The notes under the pieces are model-generated. The model was not told the origin of the DNA. It did not search any database and saw nothing but the letters and a program-made list of their open reading frames with translations. From Pseudopelagicola sp. (GTDB lineage Bacteria; Pseudomonadota; Alphaproteobacteria; Rhodobacterales; Rhodobacteraceae), in contig JAPHRE010000027.1 in NCBI GenBank assembly GCA_026195905.1, forward strand, positions 1 to 64,000: 64,000 nucleotides of DNA, in the 5' to 3' direction. The position numbers and the translations under genes were made by a program. Of the stretch, positions 1 to 64,000 are shown in pieces. How positions within the stretch are numbered: position 1 is the first letter of the stretch; each line of letters begins with the position of its first letter.

Positions 1-139
1 TCTTGGGCCGCATCTTGGGTCGTGCCTTGGAGCGCGTCTTGCGCTATGGGGTTGGCAGGTTTTGCGGGGAATTGTGACCTAAGTCCGAGGGGCGGGTTGT
101 CTCGGAAACGGGGCGCGGCTAAGAGCGGTAAGGTTTTTC
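1..139. other. Left-edge region, possible 3' end of an upstream plus-strand gene
   Basis: The first 139 bases lie upstream of trmJ. One plus-strand frame (from base 3) stays open with GC-rich third positions and ends at a TGA at 75-77, which could be the last 24 codons of a gene lying mostly outside the window (ending in residues CGEL). Another plus frame ends at TAA 80-82. Neither can be identified from so little sequence. The remaining 60 bases presumably hold the trmJ leader; I see no convincing promoter. Confidence 0.25.
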
Positions 140-898
140 ATGGAGATGACGATGCCAACCCAGACCTCACAGCCCGCTTTTGTGCTCGTGCGCCCGCAAA
201 TGGGCGAAAATATTGGCGGCGCGGCGCGGGCGATGTGGAATTTCGGCCTTGATCGGATGCGCATTGTTGCACCGCGCGATGGGTGGCCAAACCAAAAGGC
301 GATCGCGATGGCGTCGGGCGCGGGGCGGCTTCTTGATGACGCGCGTCTTTGTCAGAACACCGAAGAGGCGCTGGAAGACTGTCATTATGTGTTTGCGACG
401 ACGGCGCGGGCGCGGGGCTTGACCAAGCCGGTGGTGACGCCGGAACGGGCCATGCAAATGGCGCATGAGAAAATCGCCGCCGGTGAGAAGGTTGCGGTTT
501 TGTTTGGACCAGAGCGCGCAGGGCTTGAAAACGATGATATCGCGCGGGCCAATGCGATCATCAACGTGCCTGTGAACCCGGAGTTTGCCTCGCTGAACCT
601 GGCGCAATGCGTTTTGCTGACGGCCTATGAATGGCAGCGCGGCATGGGCACGGTCGAGGCCGAACGTGTCGACCTTGCCAAGACCGAATGGGCCAATCAG
701 GCCGAGATGGCGGCGCTTCAGGCCCATTATGAAGACCGGCTTGAAACCGCAGGGTTCTTTTTCCCGCCGGAAAAGGCCGACGGCATGAAGATCAACCTGC
801 GCAACATGTGGAGCCGGATGCGCCTGACGCGGGCGGATGTGCAGATGCTACATGGAATCCTGCGCCAGATGGTGCGCTGGAAAGAACGCGACGAGTAA
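140..898 (+). CDS. trmJ: SPOUT-family tRNA/rRNA 2'-O-methyltransferase, TrmJ-like
   Basis: A SpoU/TrmH-type RNA 2'-O-methyltransferase of 252 residues, most like TrmJ, which methylates the ribose of nucleotide 32 in the tRNA anticodon loop. Motif 1 is seen as NIGGAARAMWNFG (24-36); motif 2 as LFGPERAGLEN (121-131); motif 3 as NVPVNPEFASLNLAQCV (142-158), which builds the trefoil-knot AdoMet site. The C-terminal 90 residues match the TrmJ dimer extension (FFFPPEK, then a basic helical end). An alternative ATG at 152 has a better spaced GGAG (142-145), so the true protein may start MPTQTS. It precedes ctaA by about 70 bases on the same strand. The family is certain; the exact RNA target is inferred. 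Confidence 0.9.
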   Translation: MEMTMPTQTSQPAFVLVRPQMGENIGGAARAMWNFGLDRMRIVAPRDGWPNQKAIAMASGAGRLLDDARLCQNTEEALEDCHYVFATTARARGLTKPVVTPERAMQMAHEKIAAGEKVAVLFGPERAGLENDDIARANAIINVPVNPEFASLNLAQCVLLTAYEWQRGMGTVEAERVDLAKTEWANQAEMAALQAHYEDRLETAGFFFPPEKADGMKINLRNMWSRMRLTRADVQMLHGILRQMVRWKERDE

Positions 899-971
899 TT
901 GGGCGCGGGCGCTTGAAGGCGGGTCAGGGTCGCCCTAATCTCTCCCGTGCATATCGGACAAGGACGGCACG

Positions 972-2120
972 ATGAGCCAGAAACGCAGCATTTTCGAAGA
1001 CGTAAGCGAAACCGGCGCAAAAGAGACGCCCAAGGCGGTCGGTGTGATCGACAAGGGCAGTCGCGGTGCGCGCCGTGGTATCCGAGCCTGGCTTATGGTG
1101 CTCTTTGCGATGGTGGTTGTGATGATCGTCGTGGGCGGGCTGACCCGGCTGACCGATAGCGGGTTGTCGATCACCGAATGGCGTCCTGTGACCGGTGCTG
1201 TGCCGCCGATGAGCGAGGTCGAGTGGCAGGCCGAATTTGACAAATACAAACAAATTGATCAGTGGCAGATCGAAAACCAATGGATGACACTTGAAGATTT
1301 TCAATATATCTATTGGTGGGAGTGGGGCCATCGTCAAATCGGACGCGTCATTGGTCTTGTCTGGGCGCTTGGCTTTGCGGGCTTTGCGATCGCGCGAAAA
1401 ATTCCGACCGGATGGACCGGACGTTTGGGGCTGATCGGGGCGCTTGGCGGGCTACAGGGGGCTGTCGGCTGGTGGATGGTGGCCTCGGGGGTGACATCGG
1501 GCGAGGGGATGACCTCTGTCGCGTCTTACAGGCTGGCAACGCATCTTGGGCTGGCCTTTGTTATTCTTGGGTTTATCGCGTGGTATGTCTTTCTTCTTGG
1601 CCGAGAAGAGCGCGATTTGATGCAGGCACGGCGCAATAAGGAAGCAAAGCAGTTTTCGCTCTCGACGGGTCTTATGCATGCAGCATTTGTGCAGATCATC
1701 CTTGGCGCTTTGGTGGCCGGGATTGATGCAGGGCGCTCCTTTACCGATTGGCCGTTGATGGGCGGGCAGGTGTTCCCGCCCGATGCCTTTATGATTGAAC
1801 CGCTGTGGAAGAACTTTTTTGAGAACCCCGGCCTGGTTCAGTTCATTCACCGGATTTGGGGCTATCTTTTCGTGATCTTCGCGGTGGTTGTCTGGCGGCG
1901 GGGCCGAATGTCCGCGCATGGCGCGACACGGTTTGCGTTCAATGCGGTGTTCGTGGCGATCATTGTGCAGCTTCTTCTTGGCATCGCGACGGTGCTTTAT
2001 GCGGCTCCGGTTCATATCGCGCTTGTCCATCAAGTCATGGCCATGATCGTTTGGGGTCTTATTCTGAGGGCCCGTTTCCTGTCGCATTACCCCATCACCC
2101 GTTCCATCCGGGAAGGATAA
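972..2120 (+). CDS. ctaA: Heme A synthase (COX15/CtaA family)
   Basis: A 382-residue polytopic inner-membrane protein that oxidises the C8 methyl of heme O to a formyl group, giving heme A for aa3-type cytochrome oxidase. About eight hydrophobic segments can be read, the first near residues 39-58. The four heme-ligand histidines expected of the family are visible at H120 (EWGHRQIGR), H191 (THLGLAF), H293 (FIHRIWGY) and H353 (VHQVMAM). Length fits the long alphaproteobacterial (type 2) form with an N-terminal cytosolic tail. The stop is followed two bases later by the carboxypeptidase ATG, so the two are probably co-transcribed. No other cytochrome oxidase assembly genes lie in the window. Confidence 0.95.
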   Translation: MSQKRSIFEDVSETGAKETPKAVGVIDKGSRGARRGIRAWLMVLFAMVVVMIVVGGLTRLTDSGLSITEWRPVTGAVPPMSEVEWQAEFDKYKQIDQWQIENQWMTLEDFQYIYWWEWGHRQIGRVIGLVWALGFAGFAIARKIPTGWTGRLGLIGALGGLQGAVGWWMVASGVTSGEGMTSVASYRLATHLGLAFVILGFIAWYVFLLGREERDLMQARRNKEAKQFSLSTGLMHAAFVQIILGALVAGIDAGRSFTDWPLMGGQVFPPDAFMIEPLWKNFFENPGLVQFIHRIWGYLFVIFAVVVWRRGRMSAHGATRFAFNAVFVAIIVQLLLGIATVLYAAPVHIALVHQVMAMIVWGLILRARFLSHYPITRSIREG

Positions 2121-2122
2121 GC

Positions 2123-3598
2123 ATGTCTGCGTTCAAAGACCTAATGGCGTTTCAACATACAACCGAGGCGTTAGCGCAAGTGGCGGGGCGCCTTGGCTGG
2201 GATCAGGAAACCATGATGCCGCGTGGCGCGGTAGATCAGCGGGCCGAGGAAACCGCGGCCATGCAGAGTGTTTTGCATAGTCGCCGCACCGACCCGCGTC
2301 TTGGGGAGTGGCTTGCGCAGATTGACGCCAGCGCGCTTGGCCCAGTCGGGCAGGCGCAGATCCGCCATATTCGCAAGTCCTATGCGCGCGCGCTCAAGGT
2401 GCCCGCCGATCTTGCAAAGACGATTGCACGCGTGACAAGCCGGTCGCAGGGGCAATGGGCTGCGGCGCGTGCCGCAGAGGACGTCAAAACATTCTTGCCG
2501 GTGCTTGACGAGGTTGTGCATCTCAAGCGACTGGAAGGGCAGGCGCTGGCCGATGGCGGCAATGTTTATGACGCGATGATCGACGATTATGAGCCGGACA
2601 TGACCGCCGCAGAGCTTCAGGCGATGTTTGACGCGATGCGTCCGCGTCTTGTGGCGTTGCGAGGGGCCGTGCTCGACAAGGCACCGGCACCAAAGCTCTC
2701 GGGGTCTTTCCCGGAAATGGCGCAAATGGACATGGCGCGTAAACTTGCGCAGACCTTTGGCTATGACTTTGCCAAAGGGCGGATCGACAAGGCGGTGCAT
2801 CCGTTTTCGTCGGGGTCGGGCCATGATGTGCGCATCACGACCCGCACCAGCGCGGACGATCCGTTCAATTGTTTCTATTCGACGATCCACGAGGTCGGGC
2901 ATGCCTGTTATGAACAGGGGATTGATGCGGCCTATGCGCTGACTCCGCTTGGGGAAGGGGTGTCGATGGGGGTCCATGAGAGCCAAAGCCGGATCTATGA
3001 AAACCAGATCGGGCGCAGCCGCGCCTTTACGGCCTGGATGTTTGGGGAAATGCGTGCGCGTTTCGGGGATATTAGTGTGGCCGATGCCGAGAGCTTGTAT
3101 AAAGCGGTCAATGCGGTGCATCGGGGGTATATCCGCACAGAGGCGGATGAGGTGCAGTATAACTTGCATATCATGCTGCGCTTTGATCTTGAGCGGGCGT
3201 TGATGGCCGGCGATCTTGAGGTCGCGGATCTTGAAGCGGCGTGGAATGATCGGTTCAAAGCCGATTTCGGCTATGGCGTCGATAAACCGTCAAACGGGGT
3301 TTTGCAGGATGTGCATTGGTCCGTTGGCCTGTTTGGATATTTTCCGACCTATAGTCTTGGCAATGTCTACGCGGGGTGCTTGCATACGGCCTTGCGCAAG
3401 GCGGTGCCGGGGCTTGATGCGGATTTGGCTCTGGGCGATACCAGTGCGGCGACGGCGTGGTTGCGCGCCACCGTGCAGATTCATGGCGGCCTCAAAACAC
3501 CGGCCCAGACCATCGCCGATGCCAGCGGCATGACGCCTTCACCTGAGCCGCTCCTGACCTATCTCGAAGAGAAGTTCGGTGCGATTTATGCGCTTTGA
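2123..3598 (+). CDS. Carboxypeptidase M32 (Taq type)
   Basis: A zinc metallocarboxypeptidase of family M32, 491 residues, the usual length (about 500). The zinc motif HEVGH is at 256-260, with the downstream glutamate expected in GVHESQSR shortly after. It removes C-terminal residues from peptides in the cytoplasm, with broad specificity and dislike of proline. The ATG at 2123 follows the ctaA stop directly and GGAAGGATAA upstream supplies the ribosome binding site; an upstream open extension into ctaA is rejected. The C-terminal part (YGVDKPSNGVLQDVHWS and FGYFPTYSLGN) is typical of the family. Confidence 0.93.
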   Translation: MSAFKDLMAFQHTTEALAQVAGRLGWDQETMMPRGAVDQRAEETAAMQSVLHSRRTDPRLGEWLAQIDASALGPVGQAQIRHIRKSYARALKVPADLAKTIARVTSRSQGQWAAARAAEDVKTFLPVLDEVVHLKRLEGQALADGGNVYDAMIDDYEPDMTAAELQAMFDAMRPRLVALRGAVLDKAPAPKLSGSFPEMAQMDMARKLAQTFGYDFAKGRIDKAVHPFSSGSGHDVRITTRTSADDPFNCFYSTIHEVGHACYEQGIDAAYALTPLGEGVSMGVHESQSRIYENQIGRSRAFTAWMFGEMRARFGDISVADAESLYKAVNAVHRGYIRTEADEVQYNLHIMLRFDLERALMAGDLEVADLEAAWNDRFKADFGYGVDKPSNGVLQDVHWSVGLFGYFPTYSLGNVYAGCLHTALRKAVPGLDADLALGDTSAATAWLRATVQIHGGLKTPAQTIADASGMTPSPEPLLTYLEEKFGAIYAL

Positions 3599-3607
3599 GC
3601 GCGGCGT

Positions 3608-4123
3608 TTAGGCAAAGATATTGGCGATCTCGTCGTCGTGCCGCTTGTCGGCTTTGACGGGTTTCTGCTTTGGCGGGGTGGACAGCGGCAGACCCTGAAC
3701 CTGTTGCGGGAGATCGTCTGGGCGCAGGCGGACAAGCGGGTCGCCCGCCTCGATACGGCGCACGGGTTTTTTGCGCCGCACGATCGCAGATTTGCGGAGC
3801 TGGCGATTGGTCAGGTGGATGAGGTTTTGCATCAACGCGCAGAGCACGACGACCTCCTGCCACATAGTGCCAAGGTCTGGTGTCGCGGCCAGAATGAAGT
3901 TCTCCATGTAGCTTGTCCCGACCAAGATAATGGCAAGCAACAAGATGGTGATGCGAAGCCACATCCCGGCCATCATCGCATAGGCCAGCAGGAAGAGCAC
4001 AGCCGTGCCGAGAACCGTGGCCGAGGTGCGGGGCATGAATTGTTCGAGGATTGGAACAAGGTCCGGCCCTGGCGCAATTCCGACGCTCGCGGCCATCAAA
4101 TAGGATGCGACGAGAATGCGCAT
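3608..4123 (-). CDS. Conserved hypothetical membrane protein
   Basis: A 171-residue protein with two or three hydrophobic segments in its first 90 residues (around ILVASYLMAASVG, GTAVLFLLAYAMMAGMW and ITILLLAIILVG), then a soluble basic-to-acidic tail of about 80 residues rich in K, R, D and P. The open frame continues to an ATG at 4177, but the ATG at 4123 has AAGGA seven bases upstream while the first has none, so I prefer 4123. It ends ten bases from the M32 stop (convergent). I do not recognise the family; the N-terminal half looks like small DoxX-like or YkvA-like integral proteins only in general composition. Confidence 0.6.
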   Translation of the reverse strand: MRILVASYLMAASVGIAPGPDLVPILEQFMPRTSATVLGTAVLFLLAYAMMAGMWLRITILLLAIILVGTSYMENFILAATPDLGTMWQEVVVLCALMQNLIHLTNRQLRKSAIVRRKKPVRRIEAGDPLVRLRPDDLPQQVQGLPLSTPPKQKPVKADKRHDDEIANIFA

Positions 4124-4403
4124 CAAGCTATCCTTCACGTAAAAGGCGGCTTTTTTGATGGGCGGGCGGGGTTTCATCTTGGGTTTTGGGCCTGTCCTTA
4201 GAGTTTATGGTTCTCGCAGAGTCGCAATCGCGCGGCGCGGCATGAGACCCCCCTCTTTTCCACCACGCAAATGTGGGCGAAATAGGGCCAAATTGAGAAA
4301 AAACTTAAAGAACTATGCCAGAACGGGCGTGGGGCGCTCATTGCGTGAGCGAACGCTGGTGATTGTTCCCCGCAGCCGTTGCACACAGCCACGGGAAAAG
4401 AGT

Positions 4404-7139
4404 TTAGCTTTCGGTTTCGACGTCCTCATCATCGCCCTGATCGGCGATCCAAGCGACAGAAACGACTTCCTCGCCCTTGCTTGTATTGAAGACACGCACG
4501 CCCCCGGCAGACCGCGAACGGAAGGAGATGCCTTCGACAGGAACGCGGATCGACTGGCCGGTTGAGGTTGCGAGCATGATCTGATCGGCCATTTCAACGG
4601 GGAAGGACGCCACAAGGTGCCCCCCGCGCATCGCCTTGTCCATAGCCGCCACACCTTGACCGCCACGCCCACGGACCGGGTAATCGTGGCTTGACGAGAG
4701 CTTGCCTGCGCCACCAGAGGTAATGGTCAGGATCAGGTTTTCCGCCGCCGACATTTCGGCATAGCGGTCCTGCGTGATGGCACCGGCGGGGGCGGAATCA
4801 TCTTCTTCGCCATCGTCTGCGTCCGTGATCCCGGCCACGGCGCGGCGCATTTTGAGATAGGCTGCGCGCTCATCGGCGGTGGCGTCGAAATGACGGATAA
4901 TCGACATCGACACCACGCGATCATTCTCGGCAAGGCGAATCCCGCGCACGCCGGTTGAATCGCGCCCCTTGAAGACGCGCACTTCGGTGCTTGGGAAGCG
5001 GATCGCGCGCCCCGACTGTGTGACGAGCATGACGTCGTCATCCTCGCTACAGATACGGGCATTCACAAGTTCGATCCCCTCGGGGAGTTTCATCGCGATC
5101 TTGCCGTTGCGCATCACATTGGTGAAATCCGAAAGCGCGTTGCGCCGCACATTTCCGGCAGATGTCGTAAACATGATCTGTAGATTGGACCATTCGTCTT
5201 CCGGCACATCGACGGGCATGATCGCGGCAATTGAAACCCCTTGCGGGATCGGCAGGATATTGACGATCGCCTTGCCCTTTGAGGTGCGCCCGCCGAGCGG
5301 AAGACGCCATGTCTTGAGCTTGTAGACCATACCTTCGGTGGTAAAGAACAGGAGCGGGGTATGGGTATTGGCGACGAAAAGCGTCGTCACCACATCGTCA
5401 TCCTTGAGCGTGCCGCCCGAAAGCCCTTTTCCGCCCCGTTTCTGGGCGCGGAAATCGGCCAGAGGGGTGCGTTTGATGTAGCCACCAGAGGTCACGGTGA
5501 CGACCATATCCTCGCGCTCGATCAGGTCTTCGTCTTCCATGTCGCCGGACCAGTCGACGATCTCGGTGCGACGTGCGACGGCGAATTTCTCTTTGACCTC
5601 GCGAAGCTCATCGGCGATCAGCCCCATGATGCGGTCGCGTGAGCCAAGAATTTCAAGGTATTCCTTGATCTTACCGGCCAGTTCTTCAAGTTCGTCCGTG
5701 ACTTCCTTGACCCCGATCTGGGTCAGGCGTTGCAGGCGCAAATCAAGGATCGCGCGGGCCTGTGTCTCGGAGAGGTTATAGGTGCCGTCCTCGTTCATCG
5801 TATGGGTCGGGTCGTCGATGAGACGAATGTAATCGGCGATATCGGCGGCGGGCCAGCGTCGGGTGATAAGTTTTTCACGCGCTTCGGCCGCATCCTTGGA
5901 GGATCGGATCGTGGCGACGATCTCATCGACGTTTGAGACTGCCACGGCCAGACCGCAGAGCACATGGCTGCGTTCGCGCGCTTTGCGCAGGTCATGCGCC
6001 GTGCGTCGCGCCACAACATCTTCGCGGAAGTCTATGAAAGACGTCAGGAATTTGCGCAGGGTCAGCTGTTCGGGGCGGCCACCGTTGAGCGCCAGCATGT
6101 TACAGCCGAAATAGGTCTGCATCGGCGTAAAGCGGAACAATTGGTTCAAGACCACATCCGGGGTCGCGTCGCGTTTGAGTTCGACAACCACCCGCACACC
6201 AACCCGATCAGATTCGTCTTGAACGTGGGCGACGCCCTCAATCTTCTTGTCGCGCACCTGCTCGGCGATCTTTTCGATCATCGCGGCCTTGTTGACCTGA
6301 TAGGGGATCTCGTCGATGACGATGGCATAGCGGTCTTTGCGCAGCTCTTCGACATGGGTTTTGGCGCGAATGATGACGCTGCCACGCCCTTCGAGATAGG
6401 CCTTGCGCGCGCCGGAGCGACCAAGAAGGATACCGCCGGTCGGAAAGTCGGGACCGGGCACATATTGGATAAGGTCTTCGCTTGTGAGGTCCGGCTCTTC
6501 AATAAGTGCCAGCGTCGCCTCGCAGACCTCGCCAAGGTTGTGCGGCGGAATATTGGTCGCCATGCCGACGGCGATACCGCCCGCGCCATTGACGAGCATA
6601 TTCGGGAACCGGGCCGGAAGGACGGTGGGTTCGCGGTCTTTGCCGTCATAGTTGTCCTGGAAGTCGACGGTGTCTTTTTCGATGTCGGCCAGAAGGAACG
6701 CGGCCGGTTTGTCCATCCGCACTTCGGTATAGCGCATGGCGGCCGCGTTATCGCCGTCCATCGAGCCAAAGTTGCCCTGACCGTCAAGAAGCGGCAGCGA
6801 CATGGAGAAATCCTGTGCCATGCGCACAAGGGCGTCGTAGATCGCGCTATCGCCGTGGGGGTGATATTTACCCATGACATCGCCAACCGGGCGGGCCGAT
6901 TTTCGGTAGGGTTTGTCATGCGCATTATTGGTCTCGTGCATGGCGTAAAGAATCCGCCGATGCACCGGTTTTAGCCCGTCGCGCAGGTCGGGAATCGCCC
7001 GGCTTACGATCACGCTCATGGCGTAGTCGAGGTAGGAGCTGCGCATTTCTTCCTCGATCGTGATCGAGGGGCCATCATGCGGCATATAGGCGTGGCCGGT
7101 TTCTTCTTCGTTTTCAGGGGTTTCCGGTGTATCGCTCAC
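4404..7139 (-). CDS. gyrA: DNA gyrase subunit A
   Basis: The breakage-and-reunion subunit of DNA gyrase, 911 residues, starting at GTG. It forms A2B2 with GyrB and introduces negative supercoils. The catalytic tyrosine is Y137 (AAMRYTEV), with a 15-residue N-terminal acidic extension relative to E. coli. The quinolone-resistance positions are S98 and D102 ([16 protein letters not shown]), the sensitive residues at both sites. The GyrA-box is seen as [11 protein letters not shown], followed by the C-terminal beta-pinwheel. A 30-residue acidic insertion in the pinwheel ([16 protein letters not shown]) and an acidic C-terminal tail are typical of alphaproteobacteria. The adjacent gene is a radical SAM protein 98 bases upstream. 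Confidence 0.98.
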
Positions 7140-7237
7140 GTGCTGGCTCGCTTCTGTCTGGCGCTCTTCATATTGTTGTTACGCTTATAACAGCCACCAG
7201 ATATCGGGGCAAGCGACAGCCGTGAAATGACCCCTCG

Positions 7238-8179
7238 TCAGGTCGAACAACTGGCCCCGCCAAGCACGCAGAACTTGGCGCAATGGGCGTGATTGAGTTG
7301 AACGCTGGCTTCGGCCTCTTCGAGCGTGCCGCCCATTTCGAACTCGGGCGCATAGGGCAGAAGTGTGCAGGCGATGACCGCCGGTGCCTCGGCGCCTTTG
7401 CGTTTGACCACCATGCGAGAGGAGGCACACATCACGTCATCGGGTGATTTTCCAAGAATATCCCAACAGGCGGTGGTGATTTCCGGCACCTCGGCCTGTT
7501 CATCCATTTCCGGGAACAACACGGTTTCACCGGGGTGCATCGCGTCGATGGCAAACCCGTGTTGTGCATAAAGATCGGCATAAGCGGCGCGCGCATCGGT
7601 CTCTGTTTCGCTCCAAATCGTGCGTCCGGCAACGGTCATCTTGATGCCTGTATCACGGAGCCAGCACATGCCCTCGACTGTGCGCTTGAACCCACCTGCG
7701 CCGCGCACAGCGTCGTGGTTTTCCGCGCTCCAATGATCGAGGGAGATGCGCAGCGTCAGCTTATCACCATAAGCCTTGTGCAGCGCGACAAGCCCCTGCT
7801 GCACATGCGGGCGCATCATCGGCTGCATGGCATTGGTGAGGATCAAAACGGCATAGCCGCGCTCAAGCGCCATGCGCGCCATGTCAATCATATCGGGGTT
7901 CATGAACGGCTCGCCGCCGGTAAACCCGATTTCATGCACACCCCAGTCGCGGGCGTCGAGTTGATCCAGAAAGGGCCGCATCTCGGCGCTGCGCAGGTAG
8001 ACCAAGGCGTCATTGGTCGGTGATGACAAGATATAGCAATTGTCACATTCGATATTGCAAAGCGTGCCGGTGTTGAACCAAAGCGTCTCGGGGCGGCGAA
8101 GTGCGACATGGGCGCGAGGCGCGCCATTGGCGGTCACAAATGGATCGCTAAACTTGCCGCTACTGGTCTGGTCTTTCAT
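7238..8179 (-). CDS. Radical SAM protein with C-terminal cysteine cluster
   Basis: A 313-residue radical SAM enzyme. The AdoMet-binding [4Fe-4S] site is C41-x3-C45-x2-C48 (CNIECDNCYI), preceded by LWFNTGTL; GFTGGEPF provides the GGE motif for AdoMet. The C-terminus ends with further cysteines (C300, C304, C311 in HCAKFCVLGGASCST), suggesting an auxiliary cluster as in SPASM/twitch proteins, though the spacing is not a full SPASM domain. The substrate is unknown. No peptide precursor lies next to it, so I do not call a RiPP maturase. It is followed by gyrA on the same strand. Family placement is firm, function is not. Confidence 0.85.
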   Translation of the reverse strand: MKDQTSSGKFSDPFVTANGAPRAHVALRRPETLWFNTGTLCNIECDNCYILSSPTNDALVYLRSAEMRPFLDQLDARDWGVHEIGFTGGEPFMNPDMIDMARMALERGYAVLILTNAMQPMMRPHVQQGLVALHKAYGDKLTLRISLDHWSAENHDAVRGAGGFKRTVEGMCWLRDTGIKMTVAGRTIWSETETDARAAYADLYAQHGFAIDAMHPGETVLFPEMDEQAEVPEITTACWDILGKSPDDVMCASSRMVVKRKGAEAPAVIACTLLPYAPEFEMGGTLEEAEASVQLNHAHCAKFCVLGGASCST

Positions 8180-8230
8180 CGGTGTCGCCTCTTTCTGTGC
8201 TTTAAGAGTGCTACCAACCCTGCCTGCGCG

Positions 8231-8259
8231 TTGAAACCGGTTTCCATATCAGTGACATA
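8231..8259 (+). promoter_or_regulatory. Putative LacI-family operator and promoter of zwf-pgl-pgi
   Basis: A perfect 12-base palindrome GAAACCGGTTTC (8233-8244) lies about 110 bases upstream of the zwf start. It has the central CG and arm pattern typical of LacI/GalR-family operators. TTGAAA (8231-8236) could be a -35 box with a weak GACATA (8254-8259) 17 bases on, so a bound repressor would cover the promoter. No LacI-family gene is in the window; the regulator is inferred. Confidence 0.55.
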
Positions 8260-8352
8260 GTTGTGAAGCAGAACGAGGATGATAGAGTTAGAACAATCAT
8301 CCGACCTTCGCACCTCTGCGGAGAGTCGGACTTGGGCAGGAAGAAAGAGATC

Positions 8353-9798
8353 ATGGCCTCACGCACCGTTGCACACGATGATTTTGACCTTGTTGTCTTC
8401 GGCGGCACGGGCGATCTTGCACGGCGCAAGATCCTTCCGGCCCTGTTCAAACGCTATTGTGCCGGACAGATGCCCGGCCAATCGCGCCTTATTGGCGCGT
8501 CGCGCAGTGACCTGAGCCGCGACGACTATCTTGAGGTCGTGCGCCGCGCGCTGAAGAAAGCCGGGGTTGTGCGCGGTGGGCCGACGTTGGAGGGCTTTCT
8601 GGAGCGTGTCGACTATGTTGCGCTTGATGCCACGGGTGAAACAGGCTGGCAGGCCTTGGCCGACAAGATGGTTCCCGGACGGGTGCGGGCGTTCTACTTC
8701 TCGGTCGGGCCACGGCTTTTTGCCGATTTGGCGGCCAACCTCAAGGCGCATGGGCTTGCCGATGCGCAGGCGCGGATTGTCGTCGAAAAGCCCTTTGGCC
8801 ATGATCTTGAGACCGCCCGGACGCTCAATTCCGTGCTGACAACGCATTTCGATGAATGTCAGATTTACCGGATCGACCATTATCTCGGCAAGGAAACCGT
8901 TCAAAACCTGATGGCGGTAAGGTTTGGCAATATGCTCTTTGAGCCGCTCTGGAATGCGCAATATATTGACCATATTCAGATTACCGTGGCGGAAACGGTC
9001 GGGGTTGGTGGGCGCGCGGCCTATTATGAAAACGCAGGCGCCATGCGCGACATGATGCAGAACCACATGATGCAGCTTCTTTGCCTGATCGCGATGGAGC
9101 CACCGGCGAAATTCGATCCCGACGCGGTGCGCGATGAAAAGCTCAAGGTTATTCGCGCTCTTGATCCTGTCGAGCCGCACCATATCGTGCGCGGCCAGTA
9201 TACGGCCGCCGATGGTGTGCCGGGGTATCGCGAGGATGTCGACAACGCCCGCTCAAAAACCGAGAGCTTCATCGCCCTGAAATGCCACGTTAGCAATTGG
9301 CGTTGGGCCGGCACGCCGTTCTACCTGCGCACGGGCAAACGGCTCAAGCGGCGTTCCTCTGAGATTACGGTGGTCTTCAAGGATGCACCGCATTCGATCT
9401 TTGGCCCCGATGCGGGGCGGCACAACAACGAACTCACGATTCAGCTTCAGCCCGATGAGGGGATCACGCTTGATGTGACGATCAAAGAGCCGGGGCCGGG
9501 GGGGATGCGGCTTATTGATGTGCCGCTCGACATGAGCTTTGCCGAGGCGTTGGGGCCGGACGCAGATGCCCCGGATGCCTATGAGCGGCTGATTCTTGAT
9601 GTGATCCGCGGCAACCAGACGCTCTTTATGCGCAACGATGAGGTTGAGGCCGCTTGGGCCTGGACCGATCCAATTATTCGCGGCTGGGAAGCGCGCGGTG
9701 ATGTGCCAAAGCCCTATGATGCGTTCACGACCGGGCCGGATGGTGCGGTTCAGATGATGCGGCGGGATCGGCGCGAATGGCGGGGGATACATCCATGA
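8353..9798 (+). CDS. zwf: Glucose-6-phosphate 1-dehydrogenase
   Basis: Oxidises glucose-6-phosphate to 6-phosphogluconolactone with NADP+ (or NAD+), the entry to the Entner-Doudoroff and oxidative pentose phosphate routes. The 481-residue protein has the nucleotide-binding motif GGTGDLARRK (17-26) and the active-site signature RIDHYLGKE near 173-181. The ATG at 8353 gives the normal N-terminus; an upstream in-frame ATG at 8263 would add 30 residues with no family support, and AAGAAAGAGA just before 8353 can serve as the ribosome binding site. The TGA overlaps the next ATG (ATGA), so zwf, pgl and pgi are translationally coupled. Confidence 0.97.
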   Translation: MASRTVAHDDFDLVVFGGTGDLARRKILPALFKRYCAGQMPGQSRLIGASRSDLSRDDYLEVVRRALKKAGVVRGGPTLEGFLERVDYVALDATGETGWQALADKMVPGRVRAFYFSVGPRLFADLAANLKAHGLADAQARIVVEKPFGHDLETARTLNSVLTTHFDECQIYRIDHYLGKETVQNLMAVRFGNMLFEPLWNAQYIDHIQITVAETVGVGGRAAYYENAGAMRDMMQNHMMQLLCLIAMEPPAKFDPDAVRDEKLKVIRALDPVEPHHIVRGQYTAADGVPGYREDVDNARSKTESFIALKCHVSNWRWAGTPFYLRTGKRLKRRSSEITVVFKDAPHSIFGPDAGRHNNELTIQLQPDEGITLDVTIKEPGPGGMRLIDVPLDMSFAEALGPDADAPDAYERLILDVIRGNQTLFMRNDEVEAAWAWTDPIIRGWEARGDVPKPYDAFTTGPDGAVQMMRRDRREWRGIHP

Positions 9799-10466
9799 CG
9801 ATGGCGACCTATTCGGATCGTGATATGATGGCGATTGATGTGGCAAACGAGGTCGCGGATGACCTTTCCCAAGCCTTGCATGGGCAGGATAGGGTTTGTC
9901 TTGCGGTGCCGGGCGGCACAACGCCGGGGCCAGTGTTCGACGCGCTTTGCGCTGCCGATATTGATTGGGCGCGGGTTGATGTCGTGCCGACGGATGAACG
10001 CTGGGTGCCGGAAGATCACCCGCGCTCCAATGCGCGGCTGATCAAGGAGCGTTTACTTGTGAACCGCGCTGCCAGTGCGCGTTTTCTGCCGCTATATGCG
10101 GCGGCGCATCACCCCGAAGATATTCTGGCCGAACTGGAATCCATGATCGCGCCGGAACTGCCTTTGGCGGTGGCTGTGCTTGGGATGGGCGAGGATATGC
10201 ACACGGCGTCGCTTTTCCCCGGTGCGGAAGGGTTGGCAGAGGCGCTCTCTCCAAAGGCTCCGATCCTGGTGCCGATCCGCCGTGCGGATTTGTCGGAGGT
10301 GCGGATTTCGCTGTCTGCCCGCGTGCTGGACGGGGCGTTGTCAAAACACCTCTTGGTCACAGGGGCTGCGAAACGCGATGCGCTTCGCGCGGCGCGGGAC
10401 TTGCCGCCCCAAGAGGCGCCGGTCGCGAGCGTCCTGAAAGATATTAAAATTCATTGGGCGGACTAG
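9795..10466 (+). CDS. pgl: 6-phosphogluconolactonase
   Basis: Hydrolyses 6-phosphogluconolactone to 6-phosphogluconate, the second step after Zwf. A 223-residue NagB/RpiA-fold protein: phosphate-binding GGTTPGPVF (40-48), then TDERWVP and HPRSNARL near 70-85, and GMGEDMHTASLFPG, the catalytic segment of the DevB/Pgl family. The ATG at 9795 overlaps the zwf stop by four bases. A short gap of three bases separates its stop from pgi, so the three genes form one unit. Confidence 0.95.
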   Translation: MTMATYSDRDMMAIDVANEVADDLSQALHGQDRVCLAVPGGTTPGPVFDALCAADIDWARVDVVPTDERWVPEDHPRSNARLIKERLLVNRAASARFLPLYAAAHHPEDILAELESMIAPELPLAVAVLGMGEDMHTASLFPGAEGLAEALSPKAPILVPIRRADLSEVRISLSARVLDGALSKHLLVTGAAKRDALRAARDLPPQEAPVASVLKDIKIHWAD

Positions 10467-10469
10467 CGC

Positions 10470-12092
10470 ATGTGGCAAAAACTCAGGGCGATAGAGGCGC
10501 AGACGCGCAATAGGTCGATCGCCGAGTCGCTCTTTTGCGCACCCGACAGGGCGTCTGATTTCTCGCTTTGTGTTGATGGAATATTATTCGACTATTCCAA
10601 AACAAATATAGACGATGAGACGCGTAAAACCCTTGTTTCATTGGCCGAAAAGGCCGGCGTGAAGGAACGGCGCGATGCGATGTTGCGCGGCGACAAGATC
10701 AATAAGACCGAAGGCCGCGCGGTTCTTCATACGGCGCTTCGGGCGCTTGAAGGGGGCGGCGAGGACGGTGCGATCATGGTCGATGGCGAAGATGTCATCG
10801 CACAGGCGCGCCTGACTTATGAGCGGCTCAAAACCTTCGCACGTGATCTGCGGTCTGGGGATTGGCCGGGGAAGGGGCGCAGGATCACGGATGTGGTCAA
10901 TATCGGGATCGGTGGATCGGATCTTGGGCCGGCGATGGCGTTGCGTGCGCTTGGGCCTTATGCGGATGGTCCCCGGTGTCATTTCGTCTCGAATGTGGAT
11001 GGAGCCGATCTGCGCGATACGTTGCACGGGCTTGATCCGCAAACGACGCTGATCATAGTGGCCTCCAAGACGTTTACCACGCTTGAAACCATGATGAATG
11101 CGCGCGGTGCATTGGCTTGGCTTGAGCAGGGATGCGACGCTCCGATGGATCAGATGGTCGCCATTTCCAGCGCCCCCGACGAGACGGATCGCTTTGGAAT
11201 CAAAAGAGAAAACGTTTTTGGCTTTGGCGATTACATTGGCGGACGCTATTCGATCTGGGGGCCGGTTGGGCTTGCGGTGATGGTGGCGGTGGGGCCGGAG
11301 AATGCGGCGGCGTTTCTCAGGGGTGGGGCGGCGATGGATGCGCATTTCGCCACGGCCCCTTTGGACGAAAACATGCCGGTTCTGTTGGCGCTTGTGGGGC
11401 TTTGGCATCAGAAATTCTGTGGCTACCCGACCCGCGCCGTGATCCCCTATGAACATCGTCTGGCGCGCCTTCCGGCTTACCTGCAACAGCTTGAAATGGA
11501 ATCGAACGGCAAGAGCGTTGCGATGGATGGCAGCCCCTTGGCGCATGGGGGCGGTCCGGTGGTTTGGGGCGAGCCGGGCACCAACGGTCAACATGCGTTT
11601 TTTCAACTGATCCATCAGGGCCAAGACGTGGTGCCCTGCGAGTTCCTTGTCGGTGCCGAGGGGCATGAGCCGGACCTGCGCGCGCATCACGATGCGTTGG
11701 TCGCCAACTGTCTTGCGCAATCCGAGGCATTATTGCAAGGTCGTGGTTTAGAGGCGGCACGTAATAGCTTGATAAGCAAGGGATATTCAAGGCATGATGC
11801 GGAGCGTTTGGCGCCGCATAAGGTCTTTGCGGGCAACCGCCCTTCGACCACTTTGGTCTATCCCAAACTGACGCCCTATGTGCTTGGACAGATCATCGCG
11901 CTTTATGAACACAGGGTCTTTGTCGAGGGTGTTATCCTTGGGTTGAACTCGTTTGATCAATGGGGTGTGGCGCTTGGCAAAGAGCTGGCGGACGGCCTTA
12001 TTCCGGCGGTTGCGGGGGGGGATTTGCCGGAGGACATCAACGGCTCAACGGGCGCGCTTTTGCGCTATATCCACGTCTGTCGCAAAGCCTAG
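10470..12092 (+). CDS. pgi: Glucose-6-phosphate isomerase
   Basis: Interconverts glucose-6-phosphate and fructose-6-phosphate. The 540-residue protein has the family signatures NIGIGGSDLGPAMA, GGRYSIWGPVGL and, near the C-terminus, NSFDQWGVALGKEL. Length fits the bacterial 550-residue class. Being the third gene of a zwf-pgl-pgi operon, it probably recycles fructose-6-phosphate back into the Entner-Doudoroff pathway, as is common in roseobacters that lack phosphofructokinase; that last point is inference. The start ATG follows the pgl stop by three bases. The tRNA-Gly gene on the opposite strand converges 30 bases downstream. Confidence 0.97.
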   Translation: MWQKLRAIEAQTRNRSIAESLFCAPDRASDFSLCVDGILFDYSKTNIDDETRKTLVSLAEKAGVKERRDAMLRGDKINKTEGRAVLHTALRALEGGGEDGAIMVDGEDVIAQARLTYERLKTFARDLRSGDWPGKGRRITDVVNIGIGGSDLGPAMALRALGPYADGPRCHFVSNVDGADLRDTLHGLDPQTTLIIVASKTFTTLETMMNARGALAWLEQGCDAPMDQMVAISSAPDETDRFGIKRENVFGFGDYIGGRYSIWGPVGLAVMVAVGPENAAAFLRGGAAMDAHFATAPLDENMPVLLALVGLWHQKFCGYPTRAVIPYEHRLARLPAYLQQLEMESNGKSVAMDGSPLAHGGGPVVWGEPGTNGQHAFFQLIHQGQDVVPCEFLVGAEGHEPDLRAHHDALVANCLAQSEALLQGRGLEAARNSLISKGYSRHDAERLAPHKVFAGNRPSTTLVYPKLTPYVLGQIIALYEHRVFVEGVILGLNSFDQWGVALGKELADGLIPAVAGGDLPEDINGSTGALLRYIHVCRKA

Positions 12093-12121
12093 GGCGCCGC
12101 GTATCACCGTATTCTGGAAGT

Positions 12122-12195
12122 TGGAGCGGGTAACGAGAATCGAACTCGTAACTTAAGCTTGGGAAGCTCGCGTGATACCTTTTCACCATACCCGC
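12122..12195 (-). tRNA. tRNA-Gly (anticodon CCC)
   Basis: Read on the minus strand the gene begins GCGGGTA and ends TACCCGC-TCCA, so the seven-base acceptor stem is perfect and CCA is encoded. The T arm contains GTTCGATTC. The anticodon loop is TTCCCAA, giving anticodon CCC, and resembles the E. coli glyU arm. The anticodon stem has one G-T pair and an outer mismatch. It is 74 bases long and lies 3' to 3' with pgi. Confidence 0.93.
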
Positions 12196-12257
12196 CTGTG
12201 GACCGTCAGGTAGTCAAACCGCCCGCAGTCGTCAAGGGAAATGGACGAAAAAACCAA

Positions 12258-12290
12258 CGTCGGTATCACGTCGGTATTGCGTCTGTATCG
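12258..12290. repeat. Three 11-bp tandem repeats (helix-phased element, copy A)
   Basis: Three direct units of exactly 11 bases follow each other: CGTCGGTATCA, CGTCGGTATTG and CGTCTGTATCG. They sit 63 bases upstream of the tRNA-Gly 5' end, in an intergenic stretch without a gene. A four-unit relative is found in opposite orientation at 47522-47565. The 11-base period is about one helical turn, as for arrays of protein binding sites. Confidence 0.8.
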
Positions 12291-12335
12291 CGGTGGTGCG
12301 GTTTTATCGTGTTCGGCGCGCGTAAAACGGCGCGA

Positions 12336-12557
12336 TCAGCATGTCTTGCTCATGTTGATCCATGTGCCATTGCTCTGACACCGAAGCACATACCCGCCTC
12401 CACAGAGCAATGCGCCGGGCGCATATTGTTCGCCGTTATAGTAGCACAAGTCATATCTGCCCGGCTCCGCGCCCTCGGGCACGATTTCGGACGTGTGCTT
12501 GTCGGTCTCAGGCAGGCCGACTTTCTTGAGGTCTTTGGGGGATATGGTGTCAGTCAT
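12336..12557 (-). CDS. Small four-cysteine protein A (uncharacterised)
   Basis: A 73-residue protein with no signal peptide. Its N-terminal 36 residues are hydrophilic and acidic; the C-terminal half is a cysteine-patterned module with C38, C52, C60 and C73 (spacing x13, x7, x12), the last cysteine being the final residue. Key pieces are CYYNGEQY, CGGGYVLRC and GTWI. The pattern is loosely like DUF1496-type small proteins, but I am not sure. The ATG at 12557 has GGAG 8 bases upstream; a longer frame upstream is rejected. The next gene on the same strand is a clear paralog with the same first two cysteine spacings. Function unknown. Confidence 0.65.
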   Translation of the reverse strand: MTDTISPKDLKKVGLPETDKHTSEIVPEGAEPGRYDLCYYNGEQYAPGALLCGGGYVLRCQSNGTWINMSKTC

Positions 12558-12652
12558 GATTGTGTCTCCGATGGGATGAATCAGGGTCTCCCGCCCATGA
12601 TCTGGCGGGAGAGGGTGCATTATGTGCTGCCGGGTTGCTGAAGGGGTGGACC

Positions 12653-12898
12653 TCAGCACACGCCAACTTTAATCCAAGTGCCCTGACCGCCATGCCCGCC
12701 AGAGCATCTCAGCAGGTGCCCTCCAGAGCACACATGATGCAAATTCCCATGAAAATTGCCGTTGAAGTAGCACCCGTAATTCCGCACCTCGTCGTTTTCA
12801 GGAGCAGCGGTTTGCGCAATCTCCTCATTCTCCGCAGCGATGGCGGATGTTCTTTTCGACGGATCAACCGGGCCAACCTTGGTAATGTCGTCTGTCAT
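12653..12898 (-). CDS. Small four-cysteine protein B, paralog of A (uncharacterised)
   Basis: An 81-residue protein starting at an ATG with a near-perfect AAGGAGG ribosome binding site. C43, C57, C65 and C81 repeat the spacing x13 and x7 of protein A, and again the last residue is cysteine. Shared pieces are CYFNG (CYYNG in A), C-[GS]-G-G-[HY]-[LV]-L-R-C and GTWI. Protein B carries a glycine/histidine-rich insert (GGHGGQ) before GTWI. The N-terminal half is acidic and shares only MTD and a few residues with A. The pair look like a tandem duplication. The strong start signal argues that B is well translated. Function unknown. Confidence 0.65.
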   Translation of the reverse strand: MTDDITKVGPVDPSKRTSAIAAENEEIAQTAAPENDEVRNYGCYFNGNFHGNLHHVCSGGHLLRCSGGHGGQGTWIKVGVC

Positions 12899-12979
12899 GA
12901 AATGGTCCTCCTTAAAGTTTCGAGACCATTCTAGCGCAATCATTTTGTGCGGGCGTTGAGATACGTCAAACCGGGCGGG

Positions 12980-15031
12980 TTAGCCCCGGCGCCGACGCCG
13001 ACGTCCGCCGCCCGCGCCACCGCCGCCGGTGTTGAAATCAAGGTCGGGCAGGGTCACGACCTTGGCCAGTTCCGGGAACGGGTCGGTGGCGTGGGGGATG
13101 GCGTTGGCGTTGACGAAATGTTCCTGGAACTTCGGCTCTATCGCGGTTTCGACCTTGGTGATCTTGCGCACGGTGGTTTCGATCTCGCGGCGTGCGCCGA
13201 CATTGCAGAGCGCGATCCGCGCGCCGGTCCCGGCGGCGTTGCCAGCCGAGGTCACCTTGTCGAGCGGCGCGTCGGGGATCATGCCAAGCACCATTGCGTG
13301 TTTGGTCGAGATATGCGCGCCAAACGCCCCGGCGAGGACCACGCGGTCGACCTTGTCGACGCCCATTTCGTCCATCAAGAGGCGCGCGCCCGCATAAAGC
13401 GCTGATTTGGCGAGTTGGATGGCGCGGATGTCGCCTTGGGTGACCATGATCTTCGGCCCACCCTCGGCGCTGGCGTCATGGATCAGGTAGGCATGGGTGC
13501 GCCCTTCGGGCACAGAGCGGGGGGTGCCGGTCTGTTCGGCGGACCCAATCAGGCCGCGCGAGTCCAGCAGGCCCGCCATGCGCATTTCGGCCACGGCCTC
13601 GATGATGCCCGAGCCACAGATGCCGGTAATGCCGGTGGTGGCGATGGCGAGGTCAAAGCCCTCTTCGTCCGACCACAGGTCCGAGCCGATGACGCGAAAG
13701 CGCGGCTCTTTGGTCTCGGGGTTGATTTCGATGCGTTCGATGGCGCCGGGGGCGGCGCGCTGGCCCGAAGAAATCTGTGCGCCCTCAAAGGCGGGTCCGG
13801 TGGGCGAGGAACAGGCCAACACGCGGCTTTTGTTGCCAAGCTGGATTTCAGCGTTGGTGCCGACATCGACCACAAGCACGAGGTCCTCGGATTTGTCCGG
13901 CGCTTCGGCCAGCGTCACGGCGGCGGCGTCGGCCCCGACATGGCCCGCGATACACGGCAAGAGGTAGACTTGGGCGTTGGGGTTCATCGCGGTGAGGTCA
14001 AGGTCGCGGGCGGGCAGGGACATCGCCTCGGAGGTCACGAGCGCAAAGGGGGCTTGTCCCAGCTCGACCGGGTTCAGCCCGAGCAGGAGGTGATGCATCA
14101 CCGGGTTACAGACGAACACCGTCTCAAGGATCTGGTTGGGGCGGATTTCGGCTTCGGTGGTGATGCTGTCCGTCAACGCGTTGAGCGCGGTGCGCACGGC
14201 TTGGGTCATCTCGGCCTCGCCGCCGGGGTTCATCATCGCGTAAGAGACCCGGCTCATCAGGTCTTCGCCAAAACGGATTTGCGGGTTCATCACCCCCGAC
14301 GAGAGCTTGACCTCGCCGTTGCGCAGATCGCAAAGATGCGCTGCGATGGTGGTCGAGCCAAGGTCGATGGCAAGGCCATAGATACGGTCTTCGGTCAGGC
14401 CGGGCCAGATTTCAAGCAGGCGCGGCGTCTCATCGCGATGCGATTGGTGTAGCGCCACGGTCACGGTCCAGTTGCCTTTGCGCAAAACCTCTTGCAGCCG
14501 CGCCAGAAGGGAGAGGTCAGCCGAGATCGCGTCGATCTGCCATTGTTCGCGCAGAGCGCGCTCAAGCCGTTCGAGATCGCCGGTCGGTTCGTGCATGTCG
14601 GGTTGGTCCACCTCGACGAAATAGAGGTGGGTCGCGGGGTCCATAATAATGTCGCGCGCGGCGGCGGCTTTGCGCACGACCTGACGGTGGACCTGGCTTT
14701 CGGGGGGGACGTCGATGACCACATCGCCCTGCACCGTCGCCTGGCAGCCCAGACGGCGGCCCTTGGGCAGGCCGCGTTTGTCGTCATAGCGTTGCTCGAC
14801 GGCGTTCCAGTCCGAGAGCGCATCGTCGCGCACGGTCACGCCATGTTTGGAAAATTCGCCATAAGAAGGGGTGATCTGACATTTGGAGCAAATGCCGCGC
14901 CCGCCACAGACCGAGTCGAGGTCGACCCCAAGTTGACGCGCGGCGGTCAGGATCGGCGTGCCGGTCGGGAAATGCCCGCGCTTGCCCGAGGGGGTAAAGA
15001 TCACGAGGGGGTCGCTGCTCTGGTCGGTCAT
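12980..15031 (-). CDS. RACo-like corrinoid-protein reactivator: [2Fe-2S] ferredoxin plus ASKHA (DUF4445) domain
   Basis: A 683-residue protein. The N-terminus is a plant-type ferredoxin with CGGRGICSKC cluster ligands and a later cysteine (LGCQATVQGD). A linker and the DUF4445/ASKHA ATPase domain follow: IDLGSTTIAAHL (phosphate 1), VVDVGTNAEI (phosphate 2) and LAGAFGAHI (adenosine). Such proteins (RACo, RamA-like) reduce inactive Co(II) corrinoid proteins in methyl-transfer systems. No corrinoid protein or methyltransferase gene is next to it, so the partner is not visible. The C-terminus is a glycine/arginine tail (GGGG, then six arginines). ATG 15031 is preferred over an upstream GTG at 15061 that lacks a ribosome binding site. 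Confidence 0.85.
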   Translation of the reverse strand: MTDQSSDPLVIFTPSGKRGHFPTGTPILTAARQLGVDLDSVCGGRGICSKCQITPSYGEFSKHGVTVRDDALSDWNAVEQRYDDKRGLPKGRRLGCQATVQGDVVIDVPPESQVHRQVVRKAAAARDIIMDPATHLYFVEVDQPDMHEPTGDLERLERALREQWQIDAISADLSLLARLQEVLRKGNWTVTVALHQSHRDETPRLLEIWPGLTEDRIYGLAIDLGSTTIAAHLCDLRNGEVKLSSGVMNPQIRFGEDLMSRVSYAMMNPGGEAEMTQAVRTALNALTDSITTEAEIRPNQILETVFVCNPVMHHLLLGLNPVELGQAPFALVTSEAMSLPARDLDLTAMNPNAQVYLLPCIAGHVGADAAAVTLAEAPDKSEDLVLVVDVGTNAEIQLGNKSRVLACSSPTGPAFEGAQISSGQRAAPGAIERIEINPETKEPRFRVIGSDLWSDEEGFDLAIATTGITGICGSGIIEAVAEMRMAGLLDSRGLIGSAEQTGTPRSVPEGRTHAYLIHDASAEGGPKIMVTQGDIRAIQLAKSALYAGARLLMDEMGVDKVDRVVLAGAFGAHISTKHAMVLGMIPDAPLDKVTSAGNAAGTGARIALCNVGARREIETTVRKITKVETAIEPKFQEHFVNANAIPHATDPFPELAKVVTLPDLDFNTGGGGAGGGRRRRRRG

Positions 15032-15239
15032 TTTATCGGTCTCTGGAATTTGTTCACGCACTTAGCAGGATAGTTGGCGTGGCGGGCCGGGAAAGGCAAG
15101 GTGCGGCAGGATATTGATCGCCTGCGGCATGGGGCGCAAAAAAGTGTAGCGCCCGGTGTGGGGCGCGGCGGCCATTGCAGGCGGTGCAGGGGTGTGCGGC
15201 GAAATTGGGGCTTTTCCAGCGGCGCAGGGCATGTAATAG

Positions 15240-16723
<1,484 letters not shown>

Positions 16724-16724
<1 letters not shown>

Positions 16725-17884
16725 TGACACCGGCGGCGCGGGTTCAGACGGCGGCAGAGCTATTGGATGATATCCTCGCGGGTGCGCCAGCGGAGCAGGT
16801 TCTGACCCGTTGGGCGCGCGCGTCGCGTTTTGCCGGGTCCAAGGATCGCGCGGCGGTGCGCGATCATGTCTATGACGTGTTGCGGCGGCGGCGTTCGGTG
16901 CGCCCCGTGGCCCTGCCGGAAAGCGGTCGCGCCTTGATGCTTGGCCTTTTGGCACAGGACGGCGCGGATATTGAGGCGCTGTTTGCCGGCGGTGGCTATG
17001 GCCCAGCCCCTCTCAGCGAGGCCGAGCGCGCGGCGCTGGCAGAGAGGCCCGACGCCATTGACCTTCCTGATTGGATCGTGCCGAGCTTGCAGGCCGCGCT
17101 TGGCGCGGCGTTCAGGCCCAATATGGAAGCAATGCGCCACCGTGCCCCGGTCATCTTGCGGGTAAACCTGCGCAAAACCACGCCAGAGGCCGCAGCCGAG
17201 GCGCTTCGGGGCGAGGGGATCAAGACCCGACCCATGACGCTTGTCGAGACGGCGCTTGAGGTCACAGAGGGCGCGCGCCGGGTTGCCCAGAGCGCGGCCT
17301 ACCGCGACGGTCTGGTCGAGTTGCAGGACGCCTCGAGCCAGGCGGCGATTGCCGCGCTGGAGATCGCCGAGGGCGCGCGGGTGATGGATTATTGCGCCGG
17401 AGGCGGCGGCAAGACGCTGGCGATGGCCGGGCGTGCCAAGGGACAGTTCTTTGCCCATGACATCGACGCAGGGCGCATGCGCGACCTGCCGCTGCGCGCC
17501 AAGCGGGCAGGGGTTTCTGTGACCTGTCTTGAGCCGCGCGAGATTGCAGCCAAGGCACCGTTCGACCTTGTGTTTTGTGATGCCCCCTGTTCGGGAAGCG
17601 GCACCTGGCGGCGCACACCGGATGCAAAATGGCGGTTTCGCGAGGCCGATCTTGAGGCGCTTTTGCCGGTGCAGGCGGCGATCCTTGACGAGGCGGCGGC
17701 CCTTGTCGGGGCGCAAGGGCGGCTGGTTTATGCGACCTGTTCTCTCTTGCCGGAGGAAAATACCGACCAGATCACACGCTTTCTTGCAGCGCGGCCAGAG
17801 TGGCGGTTGGAGATGACCCGGCACTGGACATTAAGCGATGGCTGTGACGGGTTTTTCATGGCCAGCTTGCGTCGACAGGATTAA
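16724..17884 (+). CDS. RsmB/NOP-family RNA cytosine-C5 methyltransferase
   Basis: A 386-residue class I AdoMet-dependent methyltransferase that makes 5-methylcytosine in RNA. The AdoMet-binding region is MDYCAGGGGKTLAMAG; motif IV with a cysteine is CDAPCSGSGTWRR; the second, nucleophilic cysteine is in YATCSLLPEEN. The N-terminal third resembles the RNA-binding/NusB-like part of the family but is short, so I do not assign the RsmB position (16S C967) outright. It follows guaB with one base of overlap. Confidence 0.88.
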
Positions 17885-17989
17885 ACGTCGTGCATTGCAA
17901 CCTTAGGTAGTATTTCATTTAAGCCGGTGTTAATCTTTTTCCCAGATGCTGAGGCATAGCTTCGCAGGCGAGGCTAGGGGAGGCACGGA

Positions 17990-20341
17990 TTGACGCTATT
18001 GGCACTGGACACTGGGCAAGAGGCGCGCGCGACGCGGCGCTATTGGCGCTCGGCCCTGTTTTGGGGCGTGGTGGCGGTCCTGTGGGCGGGCGCGACCCTT
18101 GTTGCCCCCGCTCAGATGCAAGGGCTCTTTGTCGGCGCGGGGCTTTTGGTTGGTCTGGCGGCCGGGGTGCGATGGGCGGTGTCGCGGTGGCGGTTGCGTC
18201 GGCAGCGGCGGTTTTCCGATGCCCTTGGGGCGATGGTCGCGCTTGGCCCGCATCAGCAGTATCTCAGCGACCGCGAGGGCAGGATTTTGGCGGCAAACCC
18301 GTCTGGCAAGGCGGCGGCCAACGGCGCGCTGAGCCTGTGTGCCTGTCTCGAACGGGAGGTTGCGGATGCTGAAGCCCTTGTGGAGGGGCTATTGCGGCGC
18401 GCCGAACAGGGCGGCAAGGCGCAAGAGGTTCTGCCGCGTCGGGACGGGCGGCTTGAATTGCATGTGATCCGCCTGACCGAAGGGTATTTTCAATGGCAGA
18501 TCGAACGCGAGCTTGTGGTGGCGGATCGTGAAAGCACCGGGGTGCCGCGATTGCCGATGCTGACCGTAAGCGCCAAGGGCGCGATTTTGTTCATGAATGC
18601 GGCAGCGCGGGATGTCATCGGCGGACGGCGCACCGGGCTACGCGATGTGTTTGGCGATGCCGGGCCGCGCATTGGCGAGGTCAATACCGTGGTGACGGAA
18701 CGCGGCGGGCAGCATTGCCTTGTTGCGGAATTCGCAATTGGCGCGGGGCGGCGCGAAATCTACCTATTGCCCACAGAGACGCCCCTGCCTGCGGGCGGCG
18801 GCGCACAGTTTGAAGGCCTGCCCGTCGCGCTTTTGAAAATTGCGACGGATGGGCGGGTGCGCGGCGCCAACCGCGCGGCGCGCGACCTTGTTCACCGCCC
18901 GCTTGGGCCGGATACGGACATTGGCACGTTGATGGAGGGGCTTGGGCGCTCTATTCAGGACTGGCTTGCCGAGGCGGCGGCAGGGCATGGAAAACATCAT
19001 TCCGAATTCCTGCGTCTGACCCGCAAAGACCGCGAGGTTTTTGTTCAGGTCAATCTAAGCCGTGCGGTTGAGGAGGGCGAGATCGTTCTTATCGCGGTCC
19101 TTAGCGATGCGACCGAGCTTAAATCCCTTGAGGCGCAATTCGTCCAAAGCCAGAAAATGCAGGCCATTGGCCAGCTTGCCGGGGGTGTTGCGCATGATTT
19201 CAACAATCTTCTGACGGCGATTTCGGGGCATTGTGATCTGCTTATGCTGCGTCATGACCAGGGCGATCCCGACTATGGCGATCTGGTGCAGATCAACCAA
19301 AACACCAACCGTGCGGCGGCCCTCGTCGGGCAGTTGTTGGCCTTTTCCCGCAAGCAAAACCTGCGCCCGGAAGTGCTTGATTTGCGCGATACGCTGGCGG
19401 ATCTGACGCATCTGTTGAACCGGCTGGTGGGCGAAAAGGTGCGGCTGAACCTGATCCATGATCCCGAGCTTGAAGCGGTGCGGGCCGACAAGCGCCAGCT
19501 TGAACAGGTGTTGATGAACCTTGTGGTCAATGCGCGCGATGCCATGCCGCACGGCGGCGAGGTCACGATCCAGACGGAACGCCTGCATCTGCGCAAACCG
19601 CTTGAACGTGATCGGGCCACGGTGCCACCGGGCGATTATGTCTGCGTGCGGGTGCGCGATCAGGGTGTTGGTATTCCGCCCGACAAGCTTCAGAAAGTGT
19701 TTGAACCGTTCTTTACCACCAAACGCACAGGGGAGGGCACGGGGCTTGGCCTCTCGACGGCCTACGGGATCGTCAAGCAGACCGGCGGCTATATCTTTGT
19801 CGACAGCACAGAAGGCGAAGGCACTTGTTTTACGTTGATTTTCCCCAAGCACGAGCTTTATGAGCGCCCGGTTGCGTGCAAAGCGCCGGAGCGCCCCGCG
19901 CCGTCTGTCGCACCGCAGGGCGGTGTTGTGCTTTTGGTGGAAGACGAGGCTCCGGTGCGCAGCTTTGCCTCGCGCGCGTTGCGTCTGCGCGGGTTGACCG
20001 TGCTTGAGGCGGGATCAGGAGAGGAGGCGCTTGAGATCCTGGAGGATCCCGATCTTGCCATTGACCTTTTTGTATCCGACGTTGTCATGCCCGGCCTGGA
20101 TGGCCCCGGTTGGGTGGCCAAGGCGCGCCAGAGGCGGCCAGAGGTCAAGGTGGTCTTCATGTCGGGCTATGCCGAAGAGAGTTTCGCCGACAAACAAGCG
20201 CGCATTGCGCAGTCGGTTTTCTTGCCCAAACCGTTTTCCCTGACCGACCTGACGGAGCTTGTTCTGGCGCAGTTTCCGCCGCCCGCGCCCACCACCCCTG
20301 CCACTGCGGCGCCGCAAGAGCCTCAGGAAATGCTATCGTAA
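17990..20341 (+). CDS. cckA: Hybrid sensor histidine kinase CckA
   Basis: The cell-cycle hybrid kinase that feeds phosphate through ChpT to CtrA and CpdR. The 783-residue protein has two N-terminal membrane segments (about 21-40 and 45-62), PAS-like regions, a HisKA domain with phosphoacceptor H402 ([19 protein letters not shown]), an HATPase domain ([25 protein letters not shown]) and a C-terminal receiver with phospho-acceptor D697 ([13 protein letters not shown]). Translation appears to start at TTG 17990, with AGGGGAGG six bases before it; no ATG is nearby. The stop overlaps the convergent sulfotransferase gene by 19 bases. In Rhodobacterales CckA-ChpT-CtrA is not essential and tunes motility and gene transfer agents. 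Confidence 0.95.
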
Positions 20342-20919
20342 AGTGCGAATTCCTCGGCGCATTTGCGGCGCAACTTGGCCTCGACCTTCGGCGATAGGGT
20401 CAGCGCCATACGAGGCGATACGTTTTCCTGACCCAGGGCCAGTTTTGTCTTTAGGCGGTCCTCAAGAAAGCCGATGATCCGGCCCTGATCCTCATAGCGA
20501 AACAGATGCGTGACCTTGGTGCCATTGGGGCGCGGTTCAAGGAACTTTGCCTGACTGCCGACATTGGCAAAGGGCGGCCTGTCACCCTTGCAATAGGCCT
20601 CGACAAACTCATCAAACGTTTTGCCAAAGGTCGAATTGGCCTTGCCCTTGAGGAAATCGCGTTGCCGGTAGCGATACCAGCTCCCGAGCCAGCTTATGGG
20701 TTCGCGCATCACCGCCATAGTTTCCATGTTCTCCTCACGGCAGGCCTTCTCGAACATGGGGCGGAAAAACCGATTGTAGCGATAGACCGGCGCATGTTTG
20801 AGCTCGGGGGGATTCGAGATCACCATCGCCGCGCGTGGCGCGAGGGCTTTTTCAATCGCGGTTGTTCCGGTCTTGGGGACGGATAAGAAGACAAGTTTTT
20901 CAGACCAGAAAACAAGCAT
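20323..20919 (-). CDS. Sulfotransferase-family protein
   Basis: A 198-residue protein with the PAPS 5'-phosphosulfate-loop motif FLSVPKTGTTAIEKAL (11-26) and the 3'-phosphate-binding MREPISWLGSWYRYR. These are features of the Sulfotransfer_2/Gal-3-O-type family. It would transfer sulfate from PAPS to an unknown acceptor (sugar, lipid or small molecule). It is shorter than most (around 200-300 residues). It stands alone between cckA and recA, with 3' overlap of 19 bases with cckA. The ATG at 20919 begins MLVFWSEKLVFL, which is the first strand of the fold. Confidence 0.85.
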   Translation of the reverse strand: MLVFWSEKLVFLSVPKTGTTAIEKALAPRAAMVISNPPELKHAPVYRYNRFFRPMFEKACREENMETMAVMREPISWLGSWYRYRQRDFLKGKANSTFGKTFDEFVEAYCKGDRPPFANVGSQAKFLEPRPNGTKVTHLFRYEDQGRIIGFLEDRLKTKLALGQENVSPRMALTLSPKVEAKLRRKCAEEFALYDSIS

Positions 20920-21047
20920 TTGCGCGCCTCACTTCATTTGAATGTCGGTTTTTATTATCCATAAACTACTCTTTAACCGATTTGGGCAAAAGTTGTTTTG
21001 AAGAAATTTCTATTGAAATGTTCTCCTTTTGATCTCATACAGGATGA

Positions 21048-21062
21048 GAACAAGGCGCGAAC
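21048..21062 (+). promoter_or_regulatory. LexA (SOS) box of recA
   Basis: GAAC-AAGGCGC-GAAC is an exact match to the alphaproteobacterial LexA operator GAAC-N7-GAAC (GTTC-N7-GTTC on the other strand). It lies 52 bases upstream of the recA start. A degenerate second site, GTTC-N7-GATC, is at 21020-21034. Confidence 0.92.
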
Positions 21063-21113
21063 AAACGCGATCATTGCCGCCATGAGCGGTGTATGGAATA
21101 AGGAAGCGTAATC

Positions 21114-22196
21114 ATGGCAACGGCAGAACTTTTCGAGATGAGCAGCAAGAAATCCGCAGACAAACAAAAGGCGCTCGATAGCGCCCTGGCCCAGATCGAA
21201 CGTCAGTTCGGCAAGGGCTCGATCATGAAGCTGGGTGCCGATAATCCGGCGCAGGAGATTGAGTCGACATCGACCGGTTCTCTTGGCCTTGATATCGCCC
21301 TTGGTATTGGGGGGCTGCCGAAGGGGCGGATTATCGAAATCTACGGCCCTGAAAGCTCGGGCAAGACGACATTGACCCTGCATGTTATTGCCGAGGAACA
21401 AAAAAAGGGCGGTGTCTGTGCCTTTGTGGACGCTGAGCACGCGCTTGATCCGCAATATGCCAAGAAACTTGGCGTGGATCTTGACGAACTCCTGATCTCG
21501 CAGCCCGACACGGGCGAGCAGGCGCTTGAGATCACCGATACACTGGTGCGTTCGGGGGCGGTTAATATGGTGGTGGTCGACTCGGTCGCCGCCCTGACGC
21601 CGAAATCGGAACTCGAAGGCGATATGGGCGATAGCTCGGTCGGTGTTCAGGCGCGCCTGATGAGTCAGGCCATGCGCAAACTCACCGGGTCGATTTCACG
21701 CTCGAACTGTATGGTGATCTTCATCAACCAGATTCGGATGAAGATCGGCGTCATGTTCGGCAGCCCGGAAACCACGACGGGCGGCAACGCGCTTAAATTC
21801 TACTCGTCCGTGCGCCTTGATATTCGCCGTATTGGCGCAATCAAAGATCGCGATGAAATCGTCGGCAACGCCACGCGCGTCAAGGTCGTCAAGAATAAGG
21901 TCGCGCCGCCCTTCAAACAGGTTGAATTCGACATCATGTATGGTGAAGGCATCTCCAAAACCGGCGAACTTCTTGACCTTGGCGTCAAGGCGGGCGTGGT
22001 CGAGAAATCCGGCTCTTGGTATAGTTACGGCGATGAACGTATTGGCCAGGGCCGCGAGAATGCCAAGGGGTTTCTCAAGGAAAACAAGAAGGTGGCCTAT
22101 GAAATCGAAGACAAGATCCGTGCCGCGCACGGGCTTGATTTCGAGATGCCAAAAGGCGTTGAAGACAATGATACCCTGATGGAAGACGACGCCTGA
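21114..22196 (+). CDS. recA: Recombinase A
   Basis: The homologous recombination and SOS coprotease filament protein, 360 residues. Walker A is GPESSGKTT (78-86); [31 protein letters not shown] (shown here as the Walker B and L1 area) and [15 protein letters not shown] (L2) follow. The C-terminus is acidic (NDTLMEDDA). AAGGAAG sits 8-14 bases before the start. A LexA box upstream makes it SOS regulated. A hairpin with T-rich tail follows at about 22236. Confidence 0.98.
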
Positions 22197-22235
22197 GGTT
22201 TGGGCGCGCCCGGATCGGACAAGATTGAGACAGGC

Positions 22236-22266
22236 CGCCCGGATATGCTGGGCGATCTTTTCTTTT
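22236..22266 (+). terminator. Probable recA terminator
   Basis: CGCCC (22236-22240) pairs with GGGCG (22250-22254) around a nine-base loop and is followed by ATCTTTTCTTTT. The stem is short, so this is a weak factor-independent terminator at best. It lies 40 bases past the recA stop. Confidence 0.5.
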
Positions 22267-22367
22267 GGCACCCGGCATGAGGGCGGTGCAAGTGCTGTGG
22301 ACAGGGGCGTTTGAGGGGAGTAAACCCCCTTGAAATGCCTTGAAAACACACGCGAGAGACGCCGCAT

Positions 22368-25040
22368 ATGCCCAGCCTGAACGACATCCGGTCGACCTTT
22401 CTGAACTACTTCGCCAAACAAGGGCACGAGATCGTCCCATCAAGCCCGCTCGTGCCGCGCAATGATCCAACGCTGATGTTCGTCAATTCGGGCATGGTGC
22501 AGTTTAAGAATTGCTTTACCGGGGTCGACAAGCGCGATTACCTGCGCGCCACCACGGCGCAAAAATGCGTCCGCGCGGGCGGCAAGCATAACGACCTCGA
22601 CAATGTCGGCTATACCGCGCGCCATCACACGTTTTTTGAGATGCTCGGCAACTTTTCCTTTGGCGATTATTTCAAGGACGAGGCGATCGCCTTTGCCTGG
22701 GAGTTGATCACCAAGGAATTCGGGATTCCGAAAGAAAAGCTCTACACCACGGTCTACCATACCGATGATGAGGCGTTTGAAATTTGGAAAAAGGTCGGTG
22801 TGCCCGAAGAGCGGATCATCCGCATCGCGACCTCGGACAATTTCTGGCAGATGGGCCCGACCGGTCCCTGCGGCCCCTGCACCGAGATTTTCTATGATCA
22901 TGGCGATCATATCTGGGGTGGCCCTCCGGGCAGCCCGGAAGAAGACGGCGACCGGTTTATCGAGATTTGGAACATCGTTTTCATGCAGAACGAACAGTTC
23001 GAAGATGGCTCGATGGTCGATCTCGACATGCAGTCAATTGATACCGGCATGGGGCTTGAGCGGATTGGCGCGCTGTTGCAGGGCAGCCATGACAATTACG
23101 ACACTGACCTGTTCAAATCCCTGATCGAGGCGTCAGCCCATGCCACGACGACCGAGCCGTTTGGCGACAAGAATGTGCATCACCGGGTGATCGCGGATCA
23201 CTTGCGCTCGACCTCGTTTTTGATTGCCGATGGGGTGATGCCGTCGAATGATGGCCGGGGGTATGTGCTGCGCCGGATCATGCGCCGCGCCATGCGTCAT
23301 GCGCATCTATTGGGCGCGAAAGATCCGGTTATGCATCAGCTTGTGCCGTCGCTGGTCAGTCAGATGGGACAGGCCTACCCGGAACTTGGCCGCGCGCAGG
23401 CCTTGATCGAAGAGACGCTGCGGCTTGAAGAAACCCGGTTCAAACAGACGCTGGATCGCGGACTGAAGCTCTTGGATGAAGAGCTTGACGGGCTGGCGGC
23501 GGATGCGCCGCTTCCGGGTGCGGCGGCGTTCAAGCTCTATGATACCTATGGGTTCCCGCTCGACCTGACGCAGGATGCGTTGCGCGAAAAAGGCCGGTCG
23601 GTCGATACCGACGGGTTTGATACGGCAATGGCGGAACAAAAGGCCAAGGCGCGCGCGGCGTGGTCGGGGTCGGGCGATGCCGCCGATAATGCAATCTGGT
23701 TCGACATTGCCGAGGCCAATGGCGCGAGCGAATTCCTTGGCTATGACACCGAAAGCGCCGAGGGGCAGGTCGTCGCAATCGTCGCCGATGGGGCGCTTGT
23801 CGAGGCGTTGGAAGAAGGGGCCGAGGGCTGGCTGGTGATGAACCAGACGCCGTTTTATGGCGAATCCGGGGGCCAGGTCGGCGATACCGGCATCGTGAGC
23901 CGACTTGAAAACCGCGACGAGCTTGCCAAGGTTTCTGACACGCAGAAATTCGCAGAGGGCAAGCTTATCGCGCATAAGGTGACCATGACACGCGGCAAGA
24001 TCGCCAAGGGCGATCCGGTGCTGATGGAGGTCGATCATACCCGCCGCAGCGCCATTCGCGCCAACCACTCTGCGACGCATTTGTTGCATGAGGCGCTGCG
24101 CGAAACGCTTGGCGATCATGTGGCACAGCGTGGCTCGCTCAACGCGGCGGATCGTCTGCGGTTTGACTTTAGCCATGCCAAGGCGCTGTCGGCGGAAGAG
24201 GTGCACAAGGTCGCCACGGATGTGAACGCCTATATCCGCCAGAATAGTGCCGTGGAAACCCGGATCATGACCCCGGATGATGCCCGCGAGATCGGTGCAC
24301 AGGCGCTCTTTGGCGAGAAATACGGCGACGAGGTGCGCGTCGTGTCGATGGGGCGCGCCAATACCGGCAAAGGGTTTGACGGCAATACCTATTCGATCGA
24401 ACTTTGCGGTGGCACCCATGTCAAACAGACTGGCGATATCGGGGTTTTTGTCCTCCTAGGCGATAGTGCGTCCTCGGCAGGTGTGCGTCGAATCGAGGCG
24501 TTGACGGGCGAGGCGGCGTTTGCCTACCTTGAGGATCAGGCCAACCGCATGGCGCAAATCGCAGCGACGCTCAAGACGCAGCCTGCCGATGTGGCGGACC
24601 GTCTCAAGGCGCTTTTGGACGAACGCAAAGCGCTGCAGAATGAAGTTGCGCAATTGCGTCGCGAGTTGGCGATGTCTGGCGGGGCCGGACAGGGCGGCGG
24701 CGTCGAAGCCAAGGATGTCGGCGGGGTCAAATATTTCGCCCAGCTTCTGACAGGGGTTTCGGGCAAGGATCTGCGCCCGCTCATCGACGAGCATAAAACC
24801 CGCCTTGAGAGCGGCGCGGTGCTGCTTATCGCCGATGACGGCGGCAAGGTTGCCGTTGCGGCGGGCGTCACGGATGATCTTACGGATCAGGTTTCAGCGG
24901 TCGATCTTGTCCGCGCTGCGGTTGAAGCGCTTGGCGGCAAGGGCGGCGGCGGTCGTCCCGACATGGCGCAGGGCGGGGCCAAGGATTCGACCAATGCCGA
25001 TGCGGCGATGGCGGCGGCAGAAGCGGTCATCGCGGGCTGA
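22368..25040 (+). CDS. alaS: Alanyl-tRNA synthetase
   Basis: Charges tRNA-Ala and edits misacylated Ser/Gly. The 890-residue protein starts with the class II motif-containing domain ([36 protein letters not shown]), the tRNA-recognition region, and the editing domain with zinc motif H567-x3-H571 ([12 protein letters not shown]) and C680-x3-H684 ([10 protein letters not shown]), then a C-terminal DHHA1-type domain. The start ATG at 22368 is preceded by GCGAGAGAC. The gene stands 170 bases behind recA, a common neighbourhood in Rhodobacterales. Confidence 0.98.
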
Positions 25041-25062
25041 CCATGTGGTCACTAAGGGCTTG

Positions 25063-25098
25063 GGTTTTCCGGTGTGTGACTTACACTACCGGAAAACC
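25063..25098 (+). promoter_or_regulatory. Leader hairpin before the DUF1330 gene
   Basis: GGTTTTCCGG (25063-25072) pairs perfectly with CCGGAAAACC (25089-25098), with an inner GTGT/ACAC extension. It lies between the alaS stop and the ribosome binding site of the next gene. No T-run follows, so it is not a normal terminator; it may stabilise or attenuate the downstream message. Confidence 0.55.
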
Positions 25099-25119
25099 AA
25101 TTCAACGAAGGAGGCCAAT

Positions 25120-25407
25120 ATGCCTGCACTCTGGATCGCCCATGTGACCGTGACCGACGAAGACGCCTATGGCAAATATGCCAAACTGGCCGGGCCGGCT
25201 ATTGCCAAACACGGTGGTCATTTTATTGCGCGTGGCGGGCGCTATGTCCAACTTGAGGGGCAAGAGCGTGCGCGCAATGTCGTGGCGCGGTTTCCCAGCG
25301 TTGAAGCAGCGGTCGAGTGCTACAACAGCACCGATTACCAACAGGCGCTCAACCATGCGCGCGACGCCTCAGAGCGCGAACTTATGGTTGTCGAAATAGA
25401 GGAATAA
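25120..25407 (+). CDS. DUF1330 family protein
   Basis: A 95-residue ferredoxin-like-fold protein of the DUF1330 (dimeric alpha-beta barrel) family. Typical pieces are MPALWIAHVTVTDEDAYGKY, HGGHFIARGGR, VARFPSVEAAVECYNSTDYQ and a closing MVVEIEE. The ATG has a perfect AAGGAGG at 25108-25114, so it is likely well translated. Members are small cytoplasmic proteins of unknown role, some shown to bind or act on small molecules. A strong terminator follows 23 bases after the stop. Confidence 0.88.
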   Translation: MPALWIAHVTVTDEDAYGKYAKLAGPAIAKHGGHFIARGGRYVQLEGQERARNVVARFPSVEAAVECYNSTDYQQALNHARDASERELMVVEIEE

Positions 25408-25430
25408 TCAAGGCTTTACCCGACAAAGTT

Positions 25431-25466
25431 AAAGCCCCGAACCTTGAGGTTCGGGGCTTTTTGTTT
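25431..25466. terminator. Bidirectional factor-independent terminator
   Basis: A 13-bp perfect stem (AAAGCCCCGAACC and GGTTCGGGGCTTT) with a four-base loop, followed by TTTGTTTT on the plus strand and preceded by A-rich sequence. It lies between the convergent DUF1330 gene and typA and can serve both. Confidence 0.95.
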
Positions 25467-25493
25467 TGGGCATATATGGTGTCGGGCGACGGG

Positions 25494-27314
25494 TTAACCC
25501 GCCGCTTTGGACCGACGCTTGCGCTCATGCGGATCAAGATAGCGCTTGCGCAGGCGGATGCTATTGGGCGTAACCTCAACAAGCTCGTCATCGTTGATGT
25601 AGGCGATAGCCTCTTCAAGGCTCAGCGTAACCGGCGTGGTCAGGCGCACGGCTTCGTCGGTGCCCGAGGCGCGCACGTTGGTAAGTTTCTTGCCCTTGAG
25701 CGGGTTCACTTCAAGGTCGTTCTCACGGCTATGTTCGCCGATGATCATGCCGGTATAGACGTCGGCCTGTGCGCCGATCATCATCTTGCCGCGATCTTCG
25801 AGGTTCCAGAGGGCGAAGGCCACCGAGGTGCCGTTTTCCATCGAAATAAGCACACCTGCACGACGCCCAGCGATTGGTCCCTTATAGGGCGTCCAGCCGT
25901 GAAACACGCGGTTGAGAACGCCGGTGCCGCGCGTATCGGTGAGGAATTCGCCGTGATAACCGATCAGGCCACGCGAGGGCACATGGGCGATGATGCGGGT
26001 CTTACCCGCGCCAGCCGGGCGCATTTCCACAAGCTCGCCCTTGCGTGCGCCGGTGAGTTTTTCAATCACCGCGCCGGAATATTCGTCATCCACGTCGATG
26101 GTGGCTTCTTCGACCGGCTCCATCTTCTGGCCGTTTTCTTCGCGCATGATGACCTGCGGGCGGGAAATCGAAAGTTCAAACCCCTCGCGGCGCATGTTCT
26201 CGATGAGAACGCCCATCTGGAGTTCGCCACGGCCCGAGACTTCAAACGCCTCGCCGCCGGGGGTATCGGCGATCTTGATTGCGACGTTGGATTCGGCCTC
26301 TTTCATAAGGCGGTCGCGGATGACGCGGCTTTGCACCTTTTTGCCATCCCGGCCCGCAAGGGGGCTATCGTTGATGCCGAAGGTGACGGTGATGGTGGGC
26401 GGGTCAATCGGTTGCGCTTCGAGCGGTTCATCGACCGCAAGCGCACAGATCGTATCGGCCACGGTGGCCTTGGACATGCCCGAGATGGAGACGATATCGC
26501 CGGCCTGAGCCTCTTCGATGTCCTGCTGGGCGAGGCCACGGAAGGCTTGAATCTTGGTGACGCGGAATTGCTCGATCTTCTGCCCGACGCGGGAAATCGC
26601 CTGCACGGTTGCGCCAACGCGTAGCGTGCCGCTCTCGACACGCCCGGTCAGGATGCGGCCCACAAAGGCATCGGCGCCAAGAGTTGTGGCGAGCATGCGG
26701 AAATCTTCGCCCTGTTGCGCGATCTGTTTCGGCGCGGGGACGTGGTTCACGATGAGGTTGAACAGCGCGTGCAAATCCTTGCGCGGCCCGTCCAGCTCGG
26801 CATCGGCCCAACCATTGCGGCCCGAGGCATACATATGCGGAAAGTCGAGCTGATCCTCGTTGGCATCGAGCGAGGCGAAGAGGTCAAAACATTCGTCCAG
26901 TGCGCGGTCGGGTTCGGCGTCGGGCTTGTCGACCTTGTTGAGCACGACAATCGGACGCAGCCCGAGGGCGAGCGCCTTGGAGGTCACGAATTTGGTCTGT
27001 GGCATCGGGCCTTCGGCGGCATCCACCAAAAGGACAACCCCGTCCACCATCGACAGAATCCGCTCAACCTCACCGCCGAAATCGGCATGGCCTGGGGTAT
27101 CGACAATGTTGATCCGTGTGCCTTTCCACTCGACCGAGGTCGGCTTGGCGAAAATGGTGATCCCGCGTTCGCGTTCGAGATCGTTGCTGTCCATGGCCCG
27201 TTCGGCCACTTCCTGATTTTCGCGAAACGCGCCGGACTGTTTCAACAGCTCATCAACAAGAGTCGTTTTGCCGTGGTCAACGTGCGCGATGATCGCAATA
27301 TTCCGAAGATCCAT
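25494..27314 (-). CDS. typA: Ribosome-associated GTPase TypA/BipA
   Basis: A translational GTPase related to EF-G and LepA that helps 50S assembly and stress growth. The 606-residue protein starts [19 protein letters not shown] (P-loop 10-19), with [11 protein letters not shown] (G3) and [10 protein letters not shown] (G4). The beta-barrel, EF-G III/V-like domains and the unique C-terminal domain ([20 protein letters not shown]) are all present. The basic tail [11 protein letters not shown] is usual. The ATG is preceded by AAAAGGCATAAC. It is a single-gene unit here. Confidence 0.97.
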
Positions 27315-27445
27315 TAGTTATGCCTTTTCTGTTCGGGCTTCGCCTATAGCGCGGGCGGGCAAAAGGCTAGTCCTTTAATGGCCCGCAGTTTCGGAAAACA
27401 GGGTAATGACCCAAATTCCGCGCAGGATTGGGCCAATGTCGCGCT

Positions 27446-28084
27446 TTAGCGCGCGATATAGCGGTCGCGGCGGTGGTTGGTCAGGATGACAAAGTTCGTC
27501 ACCGCGGCGCTTATGAGCGAATAAAACACAGTTATCGGCGCGAAGAGAGCGATGGCAAGGGCAAAGACGAACACGTCAAACCCAAGCTGCACCTTCCCGG
27601 CCTTGATTCCCTTGGTATCTTGAAGCCAGACGGCGACAATTCCAACCCCGCCAAGCGTTGCGCCGTGGCGAAACAGGATCAAAAGCCCCGCACCAGAGGT
27701 CACACCGCCGAGAATGGCAGCGGCCAGCGGATGCAGGAGGCTAAAGCCCATGACCTGTGGCAAAATGAGGGTCCAGCCGACGAGAACGCCCACGGCCGCA
27801 AAGGTCTTGAGGGTAAAGATAAGCCCCATACGCAGGTAGCCCACGACATAGAACGGCAGGTTGATGATGAAAAACACCGCCCCAAAACTCCAGTCGCCCC
27901 AGTAGGAAACCAGCAGCGACAGGCCCGCGACCTGACCTGTGATGAGGGCGCCCGCCTCAAAAAACTGCACGGCCAACGCCATGAGAAGCGTGCCGACGAC
28001 CAGCCCCTGAAGGTCTTCGAATTTCGAGTGCCGATCGGCGGGGGGTGTTTCAAGTAGGAATGCCATAGCCCCGGTCATACCCAT
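27446..28084 (-). CDS. YitT-family membrane protein
   Basis: A membrane protein of about 212 residues with five or six hydrophobic segments, of the YitT/DUF161 family. Typical are QGLVVGTLLMALAVQFF, TGQVAGLSLLVSYWG, FFIINLPFYVVGYLRMGL, GGVTSGAGLLILFRHGATLGG (shown in parts) and GIVAVWLQDTKGIKAG. The family's usual C-terminal DUF2179 domain is missing, so this is the short form. The open frame continues to a TTG at 28120; ATG 28084 is my choice. Function is unknown; some members have been suggested as transporters. Confidence 0.82.
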   Translation of the reverse strand: MGMTGAMAFLLETPPADRHSKFEDLQGLVVGTLLMALAVQFFEAGALITGQVAGLSLLVSYWGDWSFGAVFFIINLPFYVVGYLRMGLIFTLKTFAAVGVLVGWTLILPQVMGFSLLHPLAAAILGGVTSGAGLLILFRHGATLGGVGIVAVWLQDTKGIKAGKVQLGFDVFVFALAIALFAPITVFYSLISAAVTNFVILTNHRRDRYIAR

Positions 28085-28175
28085 GCGGTGTGATTTGTCC
28101 AGAGCAGCCTGCGGGCGCAATGGCGCATGATGCTAGAATTACTTTAGGACTGCCGTGTATGAATTTGAAGTTAAA

Positions 28176-28757
28176 CTATTTATTATCCAAGAACCAAGCG
28201 TGAACCCGGCGTTGAATATGTGCCCAAAGAGCGGGCGCGCCGCGTTTGACCTTGCGTCCGACGCGGGTTTCAAGCTGCGCCTCGGTCACATCATACTCAA
28301 GCCACGACCCGCCGCCGGTCACAAGATTGCCGTGACAGGGCTGTGCGCGGTCCACGGCGCGGGCAAAGATCGCGTCATCGCTTTCGCCTGCTTCGAACTC
28401 GTCCCAGAGCGCGCGCAGCTCTGCGCCTTGATCCTGGGGTAAAATCGCAAAGAGGCGATTGGCGGCGGCGATTTCCTCGGCCTCTTTCGCGGCGGCATCA
28501 TGCGCGCCGTGAATGGGGGTATCGCCCGCGTCAATTTCGACAAGATCATGCAAAAGCAACATGCGGATGACCCGGTCGATAGCGACGGGGCGGTTGGCAT
28601 GTTCGGCAAGGATCAACGCGTAAAGCGCGATATGCCAGCTATGTTCGGCAGAGTTTTCGCGCCGCGAACGATCCAGCAGGGTCGAGGCGCGCAGCACGGA
28701 TTTCAGGCGGTCTGCCTCGTCGAGAAAGGCAAGCTGGGCGTCGAGACGGTCGCTCAT
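28176..28757 (-). CDS. HD domain hydrolase (YfbR/HDDC2-like)
   Basis: A 193-residue metal-dependent HD phosphohydrolase. The histidines and aspartates of the motif are seen in RRENSAEHSWHIALYALIL and MLLLHDLVEIDAGDTPIHGA. This arrangement is that of YfbR and HDDC2, which are 5'-deoxynucleotidases, and the substrate is inferred from that. Its start overlaps the stop of the 76-residue protein upstream (ATGA), so they are translated together. Confidence 0.85.
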   Translation of the reverse strand: MSDRLDAQLAFLDEADRLKSVLRASTLLDRSRRENSAEHSWHIALYALILAEHANRPVAIDRVIRMLLLHDLVEIDAGDTPIHGAHDAAAKEAEEIAAANRLFAILPQDQGAELRALWDEFEAGESDDAIFARAVDRAQPCHGNLVTGGGSWLEYDVTEAQLETRVGRKVKRGAPALWAHIQRRVHAWFLDNK

Positions 28758-28984
28758 CTCTTGAGCTCAAAACCTTTGGCCTTGAGCTTTTGAGCAAGCT
28801 GCACACGGGCGCGTTCATCGGCGGTATAGACGCGCACGGCGGTCATAAACGCCTCGTGCAGGGTCGAGGAGGTGGCCTCAAGTGTCTTGGCAATATCCTG
28901 CACGATTTCATGGTCATCCGTCGCCTTCTGCGCCTCGATCACGTCGAGCGCGAGGCGATTGGCGATATCGTCGTAATAGGCCAT
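28754..28984 (-). CDS. Small helical protein of unknown function
   Basis: A 76-residue soluble protein, predicted all-helical from its composition (MAYYDDIANRLALDVIEAQ, later ATSSTLHEAFMTAVR), ending in a basic tail KLKAKGFELKR. I do not recognise a domain. It lies nine bases downstream of the alpha/beta hydrolase and overlaps the HD gene by four bases, making a three-gene unit. Confidence 0.7.
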   Translation of the reverse strand: MAYYDDIANRLALDVIEAQKATDDHEIVQDIAKTLEATSSTLHEAFMTAVRVYTADERARVQLAQKLKAKGFELKR

Positions 28985-28993
28985 AGCGCGATC

Positions 28994-29650
28994 TTACCGC
29001 GATGTTTCGGTCAGGCGGCGTTTGACGTAATCCGTCACGTTGCCAACCATCGTATCCATATATTCCTCGGTTTCAAAGAAATGGCCGGCGCCTTCGATCT
29101 GTTCATGGGTGATCGTGATGCCTTTTTGCTCGTGTAGCTTGCCCACGAGGGTCTCGGTATCTGCGGGTGGCGCGACGCGGTCGGCGGTGCCGTTGATGAT
29201 AAGACCGGAAGACGGGCAGGGCGCGAGGAACGAGAAATCATACATATTCGCGGGCGGTGCGACCGAGATAAACCCCGTGATTTCGGGGCGACGCATCAAA
29301 AGCTGCATGCCGATCCATGCCCCGAACGAGAACCCGGCAACCCAACAATGTTTGGAATTGGTGTTCATCGACTGAAGGTAATCAAGCGCCGAGGCGGCAT
29401 CCGAAAGCTCGCCCACGCCCTGATCATATTCGCCCTGACTGCGGCCGACACCGCGGAAGTTAAACCGCAAAACGGTAAAGCCCATGTTGAAAAAGGCGTA
29501 ATGCAGGTTATAGACAACCTTGTTGTTCATGGTTCCGCCAAATTGCGGATGCGGATGGAGCACGATGGCAATCGGTGCGTCCTTTTCCTTTTGCGGATGG
29601 TAGCGGCCTTCGAGCCGTCCTTCGGGTCCGGGAAAAATCACCTCTGGCAT
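28994..29650 (-). CDS. Alpha/beta hydrolase (COG2945 type)
   Basis: A 218-residue alpha/beta hydrolase. The nucleophile elbow is GFSFG (in CWVAGFSFGAWIGMQ), preceded by LRFNFRGVGRSQGEYD and the oxyanion region HPHPQFGGTMNNKVVY. An acid and a histidine (GAGHFF) complete the triad. This matches the COG2945 family of short hydrolases seen in most proteobacteria; the substrate is unknown. It is divergent from iscR with 159 bases between starts and may share part of the regulated intergenic region. Confidence 0.87.
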   Translation of the reverse strand: MPEVIFPGPEGRLEGRYHPQKEKDAPIAIVLHPHPQFGGTMNNKVVYNLHYAFFNMGFTVLRFNFRGVGRSQGEYDQGVGELSDAASALDYLQSMNTNSKHCWVAGFSFGAWIGMQLLMRRPEITGFISVAPPANMYDFSFLAPCPSSGLIINGTADRVAPPADTETLVGKLHEQKGITITHEQIEGAGHFFETEEYMDTMVGNVTDYVKRRLTETSR

Positions 29651-29689
29651 GGGCGTCCATGTCTCCTGCGCATTGCTCCGAGTCTATTC

Positions 29690-29718
29690 TTGACGAATAT
29701 GCTCGGACACTTTAGAAC
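29690..29718 (+). promoter_or_regulatory. Predicted iscR-suf promoter
   Basis: TTGACG (29690-29695) and TAGAAC (29713-29718) are separated by 17 bases, a good sigma-70 match. The -10 box lies inside the Irr-type palindrome, so Irr binding would block the polymerase. Confidence 0.55.
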
Positions 29719-29726
29719 AATTCTAA
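29711..29726 (+). promoter_or_regulatory. Irr box (ICE-type) in the iscR-suf promoter
   Basis: TTTAGAACAATTCTAA contains the inverted repeat TTAGAA-N3-TTCTAA, the known iron-control-element shape bound by Irr in alphaproteobacteria. It is 84 bases upstream of iscR. Irr would act as repressor under iron limitation, or the reverse, as reported for other Irr targets; the direction is inferred from its overlap with the -10 box. Confidence 0.75.
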
Positions 29727-29729
29727 CTT

Positions 29730-29748
29730 AGCCGATATCAAGTCGGCT
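29730..29748 (+). promoter_or_regulatory. Inverted repeat between promoter and iscR start
   Basis: AGCCGA and TCGGCT are arms of an inverted repeat around TATCAAG. It lies just downstream of the predicted start of transcription. It is a candidate operator, possibly for IscR autoregulation, or a leader hairpin. Confidence 0.35.
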
Positions 29749-29809
29749 GCGGTGCAAGCGATGTATGCCTTGCGACGCGCAACGTCAATCTATTCGCGGG
29801 GAGAGCCGC

Positions 29810-30301
29810 ATGAAACTTTCGACCAAAGGACGATATGCCGTCGTGGCGCTGGCCGATATCGCGCTTCAAAATGGTGCGACCAAAGGCGATGGCGCGGCCA
29901 AAGGCGATGCCCTTGTGACGTTGGCCGAAATTTCAGGCCGTCAGAGCATTTCCCTGCCGTATCTCGAACAGCTATTTGTCAAGCTGCGGCGCGCCGGTCT
30001 TGTCGAGTCTGTGCGCGGGCCGGGCGGCGGCTATCGTTTGGCGCGTCCAGCCGCAGAAATTCGGATTGTCGATGTGCTCGCGGCGGTGGATGAAACCGTG
30101 TCGGCGCTTCATACGGGGGCCGGGGCAAGCGGCGGGTCTTCGGGCTCGCGGGCGCAATCTCTGGCCAACCGCCTCTGGGAGGGGTTGTCGGCGCATGTCT
30201 ATGTGTTCCTGCATCAGGCGCGCCTTTCGGATGTGATTGACAACGACCTCGCCCCATGTCCGGCGATCCCAAGCATTTTCGCGGTGGTCGACGAGGAGTA
30301 A
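29810..30301 (+). CDS. iscR: Rrf2-family Fe-S regulator IscR, single-cysteine type
   Basis: A 163-residue Rrf2-family winged-helix repressor of Fe-S genes, heading the suf operon. The helix-turn-helix is in the first 65 residues (KLSTKGRYAVVALADIAL, then ISLPYLEQLFVKLRRAGLV) with the wing VRGPGGGYRLARP. The three cysteines that hold [2Fe-2S] in E. coli IscR are missing: that segment reads ASGGSSGSRAQ. The only cysteine is C150 near the end. This matches the unusual IscR reported for Rhodobacter sphaeroides. ATG 29810 has GGGGAGAG before it. The stop overlaps the next ATG by one base. Confidence 0.93.
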   Translation: MKLSTKGRYAVVALADIALQNGATKGDGAAKGDALVTLAEISGRQSISLPYLEQLFVKLRRAGLVESVRGPGGGYRLARPAAEIRIVDVLAAVDETVSALHTGAGASGGSSGSRAQSLANRLWEGLSAHVYVFLHQARLSDVIDNDLAPCPAIPSIFAVVDEE

Positions 30302-31341
30302 TGCGCGTCTATCTTGACCATAATGCCACGACGCCTTTGCGGCCCGAGGCCCGCGCCGCAATGATTGCGGCGATGGATGCGGTGGGCAACCCGTCCTCGG
30401 TCCATGCCGAAGGGCGTGCCGCCAAGGCCTTGGTCGAAAAGGCCCGTGCAGAGGTTGCCTCGGCATTTGGGGCCGACGGGGCGGATGTCATTTTTACCTC
30501 TGGAGCGACCGAAGCGGCGGCGCTTGCGCTGGACGGGCGCGAGTTGCACGGCGGCGCGATTGAGCATGATGCGGTCGATGCGTGGATCACGGATGACCTT
30601 ATGGTCAATGAGGCCGGAGAGGTGCGCGTGACCGATCCGGCGCAGTCTGTGCTGCAATTGGCCAACTCGGAAACCGGCATTGTGCAAACGCTCCCGGAGG
30701 GTCTTGCGGTCAGCGATATGACCCAAGGATTTGGCAAATTGCCGCTGGCGTTCAATTGGGCGGGGGCGACGATGGCGTTGACCTCGGCGCATAAATTGGG
30801 CGGTCCCAAGGGGATTGGCGCGCTGGTTGTGCGGCGTGGCACGGAGGTGCAGGCGCATCTCAAAGGCGGCGGGCAGGAAATGGGCCGCCGCGCCGGAACA
30901 GAGAACGTGCTTGGCGCGGTCGGCTTTGCCGCCGCAGCCACGGCGGCCATGCGCGATCTTGCCGCTGGTGTGTGGGACGAGGTTGCATCTTTGCGCGATT
31001 TGCTGGAAGAAACCCTTGCACCCGAGGCAAAGGGCACCATTTTTGTCGGGAAAGGCGTCAAGCGCCTTCCAAACACGCTCTGCCTTGCGACGCCGGGATG
31101 GAAGGGTGAGACACAGGTGATGCAGATGGACCTTGCCGGATATGCGATTTCCGCCGGGTCGGCCTGCTCCAGCGGCAAAGTGCGGGCAAGCCGGGTTTTG
31201 CGCGCGATGGGATATGACGAGGCCACGGCGGCAGGCGCGATCCGCGTCTCTCTTGGCCCCGAGACGACGAAACAGGACGTGCTGGGCTTTGCCGAAGCCT
31301 GGCTTGACCGCCTCAGGAAACACCGCGCCTGCGCGGGTTAA
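30301..31341 (+). CDS. iscS: Cysteine desulfurase, IscS/NifS type (short form)
   Basis: A PLP-dependent enzyme that takes sulfur from cysteine for Fe-S assembly, 346 residues, about 50 shorter than E. coli IscS. It begins [15 protein letters not shown]; the PLP lysine is in [16 protein letters not shown] and the active cysteine in [14 protein letters not shown]. It is a class I (NifS/IscS) enzyme while the operon also ends with a class II SufS, so two desulfurases flank SufBCD. The ATG overlaps the iscR stop by one base. A gene name beyond the class is inference. Confidence 0.9.
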
Positions 31342-31358
31342 GCGAACAGGAGAACACC

Positions 31359-32882
31359 ATGACCAGTGTGGACCAGACCCAAGTCAAAGAAGGTGTCGAT
31401 CAGGAAACCGTCGATGCCGTGCGCGAAGTTGGCGGCAAGTATAAATACGGCTGGGAAACCGAGATCGAGATGGAATACGCCCCCAAAGGGCTGACCGAGG
31501 ACATTGTGCGCCTGATTTCGGACAAGAACGAAGAGCCGGACTGGATGACCGAATGGCGGCTTGAGGCCTATAAACGCTGGCTTCAACTCAAAGAGCCAGA
31601 CTGGGCCATGCTCGACTACCCCGAGGTCGATTTTCAGGATCAGTATTACTATGCCCGCCCCAAGAGCATGGAAGAAAAGCCCAAATCCCTCGATGAGGTC
31701 GATCCCAAACTTCTCGCGACCTATGAAAAACTCGGTATCCCGCTCAAGGAACAGATGATCCTCGCCGGGGTCGAAGGCGCCGAAAATGCGCCTGCCGAAG
31801 GCCGCAAGGTTGCGGTGGATGCGGTGTTTGATTCCGTGTCGGTCGGCACCACGTTCCAGAAAGAGCTTAAGGAAGCGGGGGTTATTTTCTGCTCGATCTC
31901 CGAGGCGATCAAGGAGCACCCGGAACTGGTCAAGAAATACCTCGGCTCGGTCGTGCCGGTGTCGGACAATTTCTATGCGACGTTGAACTCTGCCGTGTTC
32001 TCGGATGGCTCGTTCGTCTATGTGCCGCCGGGCGTGCGCTGTCCGATGGAACTCAGCACCTATTTCCGCATCAACGCCGAAAACACCGGCCAGTTTGAAC
32101 GCACGCTGATCATTGCCGACAAGGGCTCTTACGTGTCCTATCTCGAAGGCTGCACCGCGCCGCAGCGCGACACCTCGCAGCTTCACGCCGCCGTGGTCGA
32201 GATCGTTATCGAAGAAGACGCCGAGGTCAAATATTCCACCGTCCAAAACTGGTATCCGGGCGATGAGAACGGCAAAGGCGGAATCTACAACTTTGTCACC
32301 AAACGTGCCGATTGCCGAGGCGACCGGGCCAAGGTCATGTGGACCCAGGTCGAGACCGGCTCGGCGGTGACGTGGAAATACCCGTCTTGCATCCTGCGCG
32401 GTGACGAGAGCCAGGGCGAATTCTACTCGATCGCCATCACCAACAACCATCAGCAGGCCGACACCGGCACCAAGATGGTCCACCTTGGCAAAAAGACCAA
32501 GAGCCGTATCGTCTCCAAGGGGATCTCGGCGGGCAAGTCGCAAAATACCTATCGCGGCCTTGTGTCGATGCACCCCAAGGCCAAGGAAAGCCGCAACTAT
32601 ACGCAATGTGACTCGCTGTTGATTGGCGACAAATGCGGCGCGCATACCGTGCCCTATATCGAAGTGCGCAACAATTCCTCGCGCTGTGAACATGAGGCGA
32701 CGACCTCCAAGGTCGATGATGAACAGATGTTCTACTGTCGCCAGCGCGGCATGGACGAGGAAGAGGCCGTGGCGCTGATCGTGAACGGTTTTGCCAAGGA
32801 AGTGCTTCAGGCGCTGCCGATGGAATTCGCTATGGAAGCACAACAGCTTGTGGCCATTTCTCTGGAGGGGTCCGTTGGCTGA
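31359..32882 (+). CDS. sufB: Fe-S cluster scaffold SufB
   Basis: The SufBCD scaffold subunit, 507 residues, where the nascent cluster is built. Characteristic pieces are [39 protein letters not shown] (given here in part), [20 protein letters not shown] and [18 protein letters not shown]. The ATG is preceded by ACAGGAG. A small membrane-protein gene starts inside its last codons. This is the third gene of the operon. Confidence 0.97.
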
Positions 32883-33081
32883 TCTCAAACCGACATTCAA
32901 GGAACGCATTATCACGGCGGCGCCCTATGTGCTGCCCGTGCTGGGCGGCGGGGTCGGGATGGCCGTGGTCAACCTCAACCGCAGCCTGTTCCTCAATCCG
33001 GTTTGGGCGATCGTGACGGGGGTCGTGGTCGGCTGGCTTTTGGCGCGCGGTCTCGTGTACCTGCTGACATGGAGGCGTTAG
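32875..33081 (+). CDS. Small membrane protein in the suf operon (TTG start)
   Basis: A 68-residue protein read from TTG at 32875, which overlaps the last eight bases of sufB and has GGAGGGG (32864-32870) four bases before it. It starts [12 protein letters not shown] and has two hydrophobic stretches, [16 protein letters not shown] and [21 protein letters not shown], ending in TWRR. No ATG is available in the frame before the hydrophobic part. I recognise no family; the operon position suggests a link with Fe-S assembly or with the FkbM enzyme, but that is inference. Confidence 0.6.
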
Positions 33082-33088
33082 GGTCATT

Positions 33089-33916
33089 ATGACACCGCAG
33101 ATCAAAAGCATGATTGAAAATCTCAGGCTGGGAAAGCCCGTCGACAGCGTCAAGCTGCGGCTGATCCATGCCCGCGTGCTGGACAAGCCGGTGATCTTTT
33201 GTGTCAACATGAAGCATGACCTGATCCAGCGCACCCACCGCGACGGCCAGTTCTATGAGATGAGCGAATTGAGCCAGTTGCGGAGCATCTTTCCCGAGGG
33301 CGGCGTCTTTGTCGATATTGGTGCCAATGTGGGCAACCATACGCTGTTTGCGGCAATGTTTCTCAAGGCGTCCAAGGTGATCCCGTTCGAACCCAATCCG
33401 CGCGCCTTTGAGCTATTGGTGCAAAACGTGTTGGTGAACGGGCTCGGCGATGTGGTGGATTTGTCGCGGCTTGGGGTCGGCCTGTCCGATGTCGAGTCTG
33501 ATGGCTTTGGGTCGCAAAATCGCGTGCGCAATCTTGGCCGTGCCAAATTGCTTGAGGGCCAGGGCGATATTGAGGTCTATCCGGGGCATGAGCTGCTTGC
33601 CGACGAGACCCCGGACCTCATCAAGATCGACGTGGAAGGCATGGAAATGAAAGTGCTTTCTGGTCTGGAGCCTTTGTTGAAACGCTGTCGGCCGCTGATG
33701 ATGGTCGAGGTCGAAGTCTCCGCCGAGGATGATTTCATGGCTTGGATTGAAGCCCAAGGATACGCGGTTCTTGCGACCCATCAACGCTACCATGTGAACA
33801 AGAACCACCTGATTTGCGACGCCGGAAAGATTGATGCGCTCAAAGCGTCCTATTTTGCCCAACAGGCATCTGAAGACCAAATCCGCGAAGGCGACCCCCG
33901 CAAGGAGCCGGTATGA
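33089..33916 (+). CDS. FkbM-family methyltransferase
   Basis: A 275-residue class I AdoMet-dependent methyltransferase of the FkbM family. The AdoMet motif is VFVDIGANVGNHTLFAA; the acidic strand-2 end is VIPFEPNPRAFELLVQN; IKIDVEGMEMKVLSGLEP is the family's diagnostic segment. Such enzymes O-methylate sugars or small molecules. Its place between sufB and sufC is unusual, and no glycan cluster adjoins it. The stop overlaps the ATG of a 28-codon frame (ATGA). Confidence 0.88.
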   Translation: MTPQIKSMIENLRLGKPVDSVKLRLIHARVLDKPVIFCVNMKHDLIQRTHRDGQFYEMSELSQLRSIFPEGGVFVDIGANVGNHTLFAAMFLKASKVIPFEPNPRAFELLVQNVLVNGLGDVVDLSRLGVGLSDVESDGFGSQNRVRNLGRAKLLEGQGDIEVYPGHELLADETPDLIKIDVEGMEMKVLSGLEPLLKRCRPLMMVEVEVSAEDDFMAWIEAQGYAVLATHQRYHVNKNHLICDAGKIDALKASYFAQQASEDQIREGDPRKEPV

Positions 33917-33999
33917 CCCTCATAGCCACCCATAGCATCCAAGGCGATAAGATCACCGGCACCACATCTTGCACAGTGATAGAGATTCAACTTACCTGA
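33913..33999 (+). CDS. Possible 28-residue small ORF
   Basis: An ATG that overlaps the FkbM stop (ATGA) has AAGGAG (33902-33907) five bases before it and opens a 28-residue frame (MTLIATHSIQGDKITG and so on). It ends 44 bases before sufC. The peptide has no obvious domain. The start signal is good, but length alone cannot separate it from chance; it may serve to bring ribosomes toward sufC. Confidence 0.3.
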   Translation: MTLIATHSIQGDKITGTTSCTVIEIQLT

Positions 34000-34043
34000 C
34001 GGCCGCTCTGATGGCGGCGCACAAACGCGCGAAAGGCAGAAAT

Positions 34044-34799
34044 ATGCTTGAGATCAAAGACCTGAAGGTCAAACTTGAAGAAGAAGATAAGCAAATCCTC
34101 AAAGGGGTGAACCTGACCGTCGAGGCGGGCAAGGTGCATGCGATCATGGGGCCGAACGGCTCTGGAAAATCGACGCTGTCTTATGTGCTGTCGGGGCGCG
34201 ACGGTTATGTTGTGACAGACGGCGAAGCGACGCTTGAGGGCGAAGACCTGCTCGATCTTGACCCCGAAGAGCGCGCGGCAGCGGGCCTGTTTCTGGCGTT
34301 CCAATACCCGGTTGAAATCCCCGGCGTTGGCAACATGACGTTCCTGCGCACCGCCGTAAATGCCCAACGCAAGGCGCGTGGCGAAGACGAGATCAGCGCC
34401 TCGGACTTCCTCAAATTGATCCGCGAGAAGGCCAAAACCCTCAAGATTGACGCCGAGATGCTAAAGCGTCCGGTCAATGTCGGCTTTTCCGGCGGTGAGA
34501 AAAAGCGTAACGAAATCCTACAGATGGCGATGCTTGAGCCGAAGATGTGTATCCTTGATGAGACCGACTCCGGGCTTGATGTCGATGCGATGAAACTTGT
34601 GTCTGATGGTGTCAACGCGTTGCGCGATGCGGGCCGTGGCTTTCTTGTGATTACCCACTACCAGCGCCTTCTTGATCATATCAAACCGGATGTGGTGCAC
34701 ATCATGGCCGATGGCCGTATCATCAAAACCGGCGGCCCCGAGCTTGCGCTTGAGGTCGAACAGAACGGCTATGCTGATATCCTTGCGGAGACCGCATGA
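34044..34799 (+). CDS. sufC: Fe-S assembly ATPase SufC
   Basis: The ABC-type ATPase of SufBCD, 251 residues. Walker A is GPNGSGKST (36-44), the signature is FSGGEKKRNE and Walker B is CILDETDSGLDVDA. ATG 34044 (MLEIKDLKVKLE) fits SufC N-termini; the open frame extends 25 codons further upstream without family support. The stop overlaps the sufD start. Confidence 0.96.
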   Translation: MLEIKDLKVKLEEEDKQILKGVNLTVEAGKVHAIMGPNGSGKSTLSYVLSGRDGYVVTDGEATLEGEDLLDLDPEERAAAGLFLAFQYPVEIPGVGNMTFLRTAVNAQRKARGEDEISASDFLKLIREKAKTLKIDAEMLKRPVNVGFSGGEKKRNEILQMAMLEPKMCILDETDSGLDVDAMKLVSDGVNALRDAGRGFLVITHYQRLLDHIKPDVVHIMADGRIIKTGGPELALEVEQNGYADILAETA

Positions 34800-36091
34800 T
34801 GACTGCTGTGACACAACAAAAAGTAGATGCAACCGAAGCGCGGCTGGCGACGCTCACGATGCCGCCGTCTGCTCCGTGGCTTGCCGAGGCCCGCGAAGCG
34901 GCGCTGGCGCGTCTGCGGGCCGCTGGCCTGCCGGGGCGGCGTGATGAATATTGGAAATATACCCGTCCCGATACGCTCGTGCAGGGCGAAGCGCCACATG
35001 CTGCGGTGTTTCAAAGCGACGAAGCGCCCGTATTTGATACGGTGGACCGTCTCAAGGTGGTGTTCGTGGATGGCGTCTTTCGCGCCGATCTCTCGGATCC
35101 GCTTGAGGGCGAGGGCTTTAGCATAGAGCGTCTGGCCGATGTGGCCGAGATGGATATCCACTGGGCCAAAGACCTCTACGGTCGCCTTGAAACCAATGGT
35201 CAAAACCCGGTCAAACGCCCGCTTGCGGCGCTCAATACGGCCTTTGCGAGCGATGGTGTCGTGATCCGTGTAACGGGTCGGGTGTCGCGCCCCGTTAGCC
35301 TGATTTATATCCATAAATCAGATACTTCCGATGCGATGCTCCACCATGTTATCAAGGTCGAAGAGGGCGCGGATTTTACGCTTCTTGAAAACGGCCCGGC
35401 AGCGGCGCGGTTTAACAAGGTGCTCGAAGTCGATGTGGCCGATAACGCCGGGTTCCATCATGTGCGTGCGCAAGGGCGCGACCATGAACGCCGCGCGGTG
35501 ACGCATATTTTCGCCCGTCTGGGCACGAAAAGCACGTTCAAATCCTTCACTCTGACGGTCAACGGCCAGATGACGCGCAATGAAGCGGTGCTTGAGCTGA
35601 CCGGCGATGACGCCGTGGCCCATGTGGCGGGGGCGTGTCTTGGGGATGGGGATTTCCATCACGACGACACGGTTTTCATCACCCATGATGGCGAGAATTG
35701 CGAAAGCCGTCAGGTCTATAAGAAAGTGCTGCGCAATGGTGCGACCGGCGTCTTTCAGGGCAAGATCCTTGTCAACAACACCGCCCAGCGCACCGATGGC
35801 TATCAGATCAGCCAGTCGCTCTTGCTTGACGACGATAGCCAGTTCTACGCCAAGCCCGAGCTTGAGATTTATGCCGACGATGTGGCCTGTTCACACGGCA
35901 GCACCTCGGGCGCGATTGATGACGAGGCGCTTTTCTACCTGCGCTCGCGCGGCCTTCCCGAAGGCATCGCCACCGACCTTCTGACGCTGGCTTTCCTTGC
36001 GGAAGCGGTCGAAGAGATCGAGGACGAGGCGTTGGCCGAGGAAATCGTCGGGCGTCTTGATGCTTGGCTCATCCGGCGGCGCAAGGGCTGA
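34796..36091 (+). CDS. sufD: Fe-S assembly protein SufD
   Basis: The SufB-like partner in SufB-SufC2-SufD, 431 residues. The N-terminal part is PWLAEAREAALARLRAAG and RRDEYWKYTRPD; the SUF domain has VFQGKILVNNTAQRTDGYQ and DVACSHGSTSGAIDDEALFYLRSRG (abridged). It starts at ATG 34796 or 34799 within the sufC stop. The last codon overlaps the ATG of the first Yip1-like gene (TGATG). SufD lends a histidine ligand to the nascent cluster in E. coli. Confidence 0.95.
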   Translation: MMTAVTQQKVDATEARLATLTMPPSAPWLAEAREAALARLRAAGLPGRRDEYWKYTRPDTLVQGEAPHAAVFQSDEAPVFDTVDRLKVVFVDGVFRADLSDPLEGEGFSIERLADVAEMDIHWAKDLYGRLETNGQNPVKRPLAALNTAFASDGVVIRVTGRVSRPVSLIYIHKSDTSDAMLHHVIKVEEGADFTLLENGPAAARFNKVLEVDVADNAGFHHVRAQGRDHERRAVTHIFARLGTKSTFKSFTLTVNGQMTRNEAVLELTGDDAVAHVAGACLGDGDFHHDDTVFITHDGENCESRQVYKKVLRNGATGVFQGKILVNNTAQRTDGYQISQSLLLDDDSQFYAKPELEIYADDVACSHGSTSGAIDDEALFYLRSRGLPEGIATDLLTLAFLAEAVEEIEDEALAEEIVGRLDAWLIRRRKG

Positions 36092-36576
36092 TGTCGGTTC
36101 TGCGCGACATCGCGGTAAGCTATCGCGGACCGCAGCCTGTCGTGGCACGGCATCTTGCGGCGGGCGTGCGTGAAGATCGCGCGCTCGTGATCCTTATGGC
36201 CGCCTGTGTGGTGTTTTTCATCTCCGGCTGGCCGCGTCTGGCACGTATTGCCCACCTCGAAGGGCAGGAGTTGAATCCGCTTCTGGGCGGTGCGCTTCTG
36301 GGGTGGCTTTTCATTGCTCCGCTGGCCTTTTATACGCTCTCTTGGGCGCTTGGGCTGGTGCTTGGGCTATTGGGCTGGAACGGCGGCGGCTATGGCAGTC
36401 GCATCGCCTTGTTCTGGGCGCTTCTGGCGGCCTCGCCCATCCTGCTTATCTATGGGCTTGTGGCGGGCTTTGCCGGTCCGGGTCTTGGGCAGAGCGTGGT
36501 GGGCCTGATTTGGTTTGTCGTATTCGCTTGGTTCTGGATTTCAGGCCTGATGCAGGCGGGAAGGACCCCGGCATGA
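36091..36576 (+). CDS. Yip1-like membrane protein 1
   Basis: A 161-residue integral membrane protein with about five hydrophobic segments (ALVILMAACVVFFISGW, GALLGWLFIAPLAFY, ALGLVLGLLGW and others). The N-terminal MSVLRDIAVSYRGP and the overall layout resemble YIP1-family proteins. It is coupled to sufD by one base of overlap and overlaps the next start (ATGATG). The function is unknown; its place inside the suf operon is conserved-looking but not explained. Confidence 0.7.
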   Translation: MSVLRDIAVSYRGPQPVVARHLAAGVREDRALVILMAACVVFFISGWPRLARIAHLEGQELNPLLGGALLGWLFIAPLAFYTLSWALGLVLGLLGWNGGGYGSRIALFWALLAASPILLIYGLVAGFAGPGLGQSVVGLIWFVVFAWFWISGLMQAGRTPA

Positions 36577-37154
36577 TGAATTTTGCCAAAGCTCTGTTTC
36601 GTGAAACGATAATCGCCCCGGCAAGCGCCGGACGCCGGATTGTCGCGCTTGACCTACCCCCGCAGGTGGGTTGGATGATTTTGGGGTTGGCCACGGTTTT
36701 GAACACGCTTTTGTTCTTTACCATGCATAGCCTGTATCCCGTGCCCGATAGCCTGCCGTTTCTGTTTCTGACCGTGCCGTGGCGCGTTGCCTTGACGATG
36801 TTTGCCGCCGTCGCCATCGCGGTTGTGGCGCTTTATGGAAGCGGGCGGCTTTTGGACGGGCAGGGGCGGTTTGGCGATATTCTTGCTATGGTCGGCTGGC
36901 TGCAAATGATGCGGGTCGCGGTGCAGATCGCGACGCTTGTGATAACGCTTTTCGCGCCGTTTTTCGCCGCGCTCGTGGCCTTTGGCGCGAGCATCTACGG
37001 CATCTGGATCCTGATCCATTTCATCAATGTCGCGCAGGGGTTTGCCTCTGTCGGGAAGGCGGTGATGAATGTTGTTCTCACGATGGTGGCCCTTGTCATG
37101 ATGCTTTCGCTTATGCTCTCGGTTCTGGGCGTGGCGGTGGTTGGAGTAAACTGA
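36573..37154 (+). CDS. Yip1-like membrane protein 2
   Basis: A 193-residue YIP1-domain protein with five membrane segments (VGWMILGLATVLNTLLFF, WRVALTMFAAVAIAVVAL, VAVQIATLVITLFAPFF and so on). It starts at ATG 36573 or 36576 inside the preceding stop and ends on the sufS ATG (TGATG). Similar in build to the preceding gene, so the two may form a complex or derive from a duplication. Function unknown. Confidence 0.75.
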   Translation: MMNFAKALFRETIIAPASAGRRIVALDLPPQVGWMILGLATVLNTLLFFTMHSLYPVPDSLPFLFLTVPWRVALTMFAAVAIAVVALYGSGRLLDGQGRFGDILAMVGWLQMMRVAVQIATLVITLFAPFFAALVAFGASIYGIWILIHFINVAQGFASVGKAVMNVVLTMVALVMMLSLMLSVLGVAVVGVN

Positions 37155-38374
37155 TGTATGACATCGCAAAAGTCCGTTCGGATTTCCCGATTCTTTCCCG
37201 TGAAATCAACGGCAAGCCTTTGGTTTACCTTGATAATGGCGCATCGGCGCAAAAGCCAAAGGCGGTCATTGACGCGATCACCAATGCCTATACCAACGAA
37301 TATTCCAATGTGCACCGTGGCCTGCATACCCTGTCAAATATCGCCACCGACAAATATGAGGCCGTGCGCGGCATCATCGCGCGGTTTCTCAATGCCCCGA
37401 GCGAGGACGAGATTGTCCTGAACTCCGGCACCACCGAGGGCATCAACATGGTCGCCTATGGCTGGGCCATGCCGCGCCTTGAGGCAGGCGATGAAATCCT
37501 CCTGTCGGTGATGGAACACCACGCCAATATCGTGCCTTGGCATTTCCTGCGCGAGCGTCAGGGTGTTGTGCTCAAATGGGTCGATGTGGACGCCTCGGGT
37601 GCGCTCGATCCGCAGGCGGTGATTGATGCGATTGGCCCGAAAACCAAACTTGTCGCTGTGACGCAATGTTCCAACGTGCTGGGCACGATGGTGGATGTGA
37701 AGGCGATCACCGAAGGCGCCCATGCCAAGGGCGTGCCGGTGCTTGTCGATGGCTCGCAGGGGGCGGTGCATGGGCCGGTCGATGTGCAGGACATTGGCTG
37801 TGATTTCTACGCCATCACCGGGCATAAGCTCTATGGTCCGTCCGGGTCCGGCGCGATTTACTGCAAGAAAGACCGCATGGCCGAGATGCGCCCGTTTCTG
37901 GGTGGTGGCGATATGATCAAGGAAGTCTCCAAGGACGCCGTGGTCTATAACGATCCGCCGATGATGTTTGAGGCGGGAACCCCCGGCATTGTGCAGACCA
38001 TCGGCCTTGGCGTGGCGCTCGAATACATGATGGATCTCGGCATGGAGACCATCGCCGCCCATGAGGCAGGATTGCGCGACTATGCCATGCAACGGTTTGC
38101 CGGGCTGAACTGGCTTCAGGTGCAGGGCACAACCACCAACAAGGCCGCGATCTTTTCCTTTACCCTCGACGGGGCGGCGCATCCGCATGACATCTCGACC
38201 ATCCTTGACAAAAAGGGCGTCGCGGTGCGGGCCGGGCATCATTGTGCCGGGCCTCTGATGGAGCATCTTGGCGTGACCGCGACCTGTCGGGCGTCGTTTG
38301 GCCTCTATAATACGGTGGAAGAGGTAGACACGCTCATCGACGCGCTTGAGCTTGCACATGAGCTTTTTGCCTGA
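37154..38374 (+). CDS. sufS: Cysteine desulfurase SufS
   Basis: Class II cysteine desulfurase, 406 residues, passing sulfur to the SufBCD scaffold, normally through SufE or SufU, neither of which is in the window. The PLP lysine is K225 (ITGHKLYGPSG); the active cysteine is C378 (TATCRASFGLY). It starts MYDIAKVRSDFPIL and is the last gene of the iscR-suf operon here; the usual sufT or sufA do not follow before the next gene. Confidence 0.96.
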   Translation: MYDIAKVRSDFPILSREINGKPLVYLDNGASAQKPKAVIDAITNAYTNEYSNVHRGLHTLSNIATDKYEAVRGIIARFLNAPSEDEIVLNSGTTEGINMVAYGWAMPRLEAGDEILLSVMEHHANIVPWHFLRERQGVVLKWVDVDASGALDPQAVIDAIGPKTKLVAVTQCSNVLGTMVDVKAITEGAHAKGVPVLVDGSQGAVHGPVDVQDIGCDFYAITGHKLYGPSGSGAIYCKKDRMAEMRPFLGGGDMIKEVSKDAVVYNDPPMMFEAGTPGIVQTIGLGVALEYMMDLGMETIAAHEAGLRDYAMQRFAGLNWLQVQGTTTNKAAIFSFTLDGAAHPHDISTILDKKGVAVRAGHHCAGPLMEHLGVTATCRASFGLYNTVEEVDTLIDALELAHELFA

Positions 38375-38500
38375 CATGACGCATGGGCCGGCGATGTTGA
38401 ATATGTCGCACTGATCGCCGTTGGGTTGAACCTTCCTGCGTGGTAAAATTATCCTGAACGGGTTTTCCTGTTCGGTTTTTTTCTCTGGAGGGTATATTTC

Positions 38501-39862
38501 ATGGGTATCGCAGTTGATCTTGTCGTCACATATGGACCAATGGGTCCAGTCGCACTGGATGGGAGTGGGGGTGCAGAATTCTTCTATGCGGACGCACCAA
38601 CTGCTTACGATGTCGTCACGGCGGACAATCTGACCTATCTGCGGCTCTTGGATGGACCCAACAGCCTGACCATCTCAGAGGCCGGTTCGATCAATCACGT
38701 CATCATGGGGGCGGGCGATGATACCGTCTTGACCGGCGCTGGCGGCTTTGGCCCGGCCATTCAAACGCTCGACCTTGGGGCTGGGATCAATAGCCTGACG
38801 ACAGGGCCGGGTTCGGTTGGCACAGTGATGGCCCAGATGGGGACCAACACCATCACAACAACGGGCTATGTCGGTTCAATTGAAACCGCGATGGCCACCA
38901 ATACCGTGACCATCGGGGCGGGAGGTCTTGGCAAGGGTAATTTCTTCGGCATGAGCGGCGAGCAGCAGACGCTTGTGCTCAATGGCGATACCGATGCCAT
39001 TGTCGGCAATGGCGTTGTGCGCTTTGATCTGACGCTTGGCGATGAGGCGTATCTGGGCTTTTTCGAGAGCGAGAAAGGCCGTGACGTTCTGGACCTTGGC
39101 AATGGTGAGTTTGGCACGATCGACACCGGGCTGGTGCGCGATGTGGTGCGCCTGGACGGGGCCGATGGCGACACGATCCGCCTTGGCGCGGGCGACGACA
39201 AGCTGTTCATCACCGGCTTTGACGGCTCGCAGGACTATGCGCTTTACGGCGACAAGGGCAATGATCTGGTGAGTTTTTCCGGTTCCAGCGCGGGCGTCGT
39301 GGTCGATCTCGACAATATGGTCCTGCGCGGGTTTGAAACCATCGTCGGCACGACCCAGAAAGACCGTATCCAGCTCGACAACACCGGCTCTATGGTCAAG
39401 GCCGGGGCGGGCAATGATGAAATCACCGGCGGGAGCGGCGATGACCATCTCGTTGGTCAGAAAGGCCGCGATGCGCTGGATGGCGGGCTTGGGGCCGATA
39501 CGCTCGAAGGCGGCGGCGGGGCTGATACGCTATCGGGCGGTGCGGATGATGAGGCGGTGGACCACTTCGTCTTCAACACGGTGGCCCATTCCGGCATCGG
39601 TGTGGACGAGCGTGACCTGATAACCGATTTCGACAGTGGAACGGATTTGATCGTTCTGACCGGAATAGACGCCGATACCGCGCTTGCGGACAATCAGGCT
39701 CTTGCCTTCTCGGATGGCGGTGCTGCGGCGAACAGCGTTTGGCTTGAGGAATTGCCGGGCGATTTCTGGTTGGTCAGGGGCGATGTGACCGGCGATTCCG
39801 TGGCTGATTTCGAGATCGAGGTCGCTGCACAGGGTATCGAAGCAACAGACTTTCTGTTCTGA
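38501..39862 (+). CDS. RTX-type calcium-binding protein
   Basis: A 453-residue acidic, repetitive protein. The C-terminal half has hemolysin-type nonapeptide repeats (GAGNDEITG, GSGDDHLVG, GLGADTLEG, GGGADTLSGG) that bind Ca2+ as a parallel beta-roll, followed by a peptidase-M10-like end (DLITDFDSGTDLIVLTG). The N-terminal 250 residues repeat GAGD- and LGAG-type strands, suggesting a beta-helix. No signal peptide is seen, as expected for type I secretion with a C-terminal signal. No type I transporter is nearby. A CTGGAGGG ribosome binding site lies before the ATG. Catalytic residues are not seen, so I do not call it an enzyme. Confidence 0.85.
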   Translation: MGIAVDLVVTYGPMGPVALDGSGGAEFFYADAPTAYDVVTADNLTYLRLLDGPNSLTISEAGSINHVIMGAGDDTVLTGAGGFGPAIQTLDLGAGINSLTTGPGSVGTVMAQMGTNTITTTGYVGSIETAMATNTVTIGAGGLGKGNFFGMSGEQQTLVLNGDTDAIVGNGVVRFDLTLGDEAYLGFFESEKGRDVLDLGNGEFGTIDTGLVRDVVRLDGADGDTIRLGAGDDKLFITGFDGSQDYALYGDKGNDLVSFSGSSAGVVVDLDNMVLRGFETIVGTTQKDRIQLDNTGSMVKAGAGNDEITGGSGDDHLVGQKGRDALDGGLGADTLEGGGGADTLSGGADDEAVDHFVFNTVAHSGIGVDERDLITDFDSGTDLIVLTGIDADTALADNQALAFSDGGAAANSVWLEELPGDFWLVRGDVTGDSVADFEIEVAAQGIEATDFLF

Positions 39863-39878
39863 CCCTCGGGACAGAAAC

Positions 39879-39915
39879 GGCACGCGGCGGGGCGACGGGC
39901 CTTGCCGCGTGCCAT
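39879..39915 (+). terminator. Hairpin after the RTX gene
   Basis: GGCACGCGGC (39879-39888) and GCCGCGTGCC (39904-39913) form a ten-base perfect stem with a 15-base loop. The T-content after it is low (ATTGTCCTTTG), so termination is probable but not certain. Confidence 0.55.
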
Positions 39916-39986
39916 TGTCCTTTGCCTTGTCCGGGCATTTTTCCGATTGCGACGGGGCGCGGCTCTGGCTATACCCCCGCCAAGAC

Positions 39987-40063
39987 GCACCCATAGCTCA
40001 GCTGGATAGAGCGCTGCCCTCCGAAGGCAGAGGCCAAAGGTTCGAATCCTTTTGGGTGCGCCA
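39987..40063 (+). tRNA. tRNA-Arg (anticodon CCG)
   Basis: The acceptor stem is GCACCCA with TGGGTGC, discriminator G and encoded CCA. The D arm is AGCTCAGCTGGATAGAGC and the anticodon loop CTCCGAA gives anticodon CCG. The T arm contains GTTCGAATC. It is 77 bases long and lies just upstream of the rhamnose operon. Confidence 0.96.
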
Positions 40064-40209
40064 CTTTTCTTTCAAATTCGCCCAAGGCCGTCCCCCAAGG
40101 CCGTCCAGGGTCGCGCCCAAGCTGCGCGCAGGGGCCAAAAATATGGCCCAAAGCGCGAAACGGCGTTACAGGTAGACGGGACCAAGTTTGCGACCCTTTG
40201 GAACAACAC

Positions 40210-40776
40210 ATGCGCGTAGATCAGACCAACCTTCCCGGCGTTCTTCTCATCACGCCGCGCCGTTTTGGCGACCATCGTGGATTTTTTGCCGAAACCTATA
40301 GCCTGCGGCTCTACCAAGAGAACGGCATCGACGTGGATTTTGTGCAGGACAATCATTCCCTGTCCTCGCAGGTTGGAACGTTGCGCGGCCTCCATTTTCA
40401 AGCGCCCCCCCATGCCCAAGCCAAGCTCGTGCGCTGTGGGCGTGGGGCGATTTTCGATGTGGCCGTCGATATCCGACAGGGCAGTCCCACCTACGGCCAA
40501 TGGGTCGGCTATGAGCTAAGCGCGCAAAATGGCGCACAGCTCTTTATTCCTGAAGGGTTTGCGCATGGCTTTGTCACGCTGCGCCCCGAGAGCGAAGTCG
40601 TCTACAAATGCTCGACCTATTACGCGCCCGACACCGAAGGCGCGCTTATTTGGGATGATGCGCAAATTGGCATCGACTGGCCCCTGAGCGGCGCGCCGAT
40701 CCTGAGCGACAAGGACGCCGCCGCGCCGCGCCTTGGCGACCTTCAAAGCCCCTTCACATGGACGGGCGCGGCATGA
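40210..40776 (+). CDS. rfbC: dTDP-4-dehydrorhamnose 3,5-epimerase
   Basis: Third enzyme of dTDP-L-rhamnose synthesis, 188 residues. Family pieces: [37 protein letters not shown], the catalytic-region histidine in RGLHFQ, and [23 protein letters not shown] 40210 is chosen; a TTG at 40198 would add four residues. It opens the operon rfbC-rfbB-rfbD-rfbA, all with overlapping ATGA junctions. Confidence 0.96.
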
Positions 40777-41849
40777 AGCTCCTGATTACAGGCGGGGCGG
40801 GGTTTATCGGCTCTGCCGTGGTGCGCCTCGCGGTGGCGCGTGGCTATGAGGTTGTGAACCTTGATGCGCTGACCTACGCCGCCTGCCTTGAGAACGTGGC
40901 CTCGGTCGCTCATACGCCGCAGTATGCCTTTGAGCAGGCCGATATCCGCGACCGCGCCGCGCTCGACCGGATCTTTGCGGCCCATCACCCCGATGCGGTC
41001 ATGCATCTTGCCGCCGAATCGCATGTGGATCGCTCGATTGACGGCCCCGACGCGTTTATCGACACCAATATCACCGGCACCTTTACGCTTCTCGAAGCGG
41101 CGCGCCAGTATTGGGAGCGGGCAGGGCGGCCCGAGACCTTCCGCTTTCATCATGTCTCGACCGACGAGGTGTTTGGCGCGCTGCCCGCCGATCCGGCGAC
41201 GCGCTTTACCGAAGACACGCCCTACGCCCCGCGCAGCCCCTATGCCGCCTCCAAGGCCAGCGCCGACCATCTGGTGCGCGCTTGGCATACGACATATGAC
41301 CTGCCTGTGGTGCTCAGCAATTGTTCGAACAATTACGGCCCCTATCACTTCCCTGAAAAGCTCATCCCGGTGATGATCCTGAACGCGCTGGCGGGCAAAC
41401 CGCTGCCGATCTATGGCGATGGCGGGCATATCCGCGACTGGTTGTTTGTCGAGGACCACGTCGAGGCGCTTTTGCAGGTGCTGGAAAAGGGCGCTTTGGG
41501 GCGCAGTTATAATATCGGCGGCGCAAGCGAATGCACGAACCTGAGCCTCGTGACCACGCTTTGCGCGACCCTCGACCGCCTCAAACCCCGCGATCAAGGC
41601 CCGTATCGCGACCTGATTGCCTTTGTGCCTGACCGGCCCGGCCATGATGCGCGCTATGCCATCGACGCAAGCCGTATCCGCGACGAGCTTGGCTGGCGTC
41701 CCAGCGTGGACCTTGAAGAGGGGCTTGAGCGCACTGTGCGCTGGTATCTCGACAATGAGGACTGGTGGCGTCCGCTGCTCGCGCGTCCCGGCGTCGGCCA
41801 GCGCCTTGGTTCACTGGGCTCACTGGGCTCACTGGGGGCACCCAAATGA
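40773..41849 (+). CDS. rfbB: dTDP-glucose 4,6-dehydratase
   Basis: Second enzyme of the dTDP-L-rhamnose route, an NAD+-dependent short-chain dehydrogenase, 358 residues. GGAGFIGS (7-14) is the nucleotide motif; [15 protein letters not shown], the substrate segment [10 protein letters not shown] and the catalytic YAASKAS are present. The C-terminus carries a low-complexity tail in which S-L-G is repeated three times, encoded by 9-bp direct repeats (41808-41836). The start ATG at 40773 overlaps the rfbC stop. Confidence 0.96.
41808..41836. repeat. 9-bp tandem repeat inside rfbB
   Basis: GGTTCACTG followed by two exact GGCTCACTG units and GG, giving the residues [10 protein letters not shown] at the end of RfbB. 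A repeat of this length in frame can change length by slippage without breaking the frame. Confidence 0.85.
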
Positions 41850-42697
41850 AAATCCTCGTCTTTGGCCGCACCGGACAGGTCGCAACCGCCCTAAAGCACC
41901 ACGCCGGGATCACGGCCCTCGGGCGCGGGGCGGCGGATTTGACCGACCCGGCGGCCTGCGCGGATGCGATCCGCGCCCATGCCCCAAGAGCCGTCATCAA
42001 CGCCGCCGCCTATACCGGCGTGGACGCGGCCGAAACCGACACGGCACAGGCAATGACAGTCAATGGCGCGGCCCCGGCGGCGATGGCCGAGGTCTGCGCC
42101 GCGCTCGATATTCCCTTGGTGCAGATTTCGACCGATTATGTCTTTTCCGGGCAGGGCGAGACCCCGTGGCATCCCAGCGATGCGCCCGCGCCGCAAAACG
42201 CCTATGGGCGCTCTAAACTTGCCGGGGAAGAGGCCGTGCGCGCCGCTGGCGGGCGCTATGCGATCTTGCGCACCTCCTGGGTGTTCTCGGCGCAGGGGAC
42301 GAATTTCGTCAAGACCATGTTGCGCCTTTCCGAAACCCGTGACCGCCTTGATATCGTTGCGGATCAGATCGGCGGCCCGACCCCGGCCCGCGCCATCGCC
42401 CAAGCCTGCCTGACCCTCGCAGAGGCGCTGGCCAAATCGCGCGATCTATCCGGCACCTACCATCTCAGCGGCGCGCCGGACACAAGCTGGGCCGGGTTTG
42501 CCCAAGCGATTTTTGCCGCTGCCGGGCGATCTGTGCAGGTGGTGCCGATCCTGTCGCGCGCCTATCCAACCCCGGCAAAACGCCCCTTGAACGGGCGGCT
42601 GGATTGCCAGACCCTTGAACAGACCTTCGGCCTGACCCGCCCCGATTGGCGCGCCGCTCTGGTCGAGACATTACATGAACTGGAGACCGCAAAATGA
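41846..42697 (+). CDS. rfbD: dTDP-4-dehydrorhamnose reductase
   Basis: Final enzyme, reducing dTDP-4-dehydro-L-rhamnose with NADPH, 283 residues. It begins [41 protein letters not shown] and the catalytic [11 protein letters not shown] are typical. It overlaps rfbB and rfbA by four bases at each end. Confidence 0.96.
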
Positions 42698-43569
42698 CCA
42701 AACGCAAAGGTATTATCCTCGCGGGCGGATCGGGCACACGGCTTTTCCCGATTACTATGGGCGTCTCCAAGCAACTCATGCCGATCTATGACAAGCCGAT
42801 GATCTACTACCCTCTCAGCGTTCTGATGCTGGCCGGGATTCGCGAAATCCTCGTCATCACAACCCCGCAGGACGAGGATCAGTTTCGCCGCACGCTTGGC
42901 GACGGGAGCCAATGGGGAATCACGCTGTCTTATACGCAACAACCTTCGCCCGATGGTCTTGCACAGGCGTTTACCCTTGCCGAAGAATTCCTTGATGGCG
43001 CGCCCTCGGCAATGGTTCTTGGCGACAATATCTTTTTTGGCCACGGCCTGCCCGAGCTTTTGCAAGAGGCCGACGCGGCCCCGAACGCCGCCACGGTTTT
43101 TGGCTATCGTGTGGCTGATCCTGAACGCTATGGGGTTGTGGATTTCAACGCGGATGGCACGGTGCGCGGGCTGGTCGAAAAACCCGCCACGCCGCCGTCG
43201 TCCTATGCGGTGACGGGGCTTTACTTTCTCGATGCCAGTGCGCCGGAACGCGCCCGCGCCGTGACGCCCTCGGCGCGCGGCGAACTTGAGATCACAACGC
43301 TTTTGCAAAGCTATCTCGACGACGCAAGCCTTGCAGTGCGCAAAATGGGGCGGGGCTATGCCTGGCTTGATACCGGAACGCATGGATCGCTTCTTGATGC
43401 GGGGAATTTTGTGCGAACCCTGACCGAACGCCAAGGCCAACAGGTCGGCTCGCCCGATGAGATCGCCTTTCGTGCCGGTTGGATCGACGCGGATCACCTG
43501 CGCGCCCGCGCCGCGCTGTTTGGCAAAAACAGCTATGGCACCTATCTTGAACGGCTCTGCGAAGACTGA
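42694..43569 (+). CDS. rfbA: Glucose-1-phosphate thymidylyltransferase
   Basis: First enzyme, making dTDP-glucose from dTTP and glucose-1-phosphate, 291 residues. The nucleotide-binding start is GIILAGGSGTRLFPIT with KQLMPIYDKPMIYYP; LGDNIFFGHGLPEL and GRGYAWLDTGTHGSLLDA follow. It ends the rhamnose operon, which supplies L-rhamnose for LPS, capsule or exopolysaccharide. No glycosyltransferases lie nearby. Confidence 0.97.
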   Translation: MTKRKGIILAGGSGTRLFPITMGVSKQLMPIYDKPMIYYPLSVLMLAGIREILVITTPQDEDQFRRTLGDGSQWGITLSYTQQPSPDGLAQAFTLAEEFLDGAPSAMVLGDNIFFGHGLPELLQEADAAPNAATVFGYRVADPERYGVVDFNADGTVRGLVEKPATPPSSYAVTGLYFLDASAPERARAVTPSARGELEITTLLQSYLDDASLAVRKMGRGYAWLDTGTHGSLLDAGNFVRTLTERQGQQVGSPDEIAFRAGWIDADHLRARAALFGKNSYGTYLERLCED

Positions 43570-43707
43570 CTTTCGCGGCTGGGATCGGCGGCGGATGGCT
43601 GTCGTGCCACGAATTTGCTTGGCATGCCGCGCTGCGGCGGTCTAGGTTCGCAGCAACCTAAATGGCTGCGTCCATGCTGATGCGCCGCCGCGAAAGATAC
43701 CGCACAC

Positions 43708-44286
43708 GTGCCTGACGAGACGCCACAGACGCCACAGACGACCCTAAGCCCCGAGACCGAGTGGATGCTTGCGGTGCGCGATCATCGTGATCGCGCGGCC
43801 TTTGCCCGGCTGTTCGATCATTTCGCGCCGCGCCTCAAGGGCTTTGCCATGCGCGCTGGGGCCAATGCCGCCGAGGCCGAGGACATCGTGCAGGACGTGA
43901 TGATCAAGGTCTGGCAACGCGCGCATCAGTTTGATCCCCAACAGGCACAGGTCTCGGGCTGGATTTACCGCATCGCCCGCAACCAACAGATTGACCGCTT
44001 TCGCAAAGACCGCCGCCCCGAGCCAGAGATGCTCGTGCCCGAAGAAGAGGCCGTGCCCGATGCCGGACAGGTGGTGGCCCTTGAACAAGAGGCCGCGGGC
44101 CTGCGCGAGGCGCTCTCCCGTCTCAAGCCCGATCAGCGCGAGATGGTTGAACGCGCCTATCTTGGCGAGTTGAGCCATACTGAGATTCAGGCCGAAACGG
44201 GCCTGCCGCTCGGCACGATCAAATCACGCATCCGTCTGGCCCTTGAAAAACTGCGCCACGAGATGAAGGATATGCGCCCGACATGA
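43708..44286 (+). CDS. rpoE: ECF sigma factor, RpoE group (ChrR-controlled)
   Basis: A 192-residue extracytoplasmic-function sigma factor. Region 2 reads EAEDIVQDVMIKVWQRA and YRIARNQQIDRFRKDRRP; region 4 is LKPDQREMVERAYLGELSHTEI and LPLGTIKSRIRLALEKLR (abridged). It is paired with a ChrR-type anti-sigma (ATGA overlap), as in Rhodobacter where the pair answers singlet oxygen. Translation starts at GTG 43708; the leader has GAAAGATA only, so the start is not strongly supported and an ATG at 43762 (MLAVRDHRD) is possible. No consensus RpoE promoter (TGATCC-N18-TAAG) is seen upstream. Confidence 0.88.
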   Translation: MPDETPQTPQTTLSPETEWMLAVRDHRDRAAFARLFDHFAPRLKGFAMRAGANAAEAEDIVQDVMIKVWQRAHQFDPQQAQVSGWIYRIARNQQIDRFRKDRRPEPEMLVPEEEAVPDAGQVVALEQEAAGLREALSRLKPDQREMVERAYLGELSHTEIQAETGLPLGTIKSRIRLALEKLRHEMKDMRPT

Positions 44287-44924
44287 CCGCACCCGCACAT
44301 CATATCCCCGAAGAAATCCTTGTGGCCTATGCCGCCGGAAGCCTGCCGCACCCGCATGCCGTCGTGGTGGCCGCGCATATCTCGCTTTGTGATACATGCC
44401 GCGCCGCGCTTGCCGCGCATCAGGCCGTGGGCGGCGCGCTTTTGGAACAGGAATCCGGCGAGGCGGTGTCGGACTCCCTGCGCGCCCGCGTCCTTGATAT
44501 GCTCGACGCGCCCTTGCCCCCCGAGCCAACCCCGCCAAAACGCAAAGGCATCTATCCCGCTCCGGTTGCGGAATTGCTTGGCCCGGACGGGCAGGTGCCT
44601 TGGAAATCCTTGGGCTTTGGCGTCAAACAGGCGCTCCTGAGCGAGGGCGAGGAAGGCTCTTTGCGCCTGCTTTATATCCCCGGTGGCCGCGCCATGCCCG
44701 AACATGGCCATCATGGGCTTGAGATGACCCTCGTGCTTCAGGGCAGTTTTTCGGACGATGAAGGGCTGTTTGGCCCCGGCGATATCGAAATCGGCCACGA
44801 CGCGCTTGAGCACACGCCGATTGCGACGCCGGGGGTTGATTGCATCTGCCTTGCCGCCACGGATGCGCCTTTGCGCTTCAAAAGCCTTGTGCCGCGTCTA
44901 TTTCAGCCATTTTTCCGTATTTGA
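44283..44924 (+). CDS. chrR: ChrR-type zinc anti-sigma factor
   Basis: A 213-residue anti-sigma factor. The N-terminal ZAS domain holds H6 or H7, H32, C36 and C39 (AAHISLCDTC), the Zn site seen in Rhodobacter ChrR. The C-terminal cupin has PEHGHHGLEMTLVLQG and GDIEIGHDALEH, the second metal site, needed for the singlet oxygen signal. The start overlaps the rpoE stop. Confidence 0.9.
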   Translation: MTAPAHHIPEEILVAYAAGSLPHPHAVVVAAHISLCDTCRAALAAHQAVGGALLEQESGEAVSDSLRARVLDMLDAPLPPEPTPPKRKGIYPAPVAELLGPDGQVPWKSLGFGVKQALLSEGEEGSLRLLYIPGGRAMPEHGHHGLEMTLVLQGSFSDDEGLFGPGDIEIGHDALEHTPIATPGVDCICLAATDAPLRFKSLVPRLFQPFFRI

Positions 44925-44954
44925 TACGGATCAACCTCAAATAACATCGCAAAG

Positions 44955-44968
44955 TTGATATATGTCAA
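44955..44968 (+). promoter_or_regulatory. FNR/FnrL-type box upstream of the octaheme cytochrome gene
   Basis: TTGATATATGTCAA differs from the FNR consensus TTGAT-N4-ATCAA at one base, and equals the TTGA-N6-TCAA core of FNR/CRP-type sites. It is centred 80 bases upstream of the ATG. A TTTAGC at 44989-44994 could be a -10 box at the right distance (site near -41.5), so activation at low oxygen is predicted. Confidence 0.7.
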
Positions 44969-45040
44969 AGATGTGTTCTACGTGTGTGTTTAGCTGACGG
45001 AACCGCGTATTATCCCAGCAGACGCCAGGGAGGAGACATC

Positions 45041-46663
45041 ATGTATATCAAAAGGGCCGTTCTCGGCCTTGCTATTATCCTATCCTCGGCCACTTTCGCA
45101 GTGGCGCAGGAGGAGGTGAGCAAGTCCACAGCGGATCACTCGAAGTTTCCGATCCTGCAAAAAGATTTTCAGTCGGGGCCGGAAGTGACCGAAGCCTGCC
45201 TCACCTGCCACACCGAGGCAGATGACCAGATGATGCACTCGATCCATTTTACGTGGGACTACGAGCATCCCGAAACCGGCCAGCGCCTTGGCAAAAGCAA
45301 CGTCATCAACTCGTTTTGCGGGTCGGTCGCGGGCAATGAACCGCGCTGCACCTCCTGTCATGCGGGCTATGGCTGGGACGACATGAGCCAGCCAGCGCCA
45401 CAAGAGGCAAACGCCAAGGATTGCCTCGTCTGTCATGACAAATCCGACCAATATACCAAACTTGCAACCGGCGCGGGCCACCCCCCGATGCAAGCCAAGG
45501 GCAAAACCATCACCGGCAAAGATGCCTGGGCGGTGGACCTCAAGAAAGCCGCGATGAGCGTCGGTATGCCGGACCGCGACAATTGCGGCAACTGCCACTT
45601 TTACGGCGGGGGCGGCGATAACGTAAAACATGGCGATCTGTCCTCGGCGCTCTACAACCCGACCCATGATGTCGATGTGCACATGTCTTCGGTCGAAGAG
45701 GGCGGCGAAGGCATGGTCTGTGCCGATTGCCACGTCTCGGACCGCCATGAATGGGCCGGGTCGCGCTATAATGTGCTGGCGTCTGATCCGCACGGCACCG
45801 GCAAACCCGGCGAGGCGCGCCATGCGGCCTCGTGCCAATCGTGCCACGGTCAAGAGCCGCACCCGACCAATATCAAGGGTCTCAAGCTCAACGATCATAC
45901 CGACACGCTCGCCTGTCAGACCTGCCACATCCCGGAATACGCCCGTGGTGGCGTGCCGACGAAATCCATGTGGGACTGGTCGACCGCAGGGCGGCTCGAT
46001 GAGAACGGCAAACCGATCCACGAAGACGATTACGTCTCCTCGACCGGCCAGCACCTGCACACCTATCTCTCGACCAAGGGCAATTTCGACTATCAGGAAG
46101 ACGCCGAGCCTTATTACGCATGGTTTGACGGGCAGGTGGAATACACCACCTATGACCGCAAGATTGATCCGTCCAACACGGTTGATATCAACGTGATCCA
46201 CGGCGCCCGCGAAGACGGCAGATCGCGCATCTGGCCCTTCAAACGCATGGAAGGCCGTCAGGCCTATGACACGGTCAACAACAACCTTGTCTATACCCAT
46301 GTCTGGGGTCCGACGACCGATACCGCCTTCTGGACCAACTTCGATTGGGCCAAGGCGATTGATGCAGGCATGAAAGCGGCCAACAAGCCCTATTCGGGCG
46401 AGTTCGATTTCGTTGATACCTATATGTATTGGCCGATCACCCACATGGTCGCCCCGGCAGAAAACGCCGTTGATTGTGTGGAATGTCACCAACAGGATGG
46501 CCGTCTTGCCAATGTGGCCGGGGTCTTCATGCCCGGCACCAATACCAACGGGCCGGTGGGCCTTCTGGGTAAGGCGCTCCTTCTCCTGACCCTCATGGGG
46601 GTTGTCGCCCACGCTCTTATCCGCACCTTCTCGCGCAAATCCAAAGGAGGCCATCATGACTAA
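45041..46663 (+). CDS. Octaheme c-type cytochrome, tetrathionate reductase (Otr) family, with C-terminal membrane anchor
   Basis: A 540-residue secreted multiheme cytochrome. A signal peptide (MYIKRAVLGLAIILSS, cut after AVA) is followed by exactly eight CXXCH motifs, at C53, C103, C128, C182, C227, C265, C292 and C479. NSFCGSVAGNEPRCTSCHAGYGW (abridged here: CTSCHAGYGW) is the diagnostic segment of the octaheme tetrathionate reductase family, whose members also reduce nitrite and hydroxylamine in vitro. Here the C-terminus adds one hydrophobic helix (GKALLLLTLMGVVAHALI), absent from soluble Shewanella Otr, and overlaps a cytochrome b gene. Start: GGGAGGAG before ATG 45041. The substrate here is not known. 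Confidence 0.88.
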   Translation: MYIKRAVLGLAIILSSATFAVAQEEVSKSTADHSKFPILQKDFQSGPEVTEACLTCHTEADDQMMHSIHFTWDYEHPETGQRLGKSNVINSFCGSVAGNEPRCTSCHAGYGWDDMSQPAPQEANAKDCLVCHDKSDQYTKLATGAGHPPMQAKGKTITGKDAWAVDLKKAAMSVGMPDRDNCGNCHFYGGGGDNVKHGDLSSALYNPTHDVDVHMSSVEEGGEGMVCADCHVSDRHEWAGSRYNVLASDPHGTGKPGEARHAASCQSCHGQEPHPTNIKGLKLNDHTDTLACQTCHIPEYARGGVPTKSMWDWSTAGRLDENGKPIHEDDYVSSTGQHLHTYLSTKGNFDYQEDAEPYYAWFDGQVEYTTYDRKIDPSNTVDINVIHGAREDGRSRIWPFKRMEGRQAYDTVNNNLVYTHVWGPTTDTAFWTNFDWAKAIDAGMKAANKPYSGEFDFVDTYMYWPITHMVAPAENAVDCVECHQQDGRLANVAGVFMPGTNTNGPVGLLGKALLLLTLMGVVAHALIRTFSRKSKGGHHD

Positions 46664-47318
46664 GCGTATCGTCAAGGTTTACCCCCGCTTCGAACGCTTC
46701 TGGCATTGGATGCAGGTCGTGCTCATCATGGCGCTCATGGTGACGGGCATGGGGTTGAATGGGGTGCATTCCCTGATCCCCTTTGGTCCGGCTGTGATGC
46801 TGCATACGTTGGCGGCGCTGGCGCTTTTGGCGCTGTGGATTTTCGCAACCTTCTGGCTTTTTACCACCGGCACCTGGAAACAGTTCATTCCCAAGATCGA
46901 AGGCATGGTCTCGGTGGCGCGCTTCTACGCTTACGGCGTGTTCAAGGGCGAAGAGCACCCCTATGAGAAAATCTTCTGGCGCAAACACAACCCGCTTCAG
47001 GCCGCGACCTACTTTGTTCTGAAGTGGTTCATTTTCCCGGCGATCTGGGTCACGGGCCTGTTGTATCTGACCTATAATTTCTGGGCCGGTAGCAATAGTG
47101 TGGTTGCGATTACGATCATCGCCAACCTACACCTCTTTGCAGCCTATGTGATCGGCGCCTTCATCATCGTCCATATCTACCTGCTGACCGTGGGCCACGG
47201 CTTCCGCCAGCATGTGAAACCGATGGTGACAGGCTATGACGAGATAGATCTCACGCCTGAGCAAGAGGCCTATCTCGAAACCAATGAACCGGGGCGTTTG
47301 AAGCCGATCAAGAGGTGA
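46656..47318 (+). CDS. Cytochrome b/b6-type membrane partner of the octaheme cytochrome
   Basis: A 220-residue integral membrane protein with four hydrophobic segments. H17 (RFWHWMQ), H50 (VMLHTLA), H159 (NLHLFAAY) and H173 (VHIYLLTVGH) are candidate axial ligands of two b hemes, as in the cytochrome b561 / Ni-hydrogenase b-type family. It overlaps the octaheme gene by eight bases with AAAGGAGG inside that gene. It probably oxidises quinol and passes electrons to the periplasmic octaheme protein, giving a quinol-linked reductase; this is inference from context. Confidence 0.88.
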   Translation: MTKRIVKVYPRFERFWHWMQVVLIMALMVTGMGLNGVHSLIPFGPAVMLHTLAALALLALWIFATFWLFTTGTWKQFIPKIEGMVSVARFYAYGVFKGEEHPYEKIFWRKHNPLQAATYFVLKWFIFPAIWVTGLLYLTYNFWAGSNSVVAITIIANLHLFAAYVIGAFIIVHIYLLTVGHGFRQHVKPMVTGYDEIDLTPEQEAYLETNEPGRLKPIKR

Positions 47319-47325
47319 CGGAAGA

Positions 47326-47347
47326 GGGGGATCGCAGCCCCTTTTTT
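47326..47347 (+). terminator. Terminator of the octaheme cytochrome operon
   Basis: GGGG(G) pairs with CCCC around ATCGCAG and is followed by six T. It lies eight bases after the cytochrome b stop. Confidence 0.7.
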
Positions 47348-47401
47348 CGGCAGAGACCGGAGGCTTGTTTTCCTTCCTTCCCTTGGAGCCTCCATCTCAT
47401 G

Positions 47402-47429
47402 AAAAGGCGTCGCGCTTGCGGCGCCTTTT
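47402..47429. terminator. Second hairpin, bidirectional terminator-like
   Basis: AAAAGGCGTCGC pairs with GCGGCGCCTTTT (one G-T pair) around GCTT. The A- and T-rich arms make it usable in both directions. Confidence 0.6.
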
Positions 47430-47521
47430 CCATGTCTTGCGCGCCTCCAGTCCGAAAGTGTAAGGGGAGAGCGAAAATGGAGCAGCGCGCGCGCTGTCTT
47501 AACGGGTTTGCGCGCCATATC

Positions 47522-47565
47522 TTGCACCGACGCAATACCGACGTAATACCGACGCGATACAGACC
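47522..47565. repeat. Four 11-bp tandem repeats (helix-phased element, copy B)
   Basis: Read on the plus strand: TTGCACCGACG, CAATACCGACG, TAATACCGACG and CGATACAGACC, each 11 bases. On the minus strand these are GGTCTGTATCG, CGTCGGTATTA, CGTCGGTATTG and CGTCGGTGCAA, the same family as copy A at 12258-12290. It lies between the cytochrome operon and the DUF882 gene. Confidence 0.8.
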
Positions 47566-47614
47566 ACCGCCCAAACCCTGCGGCACGCGCCTTTAAGTGA
47601 TTGATAGAAAATAA

Positions 47615-47644
47615 AAAACCGGCTCTCACATAGAGGCCGGTTTT
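47615..47644. terminator. Terminator of the DUF882 gene
   Basis: AAAACCGGCTCT and AGAGGCCGGTTTT form a stem with one bulge. On the minus strand it ends in TTTTTT, 30 bases past the DUF882 stop. Confidence 0.8.
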
Positions 47645-47673
47645 GCTTGTTCATAAAGATTAAGAAAACGGTC

Positions 47674-48243
47674 CTACCGGCCCCAAGACCGGACCGGGCC
47701 ACAATCCATATGCACGAAATTCGATCCCGTGTAGCGCCCGACGCCACCCGCGCGGCAGGCTTGCGCCGCCTTGGCCATCTGGTTGACCGAGCGGTTTGCA
47801 AGCCGCAAATCCGCCGCCTGACCCTTCATATGAAGCGAGTTCTTGGCAACCCCCCGCGATCGCGACCGAAGCATTGAGTTGGTCTTGGGGCTGCGATACC
47901 CCGACAGCAGCATATACGGCTCTTGGATATCAAGAAGGTTATGCGATGCGGCCATGATGTCGATGGTGCGAAGGTCCATCTTGATCACATCACTGGTGCG
48001 CCAATCGCGCATGAAGCGATTGATTTCATTGACGGCTTCCTTGATGTAATCGCCTTCGATCCAATAGATCGTGTCGATCCGCTCGCCGGTTCGGCCGGAA
48101 TACATACGGATGCGGCGAATATCGCCGGAGCCGCGCAGAAAGCCTGCTGCTTGCGAGAAAGTGGGTGCTGCGGCCACGGTGGTGGCGGCAAACGCGCCAA
48201 GGATGCCGCGTCGTGTGAAATTCAGCGTATTCGAGTCACTCAT
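47674..48243 (-). CDS. DUF882 (M15-like) Tat-exported murein peptidase candidate
   Basis: A 189-residue protein beginning MSDSNTLNFTRRGILGAFAA, a Tat signal with twin arginine R11-R12 and a hydrophobic stretch ending near AAPTFSQA. The mature part has the M15-type zinc motif HMKGQAADLR and a closing FVHMDCGPVRSWGR, the marks of the DUF882/YcbK (MepK) family. MepK is a murein endopeptidase acting on 3-3 cross-links, and the divergent neighbour is an L,D-transpeptidase that makes them. The open frame continues 35 codons upstream but ATG 48243 starts the Tat signal. Confidence 0.88.
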   Translation of the reverse strand: MSDSNTLNFTRRGILGAFAATTVAAAPTFSQAAGFLRGSGDIRRIRMYSGRTGERIDTIYWIEGDYIKEAVNEINRFMRDWRTSDVIKMDLRTIDIMAASHNLLDIQEPYMLLSGYRSPKTNSMLRSRSRGVAKNSLHMKGQAADLRLANRSVNQMAKAAQACRAGGVGRYTGSNFVHMDCGPVRSWGR

Positions 48244-48550
48244 TGGTCGGATGCCTGTCCTGTCTCGTTCGTCAAGTCGCGATTTTTCGCGATCATCGTA
48301 TCCATCCCCAGATGCGGGATTTATGCCACAAGACGATTCGGTGACCAAGTCCTGATTTCCGACCTATCCTTTTATATGAAGGATTTGGGCGGAATTTTGC
48401 TGAAATGCCAAACATGCGCCTTAAGGGGAAACTGCGCCCCCTCTGCATCAGATGTGACGAATTGAATAAACTGTGAATAGACAGGCCGTAGTAAATTGGC
48501 GCATTGTTTCCGCATATTGTGGACTGCCAGGACAGAGAGGCCTTATTTCG
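48244..48550. other. Divergent intergenic region, no gene seen
   Basis: This 307-base region separates the divergent DUF882 and L,D-transpeptidase genes. I see two small inverted repeats, ATCCTT/AAGGAT (48366-48384) and AGGGG/CCCCT (48424-48441), and no credible open frame. It should contain both promoters; no clear consensus boxes could be picked. Confidence 0.6.
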
Positions 48551-50158
48551 ATGCCCATGACGATCATCCGCCGATATCTTGCAGGAGCAGGGCTTTGCCT
48601 TGCGATGACGGCAGGGGGATTTGCCATGCCGGCGCAGGCCGAGGTGACGGCCTTCAAACAGGCGGTGGCCGAAGCGGCAGCACGCGACGCGGATATCGCG
48701 GGCTTTTATCGCGATACGAATTATCAACCGATCTGGACCGGCACCGACGCCGACGACCTCGCCCGGCGACAGGCGCTTCTTAAGGCGATAGAAACGGCGG
48801 ACGATCACGGCCTGCCTGTTGCGCGCTATGATTTTGATAGGCTCTATTCGCAACTGCGGGCGGCCCATACGCCACGGGCGCTTGGCATGGCCGAGGTGGC
48901 GCTGTCCAAGGCATTTTTGTCCTATGCGCGTGACCTTCAGACCGGCGTTTTCGTTCCGACACAGCTCGATGAGGGGATCAAGCGCGAAGCCCCAAGGCGC
49001 GACCGGCGCAGCTATCTGACCAACCTGATTGCCTCCGAACCGAACGGCTATATGCGCAGCCTCGCGCCGCATACCCCCGAATATGTGCGGTTGTTCAAGG
49101 AGAAACTTCGCCTTGAACATATCGCGCTTGCGGGCGGCTGGGGGCCAACGGTCCAGGCCAACAAGCTTGAACCCGGCGATCGCGGCACGGCTGTGATTGC
49201 GCTGCGGGATCGCTTGGTGGCACTCGACTATCTTCAGCGCAGCGCCACGGCGGAATATGATACGGCGTTGAAAAAAGCCGTTCAGGCGTTTCAGCTTGAT
49301 CATGGCCTCGAAGCGGACGGGATTGCCGGAGCTTCGACGATTTCCGAGATCAATCGCTCGCCTGAGGACCGTCTCAAATCCATCATGGTTGCGATGGAGC
49401 GTGAGCGTTGGCTCAACAAACCGCGCGGCGAGCGCCATATCCTTGTCAATCTGACCGATTTTCATGCCCGTATCGTCGACCATGACCGTGTGACCTTCAT
49501 GACCCGGTCTGTGATTGGCAAGAACCGTCATGACCAGCGCAGCCCGGAGTTTTCCGATGTCATGGAACATATGGTCATCAACCCGACATGGAATGTGCCG
49601 CGCTCAATCGCGACCAAAGAATACCTGCCGATGCTTAAACGCAACCCCAACGCGGTCAGCTATCTCAAGCTGATCGACGGGCGGGGGCGCGTCGTCAACC
49701 GCGGTGCCGTCGATTTCAATCAGTTCAGTGCCAAGAGCTTTCCGTTTGACATCAAACAGCCGCCAAGCCCGCGCAATGCCCTTGGTCTTGTGAAGTTCAT
49801 GTTCCCGAACCGCCACAATATCTACCTGCACGACACTCCCTCCAAGAGCTTGTTTGCAAGGGAAGTGCGCGCGTTCAGTCATGGCTGTATCCGCCTGCAG
49901 AAGCCCTTTGAATTTGCCTATAATATTCTTGCGCGTCAGGAGAGCGATCCGAAAGGCTTCTTCCACAGCACGCTCAAGACGGGGCGGGAAACGCAGGTTG
50001 ACCTGGATCAGCCCATCCCGGTGCATATCATTTACCGCACCGCGTTCACCAATGCGAAGGGGCCGGTGCAGTATCGCCGCGACATTTACGGGCGTGATGC
50101 CAAGATCTGGCAGGCGATGGTGAATGAAGGGGTGGTCTTGCGCTCTGTTCAAGGGTAA
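48551..50158 (+). CDS. L,D-transpeptidase (YcbB/LdtD type)
   Basis: A periplasmic L,D-transpeptidase of 535 residues forming 3-3 peptidoglycan cross-links. Signal peptide MPMTIIRRYLAGAGLCLAMT with cleavage after AQA; a peptidoglycan-binding domain near 205-260 (LEPGDRGTAVIALRDRL, VQAFQLDHGLEADGIAG); the YkuD catalytic domain with SHGCIRLQKP and nucleophile C446. The insertion and length match YcbB. The open frame begins earlier at 48473, but ATG 48551 (or 48557) gives the signal peptide. It is divergent from a DUF882 endopeptidase, so the two could act on the same cross-link. Confidence 0.92.
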   Translation: MPMTIIRRYLAGAGLCLAMTAGGFAMPAQAEVTAFKQAVAEAAARDADIAGFYRDTNYQPIWTGTDADDLARRQALLKAIETADDHGLPVARYDFDRLYSQLRAAHTPRALGMAEVALSKAFLSYARDLQTGVFVPTQLDEGIKREAPRRDRRSYLTNLIASEPNGYMRSLAPHTPEYVRLFKEKLRLEHIALAGGWGPTVQANKLEPGDRGTAVIALRDRLVALDYLQRSATAEYDTALKKAVQAFQLDHGLEADGIAGASTISEINRSPEDRLKSIMVAMERERWLNKPRGERHILVNLTDFHARIVDHDRVTFMTRSVIGKNRHDQRSPEFSDVMEHMVINPTWNVPRSIATKEYLPMLKRNPNAVSYLKLIDGRGRVVNRGAVDFNQFSAKSFPFDIKQPPSPRNALGLVKFMFPNRHNIYLHDTPSKSLFAREVRAFSHGCIRLQKPFEFAYNILARQESDPKGFFHSTLKTGRETQVDLDQPIPVHIIYRTAFTNAKGPVQYRRDIYGRDAKIWQAMVNEGVVLRSVQG

Positions 50159-50185
50159 ATATTGCCCGCAATTCGCGGGGGACAC

Positions 50186-51277
50186 ATGGCCCATACTATC
50201 CAGCAGATTGCCGACGCCATCGGGGCGGAGGCCTTTGGAAATACAAACCTTACGGTAAATCAGGTCGCGGAGCCCGCTATGGCGGGGCCGGACGATCTCG
50301 CCCTTGTCACCAATCCCAAATATGCTGAGGGGCTTGGCGCGGGGGAGGCGCGCGCTGCAATGCTCTGGCCCGGCGCAGATTGGCAGGCGCTTGGTCTTGA
50401 GGCTGCGATGACCTCGCCGCGTGGCCGCTTTGCTATGGCGGGCCTGTCCAAAATGATGGACCCCGGCCAGCATTTTGGCGACGGCATTCACCCAAGCGCC
50501 ATCATCGACCCCAGCGCCGAGATTGCCGAGGGCGTTGCGATTGGCCCTCTGACCTATGTGGGGCCACGGGCCCGTATCGGCGTAGGCAGCGTGATCGGCC
50601 CGCATTGCGTGATCGGTGCGGATGTGACCTTGGGCGAGGGAGCCTCTCTGCGCGAGATGGTGTCGATTGGCGCCCGCGCGACCATTGGCACAGGGTTTAT
50701 CGCCCAACCGGGCGTGCGCATTGCCTCGGACGGCTTTTCCTTTGTGACCCCCGAGAAATCCGGGGTCGAGGCCGCGCGCGAGACGCTTGGCGATCAAGGC
50801 GAGGTCCGATCACAGGCCTGGGCGCGGATTCATAGCCTTGGCTCGGTCACGATTGGCAATGATGTGGAGATCGGTGCCAATAGCTGTATCGACTGTGGCA
50901 CGATCCGCGACACACGGATCGGCAATGGTGTGAAGCTCGATAATCTTGTGCACATCGCCCATAATGTCGAAATTGGCGATGACACGCTTCTCGCCGGACA
51001 GGTTGGGATTGCTGGATCAACCAAGATTGGCCGCAACGTGGTCATGGGCGGGCAATGTGGTGTGACCGACAATACGACCGTGGGCGACAATGTGATCGCG
51101 GGCGGTGCGACCAAGATGATGTCAAAAGTGCCTGCTGGCCGTGTCGTCCTCGGGTCTCCGGCTGTGAAGATGGAGACACATTTGGAGATGTATAAGGGTC
51201 TTCGGCGTCTACCGCGTCTTCTCAAGGACGTGGCGGCACTGCAAAAAATCGTTTCCAAGTTCGAGACGAAAGACTAA
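50186..51277 (+). CDS. lpxD: UDP-3-O-acylglucosamine N-acyltransferase
   Basis: Adds the N-linked hydroxyacyl chain in lipid A synthesis from a hydroxyacyl-ACP, 363 residues. N-terminal uridine-binding domain ([16 protein letters not shown]), then hexapeptide repeats forming a left-handed beta-helix, with the catalytic histidine in [20 protein letters not shown] (abridged). GGGGGA precedes ATG 50186. The following acp and KAS genes on the same strand make the three a likely lipid unit. lpxA, lpxB and fabZ are not in the window. Confidence 0.95.
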
Positions 51278-51308
51278 ATGACAGCCAGAATTGGCGAAAG
51301 GAAGACAA

Positions 51309-51566
51309 ATGAGCGTCAAGGACAAGGTGATCGAAATTATCGCTGAACAGGCTGTTCTCGATCCTTCGGACGTGACCATGCAGAGCACGCTTGAGGGTCT
51401 CGGCATTGATAGCCTTGGCCTCGTCGAGAGCATTTTCGCAATCGAAGAGGCATTCGATATTTCGGTGCCGTTCAATGCCAATGATCCAAGCGAGAGCGAC
51501 TTTGATATTTCCTCGGTGGCCTCTATTGTGGCCGGGATCGAGAAACTCATTGCAGACCAATCGTGA
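51309..51566 (+). CDS. Acyl carrier protein (second, non-housekeeping type)
   Basis: An 85-residue acidic ACP. Ser35 in GIDSLGLVES is the phosphopantetheine site, flanked by the usual helix II. It differs from AcpP (no IADDLGADSLD segment) and is followed by a KAS gene, so it probably serves a dedicated acyl chain. The LpxD neighbour points to lipid A or a long/branched acyl chain, by analogy with AcpXL clusters of rhizobia; this is inference. GAAAGGAAG is before the ATG. Confidence 0.85.
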   Translation: MSVKDKVIEIIAEQAVLDPSDVTMQSTLEGLGIDSLGLVESIFAIEEAFDISVPFNANDPSESDFDISSVASIVAGIEKLIADQS

Positions 51567-51594
51567 CACCTAACCTATATGCGGAGGGGATAGG

Positions 51595-52803
51595 ATGAAA
51601 CGGGTCGTTATTACCGGGGCGGGGACGATCAACGCCCTTGGCCATAATGTGCCGGAAACTCTCGAGGCGATGCGCGAAGGGCGTTGTGGCATTGGGGCCT
51701 TGGACGTGCGCGACGTTGACCGATTGGCGATCAAGATCGGCGGTCAGGTGCACGGGTTCGAGAGCGAAGGCCTCTTTAACCGTCAACAAATCGCACTTTA
51801 TGACCGCTTTACCCAGTTCGCCCTAGTGGCGGCGCGGGAAGCGATCGGGCAGGCCGGGCTGAGCTTTTCCGGCGATCTCGCGGCGCGTTGTGGTGTGGTT
51901 CTTGGAACCTCGGGCGGCGGGATGCAGACCCTCGATGAAAATTATCGCACGGTCTATGAGGACGGCAAGAACCGTGTGCATCCGTTCGTGGTGCCCAAGC
52001 TGATGAATAACGCGGCTGCAAGCCATGTCTCGATGGAGTTCAACCTCAAAGGGCCAAGTTTTACCGTTGCGACGGCCTGTGCATCCTCGAACCATGCGAT
52101 GAGCCAGGCCTTTCAACTTGTGCGCTCCGGTGCCGCGCCCGTGATGATCACTGGCGGAACGGAGTCGATGCTTTGTTTCGGCGGAATCAAGGCGTGGGAA
52201 GGTTTGCGGGTCATGTCCAAAGACGCCTGTCGTCCATTTTCTGCTAACCGAAACGGCATGGTGCAGGGCGAAGGGGCCGGGGTTTTCGTCTTTGAGGATT
52301 ACGATCATGCCCATGCGCGCGGTGCCGATATCCTTGCCGAGGTGGTTGGCTTTGCCATGACCTCGGATGCGTCGGATATCGTGATGCCTTCAAAACAGGG
52401 GGCTGCGCGCGCCATCGCCGGTGCGCTGAACGATGGGCGGATCAATCCCGAGGACGTCGGTTATATCAATGCGCATGGGACCGGCACGGCGGCCAACGAC
52501 AAGACCGAATGTGCGGCGGTGGCCGATGTTTTCGGTCAGCACGCGGATGAGTTGATGATTTCCTCAACCAAATCCATGCACGGCCATCTTATTGGCGGTA
52601 CTGGGGCGGTTGAGTTATTGGCCTGTATCATGGCGTTGCGCGATGGGGTCATCGCGCCGACAATCGGATATGAAGAGCCAGACCCGGAGTGCGCGCTTGA
52701 CGTTGTGCCCAACGAGGCGCGCGAGGCGAAAATTGATGTCGCTCTTTCTAACGCGTTTGCCTTTGGCGGTTTGAACGCGGTGATGGCCTTACGCAAGGTT
52801 TAA
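51595..52803 (+). CDS. Beta-ketoacyl-ACP synthase, FabF-like
   Basis: A 402-residue condensing enzyme. C162 (VATACASSNHAMSQ), H294 (NAHGTGTAAND) and H331 (KSMHGHLIGGTGAVE) form the KAS II catalytic triad. The start MKRVVITGAGTINALG is the family norm, with GCGGAGGGG in the leader. It follows the ACP gene by 28 bases, and I infer that it elongates acyl chains on that ACP. It is likely an accessory KAS rather than housekeeping FabF. Confidence 0.9.
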   Translation: MKRVVITGAGTINALGHNVPETLEAMREGRCGIGALDVRDVDRLAIKIGGQVHGFESEGLFNRQQIALYDRFTQFALVAAREAIGQAGLSFSGDLAARCGVVLGTSGGGMQTLDENYRTVYEDGKNRVHPFVVPKLMNNAAASHVSMEFNLKGPSFTVATACASSNHAMSQAFQLVRSGAAPVMITGGTESMLCFGGIKAWEGLRVMSKDACRPFSANRNGMVQGEGAGVFVFEDYDHAHARGADILAEVVGFAMTSDASDIVMPSKQGAARAIAGALNDGRINPEDVGYINAHGTGTAANDKTECAAVADVFGQHADELMISSTKSMHGHLIGGTGAVELLACIMALRDGVIAPTIGYEEPDPECALDVVPNEAREAKIDVALSNAFAFGGLNAVMALRKV

Positions 52804-52822
52804 CACAGCGCAAAAACGCAAA

Positions 52823-52849
52823 ACGCCGCCTCATTGAGGCGGCGTCTTT
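52823..52849. terminator. Bidirectional terminator between KAS and ialB-like genes
   Basis: ACGCCGCCTC and GAGGCGGCGT form a ten-base stem with a three-base loop, followed by CTTTATCC. It separates two convergent genes. Confidence 0.85.
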
Positions 52850-52866
52850 ATCCAAAGCAAGTCATC

Positions 52867-53451
52867 TTAGTTTGCTTGCGGCGGCGTGGCTTTCTCAAAG
52901 GCTTCCTTGAGACCGTCAAGATTCATTTCGACGCTTACAACCTGATCTGCGGCAAGTGCAGGCACGAGCGACACTGTGGCGGTTTCGCCGTTCTGGAACG
53001 CCTGTAGTTCGATTGGCGACATGAACATACGCGCCACACAGCCCGCCTCGTAGCAAAGCTGGAAGGGAACGCGCTGTGCAAGAACGCCATCAATGGCGAC
53101 CGACAGTTGAGCGGTCAAAAGCGTATTGAGCGGGGCAATAAACGTTGCACCACCGGCGGCAGGTGCGCCTTCAGGCAGGCGATACATCGTCATTTCGATG
53201 ACTGGTGTTCCTTCCTGATCGGTGAGGAGCTGATACATGCGGCAAGGGCGCGGCTCGGGGCCTTGTTTGGAGCATTGCAAATCCCATGCACCGATTTTCT
53301 CGGAGGTGAATTCCTCCTTGGGTGCGGTGATCGGAGCGGCCGGTTTGCCCTCCATCAAGGAGCCGTCAGAAAGCGATCCGACCTGCGCCGAAATCGGCGC
53401 GGCCATAGCAAGCATTGCGGCGGCAAAAAGAGGTGTGGATAGCTTGGACAT
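52867..53451 (-). CDS. Invasion-associated locus B (IalB) family protein
   Basis: A 194-residue exported protein. A signal peptide (MSKLSTPLFAAAMLAMAA, cut after ISA) precedes the IalB-like domain: IGAWDLQCSKQGPEPRPCRMYQLL (given in part), APLNTLLTAQLSVAIDG, FQLCYEAGCVARMFM. Four cysteines (two pairs) suggest disulfides in the periplasm. IalB was named in Bartonella for erythrocyte invasion, but the family is common in free-living alphaproteobacteria, where its job is not known. The ATG 53451 is preceded by a GTG in the same frame. Confidence 0.88.
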   Translation of the reverse strand: MSKLSTPLFAAAMLAMAAPISAQVGSLSDGSLMEGKPAAPITAPKEEFTSEKIGAWDLQCSKQGPEPRPCRMYQLLTDQEGTPVIEMTMYRLPEGAPAAGGATFIAPLNTLLTAQLSVAIDGVLAQRVPFQLCYEAGCVARMFMSPIELQAFQNGETATVSLVPALAADQVVSVEMNLDGLKEAFEKATPPQAN

Positions 53452-53608
53452 CACATGTTCCCGTCTGTGTATTTGCGGTTATGGCTTTCGCTTATCATGC
53501 CTCAGACGCCTTGTCAGTCAAAGCTCGTTGCGAAAGAGGCACGAGGGGCGGTTTTTCGCCTTGGCGGGCGCGTTTTTTGGGGAGAACGGTATCGGCAAAA
53601 TAGAAGAA

Positions 53609-53624
53609 GGAGCCATATGGCTCC
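53609..53624. promoter_or_regulatory. Perfect palindrome over a ribosome binding site and ATG
   Basis: GGAGCCATATGGCTCC is self-complementary over all 16 bases. It includes part of AAGGAG (53607-53612) and the ATG at 53617 of a small open frame. As DNA it is a possible operator; as RNA it could fold only if the loop is opened, or dimerise. Confidence 0.45.
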
Positions 53625-53733
53625 CTCTCCGTACACTCCCCGTCGGACTGGCCGACTTATTTTCTGCGCTAACGCTACGAAGATTCATGCAACCCGTCAA
53701 CAGAAAAAAATGCATTACTTTCCACATGTTTAG
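53617..53733 (+). CDS. Possible 38-residue basic small protein
   Basis: AAGGAG is four bases before this ATG. The product would be 38 residues, basic, starting MAPSPYTPRRTGRL and ending HYFPHV, with one cysteine. No family known to me. The start signal is good but the short length makes chance likely. Confidence 0.25.
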   Translation: MAPSPYTPRRTGRLIFCANATKIHATRQQKKMHYFPHV

Positions 53734-53736
53734 CGC

Positions 53737-53767
53737 AAAAAAAGGGCCGCCCTGATACGGGGCGGCC
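53737..53767 (-). terminator. Strong minus-strand terminator without a known gene upstream
   Basis: GGCCGCCC and GGGCGGCC form an eight-base GC stem with a seven-base loop; on the minus strand it is followed by TTTTTTT. The nearest coding gene on that side (53882) is on the plus strand, so nothing known needs this terminator. Confidence 0.8.
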
Positions 53768-53850
53768 TAGTCTAACAGGGAGGAAAACCGTTCTATCCGC
53801 TTCGCGATGCATCATGAACAAAATCAATACTGGCACGAGGGGGTTAACAA
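53737..53850 (-). ncRNA. Candidate small RNA ending at the orphan terminator
   Basis: The region just upstream of the orphan terminator on the minus strand carries the unpaired stretch GGTTTTCCTCCCTGTTA, the complement of a strong ribosome binding site (AACAGGGAGGAAAACC at 53774-53789 on plus). This is the usual layout of trans-acting RNAs that block translation by covering ribosome binding sites. The 5' end is not defined; I found no clear promoter. The end given is a guess. Confidence 0.35.
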
Positions 53851-53881
53851 TGTATTTTCAAGACGTGCGTGTGGTTTTTGA

Positions 53882-55438
53882 ATGAGGAAATGGCCTTTGG
53901 AAGATGCAATATTTGTTGGCGGCGGCGGAGATAATTACGGCACCAAGCAGGGGTTGAAGCTCAAATACGCCAATCGCCACGGGCTTGTCGCCGGTGCCAC
54001 AGGGACGGGCAAGACCGTCACGCTACAAATCCTCGCAGAGGGGTTCTCAAACGCCGGTGTTCCGGTATTCCTTTCGGATGTCAAAGGCGATCTCTCGGGG
54101 CTGGCGGATGCCGGAAGCGAGACGTTCAAACTTCATCAGGCCTTTCAGGACCGCGCAGACACAATCGGCTTTGATGACTATGAATACGCAAGCGCGCCAG
54201 TGACCTTCTGGGATCTGTTTGGCGAGCAAGGGCATCCGATTCGCACGACCGTGTCCGAGATGGGACCGCTCTTGCTATCGCGGCTTATGGAATTGACTGA
54301 GGCGCAGGAAGGCATTCTGAATATCGCTTTTCGCCTTGCCGACGAAGAAGGCTTCCCGCTGCTTGACCTCAAAGACCTTCAGGCCTTGCTGGTCTGGGTG
54401 GGCGAGAACAAGGACGCGCTTTCGCTGCGGTATGGCAACGTATCGGTGTCGTCGATTGGCGCCATCCAACGCCGGCTTCTTGTGCTTGAAAATCAGGGCG
54501 GGGCCAAGCTCTTTGGGGAACCTGCGCTCGAACTTGCAGATGTGATGCGCACCGATCCCAATGGGCGGGGGCGGATCAATATTCTTGCCTCTGACAAGCT
54601 CATGGGGGCGCCGCGCCTTTATGCGACTTTCCTGCTTTGGCTCTTGTCGGAGCTTTTTGAAGAACTGCCAGAGGTGGGCGACCCGGACAGGCCGCGGCTC
54701 GTCTTCTTCTTTGATGAGGCGCATCTGCTCTTTGATGGCGCGCCCAAAGCCCTTGTGGACAAGGTCGAACAGGTGGCGCGCCTTATCCGCTCCAAGGGCG
54801 TTGGCGTTTATTTCGTGACCCAGAACCCCGATGACATTCCCGAGGATATCCTGGGGCAGCTTGGCAACCGCATCCAACACGCCCTGCGCGCCTTTACGGC
54901 GCGGGATCGTCGGGCGTTGCGCATGGCCTCTGAGACCTACCGCGAGAACCCGCGCTTTGATACCGAAACGGCGATCCGCGAAGTTGGGGTTGGTGAGGCG
55001 GTGACGTCGTTGCTGATCAAGAAAGGAATTCCGGGCATGGTGGAACGGACCTTGATCCGCCCGCCCGCATCGCGCCTCGGTCCGATTGATCCTGCGCGGC
55101 GCAAAGAGATTATCGCAACCTCGCCGGTTGCCGGGAAATATGAGGCGCTGAAGGACCGCCGCTCGGCCTATGAAATGCTGAAAGAACGGGCAGAGAAAGC
55201 GGCAAAAGAGGCCGCCGAGGCCGAAGCACGCGAAGAGAGCATGGCGCCCGCCGCGCGCGACTATAGCGCCGGGCGCCGCTATTCCGGCACCCGTGTCGCG
55301 CGCTCGACATCGCGCAACACCCGCCGGGGTGATAGCTTTGGCGAGGCGATGGGCAAAATGGTGATGAAGGAATTGACCGGAACCACCGGGCGCAAGATCG
55401 TGCGCGGCCTTTTGGGCGGGTTGTTCCGGGGGCGGTGA
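53882..55438 (+). CDS. DUF853 HerA-like ATPase
   Basis: A 518-residue P-loop ATPase of the DUF853/YjgR family, related to HerA and VirB4-like translocases. Walker A is GATGTGKTVT (38-47); Walker B is LVFFFDEAHLLF; ALVDKVEQVARLIRSKGVGV and FVTQNPDDIPEDILGQLGNR are family-typical. The C-terminus is basic (GGLFRGR) after an alanine/glutamate-rich helix. ATG 53882 gives the norm, but no ribosome binding site is visible. Function unsettled; a role in DNA handling is inferred from HerA. It ends before a strong bidirectional terminator. Confidence 0.9.
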   Translation: MRKWPLEDAIFVGGGGDNYGTKQGLKLKYANRHGLVAGATGTGKTVTLQILAEGFSNAGVPVFLSDVKGDLSGLADAGSETFKLHQAFQDRADTIGFDDYEYASAPVTFWDLFGEQGHPIRTTVSEMGPLLLSRLMELTEAQEGILNIAFRLADEEGFPLLDLKDLQALLVWVGENKDALSLRYGNVSVSSIGAIQRRLLVLENQGGAKLFGEPALELADVMRTDPNGRGRINILASDKLMGAPRLYATFLLWLLSELFEELPEVGDPDRPRLVFFFDEAHLLFDGAPKALVDKVEQVARLIRSKGVGVYFVTQNPDDIPEDILGQLGNRIQHALRAFTARDRRALRMASETYRENPRFDTETAIREVGVGEAVTSLLIKKGIPGMVERTLIRPPASRLGPIDPARRKEIIATSPVAGKYEALKDRRSAYEMLKERAEKAAKEAAEAEAREESMAPAARDYSAGRRYSGTRVARSTSRNTRRGDSFGEAMGKMVMKELTGTTGRKIVRGLLGGLFRGR

Positions 55439-55455
55439 TTTTGACACCCAATGAC

Positions 55456-55487
55456 GAAAAAGCCCGCTCGGTTGAGCGGGCTTTTTT
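55456..55487. terminator. Bidirectional terminator between DUF853 and livM
   Basis: AAAAGCCCGCTC and GAGCGGGCTTTT with a four-base loop and long A- and T-tracts. Serves both convergent genes. Confidence 0.95.
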
Positions 55488-55505
55488 ATGTCATCTGGGA
55501 TGTCT

Positions 55506-56807
55506 CTATTTTTCCGGGATCAAGCCGCGTGGGCTAAATCGCAGGACAAGCAGAAGGATCACCCCCATAGTCAGCAGGCGCATATGCGCGGCGCTATCAA
55601 TGAGGTGATTGCGCAGGGCGTTGTCCTCGGCCATGCCAGAGGTCACGAATTCCATCGCCCAATGGCCCAGTGGTTCAACCATCACCCAAAGCCACCAGAT
55701 CAAGAACCCGCCAAGCACCGCGCCGAGGTTGTTGCCCGACCCGCCAACAATCACCATCACCCAGATCAGGAAGGTAAAGCGTAGCGGCTGATAGGTGCCC
55801 GGTGTGAGCTGCCCGTCAAGCGTCGTAAGCATCGCCCCGGCAATCCCGCAGACCGCCGAGCCGAGCACGAAAATCTGCAAGTGGCGGCGCGTGACGTTCT
55901 TGCCCATCGCCGCTGCGGCAACTTCGTTGTCGCGGATGGCGCGCATCATTCGGCCCCAAGGGCTTTTGAGCGCAGCTTGTGCCATGATGAAAATAACGAC
56001 CAACACTATGGTAAAGAGCACCGAATACCCGAGTTTGACGAAGAGCGTCGAAGCCGTCACCGGATCAAGCCCAAACCCTTCGGCGTTTTTGACAAAATTG
56101 GCGCTGTTTTGCAGGTCGATCTCATAAGGCACCGGGCGGGGCAGGCCGTTGACGTTCTTGACGCCTCTGCCAAGCCAGTCTTCGTTTTTCATCACCGCAA
56201 TAATGATTTCGGCAATGCCAAGCGTCGCAATCGCAAGATAGTCCGAACGCAGGCCAAGGGCTGTCTTGCCGATCAACCAGGCCGCACCTGCCGCCAATAG
56301 CCCGCCCATAGGCCAAGACAGCAGCACAGGCAGGCCGAGACCGCCAAGATAGCCCGTCCCGGCCGGGTTGACCGCTTCGATCGCATCAACAGCGGGATCA
56401 AAAACTGCGCGGTAAATGAAAAACCCCACAATCAGGAAGAGCGGCAGGCCAATAAGCCGCGCTCGTCCTTTAAGGCGTTTGTTGAGGAAGACCGCCGCAA
56501 CGATGGTCGCGGCCCCGATTGCAAGACCGAGCAGGACGCGCAAGCCGCCAGCCGCCCATGCCTCGCCTACGGGGGGCATCGACGTAAGAACAACGGCAAG
56601 CCCGCCAAGCGCGACAAAGCCCATCACACCAACGTTGAACAGGCCCGCAAAGCCCCATTGCAGGTTTACGCCAAGCGCCATGATGGCCGATATCAGGCCC
56701 ATGTTGAGGATAAACAGCGCGCTGTTCCAGCTCTGCACAAACCCTGTGCCAATGATGAGAAGCGCCATAAGGGCGAAGAGAAGGGTATTTTTGACCGTAT
56801 CGCTCAT
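55506..56807 (-). CDS. livM: Branched-chain amino acid-type ABC transporter permease, LivM
   Basis: A 433-residue permease with about nine to ten hydrophobic segments (SALFILNMGLISAIMALG at start). The EAA-like loop region GRMMRAIRDNEVAAAAMGKNV is typical of LivM-type subunits. It overlaps livH by four bases (ATGA). Last gene of the SBP-livG-livF-hypothetical-livH-livM unit. Longer than E. coli LivM in N-terminal half because of the extra hairpin near 100-145. Confidence 0.95.
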   Translation of the reverse strand: MSDTVKNTLLFALMALLIIGTGFVQSWNSALFILNMGLISAIMALGVNLQWGFAGLFNVGVMGFVALGGLAVVLTSMPPVGEAWAAGGLRVLLGLAIGAATIVAAVFLNKRLKGRARLIGLPLFLIVGFFIYRAVFDPAVDAIEAVNPAGTGYLGGLGLPVLLSWPMGGLLAAGAAWLIGKTALGLRSDYLAIATLGIAEIIIAVMKNEDWLGRGVKNVNGLPRPVPYEIDLQNSANFVKNAEGFGLDPVTASTLFVKLGYSVLFTIVLVVIFIMAQAALKSPWGRMMRAIRDNEVAAAAMGKNVTRRHLQIFVLGSAVCGIAGAMLTTLDGQLTPGTYQPLRFTFLIWVMVIVGGSGNNLGAVLGGFLIWWLWVMVEPLGHWAMEFVTSGMAEDNALRNHLIDSAAHMRLLTMGVILLLVLRFSPRGLIPEK

Positions 56808-57814
56808 ACCGATTTCCCCTTGAAAATGCCGGTGGGCTTGAACAGGAGCACAACGATCAGGATCACGAAGCTCACCGCGAATTTATAGTCCGTGCTCAGA
56901 AGCTGGACGAGCCCATCCGGCTCGAGCGACTCTGGCATCCAATAGGTCAGAACCTTCTTCCAGGCATAGGTGATCATCACCTCTGAAAACGCAACGATAT
57001 AGCCACCGGCAATCGCCCCAAGCGGGCTACCAAGACCGCCAACAATGGCCGAAGCAAAGATCGGCAGCAGAAGCATAAAGTAAACGAAGGGTTTGAAGGT
57101 CTTGTCGAGGCCATAAAGCGTTCCGGCAATGGCCGTCAGGGCGGCGACGATCATCCACGTATACATCACGACCCGTTCGGGATTGATCCCCGACAGAAGC
57201 GCAAGATCCTCATTGTCGGAATAGGCGCGCATGGATTTGCCCGTGCGCGTGCGATTCATGAACCAGAACAAGGCAATAACGCAGATCACGGCAACAACAA
57301 CGGTAAGCCCTTGCGTCGTCTTGATCGCAAGCCCTTCGCGCAGGCCGGTCATTTGCTTGAACTCCCGCACCGAGATGATGAAACGTTCCCCGTCGAGGAA
57401 TTTTTGGTCATTCGGTCCGATGATAAACCGCACGACGCCGTTCATGACGAACATGACCCCCATTGACACAATCACAAGGATCACAGGTTTGGCCTTTTGG
57501 GTGCGATAGAACCGATACACCATCCTGTCAGTAATCAATACAAGCGCCATAGTGCCAAGGATCGCAAAGGGCAGGGCAAGAAGCGCGGTCGGCAGTGGAC
57601 CAAGGCTAAGCCCCATCCCCTGAAACCACCACGTCACAAGCACCGCGACCATCGCACCAAAGGCCATTGTGTCGCCATGTGCAAAGTTGGAAAACCGCAA
57701 GATCCCGTAAATCAACGTCACACCAAGAGCGCCAAGCGCAAGCTGGCTGCCGTAGGCGATTGCAGGGATCAGTACGAAGTTGGAAAGGGCCACAAAGCCG
57801 TTCAAAAAGTCCAT
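56804..57814 (-). CDS. livH: Branched-chain amino acid-type ABC transporter permease, LivH
   Basis: A 336-residue permease with eight or so membrane segments. Seen are LALGALGVTLIYGILRFSNFAHGD (abridged), TGKSMRAYSDNEDLALLSGI (the EAA loop) and AIVGGLGSPLGAIAGGYIVAF. ATG 57814 has AAGGTGG just upstream; a GTG at 57823 would add three residues. It pairs with LivM to form the pore. Confidence 0.94.
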   Translation of the reverse strand: MDFLNGFVALSNFVLIPAIAYGSQLALGALGVTLIYGILRFSNFAHGDTMAFGAMVAVLVTWWFQGMGLSLGPLPTALLALPFAILGTMALVLITDRMVYRFYRTQKAKPVILVIVSMGVMFVMNGVVRFIIGPNDQKFLDGERFIISVREFKQMTGLREGLAIKTTQGLTVVVAVICVIALFWFMNRTRTGKSMRAYSDNEDLALLSGINPERVVMYTWMIVAALTAIAGTLYGLDKTFKPFVYFMLLLPIFASAIVGGLGSPLGAIAGGYIVAFSEVMITYAWKKVLTYWMPESLEPDGLVQLLSTDYKFAVSFVILIVVLLFKPTGIFKGKSV

Positions 57815-57827
57815 CAAGCCCACCTTG

Positions 57828-57851
57828 TTGGTGATTGGGTTGGTGATTGGG
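57828..57851. repeat. 12-bp tandem duplication upstream of livH
   Basis: TTGGTGATTGGG occurs twice in direct succession just upstream of the livH start. It looks like a recent slippage duplication in the leader. Confidence 0.8.
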
Positions 57852-57917
57852 TCAGTGTTTGTTTCGGGGCAAAGCCGCGCTGCGCAGGGTGCAGCAGGTC
57901 AGTGTTGAGGGCGCGCA

Positions 57918-58289
57918 TCATAGAGCCTCCCCACAGTCGCCCGTAAAGCGTTTGCCGCGATTGCCGACATAGAGGAACCGACCTTGGGCCTCGATGTCGA
58001 GCGTGTAGCGCCCGGCAAAAGCATCAAGTTCATAGCGGCGCTCGCCGTCCTTGCCGCGCGAGACGCGCGCCGCATACGGGCCTTGCCGGTCGATCCAGAG
58101 CTGTGCTCCCGATCCCGCTCCCGGTTTGATCGCGATCTGAAGCGTTGAGGGGGCACACATACGCTTGGCATCCCCCCGGCACTGGGTATCGGCGGTGCAT
58201 AGAAGGGTGTCCGCACTGGCGGCGCTGGCCACGGCAAGCATCACTGCCGCGCCAAGCCCCGTATGAGATGCTGTTGTGCCAAACACCAT
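57918..58289 (-). CDS. Small exported protein within the liv operon
   Basis: A 123-residue protein with an N-terminal signal peptide (MVFGTTASHTGLGAAVML, cut near ASA) and four or five cysteines (TLLCTADTQCRGDAKRMCA, then GDCGEAL at the end). No known domain; perhaps a small beta-sandwich. It sits between livF (stop five bases upstream of its ATG) and livH on the same strand and so is part of the operon. Function unknown. Confidence 0.65.
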   Translation of the reverse strand: MVFGTTASHTGLGAAVMLAVASAASADTLLCTADTQCRGDAKRMCAPSTLQIAIKPGAGSGAQLWIDRQGPYAARVSRGKDGERRYELDAFAGRYTLDIEAQGRFLYVGNRGKRFTGDCGEAL

Positions 58290-58293
58290 GCGA

Positions 58294-59001
58294 TCACCCG
58301 CCGAGGAAGGATTTGCGCACTTCCGGGTCAGCAAGAAGTTCCTTGCCGGTGCCGGAATAGGCGTTGCGTCCCTGAACAAGCACATAGCCCTTGTCCGCGA
58401 TCTCAAGCGCCTGTCGGGCGTTTTGTTCCACCATGAGAATGGGAATGCCTGTGCGGCTGACTTCGATGATCCGGTCGAACAACTCGTCCATGACAATCGG
58501 AGAGACCCCCGCGGTCGGCTCGTCGAGCATCAGGATTTTTGGCTTGGTCATCAAGGCCCGGCCAACCGCAACCTGCTGACGCTGACCGCCCGAAAGCTCG
58601 CCTGCGTGCTGGTGGCGTTTTTCCTTGAGGATCGGGAACAGGTCATAGACCTGCGCCATCGTGTCCGAGAAATCATCGGTGCGAATAAATGCCCCCATCT
58701 CAAGATTTTCCTCAACGCTCATCGAGGTAAAGATGTTGTGGGTTTGGGGGACGAACCCCATGCCCTTGACCACGCGCTGTTGCGGGCTGAGCTTGGTGAT
58801 GTCCTCGCCATCCAGGGTGACATGGCCGGAATGGATGTTCAGCATCCCGAACACCGCTTTCATCGCGGTGGATTTGCCCGCGCCGTTTGGCCCGACGATC
58901 ACGGCGATCTCGCCCTTGTCTACGGCCACCGTGCAGTCATGCAGGATATCCGGCCCCTTGCCGTATCCGCCGGTCATATTGGCGCCTGTCAGAAAGCTCA
59001 T
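58294..59001 (-). CDS. livF: ABC transporter ATP-binding protein LivF
   Basis: A 235-residue ATPase. Walker A GPNGAGKST (37-45), signature LSGGQRQQVAVGRAL, Walker B ILMLDEPTAGVSP. The short form without the LivG C-terminal extension. It forms a heterodimer with LivG and drives the LivH/LivM pore. Confidence 0.95.
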   Translation of the reverse strand: MSFLTGANMTGGYGKGPDILHDCTVAVDKGEIAVIVGPNGAGKSTAMKAVFGMLNIHSGHVTLDGEDITKLSPQQRVVKGMGFVPQTHNIFTSMSVEENLEMGAFIRTDDFSDTMAQVYDLFPILKEKRHQHAGELSGGQRQQVAVGRALMTKPKILMLDEPTAGVSPIVMDELFDRIIEVSRTGIPILMVEQNARQALEIADKGYVLVQGRNAYSGTGKELLADPEVRKSFLGG

Positions 59002-59046
59002 AGTGCTGGATTCCTTTTCTGATCCGCGTCGCGGGGAAGGGGCCGG

Positions 59047-59829
59047 TTAGGCCTCCATCATATCTTTGTTTTTTAGTCCGGTGCCGAGATAGGCTTCGAT
59101 CACATGCTCATTGGCCTTGATCTCGGCCAGGCTGCCTTCGGCCAATACCTTGCCCTCGGCCATACAGATGACCGGGTCGCAAATCTTGCCGATGAAATCC
59201 ATATCGTGCTCGATAACAACAAAGGTATAGTTGCGTTCTTTGTTGAGGCGCAGGATCGCGTCGCCGATCGTATTGAGAAGGGTGCGGTTCACGCCCGCGC
59301 CAACCTCGTCAAGAAACACGATCTTGGCGTCAACCATCATCGTGCGGCCAAGCTCAAGCAATTTCTTCTGACCGCCGGATATTTCGCCTGCCCGGTGATC
59401 GGCGAGATGTTCCACGGTGAGGAATTCAAGAACCTCATCCGCCTTGGCGCGTAATGCGCGTTCCTCGTTGGCAATACGTTTGCGGCCAAACCACGTATTC
59501 CAGAGCGCCTCGCCCGATTGCCCGCCCGGCACCATCATCAGGTTTTCGCGACAGGTCATCGAGGAAAATTCATGTGCGATCTGGAACGTGCGCAACAGGC
59601 CTTTGTGAAAAAGCTCATGCGGTGGCAGCCCGGTAATATCCTCGCCCGCCATACTGACGCGTCCGGAGGTTGGTTTAAGAACACCAGCGATTACATTGAA
59701 AAGAGTGGTTTTTCCGGCACCATTTGGGCCAATCAATCCGGTGATAGAACCCGGCTCAATCGACAGGGTCGCGCCATCAACCGCGTGGAACCCGCCAAAT
59801 TTCTTGTGAACGTCTTCGACAACGATCAT
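59047..59829 (-). CDS. livG: ABC transporter ATP-binding protein LivG
   Basis: A 260-residue ATPase. Walker A GPNGAGKTT (34-42), signature ISGGQKKLLELGRTMM, Walker B IVFLDEVGAGVN. The C-terminal EYL-type tail (IEAYLGTGLKNKDMMEA) is typical of LivG. About 45 bases from livF. Confidence 0.95.
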   Translation of the reverse strand: MIVVEDVHKKFGGFHAVDGATLSIEPGSITGLIGPNGAGKTTLFNVIAGVLKPTSGRVSMAGEDITGLPPHELFHKGLLRTFQIAHEFSSMTCRENLMMVPGGQSGEALWNTWFGRKRIANEERALRAKADEVLEFLTVEHLADHRAGEISGGQKKLLELGRTMMVDAKIVFLDEVGAGVNRTLLNTIGDAILRLNKERNYTFVVIEHDMDFIGKICDPVICMAEGKVLAEGSLAEIKANEHVIEAYLGTGLKNKDMMEA

Positions 59830-59873
59830 ATGTTTTCCCCTGAAAGCGCGTTTCCCGCGTCTATTCTATATGA

Positions 59874-59903
59874 AACAGCCCGGAGCGGATACTCCGGGCT
59901 GTT
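59874..59903 (-). terminator. Hairpin between the substrate-binding gene and livG
   Basis: AACAGCCCGGAG pairs perfectly with CTCCGGGCTGTT around six bases. The T-run after it on the minus strand is poor. It probably cuts read-through and protects the upstream message so that binding protein is made in excess over the transporter. Confidence 0.7.
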
Positions 59904-59922
59904 CCTTAGTGCAAGTCTTGAC

Positions 59923-61107
59923 TTAACGGTATTGCGCCGTGGTGATTTTGCCGCCTTCGATGACGATCTCACGGTAGCCGCCCGCCGCTTCGCCGGGGCC
60001 GATCAGCTCAACTGCGGTTGCGCCAACATAGTCGATCTCGGTGCCCGCCGCGATCAGTTCAAGCGCCTTGTCGAGTTCACCGGCCATGATCTTTTCGCCC
60101 GGTGCGTTGGCGACGTCCATGATCTTGCCGGAATAGGCCGACGGGTCGGAAGAGCCAGCCGCCTGCATGGCGAGCATGATAAGCGCCGCGGCGTCATAGC
60201 TTTCGCCGACATAGGGGCCGGAGGCGTCTGCGCCGGTTGCGGACACTTTTTCCTTCACCATCGAGGCATCCGCTGCGTCGCTACCCGGAACCGTTCCGAT
60301 CGAGCCTTCGATCTCATCGCCGAACGCTTCTTCAAGCGCCGAGCCGATCATGCCGTCGGGCAGGGCGAAAGTATCGAATGCGCCCGTGTCGAGCGCGGCA
60401 CGGATCACGCCGGGACCGCCTTGGTCGACATAGCCTGCAACGATGAGGATATCGCCGCCTGCTGCCGCCAGCGCGCCAACTTCAGCCGAGTAATCGGCCT
60501 TGCCGTCTTCGTGGGCTGCAATCGTGGTGACTTCGCCGCCAGCGGCTTCAAACGCGGCTGCGATGCTGTCGGAGAGACCTTTACCATAGTCGTTGTTGGT
60601 GTAGGTGATCGCTGCCGACTTGAAGCCACGCTCCATAAGAACGGTCGCGAGAACCTGACCTTGGCGTGCATCCGACGGCGAGGTGCGGAAAAACAGGCCG
60701 TTATCCTCGGCGCTCGAGAGCGCGGGCGAGGTTGCGGAGGGCGAGATCATCACAACACCGTTGGGAACGGCCACGTTGGCAAGAACCGCGCCGGTCACGC
60801 CGGAACAATCTGCGCCCATGATGCCTTTTACGCCTTCGCTGGTGATGAGGCGTTCAGCGGCGGCAGTGGCCGCGCCGGCGTCAATACAGGTCGAATCTGC
60901 GCGTACAGGAGTCACGGTCGCGCCCCCAAGCAGCTTGCCCGAGTCGGTGACTTCTTTCATGGCAACTTCGGCACCGCCCGCCATAGCAGGGGTCAGCGAT
61001 TCGATGGGGCCAGTGAAGCCGAGAATAACGCCAATTTTAACGTCTTCGGCGTGAGCAGCGCCCGCCATAAGTGCGGTGGCAGCAGATGCCATCAGCAGTT
61101 TTTTCAT
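59923..61107 (-). CDS. ABC transporter substrate-binding protein (LivK/Peripla_BP_6 type)
   Basis: A 394-residue periplasmic protein with signal peptide MKKLLMASAATALMAGAAHA. The mature domain opens EDVKIGVILGFTGPIESLTP and has two lobes of the Peripla_BP_6 fold. It starts the operon. The substrate cannot be read from sequence; branched-chain amino acids, other amino acids, or amides are all possible for this class. There are two cysteine pairs (DCSG and CIDAG) in the first third. Confidence 0.93.
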   Translation of the reverse strand: MKKLLMASAATALMAGAAHAEDVKIGVILGFTGPIESLTPAMAGGAEVAMKEVTDSGKLLGGATVTPVRADSTCIDAGAATAAAERLITSEGVKGIMGADCSGVTGAVLANVAVPNGVVMISPSATSPALSSAEDNGLFFRTSPSDARQGQVLATVLMERGFKSAAITYTNNDYGKGLSDSIAAAFEAAGGEVTTIAAHEDGKADYSAEVGALAAAGGDILIVAGYVDQGGPGVIRAALDTGAFDTFALPDGMIGSALEEAFGDEIEGSIGTVPGSDAADASMVKEKVSATGADASGPYVGESYDAAALIMLAMQAAGSSDPSAYSGKIMDVANAPGEKIMAGELDKALELIAAGTEIDYVGATAVELIGPGEAAGGYREIVIEGGKITTAQYR

Positions 61108-61272
61108 TTTTTAACTCCCAGATTGGTTTTTTATCCTGCCGTAGCCTAACGCGGATTTTTCAAAAGAAAAGGGGGCTTGAACGCCAGTTTTCACAAAGAA
61201 ACACGGCAATCCGCAGGCCAAACGTTATATTCTTTGCAAAGTAATGCTTAGATGGTGGGAAAAGGAGCCAAC

Positions 61273-62364
61273 ATGCGCTGGATTGTAGTCGTGCTGATCG
61301 CTTTGATACCGACGATGGTTGTGTCTCAAGCCGCGCCACCCCTGCGCGCCGAGACAGTGGCCGACGGATTTGTCGAACCGTGGAGTTTTGCCTTTCTGCC
61401 TTCGGGGGGTATGCTCGTGACCGAGCGGCCGGGGACACTTTGGCATTTGACCGAAGATGGCCGCCGCACCGAGATTGCCGGGCTTCCGAACATCCGCGCA
61501 CGCGGGCAGGGCGGGTTGCTTGATGTCCTGGTGCCACGCGACTTTGCACAAAGCCGCGAGATTTTCCTGAGTTTTTCCAAACCCCAGCGCGGCGGTCTCG
61601 GCACCGCTGTGTTTCGGGCGGTCTTGCCGGACGGGCGCAATCGGTTGGAAAAAGGCCGCGTGATTTTTGAAATGACGCCGGGGTCAAGCGGCGGTCGCCA
61701 CTTCGGAAGCCGCATTGTTGAAGCCCCGGACGGGACGCTGTTTGTGACCATCGGAGAGCGCGGCGATCGCCCCTCGGCTCAAGACCTGACGCGCCATAAC
61801 GGCAGTGTGATCCGCATTCACCGCGACGGCACCGTGCCCGCCGACAACCCTTTCCTCGACCATCCCGACGCCGAACCGGAAATCTGGTCCTATGGGCACC
61901 GCAATCCGCAAGGCGCGGCCCTTGATCCAAGCGGCAACCTGTGGGTTGTCGAACATGGCGCACGCGGCGGGGACGAGGTAAACCGCATCCAATCGGGTGC
62001 CAACTATGGCTGGCCGGTGATTTCCTATGGCCGCCACTATAGCGGCCTCAAGATCGGTGAGGGCACACATAAAGCAGGCATGGTGCAGCCTGACTATTAC
62101 TGGGATCCGTCCATTGCGCCCTCTGGCATGGCGTTTCACACCGGCAAAAGCATGCCCGACTGGCGCGGCGCCATCCTCGTTGGAAGCCTAAAATACGACT
62201 ATATTGCTGTTCTCAAGGGTAATCCGCTCTCTGAAATTGCACAAATCGAACTTTTAGAAACAGAGCGCGTGCGTGATGTGCGTCAGGGACCGGACGGCAT
62301 GATCTACTTTCTCTCAGAGCCGCGCGGGGCGATTTACCGCCTGCAACCGGGATCAGATGGATAG
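61273..62364 (+). CDS. PQQ-dependent aldose sugar dehydrogenase (YliI/Asd type)
   Basis: A 363-residue periplasmic protein with a signal peptide (MRWIVVVLIALIPTMV, cut near SQA). Six-bladed beta-propeller of the GSDH family: FVEPWSFAFLPSGGMLVTER, NPQGAALDPSGNLWVVEHGARGGDE (given in part), GANYGWPVISYG and the PSIAPSGMAFHTG blade. AAAGGAG lies just upstream of the ATG. It oxidises aldoses with PQQ, delivering electrons to a quinone or cytochrome, but no PQQ genes are seen here. Convergent 12-base overlap with the following regulator. Confidence 0.9.
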   Translation: MRWIVVVLIALIPTMVVSQAAPPLRAETVADGFVEPWSFAFLPSGGMLVTERPGTLWHLTEDGRRTEIAGLPNIRARGQGGLLDVLVPRDFAQSREIFLSFSKPQRGGLGTAVFRAVLPDGRNRLEKGRVIFEMTPGSSGGRHFGSRIVEAPDGTLFVTIGERGDRPSAQDLTRHNGSVIRIHRDGTVPADNPFLDHPDAEPEIWSYGHRNPQGAALDPSGNLWVVEHGARGGDEVNRIQSGANYGWPVISYGRHYSGLKIGEGTHKAGMVQPDYYWDPSIAPSGMAFHTGKSMPDWRGAILVGSLKYDYIAVLKGNPLSEIAQIELLETERVRDVRQGPDGMIYFLSEPRGAIYRLQPGSDG

Positions 62365-63357
62365 CCGTGTCGCCTGACTGCCACGTTCGCGGTAGGGGGT
62401 GGTGTCATAATGCGCGCGATAGCATTTTGAGAAATGCGACGGTGAGGCAAACCCGCAGGCCAACGCCACGTTGATGACGCTCATATCCGTCTGCATCAAG
62501 AGGTTGCGCGCCTTTTGAAGGCGCAACTCCATGTAATAACGCTTGGGCGAGCGGTTGAGATAGCGGCGAAACAGCCGCTCAAGCTGGCGCGTGGACATGC
62601 CGACATCTTTGGCAAGGATCGAGGGGCTGATCGGTTCCTCGATATTGGCCTCCATCATCTGGATCACTTGGCTCAGCTTGGGGTGACGCACACCGATCCG
62701 CGTCGGCACCGAGAGGCGCTGCGTGTCCTGATCTGTGCGAATGGACGAATAAATCTGCTGATCCGCAACCCAATTCGCAATTTCCTCGCCGAAATCGTCT
62801 GAAATGATCTGAAGAAACAAGTCGATGGACGAGGTGCCACCGGCGGTTGTCATGCGATTGCCGTCAATCTTGTAGACGGCTTTGCTAAGATCGACCTCTG
62901 GGAAATCCTCGGCAAAACTATCCTGATTTTCCCAATGGATCGTGGCTTTCTTCCCATCAAGTAGCCCGGCCTTGGCCATCACATAGGCCGCCGTGCACAA
63001 GCCTCCGATCTTGATGCCTTTGCGGGCCTCGCGCCGCAGCCATGACAAAAGCCGTTTCGTCGTCGCCGCCTGTATCTCGATTCCGCCGCACAGGATCACC
63101 CGGTCATCCCGGTGCAGTTCGACAAGATCATCGTCGAGCTTGAACTCGGTCTGCGTCGAGCAAGACACGGTATCGCCGCCCTCGCCAATCAACAGCCATT
63201 CATAGCGCGGCGTTTCGGTATTGCGATTGGCCAAACGCAAGCAATCCAATGCCGAGGCAAAGGACAAGAGCGTAAAATTATCAAGCAAAACAAAGACAAA
63301 ACGGATCGGTTTTGTCTCAATAGCGTTTTTGTTGGCTGATCGTACCGGTTGGGCCAT
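62353..63357 (-). CDS. GlxA-type transcriptional regulator (DJ-1/PfpI plus AraC HTH)
   Basis: A 334-residue regulator: an N-terminal DJ-1/PfpI-like domain (RFVFVLLDNFTLLSFASALD and IKIGGLCTAAYVMAKAGLL, cysteine at the nucleophile elbow), and a C-terminal AraC-type HTH (SILAKDVGMSTRQLERLFRR and ALACGFASPSHFSKCYRAHY). The architecture is that of GbdR, CdhR and ArgR regulators of quaternary amine and amino acid use. The target is unknown; it diverges from the DAHP synthase gene and converges with the sugar dehydrogenase. Confidence 0.9.
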   Translation of the reverse strand: MAQPVRSANKNAIETKPIRFVFVLLDNFTLLSFASALDCLRLANRNTETPRYEWLLIGEGGDTVSCSTQTEFKLDDDLVELHRDDRVILCGGIEIQAATTKRLLSWLRREARKGIKIGGLCTAAYVMAKAGLLDGKKATIHWENQDSFAEDFPEVDLSKAVYKIDGNRMTTAGGTSSIDLFLQIISDDFGEEIANWVADQQIYSSIRTDQDTQRLSVPTRIGVRHPKLSQVIQMMEANIEEPISPSILAKDVGMSTRQLERLFRRYLNRSPKRYYMELRLQKARNLLMQTDMSVINVALACGFASPSHFSKCYRAHYDTTPYRERGSQATRLSI

Positions 63358-63516
63358 ACGCGCGAATCCTTGCTACTTTAAGGCGCATCCAAAGTGATCC
63401 GACGATGTTAGCGCCTTTCAGATCGGTTTGGTCAAGAGCGATATTTCAGATATGGCCCTTGTGGACATGGTTTTGTATAAGGTCATTTCACACTGTTAGA
63501 GACCGGAGCAAACACA

Positions 63517-64000
63517 ATGGCTGAATGGGTAAAATCTGGCTGGCGGACCAAACCGCGGATCCAGATGCCTGAGTATACGGATGAGGACGCGCTGAACGCC
63601 GTGGAGGCGCAGCTTGCCAGTTATCCGCCGCTCGTCTTTGCCGGTGAGGCGCGGCGTCTAAAGCAAGAGCTTGGGGCCGCCGCACGCGGCGAAGCGTTCC
63701 TGCTTCAGGGCGGGGATTGCGCCGAGAGCTTTGAGCAATTTTCCGCAGATGGCATCCGCGATACATTCAAGGTCATGCTGCAAATGGCGATGGTGCTGAC
63801 CTATGGCGCCAAGGTGCCGGTGGTGAAGGTTGGTCGTATGGCCGGTCAATTCGCCAAGCCCCGTTCGGCCCCGACCGAGACGGTCGACGGTGTGGAGCTT
63901 CCAAGCTATCGCGGAGATATCATCAACGAGCTTGATTTTTCCGCAAAATCCCGCATCCCGGACCCGCGCAAGATGCTACAGGCCTATACTCAGGCCGCCG
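63517..64000 (+). CDS. aroG: Class II DAHP synthase, 5' part (runs off window)
   Basis: The first 161 codons of a class II (plant-type) 3-deoxy-7-phosphoheptulonate synthase, the first step of the shikimate pathway. Read from ATG 63517: [35 protein letters not shown] with the metal/active-site cysteine, [28 protein letters not shown] stretch lies about 10 bases before the start. The gene continues past the right edge. Confidence 0.95.

Follow-up and report, generated by a model that had tools for sequence, protein, structure and literature searches.

The two overlapping genes at positions 45041 to 47318 of the window (the whole 64,000-nucleotide stretch of DNA that was analysed) encode an octaheme c-type cytochrome (P0002) and a membrane cytochrome b (P0001). 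On the basis of sequence features and of analogy with known systems, we lean slightly towards reading this pair as a two-subunit, membrane-bound quinol:tetrathionate reductase, which would be the majority form of Otr, a family named after one soluble Shewanella enzyme.

The octaheme protein and its membrane partner

The octaheme gene (forward strand, 45041..46663, with the ATG at 45041 and TAA at 46661-46663) codes for 540 residues, among which we recognised by eye from the sequence a signal peptide at residues 1-22 (45041..45106). The original prediction placed this protein in the Otr family on the basis of eight CXXCH motifs and the segment CTSCHAGYGW; both are present (the motifs at residues 53, 103, 128, 182, 227, 265, 292 and 479) and the placement holds, with a match to TIGR04315 of 585.7 bits (curated cut-off 375), a phmmer match to Shewanella Otr (1sp3) at E 2.8e-97 and an AlphaFold model (pLDDT 79.8) which matches the same structure in Foldseek (E 2.9e-42; TM 0.85 by target and 0.70 by query). 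In both phmmer and Foldseek, 1sp3 is the sole solved match at E 0.001, with no match to HAO or octaheme nitrite reductase (ONR), and the profile search A1 gave, besides 1sp3, only a partial stretch of 5ze8 (cytochrome c552, E 1.9e-6). Sequence and fold thus speak against an octaheme hydroxylamine oxidoreductase (HAO) or an ONR.

The residues around the active heme are also kept. Cys93 (45317..45319; C in 128/129 compared Otr proteins) is the counterpart of 1sp3 Cys64 in the phmmer alignment, and Asp193 and Lys196 (first and last codons of 45617..45628) are the counterparts of Asp150 and Lys153, with D in 123 and K in all of the 129 proteins. In Shewanella Otr we take Lys153 to be the ligand of the active heme, with Asp150 and Cys64 as its neighbours.

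Towards the C-terminus, the hydrophobic helix that had been foreseen is modelled by AlphaFold at residues 505-535 (46553..46645), with a mean pLDDT of 94 (511-520) and 93 (521-530), compared with 73 and 59 in the adjoining blocks before and after, and with a best 19-residue hydropathy of 2.01. Two residues of this anchor, His524 (46610-46612) and Arg528 (46622-46624), four residues apart, are conserved, which is a new observation: they are found, respectively, in 125/125 and 124/125 proteins of the first anchored set, in 23/23 and 22/23 further anchored loci, and hence in 148/148 and 146/148 of all anchored Otr proteins compared, with most positions around them drifting (1.5-3 bits). This conservation suggests a possible heme b or quinone site at the anchor. 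A His also occurs in the C-terminal helix of both FdnH and HyaA from E. coli K-12, and our literature search found no statement on the role of the histidines in the FdnH or HydA helices.

The second gene (forward strand, 46656..47318, with the ATG at 46656 and the stop codon at 47316-47318) overlaps the first by eight bases (46656-46663), as had been noted, and codes for a 220-residue di-heme cytochrome b matching PF01292 (Ni_hydr_CYTB) at 80.4 bits (cut-off 30.1). Its model (pLDDT 92.4) has the four expected helices (11-34, 43-71, 113-138 and 148-178), and its profile matches are 4gd3 chain A (the cytochrome b of hydrogenase-1) and 1kqf chain C (FdnI), while Foldseek gave no match at E 0.001 (best 6g94, E 0.0054, and 4gd3, E 0.0075). 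The four candidate heme b ligands, each present in at least 124 of 125 proteins, are His17 (46704..46706; 125/125), His50 (46803..46805; 125/125), His159 (47130..47132; 124/125) and His173 (47172..47174; 124/125), which align with FdnI His18, His57, His155 and His169, respectively. Additionally, Asn112 to Gln115 (46989..47000) are in the profile alignment the counterpart of FdnI Asn110 to Gln113, which we take to lie near the quinone site of FdnI, and the Asn and Gln of this N-x-x-Q are kept in 124 and 123 of 125. A soluble, Shewanella-type Otr is ruled out by the anchor and by the cytochrome b starting at 46656, and, judging from these features, the octaheme protein is almost certainly an Otr family member that forms part of an anchored pair.

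The pair across the family and beside known systems

The anchored form had been presented as unusual beside the soluble Shewanella protein, yet it is the majority, accounting for 148 of the 153 Otr proteins compared (the window's own included). A cytochrome b is adjacent or fused in 147 of these 148, and in none of the five unanchored proteins (the Shewanella-like form). When pairing was defined as a cytochrome b domain start between -150 and +400 from the Otr stop (profile search), 125 of 130 loci had one within range, the misses being four unanchored proteins and a locus (L117) where the script had chosen a second octaheme ORF; in 24 further loci the cytochrome b adjoins or is fused to Otr in 22, and one anchored Otr (L168) has none in the 1.9 kb behind it. 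Three natural fusions (L158, L160 and L173), also reported here as new, are single chains that combine Otr and its anchor with the cytochrome b and a receiver domain. The pairing, the fusions and the retention of the FdnI-type histidines and N-x-x-Q point to a quinol-linked complex, which we consider very probable, in agreement with the original prediction of a quinol-linked reductase.

FdnI (1kqf) and HyaC (4gd3) are, like the window's cytochrome b, PF01292-like proteins with four aligned histidines, their partners have a His-bearing C-terminal helix as the octaheme protein does, and the fdnH and fdnI genes overlap by the same eight bases. Nevertheless, the partner is an iron-sulfur protein or hydrogenase in those systems and an octaheme cytochrome c in the window, where electrons would be expected to leave quinol, whereas in FdnI and HyaC they enter quinone. 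That HyaC feeds electrons into quinone counts for the reverse reaction considered below. Shewanella Otr shares with the window protein the eight hemes, the fold and the Cys64, Asp150 and Lys153 counterparts; it is, however, described as soluble (PMC6449678), without the anchor helix and dedicated cytochrome b of the window, and is reported to interact with a small tetraheme cytochrome, itself fed by CymA (PMC4484225). The SHP operon, with a cytochrome b, membrane and soluble di-heme cytochromes c and the oxygen-binding SHP, resembles the window pair in that its authors propose electron flow from quinol through a membrane cytochrome b to periplasmic c-type hemes, but it differs in the substrate protein (PMC2909971), and an octaheme protein does not occur in the accessible text of that paper.

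The anchored form is neither rare nor unstudied. While the original prediction knew of no experimentally described module of this form, BOGUAY_2386 from the orange Guaymas Beggiatoaceae, for which its authors predicted N- and C-terminal helices, was expressed, purified and assayed in 2019 (octaheme subunit only; PMC6449678). The reported activities are 93.4 and 21.9 umol per min per mg with tetrathionate (two elutions) and 1.29 umol per min per mg with nitrite, BSA controls giving 0.195 and 0.0005; the protein was isolated aerobically and assayed alone with an artificial donor, and quinol is not mentioned in the accessible text of the paper (PMC6449678). Like the window protein, BOGUAY_2386 belongs to the Otr family and has a cytochrome b of the thiosulfate-reductase type among its downstream genes, although this likeness is by description only, and it differs in being gammaproteobacterial and in having extra thiosulfate/polysulfide reductase genes downstream. 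Its nearest relatives, according to its authors, are in the Riftia and Tevnia symbionts, Thiomargarita and Sedimenticola (PMC6449678), and the Sedimenticola protein in our comparison (L078) groups within the window's clade.

Upstream region and gene neighbourhood

The FNR-type box of the original prediction, TTGATATATGTCAA (44955..44968; one mismatch to TTGATN4ATCAA), lies 72 bases before the octaheme ATG; what had been overlooked is a second, perfect palindrome, TTGATACGGATCAA (44921..44934), 34 bp further upstream and overlapping the chrR stop codon. A box of the TTGATATATGTCAA type stands at nearly equal distance in all five gene-bearing genomes of the genus, once as the perfect TTGATATATATCAA, whereas the TTGATACGGATCAA palindrome occurs in the window's genome only and may therefore be incidental. 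The box exceeds chance, as judged from the site counts: the window has six FNR-type sites with at most one mismatch (1.6 expected; six reached in 1 of 100 shuffles), two of which stand together in the octaheme promoter, and an upstream site is found in 27 of 127 loci of relatives (1.6 expected), most relatives having none, and in 16/43 of the window's clade (0.47 expected; 2/45 in an equal-length downstream control). Based on these counts, FNR control of the pair, with induction at low oxygen, is probable; our literature search found no paper joining FnrL with an octaheme protein. The ECF sigma and ChrR genes (43708-44924) were discarded as regulators, since homologues were found in only 3 of 130 loci, all in the window's genus and the window being one of them (many loci cover merely 1-1.5 kb upstream).

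The neighbourhood was likewise set aside as a clue to the substrate: among 594 genes called around 80 named loci, only Otr (80 loci) and cytochrome b (51, a count from gene clusters, the 125/130 above coming from a profile search on a different locus set) recur widely. In Rhodobacteraceae the pair stands beside a block of cell-wall and lipid genes (6 to 9 named loci per cluster), which points to inheritance in place and not to function, and none of the conserved neighbours beyond the pair in the window's family is sulfur-related (the window's own neighbours being named by Pfam).

Substrate, mechanism and meaning

A further new observation is the association of Otr with SoxB in the family. SoxB over the cut-off is found in 27/28 carriers and 31/52 non-carriers (p 0.0004) and, in a 295-genome sample of the family, in 22/23 carriers and 161/272 others (p 0.0002), neither comparison being corrected for kinship; within the genus, 5/5 carriers against 11/20 is not significant (p 0.12). 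One Otr carrier (G036) lacks SoxB, and the window's genome carries soxB. This association and the BOGUAY_2386 assays make tetrathionate the first candidate, so that the substrate, previously left unassigned, can be narrowed, with nitrite and hydroxylamine remaining as rivals; for tetrathionate as the main natural substrate, our confidence and our doubt are about evenly matched. No paper joining Shimia with tetrathionate was found in our literature search. The potential of ubiquinol is about +110 mV. That of tetrathionate/thiosulfate, +198 mV (PMC5146829), is high enough for ubiquinol.

In the mechanism that we propose, the octaheme domain would face the periplasm and the cytochrome b would oxidise ubiquinol close to its cytoplasmic face, at a site that the anchor may help to form through His524 and Arg528. 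Electrons would then pass through the two hemes b to the heme chain of the octaheme subunit, ultimately reaching the Lys-ligated heme, where tetrathionate would be reduced to thiosulfate, with nitrite and hydroxylamine reduction as probable side activities. An FNR-type regulator probably switches the pair on at low oxygen, and the resulting thiosulfate could feed the Sox system of the same genome.

The same quinol-fed complex might instead have as its natural job to reduce or detoxify nitrite and hydroxylamine, with ammonium as the product, which we consider unlikely. Nitrogen chemistry is possible because Shewanella Otr reduces both compounds in vitro (as cited in PMC10949509 and PMC6449678) and a nitrite reductase cluster of the cd1 type is present in the window's genome; BOGUAY_2386 also reduces nitrite, but this one anchored relative that has been purified turns over tetrathionate faster (PMC6449678). 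The gene associations do not clearly support nitrate or nitrite respiration as the context: NarG alone is enriched in carriers (10/28 vs 6/52, p 0.017), but NapA is depleted (4/28 vs 24/52), no association is seen for NapA or NarG taken together (14/28 vs 30/52) or for NirK (1/28 vs 3/52), that of cd1 nitrite reductase is not significant (13/28 vs 16/52, p 0.22), and the window's genome, a 97% complete draft, has neither NapA nor NarG over the cut-off.

Improbable, in turn, is a general periplasmic electron outlet lacking a single dedicated acceptor and serving other sulfur oxyanions, selenite, metals or electrodes, since the conservation of Cys93 and Lys196 argues for one conserved catalytic chemistry, although Otr also occurs in Sedimenticola selenatireducens (L078), is listed among Gallionellaceae heme proteins (PMC10734462) and is reported to be richer in heme motifs than any other protein of the cathode-oxidising Thioclava electrotropha (PMC9226611). 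Very improbable is the reverse direction, from thiosulfate to tetrathionate, with the pair serving Sox-bearing bacteria as thiosulfate:quinone oxidoreductase, which would suit the SoxB association and the cytochrome b relative FdnI, reported to feed electrons into quinone (PMC13397495), but for which thiosulfate would be a poor donor to ubiquinone at the potentials given and the FNR-type box speaks for a role under low oxygen.

A broader reading, which could equally well prove right or wrong, makes the quinol:tetrathionate reductase an independent and widespread respiratory complex in which the anchor is a working part and from which the soluble Shewanella Otr is derived. His524 and Arg528 would help to form a quinone or heme b site, as the corresponding helices of FdnH and HyaA may do, and three unrelated catalytic subunits would each use a His-bearing helix to dock onto the same kind of cytochrome b. 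In some lineages a terminal receiver domain would link the one-chain complex, a respiratory enzyme, to signalling, and Shewanella Otr would have lost both helix and partner.

In this family, the soluble Shewanella Otr is the exception and the membrane form the common one. Should most Otr proteins indeed form a quinol-linked membrane complex, the family would become a respiratory system open to study in roseobacters and purple sulfur bacteria, many multiheme proteins annotated merely as 'tetrathionate reductase family' would gain a mechanism, and Sox-bearing marine bacteria would have, at low oxygen, an additional tetrathionate-thiosulfate step in their sulfur cycle.

Identity and occurrence of the membrane-anchored pair

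The octaheme cytochrome gene occupies 45041-46663, and its last eight bases are shared with the cytochrome b gene at 46656-47318. The octaheme protein contains eight CXXCH motifs and matches TIGR04315, the octaheme tetrathionate reductase (Otr) family, with 585.7 bits (cut-off 375). In a sequence search at E 0.001, the only solved structure retrieved was 1sp3, the soluble Otr of Shewanella (E 2.8e-97), and the model of the window protein (mean pLDDT 79.8) folds in the same way: Foldseek gave E 2.9e-42, with TM scores of 0.85 (by target) and 0.70 (by query). Residues C93, D193 and K196, which align with Cys64, Asp150 and Lys153 of 1sp3 (the last of which we take to be the ligand of the active heme), are conserved in 128, 123 and 129, respectively, of the 129 Otr proteins compared. 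The cytochrome b matches PF01292 with 80.4 bits and, in a profile search, the cytochrome b of hydrogenase-1 and FdnI of formate dehydrogenase-N; its four predicted heme histidines are kept in 124-125 of 125 proteins, and N112 (124/125) and Q115 (123/125) align with an N-x-x-Q stretch of FdnI. Within the anchored Otr group, in which a C-terminal hydrophobic helix (here residues 505-535) follows the octaheme part, the window pair is a well-formed example.

In order to map the anchored form, 149 loci were collected from genomes of the genus, family, phylum and class and from 80 named loci, the latter being the best 80 of at least 567 relatives and hence biased towards the anchored query. With L001, a repeat entry of the window, left out, 13 loci lacking a full octaheme ORF dropped and five duplicates removed, 130 remained, including the window. 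The cytochrome b domain starts beside the Otr stop in 125 of these, and four of the five misses (L040, L042, L047 and L052) are proteins without an anchor; in the fifth, L117, a second octaheme ORF had been chosen, and by coordinates a cytochrome b directly follows the real Otr (this locus was excluded from later counts). Anchors were called where the most hydrophobic 19-residue stretch downstream of the last heme has a hydropathy of 1.4 or more, which is so in 124 proteins; L108 (1.34) was also counted, because its tail aligns and carries the histidine discussed below. Among 24 further phylum-level places over the cut-off, 23 are anchored, with a cytochrome b adjacent or in the same chain in 22, and L156 is soluble and has none. 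The full set of 54 phylum-level places over the cut-off, a sample without bias towards anchored proteins, comprises 49 anchored proteins (48 with cytochrome b) and five unanchored ones (none with it). Overall, 148 of 153 proteins are anchored and the partner is present in 147 of these 148, with anchored pairs also in Nitrospirota, Chloroflexota and Ignavibacteriota bins. The one exception, L168, is an anchored Otr with the histidine and arginine and no cytochrome b within 1.9 kb behind it; its genome (G370) holds another Otr with cytochrome b, L048.

Fusions and the anchor helix

At three loci, in three bins, a single ORF of 811-955 residues comprises the octaheme part, the anchor, the cytochrome b (PF01292) and a receiver domain (PF00072) (L158:843-3602, minus strand; L160:1771-4635, plus strand; L173:777-3209, minus strand, its start cut off by the contig end), and in three other bins (L056, L059 and L061) the receiver is carried by the separate cytochrome b. 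These natural fusions are good evidence that Otr and cytochrome b function as one complex, and the receiver-bearing respiratory enzyme may sense or report redox state.

Across the first set of 125 anchored proteins, most positions of the anchor helix drift (about 1.5-3 bits), with the exception of H524 (125/125), R528 (124/125), G510 (118/125) and G520 (105/125), G520, H524 and R528 being spaced by four residues. The 23 further anchored proteins keep the histidine in all cases and the arginine in 22, glutamine replacing it in the fusion L160. In E. coli, a histidine is likewise found in the C-terminal helix of both FdnH (H275, within GLIFHYIG) and HyaA (within VGVHAVAS). These helices would contact the same kind of cytochrome b, and the histidines in FdnH and in Wolinella HydA would play a part in quinone reactivity, two points for which we found no confirmation in the accessible literature. 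We infer that His524 and Arg528 would form part of a heme b/quinone site; judged by this conservation, the anchor does more than hold the protein at the membrane.

Descent, carriers and probable low-oxygen control

A tree of the 129 cores was built by a quick method and rooted at its midpoint, with several forks left open and L156 left out. In it the four soluble proteins group together (SH-aLRT 99), nested among the anchored proteins, so that the soluble Shewanella-like Otr looks like a derived form. The genome G031, besides two ordinary Otr proteins, has a third, very divergent octaheme copy (L032, 35% identity, nine CXXCH) without counterparts of Cys93 and Asp193 and with Lys196, the anchor and the cytochrome b kept. 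Four gammaproteobacterial bins (L117, L120, L123 and L146) encode, close to the Otr pair, a different second octaheme protein of about 494 residues and a five-CXXCH protein, joined in three of them by a four-CXXCH protein. One TIGR04315 protein appears as a selenoprotein in a published table (PMC13188914).

The Otr gene matches in 5 of 25 genomes of the genus and in 23 of 295 in the family sample (22 over the cut-off); the nearest species-named carrier among the best 80 of at least 567 relatives is Shimia thalassica (L071, 82%). Directly upstream of the pair (43708-44924) lies an ECF sigma factor gene together with the gene of a ChrR-type anti-sigma factor (TIGR02451, 195.9 bits), a combination known for the singlet-oxygen response, which was also found at L003 and L004 and not at L005 and L006. 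On the other side (47674-52803) are genes for a peptidase M15, an L,D-transpeptidase, an LpxD-like hexapeptide transferase, an acyl carrier and a ketoacyl synthase. These genes adjoin the pair in other Rhodobacteraceae too, in clusters in 6-9 of the named loci (best 80 of at least 567), and from these common neighbours the locus appears to be of old standing in the family and the pair appears to have been lost often.

Respiratory markers were compared by Fisher tests in 80 genomes (28 carriers and 52 others), with counts that ignore kinship: SoxB is over the cut-off in 27/28 carriers vs 31/52 others (22/23 vs 161/272 in the 295-genome family sample, kinship again ignored), NapA in 4/28 vs 24/52, NarG in 10/28 vs 6/52, the cd1-type nitrite reductase (PF02239, E 1e-40) in 13/28 vs 16/52 and NirK in 1/28 vs 3/52. 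The window genome encodes SoxB and carries a cd1-type cluster (G000:C3:30107-38346), with neither NapA nor NarG over the cut-off, which suggests that it uses nitrite without nitrate reduction, unless the draft misses these genes.

Upstream of the octaheme gene lie two FNR-type boxes (TTGATN4ATCAA-like). The perfect one (44921-44934) is confined to the window genome among the five gene-bearing genomes of the genus, and the other (44955-44968) stands at a near-identical distance in all five. Sites with at most one mismatch precede the gene in 27 of 127 relatives vs 1.6 expected from shuffling; the counts are 16/43 vs 0.47 expected in the window's clade (control stretch 2/45 vs 0.31) and 11/80 vs 1.1 outside it (control 1/82 vs 0.96). 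A Magnetospirillum protein, taken for a hydroxylamine oxidoreductase, clusters with Otr and showed no differential transcription with oxygen in that study (PMC12774639), which argues against low-oxygen control throughout the family.

Published relatives and probable function

BOGUAY_2386, the Otr relative of orange Guaymas Beggiatoaceae, has 582 residues, predicted N- and C-terminal helices and a thiosulfate-reductase cytochrome b among its downstream genes; the purified protein reduced both tetrathionate and nitrite, with specific activities (in umol per min per mg) of 93.4 +/- 37.7 and 21.9 +/- 9.8 for tetrathionate in two elutions and of 1.29 for nitrite (PMC6449678). Elsewhere, otr adjoins soxY and soxZ in lucinid symbionts (PMC11237559), the Otr of Thioclava electrotropha is remarked on for its eight heme motifs (PMC9226611), the SHP operon is another module leading from cytochrome b to periplasmic c-heme (PMC2909971), and the tetrathionate/thiosulfate potential is given as +198 mV (PMC5146829). 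In the accessible literature on octaheme tetrathionate reductase with cytochrome b or quinol, covering few subscription journals, we found no description of the anchor histidine and arginine, of Otr-cytochrome b fusions or of the pair purified together as a complex.

The useful additions are the near-strict pairing of anchor and partner, the natural fusions, the conserved anchor histidine and arginine, the derived-looking soluble form and the link with SoxB. The window pair is most likely a quinol-linked tetrathionate reductase employed at low oxygen.
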